From positions 1 to 6,199 of the forward strand of contig JAJYPO010000138.1 of the NCBI GenBank assembly GCA_021795275.1: a stretch of 6,199 nucleotides of DNA, read 5' to 3'. How positions within the stretch are numbered: position 1 is the stretch's first letter; every line of letters starts with the position of its first letter. The position numbers and the translations under genes were made by a program. The stretch comes from Nitrospirota bacterium (GTDB taxonomy: Bacteria > Nitrospirota_A > Leptospirillia > Leptospirillales > Leptospirillaceae). The notes below the pieces were generated by a model. It worked only from the letters and a program-made list of their open reading frames with translations, did not search any database and was not told where the DNA came from. Below, piece after piece: positions 1-6,199 of the stretch.

Positions 1-313
1 TCTCGACGCTTCGTGGTCGAAAACCCTCGATAAGCTACCATTCGATTCCAGTTTTTGGAGATCTCTCCATCGACAAACTCACCATGCGGTCCATTCGTAT
101 CTGGATCGCCCAACTCAAGGACATCACCCATAAGCAATCGCATCAACAACATTTTCGTTCATTTGAAGGGCGGACTGGGCGATGCCTTCGATGACGGGAT
201 CATCGACCGGAACCCGATGGACCGGATCAAGAACCTGCCCCTTGAGACCCGTCCTCCGGATCCCTTCACGCCCTAAGAGGTGGGTATCATTCTCCTCACT
301 GCGGAGGGACCCT

Positions 314-375
314 GTATCGTCGTTCCAGGGTTTTCTCGTGATCGGATTCGTGAAGATCCGTGTCGCATGATCACC
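314..375 (-). repeat. 62-bp inverted, circularly permuted copy of 606-669 inserted in the integrase
   Basis: Bases 314-361 are the perfect reverse complement of 606-653 (48 bp). Bases 360-375 are the perfect reverse complement of 654-669 (16 bp). The two blocks adjoin in both places but in swapped order, overlapping by 2 bp here. Deleting exactly these 62 bases joins CCCT (310-313) to TCCGG (376-380) and restores one open frame, reading TAEGP and then FRSLLQFAFWAGLRTSEL. The segment is therefore a later insertion into the integrase, not an ancestral part of it. Confidence 0.95.
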
Positions 376-605
376 TCCGGAGCCTGCTGCAGTTCGCCTT
401 CTGGGCGGGACTCCGGACAAGCGAGCTGATCGCCCTCTAATGGGGGCGTTGACTGGAAGAGGGGATCGGTGTTCGTACGGAGAGCGATTGTCCGGAATGT
501 CACGAAAGAAATGAAAACGAAGGCCGGAATGCGTGAGATGACGCTTCTTGTCCCGCCACGGGAGACGCTTGAGGCCCAGAAAGAACATTCCCTTCTTCCG
601 GGAGG

Positions 606-669
606 ACGGATCTTCACGAATCCGATCACGAGAAAACCCTGGAACGACGATACGGTGATCATGCGACAC
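606..669 (+). repeat. Donor copy of the inverted, permuted 62-bp insertion
   Basis: This segment lies in an uninterrupted stretch of integrase coding sequence, reading RIFTNPITRKPWNDDTVIMR, so it is the original and 314-375 is the derivative. The dinucleotide AC occurs at both ends (606-607 and 668-669). It forms the 2-base overlap at the internal junction of the inserted copy, as expected for microhomology joining. Confidence 0.9.
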
Positions 670-949
670 TGGCGGTCCGTTCTCCGGAAAGCCGGGGTCC
701 GAAACCCTTACCAGACACGTCACACCTATGCGAGCCTGCTTTTGTCGGCTGGCGAGAATCCGATGTGGATGGCGTCCCGGATGGGACATTCGGATTGGAG
801 GGATGATCCGGAAGCGGTACGGACGCTGGATTCCGTCCGTCGATCCTTCGGTGGGAGAAAAAACGAACCGGATCGCTCAAAAAATCGGTCCGGATGGTGA
901 CAGGAGAAAAATAGGGTTAACTAAGTTATCTTGATTCAGTAAATATCAA

Positions 950-1035
950 TGGTGCCGAAGGCGGGACTCGAACCCGCACGACCTTGCGATCACTAGACCC
1001 TGAACCTAGCGTGTCTACCATTCCACCACTTCGGC
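950..1035 (-). tRNA. tRNA-Leu (anticodon CAG)
   Basis: Read on the minus strand, the gene starts GCCGAAG and ends CTTCGGC, then discriminator A and an encoded CCA (950-952), giving a perfect 7-bp acceptor stem. The D region GTGGAATGGTAGACAC is typical of leucine tRNAs. The anticodon stem CTAGG/TCTAG (one G-U pair) closes the loop TTCAGGG, placing anticodon CAG at 1000-1002. A long variable arm, GATC-GCAA-GGTC, marks a type II tRNA. The T arm is GCGGG-TTCGAGT-CCCGC. It reads CUG codons. All helices look intact, so the gene should be functional despite the integrase relic beside its 3' end. Confidence 0.98.
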
Positions 1036-1065
1036 GCAAACTGAGAGCTTCTGGAAAACTCAACC

Positions 1066-1094
1066 ATTTTACTGATTTTTCATTTCAAATCCAA
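1066..1094 (-). promoter_or_regulatory. Putative sigma70 promoter of tRNA-Leu
   Basis: On the minus strand a TTGGAT box (1089-1094) is separated by 17 bp from TAAAAT (1066-1071). This lies about 30 bp upstream of the tRNA 5' end at 1035, in a locally AT-rich stretch. Both hexamers are near consensus at the ideal spacing. It is a prediction from sequence only. Confidence 0.5.
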
Positions 1095-1200
1095 GAGGAA
1101 TTTTCAAGCCGGAAGCGGGACGGGATCTCGGAATATCCGCCAGCTTCTGAAGACGGCAATTGGGTTAAGGAGATTGCCAGGACAATGAGAACAATGAACG

Positions 1201-1206
1201 AGGAGG
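1201..1206 (+). promoter_or_regulatory. fumC: Shine-Dalgarno site of fumC
   Basis: AGGAGG lies 10 bases before the ATG at 1217. It favours this start over the in-frame ATG at 1250 (residue 12), which lies closer to where fumarase homology begins (MESDSMG) but has only a weak AGGGTGG 12 bases upstream. Confidence 0.7.
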
Positions 1207-1216
1207 AACTGGAGCG

Positions 1217-2629
1217 ATGTCTGATCAACACCAGGGTGGACAAACACGAATGGAGTCTGACAGCATGGGAGCGATCCCTGTTCCGGCAGATCGATACTGG
1301 GGAGCGCAGACAGCCCGTTCCCTGATCTATTTCGCTATCGGGGAGGATCGCATGCCGGTTCCTGTCATTCGGGCCTTCGGTGTGCTGAAGAAAGCCTGCG
1401 CCCTTGCGAACCAGGACTTGGGACTGATGCCGAAGGAAAAGGCGGATCTCATTTCAGCCGCGGCCCAGGAGGTGATTGATGGAAGATTTGACAGCGAGTT
1501 TCCGCTGAGAATATGGCAGACGGGCTCGGGGACGCAGACCAACATGAATGCAAACGAAGTGATCGCAAATCGCGCGATCGAGGCTGCTGGCGGGGAGAGG
1601 GGATCCAAAAAACCGGTCCATCCCAATGATGACGTCAACCGGAGCCAGTCCTCAAACGACACCTTCCCCACGGCCATGCATATTGCCGCTGCTCTCGAAA
1701 TTTCAGGAAAGCTTCTTCCCTCTCTTGCCCTTCTTCGAAATGCGCTCGAAGCCAAGTCCAGAGAATTCTCCGACATCGTCAAGATCGGAAGGACCCATCT
1801 GATGGATGCCGTTCCGCTGACCCTTGGCCAGGAATTCTCTGGTTATGTCGCTCAGCTCGATATCGCCCGCCGCTATATCGAATCGACCCTTCCCGGCCTT
1901 TACGAACTGGCGATCGGAGGGACGGCGGTCGGAACCGGGCTCAACGCCCATCCCGAATTCGGGATGCGGGTGTCCGCCCACATCGCCAGGATGACCGGAC
2001 ACCCCTTCGTGTCGGCCCCCAACAAGTTTGCTGCCCTTGCCTCCCATGATGCAGTCGTCATGGCCAGCGGAGCCATCCGGACCCTGGCGACCAGCCTTAT
2101 GAAGGTCGCCAACGACATCCGGTGGCTGGCTTCAGGGCCCCGATGCGGTCTGGGGGAGCTTTCACTTCCTGAAAACGAGCCAGGAAGTTCGATCATGCCC
2201 GGAAAGGTCAACCCCACCCAGTGCGAGGCTATGACCATGGTCTGCGTTCAGGTGATGGGGAACGATGCGGCCATAGGGATCGCCGGTTCCCAAGGGAACT
2301 TCGAACTCAACGTCTTCAAGCCGGTGATGATTCATAACTTGCTGACCTCCGTCACTCTGATTTCCGATGCCATGCGGTCGTTCACCGCCCACATGGTCGA
2401 CGGAATCCTTCCCAACCGGGAAAGGATCGCTTCTCTTGTTTCCGAGTCCCTGATGCTCGTGACGGCCCTTTCGCCCCACATCGGATACGACAAGGCGGCC
2501 AAGATTGCCCATGTCGCACACAAGGAGCACAAGACCCTCAAGGAAGCGGGAATCGCCTTGGGATATGTGACGGGAGAGGATTTTGAACAGTGGGTCAGAC
2601 CAGAAAAGATGACGGGACCTTCAGTATAG
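1217..2629 (+). CDS. fumC: Fumarate hydratase class II (fumarase C)
   Basis: This cytoplasmic homotetrameric enzyme of the fumarase/aspartase superfamily interconverts fumarate and L-malate in the TCA cycle without an iron-sulfur cluster. In a reductive TCA cycle it would run toward fumarate; that use is an inference. The 470-residue length matches E. coli FumC (467). The N-terminal [12 protein letters not shown] is typical. [10 protein letters not shown] (102-111) and SSNDT (145-149) are substrate-binding loops. [12 protein letters not shown] holds His194, equivalent to E. coli His188. The superfamily signature [10 protein letters not shown] is at 323-332, with the mobile-loop serines 324-325, Lys330 and Asn332. 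All active-site motifs keep a constant +6 offset from E. coli numbering, so nothing is missing. The following TQCEAMTMV favours fumarase over aspartase. It appears monocistronic: the tRNA upstream is on the other strand and the downstream gene is convergent. I found no convincing promoter in the 180-bp leader. Confidence 0.97.
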
Positions 2630-2633
2630 ACTG

Positions 2634-2669
2634 AAGAGGGAAGGGGGGAATGTTCCTCCCTTCCCTCTT
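2634..2669. terminator. Bidirectional hairpin terminator between fumC and the ferredoxin gene
   Basis: AAGAGGGAAGGG (2634-2645) pairs perfectly with CCCTTCCCTCTT (2658-2669). The stem extends inward through a G-T and two G-C pairs, leaving a 6-base loop, AATGTT. It fills the 51-bp gap between two convergent stop codons, starting 5 bp after the fumC stop and ending 11 bp before the ferredoxin stop. The stem ends in short A and T runs on either side, so it can act on both strands. The T tract is short (TTT on the plus strand), so termination efficiency is uncertain. Confidence 0.85.
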
Positions 2670-2680
2670 TGGAATTTGGG

Positions 2681-3007
2681 TTATTCCCAGATCATGGCGG
2701 GAACTTTGAGGCGCTCCACGGGCTTTCCTCCGCCGAGATGCTCAGCGATGATGGTGGGGACATCCTCGGGTTTCACCCCTCCATACATGACGCCGTCGGG
2801 ATAGACAATCATGTTGGCTCCGGTGTCGCAAGGTCCCAGACAGCCGGTGTTTGTCACGGCGAATCTGCGGGAAAGGCCCCCCTGCTCGAGCTGCATGGCC
2901 ATGGCCTGATAGACTTCCATGGCACCCCTCTGGGCGCAGGACCCACGGGGATGGCCCGGAGGACGGGATTGGACGCAGATAAAGACGTGTTTTTCAGGCT
3001 TCGGCAT
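2681..3007 (-). CDS. Thioredoxin-like [2Fe-2S] ferredoxin (Shethna/Fd4 type)
   Basis: This is a small cytoplasmic electron carrier of 108 residues with a thioredoxin-like fold. Four cysteines, C11-x12-C24 and C56-x3-C60 (in NTGCLGPCDTGAN), match the ligand pattern of the Aquifex aeolicus Fd4 and Azotobacter Shethna protein I family, which bind one [2Fe-2S] cluster. The start HVFICVQSRPPGHPRGSC and the later YPDGVMYGGVKPEDV are typical of that family, also seen as the C-terminal domain of NuoE-like proteins. There is no signal peptide or membrane segment. The ATG start is supported by AAGGAG (3014-3019) six bases upstream. The gene stands alone, convergent with fumC and divergent from the ATPase. 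Its redox partner is unknown and no neighbour suggests one. Family members are often near hydrogenase or nitrogen-fixation genes, but none is here. Confidence 0.93.
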   Translation of the reverse strand: MPKPEKHVFICVQSRPPGHPRGSCAQRGAMEVYQAMAMQLEQGGLSRRFAVTNTGCLGPCDTGANMIVYPDGVMYGGVKPEDVPTIIAEHLGGGKPVERLKVPAMIWE

Positions 3008-3089
3008 ACAGATCTCCTTGAAGCAAAAATGTTCTTATTGGGGTAAAAATGGATTCTCCGGCATTCAATTGCTTCATGCGGTAATTTTC

Positions 3090-3119
3090 ATCCTAACTGA
3101 TCCCGGTCATCTTAGACAA
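3090..3119 (-). promoter_or_regulatory. Putative sigma70 promoter of the ferredoxin gene
   Basis: On the minus strand TTGTCT (3114-3119) and TAGGAT (3090-3095) are separated by 18 bp. Transcription would start near 3082, giving a leader of about 75 bases. The -10 hexamer and spacing are the same as in the tRNA-Gln promoter in this window. The -35 box lies just 11 bp from the ATPase start codon, so the two divergent genes could interfere with or be co-regulated from this region. This is a sequence-only prediction. Confidence 0.35.
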
Positions 3120-3129
3120 GCAGGGATTT

Positions 3130-5694
3130 ATGGAGTGGAAGGGACTTGATCCGCAGGATGCTCGCCGGATCCTTCAGGAAGAGGGGGAAAACCTTCTCCC
3201 GCATGAACGTGCACATTCGACCCTGGCTGAATTTCTTTCCATCCTCTCTGAGCCCATGCTTCTTATCCTCCTTGCGGGAGGAATCCTATACTTCCTTCTT
3301 GGGAACAAGTCCGAGGGCACCATTCTTCTCTTTTTCGTCCTCGTTGTCCTGGGAATGGCCTTCTTTCAAAAACAGAAGACGCAAAACACGCTTGAGGCCT
3401 TGCGACAGATTGCCGCTCCCCGCTCCACGGTGATTCGGGGAGGGCTCCAGATCGTGATTCCCGCACGAGAGGTTGTCCGGGGAGACATTCTGATGCTCTC
3501 GGAAGGGGACCGGGTTCCGGCCGATGCCCGACTGTTGGACGGACGGCTCTTTGTCGATGAATCGCTGCTGACCGGGGAGTCCGTTCCGGTTCTCAAGATC
3601 CCGGGAGCCGACACCCTGGCCTTTGGCTCACCGGGGGAGCACACCAGTCCGTTCATCTTTGCCGGAACCATGCTGACCCAGGGAATGGGGGTCGCACGGG
3701 CCGAATTCACCGGGGAGCGATCGGCGGTCGGACGAATCGGCCTGTCTCTTTCGCAGACGGTGATCAGACTCTCCCCCATGGAAAAGGCGTCGCTTCGGTT
3801 TGTCCGGGTATTCTCGTTGGTCGGTGTCGCCTTTGCGGGGCTGGAAGTCTTTCTGTTCAAGACGGCGGCCCACATGAACCTTCTTGCGAGTCTCTTGGGA
3901 GGCGTGGCCTTTGTCATGGCCTTTCTTCCTGAAGAAATCCCGGTTATCCTGACCATTTTTTTCGCATTGGGCGCGCGGCGTCTTTCAGCGGGCAACGTGC
4001 TGGTTCGACGGATGTCGGCGCTCGGAGCCCTTGGCGAAGTTACCGTCCTGGCCGTTGACAAGACCGGAACCCTGACCGAAAACCGGATGCAGCTTGTAAA
4101 GATCGACGTGGACGGCGAGTCCTTCGGCGTGACAGATGGAGGCGCCCTGCCGGAAGCGTTCCATCCGACGTTGGAATATGCCATTCTGGCAAGCTCTCCG
4201 GCCTCTCCGGACCCGATGGAAAAAGCTCTCTTCTCCTTTGGGGAAGCCTCTCTGTCCGGAACCGAACATCTCCACCGGGACTGGAGGGCGGTCAAGGTCT
4301 ATGGGCTTGAGCCGCCAATTCTTGCCATGGCCCGTGTCTATGAACCAGAGGAGGGCCGTCCGTCTCTTGTGGCCACCAAGGGGTCTCCCGAGTCGGTTCT
4401 GGATCTTTGTCATATCCCTCCGGAAGAGACAGAGCGAGTGGAGGCCCGTGTCCGGAGCCTCGCCTCTCAAGGGTACCGGGTTCTCGGGGTTGCCTTTGGC
4501 ACCTTCGCCGAGGCGGAACTCCCGGTCAACCTTCATGATGTTTCCTTTACCTTTCTGGGGCTTTTGGCCTTTCAGAATCGCCCGCGTCCGGAGGTGGAAG
4601 GAGCGATCCGAAAATGCCATGAGGCGGGAATTCGGGTCGTCATGATGACCGGAGATCATCCGGAGACGGCACTGGCAATTGCCCGTGAGGTCGGAATTCC
4701 CGACCGGACCCTGTTGACGGGAAGCGACCTCGATACTCAGGACGAAAGGTTCTTTGAGCAGATCTCCCAGGTGTCTGTCTGCGCCCGTCTCCGACCGGAG
4801 CAGAAACTCCGACTGGTTTCATGCCTTTCGGAGAAAGGGGAGATTGTGGCGATGACGGGCGATGGCGTAAACGATGCCCCTGCGCTTCGGGCGGCCCATG
4901 TTGGCATTGCCATGGGGCAAAAGGGGACCGATACCGCGCGCGAGGCGGCCGCCCTTGTTCTGCTAAAGGACAGTTTTGCGGATCTGGTCGGGGCAATCCA
5001 GATGGGGCGAAGGATCGAAGACAACATTGCCTCCGCGGTGAGGTTCGCCGTTGCTGTTCATCTTCCGCTCGTGTTTCTGGGGATTTTGACAGTCGTCTCC
5101 GGGGGGGCAATGATCCTGACTCCGGTCGATATCCTTCTTCTGCAGTTCATCATTGATCCGGCCTGCTCCCTTCTTTTTGAGGCCGAGCCGGAAAGGGCGG
5201 AGATCATGCGCGAGCCTCCCCGGCCGACCGGGTGGACTCCCTTCATGTGGCAATCCCTTAGGGGAGCCGTTTTTCAGGGGATGGGTGTCAGCATGATTTT
5301 TTTCATCGGATACATGTTGATTCGGAGTAGGGGGTGGCCTATGGAGGTCCTCCGGACGGTTCTTTTCCTTTCGCTGGCCCAAGGAGTTCTCCTGTTGATT
5401 CTTTCAAACCGAAACGAAGGGTTGAGGCCGACAGGGCGCGTCTGGTCGGACAATCCGGTCTTCGTCAGGCTATTCTCGATTGTTCCCGTGTTTCTCCTTC
5501 TTCTATACGCTGTCCCCCCCTTTCGGGAATCCCTTGGCTGGGGGCGTTTGTCACAAGTCGGACACGTCATGGGAATGGTGGGGCTAGTGGGGGGGATCGC
5601 TCTCTATTTGCGGTTTTTCGGTCATGTCGGCAGATGGACGGAGAAATCCGACCGTTCCAGCGGCAGGAAGCTCTCCTCGAAGACGCACAGATAA
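3130..5694 (+). CDS. P-type cation-translocating ATPase (P2-like, PEEIP subgroup), substrate uncertain
   Basis: This inner-membrane ion pump of 854 residues is driven by ATP through a phospho-aspartate intermediate. The N-terminal cation-ATPase domain begins EWKGLDPQDARRIL. TM1-TM2 lie at about 41-79. The actuator domain has TGES at 148-151, and TM3-TM4 at about 224-281 include PEEIP (267-271). DKTGT carries the phosphorylated Asp310. The nucleotide domain has KGSPE (417-421), followed by MTGDHPETA (Asp509) and TGDGVNDAPAL (576-586). Six C-terminal helices cover about 637-828, with a basic tail to 854. All catalytic motifs are present, so it should be active. The ion site is unlike classical pumps: TM4 keeps the glutamate of PEGLP-type pumps (E268), TM5 has VHLPL where SERCA has NVGE, and TM6 reads QFIIDPACSL where SERCA has NLVTDGLP. 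This fits an uncharacterised bacterial subgroup, so a Ca2+, Mg2+ or H+ label is not justified. The start ATG has only a close AGGGA (3122-3126), a weak ribosome site. Confidence 0.95.
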   Translation: MEWKGLDPQDARRILQEEGENLLPHERAHSTLAEFLSILSEPMLLILLAGGILYFLLGNKSEGTILLFFVLVVLGMAFFQKQKTQNTLEALRQIAAPRSTVIRGGLQIVIPAREVVRGDILMLSEGDRVPADARLLDGRLFVDESLLTGESVPVLKIPGADTLAFGSPGEHTSPFIFAGTMLTQGMGVARAEFTGERSAVGRIGLSLSQTVIRLSPMEKASLRFVRVFSLVGVAFAGLEVFLFKTAAHMNLLASLLGGVAFVMAFLPEEIPVILTIFFALGARRLSAGNVLVRRMSALGALGEVTVLAVDKTGTLTENRMQLVKIDVDGESFGVTDGGALPEAFHPTLEYAILASSPASPDPMEKALFSFGEASLSGTEHLHRDWRAVKVYGLEPPILAMARVYEPEEGRPSLVATKGSPESVLDLCHIPPEETERVEARVRSLASQGYRVLGVAFGTFAEAELPVNLHDVSFTFLGLLAFQNRPRPEVEGAIRKCHEAGIRVVMMTGDHPETALAIAREVGIPDRTLLTGSDLDTQDERFFEQISQVSVCARLRPEQKLRLVSCLSEKGEIVAMTGDGVNDAPALRAAHVGIAMGQKGTDTAREAAALVLLKDSFADLVGAIQMGRRIEDNIASAVRFAVAVHLPLVFLGILTVVSGGAMILTPVDILLLQFIIDPACSLLFEAEPERAEIMREPPRPTGWTPFMWQSLRGAVFQGMGVSMIFFIGYMLIRSRGWPMEVLRTVLFLSLAQGVLLLILSNRNEGLRPTGRVWSDNPVFVRLFSIVPVFLLLLYAVPPFRESLGWGRLSQVGHVMGMVGLVGGIALYLRFFGHVGRWTEKSDRSSGRKLSSKTHR

Positions 5695-5731
5695 GGAGGA
5701 AAATGCGCAAGGCGCAGGGCACCGCTTCCTC

Positions 5732-5761
5732 TGGACAGATATCCGAATGTTGTGCTAGGAT
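5732..5761 (+). promoter_or_regulatory. Putative extended -10 sigma70 promoter of tRNA-Gln
   Basis: TGGACA (5732-5737) and TAGGAT (5756-5761) are 18 bp apart. A TG sits one base before the -10 box (5753-5754), making an extended -10. Transcription would start near 5768, about 23 bases before the tRNA 5' end. It lies in the 96-bp gap after the ATPase stop, so the tRNA need not depend on read-through. Confidence 0.55.
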
Positions 5762-5790
5762 TCTTATCCGTTAACGTCCCGCGTTATTGT

Positions 5791-5864
5791 TGGGGGATCG
5801 TCTAATGGCAGGACGACAGTCTCTGGATCTGTCTATCTAGGTTCGACCCCTAGTCCCCCAGCCA
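5791..5864 (+). tRNA. tRNA-Gln (anticodon CTG)
   Basis: The acceptor stem TGGGGGA/TCCCCCA is perfect, followed by discriminator G (5861) and an encoded CCA (5862-5864). The 5' U-A first pair and G discriminator are typical of bacterial glutamine tRNAs. The D arm contains GTCTAATGGCAGGAC. The anticodon stem ACAGT/TCTGT closes the loop CTCTGGA with anticodon CTG at 5823-5825; the base pair next to the loop is a T-T mismatch. The T arm is CTAGG-TTCGACC-CCTAG. It reads CAG codons. No clear rho-independent terminator follows. Confidence 0.96.
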
Positions 5865-5911
5865 TTCTTTCATGGGTACTTAGCATCATCCCCATTCCTC
5901 TCTTCTATTCC

Positions 5912-5931
5912 TGTTCTACACATGTTCTACA
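5912..5931 (+). repeat. Two copies of TGTTCTACA, 11 bp apart
   Basis: Identical 9-mers occur at 5912-5920 and 5923-5931, start to start 11 bp, about one helical turn. They sit 48 bp after tRNA-Gln. No gene follows, so an operator role has no support. Confidence 0.6.
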
Positions 5932-6005
5932 TTCGGCGGACCTCTCCGGGATCCTCTTCTCCCTTTGACCTGATAGCGGACACGAAGAAGCCTCCCATGT
6001 CCGTT

Positions 6006-6033
6006 TTACTTCCCCGGTTCAGAAATTACTTCC
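6006..6033 (+). repeat. Two copies of TTACTTCC, 20 bp apart
   Basis: Identical 8-mers occur at 6006-6013 and 6026-6033, preceded by a 6-bp inverted repeat CGGACA (5977-5982) / TGTCCG (5998-6003). Spaced short direct repeats of this kind occur at the ends of some IS21-family elements as transposase-binding sites. No transposase is in view, so that reading is an inference. Confidence 0.45.
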
Positions 6034-6120
6034 GAGCCCCCCTTTGCGGAGCGTGTCGCAGACGGGGCCTGACCCCTTTGTATCCCACCGGGAAAATCTT
6101 CCCTGCGGCAAACTCACGTC

Positions 6121-6186
6121 ATCCGGTTAACGTAATATACTTTTAGTTATCCGGTTAACATGGTAGATTTATGCTATCCGGTTAAC
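6121..6186 (+). repeat. Three direct repeats of ATCCGGTTAAC at 28 and 27 bp periods
   Basis: Perfect 11-bp copies lie at 6121-6131, 6149-6159 and 6176-6186. The first and third extend to 13 bp (plus GT). The spacers of 17 and 16 bp are AT-rich and unrelated in sequence. Each copy contains the palindrome GTTAAC. A one-base-shorter relative, ATCCGTTAACGT, lies at 5766-5777 just before tRNA-Gln. Regular spacing implies a protein-binding array, such as transposase sites at an insertion-sequence end or iterons. The array may continue past the window. Confidence 0.9.
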
Positions 6187-6199
6187 GTCAATCGCGGGG

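Follow-up and report, generated by a model that had tools for sequence, protein, structure and literature searches.

The window analysed here, the whole stretch of 6,199 nucleotides from a Nitrospirota bacterium of the Leptospirillaceae (contig JAJYPO010000138.1), contains the remnant of an integrase gene, in which a 62-bp insertion was found, and next to it a tRNA-Leu gene (Table 1). Three open protein genes follow downstream; their products are a class II fumarase, a small ferredoxin-like protein (assigned from a weak Pfam match below the cut-off), and a P-type ATPase that is closest to proteins of Nitrospirae MAGs (61%) and of a Leptospirillum sp. MAG (56%). A near-perfect 17-bp hairpin at 2634-2669, directly behind the fumarase gene, is a likely terminator. 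At the right end of the window (6118-6186), three direct copies of ATCCGGTTAAC are spaced 27-28 bp apart and resemble iterons or transposon ends; these repeats were absent from the 341 loci searched. In the related genome G003, an integrase gene is kept and is followed by the start of the tRNA gene at the contig end. The metagenome-assembled genome G002 matches positions 950-2630 at 88% DNA identity, and gave no match to 1-960.

Table 1. Coordinates of the integrase remnant, its insert and the adjoining tRNA gene in the window
Feature	Position	Strand	Remarks
Tyrosine-recombinase (integrase) pseudogene with insert	1..900	+	TAA 274-276, TAA 438-440, indels
62-bp insertion	314..375	+	rotated reverse complement of 606-667
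Insert segment 1, reverse complement of 606-653	314..361	+	48 nt, 100%
Insert segment 2, reverse complement of 654-669	360..375	+	16 nt, 100%; 2-nt overlap with segment 1
Putative loop/circle closure, GT	360..361	.	complement of AC at 606-607 and 668-669; 2-bp microhomology
Donor segment, lap of 62 nt, putatively opened at 653/654	606..669	+	single copy in window and relatives
Target joint	313..376	.	bases 313 and 376 adjacent in empty alleles; no duplication, loss or microhomology at the target
tRNA-Leu(CAG)	950..1035	-	adjoins integrase remnant; probable attachment site

The phage-integrase catalytic domain (PF00589) was detected on 28 of 46 protein relatives of the integrase reading; the window's own piece at 469-897 gave no Pfam match. 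In the sense direction this piece (P0004) occurs on two contigs of at most 3,834 bp. Because these are shorter than the window, the identical piece must be carried by other contigs, and they are uninformative on the presence of the insert. Besides the two TAA codons, the lesions relative to related genes comprise about +4 near 131-138, -2 near 446, an in-frame -6 near 698 (versus L122, the corresponding locus of the related genome G021), +1 near 799, and a ragged 5′ end. According to the first-pass annotation, removal of the 62 bp restores the integrase frame. This was true locally, where a continuous reading was obtained, but the other stops and indels remained when the gene was compared with its relatives.

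In a script check, rotating the reverse complement of 606-667 by 14 reproduced 314-375 without a mismatch (62/62); the donor starts 230 bp beyond the end of the insert. The first-pass description of two perfect inverted matches sharing the dinucleotide AC, and of a locally templated insertion of exactly 62 bp, was thereby reproduced. A plain inverted copy would give the complement of 654-669 followed by that of 606-653; in the insert this order is swapped and the mutual orientation of the two segments is kept, which is the arrangement by which circle-mediated duplication is recognized. At the donor opening, bases 653 and 654 are adjacent, and there is no gap, overlap, loss or doubling between the segments. 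The two outer joints of the insert connect the same two points crosswise and lack microhomology, the flank ending in GAGGGACCCT versus CATGATCACC in the donor context, and on the other side TCCGGAGCCT versus GTATCGTCGT. The 62 donor bases match the neighbouring 62 bases at 16-23 of 62 positions, and thus are not tandemly duplicated in the window; the donor was likewise unduplicated in 231 of 234 homologue alignments (the remaining three being remote, at 28-36%) and in the antisense readings P0002 and P0003 described below. Chance similarity was ruled out, as no exact inverted repeat longer than 20 arose in any of 1000 Markov resamples of 1-960, compared with 48 here. There was also no sign of a shared repeat or conserved element: the inner joint of the insert occurred in none of 21 family genomes (approximate query with the first base off, 3 mismatches allowed) and on no viral contig (exact joint). 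A search for plasmid relatives of 1-960 gave no match.

Absence of the insert from homologues was evident at several levels. In G003 (locus L112; 75-81% DNA identity) and G021 (L122; 81-83%), the gene reads through the insert site codon for codon, and the bases corresponding to 313 and 376 are neighbours, so that the target joint shows zero change. The viral locus L020 (71% amino acid identity) has no gap at the site at the protein level, and its DNA alignment is ragged there. When the homologue P0005 was compared with the 341 loci by tblastn, the site was spanned by 232 of 234 alignments, of which 222 were gapless and 10 had 1-3 extra residues; the loci overlap in part, and after removal of identical alignments the figures were 158/167 and 9/167, respectively. 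The donors of the relatives differ from the insert (92% identity over 314-361 in G003 and 96% over 312-361 in G021), whereas in the window donor and insert are identical, which indicates that the copy was made in this lineage.

Protein searches with the antisense reading across the region retrieved three matches, P0001 to P0003, and a further protein search returned the same three. P0001 is the window's reading with the insert; it comprises 2 member sequences (90% clusters) on 4 contigs, the longest of 10,937 bp, one of the four being taken as the window's own contig. P0002 and P0003 (ENA, one contig each) show the same antisense reading without the insert, and represent metagenome alleles of the same decayed gene. 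P0003 has the 158 residues predicted for an empty site, with 153 of 158 identical and the same junction; P0002 resembles P0003 but has a few changes and, at another place, a gap of 8 residues. That gap (24 bp) lies at about 540-563 of the window, with another change nearby, as in alleles of a dead gene that gather different indels. Taken together with L112, L122 and the gapless alignments, these alleles substantiate the earlier view of a real and recent insertion that homologues lack. The sequence evidence shows a polymorphic insert of recent origin in a single strain lineage of a Leptospirillum-like bacterium.

At both stop positions P0002 and P0003 have leucine, as results when a sense TAA is read on the opposite strand, and the frame across the -2 lesion is shared as well. 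L112 and L122 have GAA there, which would read as phenylalanine in antisense; leucine would also result from CAA or NAG. The other lesions thus seem to be present in the empty alleles. It is therefore very probable that the integrase was already dead at the time of the insertion, which would not be what broke it; this conclusion is read solely from the protein letters of P0002 and P0003. The insert is probably a neutral mutational scar, with no apparent function.

The first-pass annotation had considered this class of insertion undescribed. This view could not be maintained, given that permuted order together with exact adjacency has been published as the mark of eccDNA-mediated duplication in human DNA (Takahashi and Innan 2020, PMC7188851). 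The portions of that study drawn on here describe three strong human cases of ~20-130 kb; its data have a minimum length of 500 bp, which all flipped regions exceed, and its authors expect undetected cases below that size. The present insert agrees with those cases in its permuted order (efghijabcd in their notation), in the kept mutual orientation, in exact adjacency, in a donor that is not tandemly duplicated, and in a recipient site that is empty in relatives (L112, L122, P0002 and P0003). It differs in being 62 bp long, bacterial, only 230 bp from its donor, and inverse in orientation. The insert thus has the pattern of circle-mediated duplication, the circle itself being putative.

Other known systems fit less completely, at least as set out in the relevant portions of the papers. 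The four-point model of short-range template switching (PMC7954356) shares the nearby donor, the inverted copy and the single insertion point, but it produces one contiguous inverted segment, whereas the insert consists of two swapped segments. Insertions at yeast breaks (PMC11724301) are likewise short and templated and may combine two fragments of one locus. Unlike the insert, however, such fragments are mostly mutually inverted in the complex yeast insertions, pairs of the same orientation being described as very rare; the outer joints have 0-4 bp of microhomology (0 here), and NHEJ is held responsible for the insertion. Small inverted triplication (PMC13334657) is also a small inverted copy arising from a replication error, but has a DUP/IN/DUP structure, and the sections of that paper drawn on here describe neither swapped order nor an exact lap. 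No bacterial example of this kind (62 bp, inverse, local) was found among the top-ranked matches in the open-licence literature searched. What is new here is therefore the bacterial setting, the 62-bp size and the inverse local insertion; the order pattern was already known.

The identity of the two sequences, the exact lap, the unaltered target joint and the empty alleles lead us to infer a looped or circular intermediate and its joining to the chromosome; the chances that the insert is one lap of a 62-nt loop or circle, joined inversely 230 bp away, seem to us evenly balanced. A 62-nt stretch of the already dead integrase would have been copied into a closed or looped form, its ends meeting at the 2-nt microhomology AC, to give either a small circle or a slipped-strand loop able to migrate to any rotation. 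This loop or circle would then have been opened at 653/654, and exactly one lap would have been joined into the same gene in inverse orientation, with no loss or gain at the target. The earlier suggestion that such a one-lap reading is the simpler model was upheld, in that it is the most economical account of joints (653/654 and 313/376) with zero loss, gain or overlap. Because nothing changed at the target cut (L112, L122, P0003), the event reads as one conservative exchange with the lap. Crosswise joints of this kind would result if the chromosome and a 62-nt lap had undergone one conservative exchange, or if a polymerase had copied one lap and halted at its own tract; a slipped loop of 62 nt, excised at any rotation, could likewise supply the lap. 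These are versions of one idea, namely one lap of a closed or looped intermediate. The 62/62 rotation, the adjacent donor cut, the clean target and the lack of a tandem duplication at the donor argue for it, and the insert has the same-orientation arrangement that is rare in yeast. Against it, there is one case, and neither target joint has microhomology. A double-stranded circle of 62 bp would also be badly strained, and serial template switching could have given an exact lap by coincidence.

The joining machinery of the lineage was surveyed in 21 family genomes (G001-G005 and G007-G022; G009 is a single contig of 2,559,538 bases). Ku (PF02735) was found in none of these 21 relatives of the source, genomes of unstated completeness, with 1 of 14 controls positive (B. 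subtilis). Classical bacterial NHEJ is therefore unlikely, and the absence of Ku makes the capture of a free molecule with blunt ends less likely and speaks for replication-linked versions. The LigA domain PF01653 was also found in 0 of the 21 (controls positive, 11/14), and TIGR00575 gave nothing over the cut-off in these genomes, with weak matches of at most 21 bits in three; in a sample of 148 genomes of the phylum that included family members, PF01653 was present in 105. An ATP-dependent ligase (PF01068) was present in 19 of the 21 family genomes, in open frames of 617-765 aa. The G009 enzyme (L377:107-1969; 620 aa) has the N, middle and C domains of the archaeal/eukaryotic ligase-I type, and its best PDB match was 2hiv, which we take to be a Sulfolobus structure. 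This Leptospirillum-like family thus seems to be without LigA and to carry a predicted archaeal-type ligase. According to the part of a review drawn on here (PMC5052709), NAD ligases are encoded in every bacterial genome, and no paper on a LigA-less exception in this family was found among the top-ranked matches in the literature searched. Any bearing of the unusual ligase on the insert is speculation.

The main rival of the one-lap reading is serial template switching, a serious possibility to which we nevertheless give less than an even chance. Here, a nascent strand that had reached 313 would have jumped to 653 on the opposite strand and been extended as far as 606; a slip of 62 nt via AC would have taken it back to 669, and after synthesis down to 654 it would have resumed on its original template from the next base. 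Neither a free molecule nor Ku is needed, the donor is close enough (230 bp) for the short-range template-switch model (PMC7954356, as far as its relevant portion goes), and a 2-nt match for the slip is present. On the other hand, three joints are required instead of two, and there is no microhomology at entry or exit. The exact stop would be explained if synthesis halted at its own 5′ tract at 653; without such a halt, we estimate that a stop exactly at 654 would occur about 1 time in 60. Such a coincidence is not out of reach for one case that was chosen for its appearance, and this penalty should not be over-read. The rarity of same-orientation double fragments in the yeast data drawn on above (PMC11724301) also counts against serial switching, albeit mildly given the large evolutionary distance.

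The remaining explanations were considered improbable. Tandem duplication of 606-667, inverted copying of one lap across the joint, and subsequent loss of the extra donor copy would correspond to the false-positive route of circle duplication outlined in Fig. 4A of PMC7188851, in the portion of that paper drawn on here. Every step is ordinary, with AC serving both gain and loss, but the donor duplication was absent from the window, from P0002 and P0003, and from the homologue alignments other than the three remote ones, and the exact lap would still be coincidental; we regard this route as very improbable. There is even less to recommend capture, in swapped order at a break at 313, of two small fragments cut apart at 653/654: a single cut would account for the adjacency, but 48- and 16-bp fragments, lossless blunt joining and an end-joining system would all be needed, and Ku was not found in the family genomes. 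An assembly or library artefact is to be credited just as little. The P0001 contigs could stem from re-assemblies of one sample, but the insert-bearing reading occurs on 4 contigs and in 2 member sequences, which makes a one-off assembly error unlikely, and the three neighbouring protein genes are open throughout.

A search for further cases of the one-lap pattern covered 378 loci (4,298,384 bp, the window not counted), including 115 loci of six family genomes (1,822,583 bp); the loci overlap in part, with ~3.1 Mb of the first 3.7 Mb distinct. Exact permuted local copies were scanned in inverted and direct orientation, with 10-mers in more than 2 local copies filtered as repetitive. There were 0 inverted copies, and 162 direct copies that were all repetitive. 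A looser scan of 341 loci and the window gave 77 direct matches, again all repetitive, and one short inverted match besides the window's own (L203, 13+10 nt), versus one in resampled sequence, which is chance level. Plain local inverted repeats with exact arms of at least 20, 20-2000 bp apart, numbered 9 in the 4,298,384 bp, all with arms below 40. The event is thus rare in the scanned sample, and the mechanism rests on one case.

For the cell, a single neutral scar brings no change. Still, the insert raises the tentative and rather doubtful idea that Ku-less bacteria make single-stranded loops or circles of ~60 nt from their own DNA, closed on 2-nt matches, and rejoin exactly one lap to the chromosome in one conservative step without homology. 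Circle reintegration on this small scale, linked to replication and possibly aided by the lineage's archaeal-type ligase, is part of the same joint reading, and must be held equally loosely. Among strain-to-strain insertions, a peak of exact laps would reveal a loop or circle, whereas a flat spread would point to serial template switching. If the one-lap reading is true, circle-type duplication, described at the kilobase scale in eukaryotes, would be extended to a bacterium and to ~60 nt.
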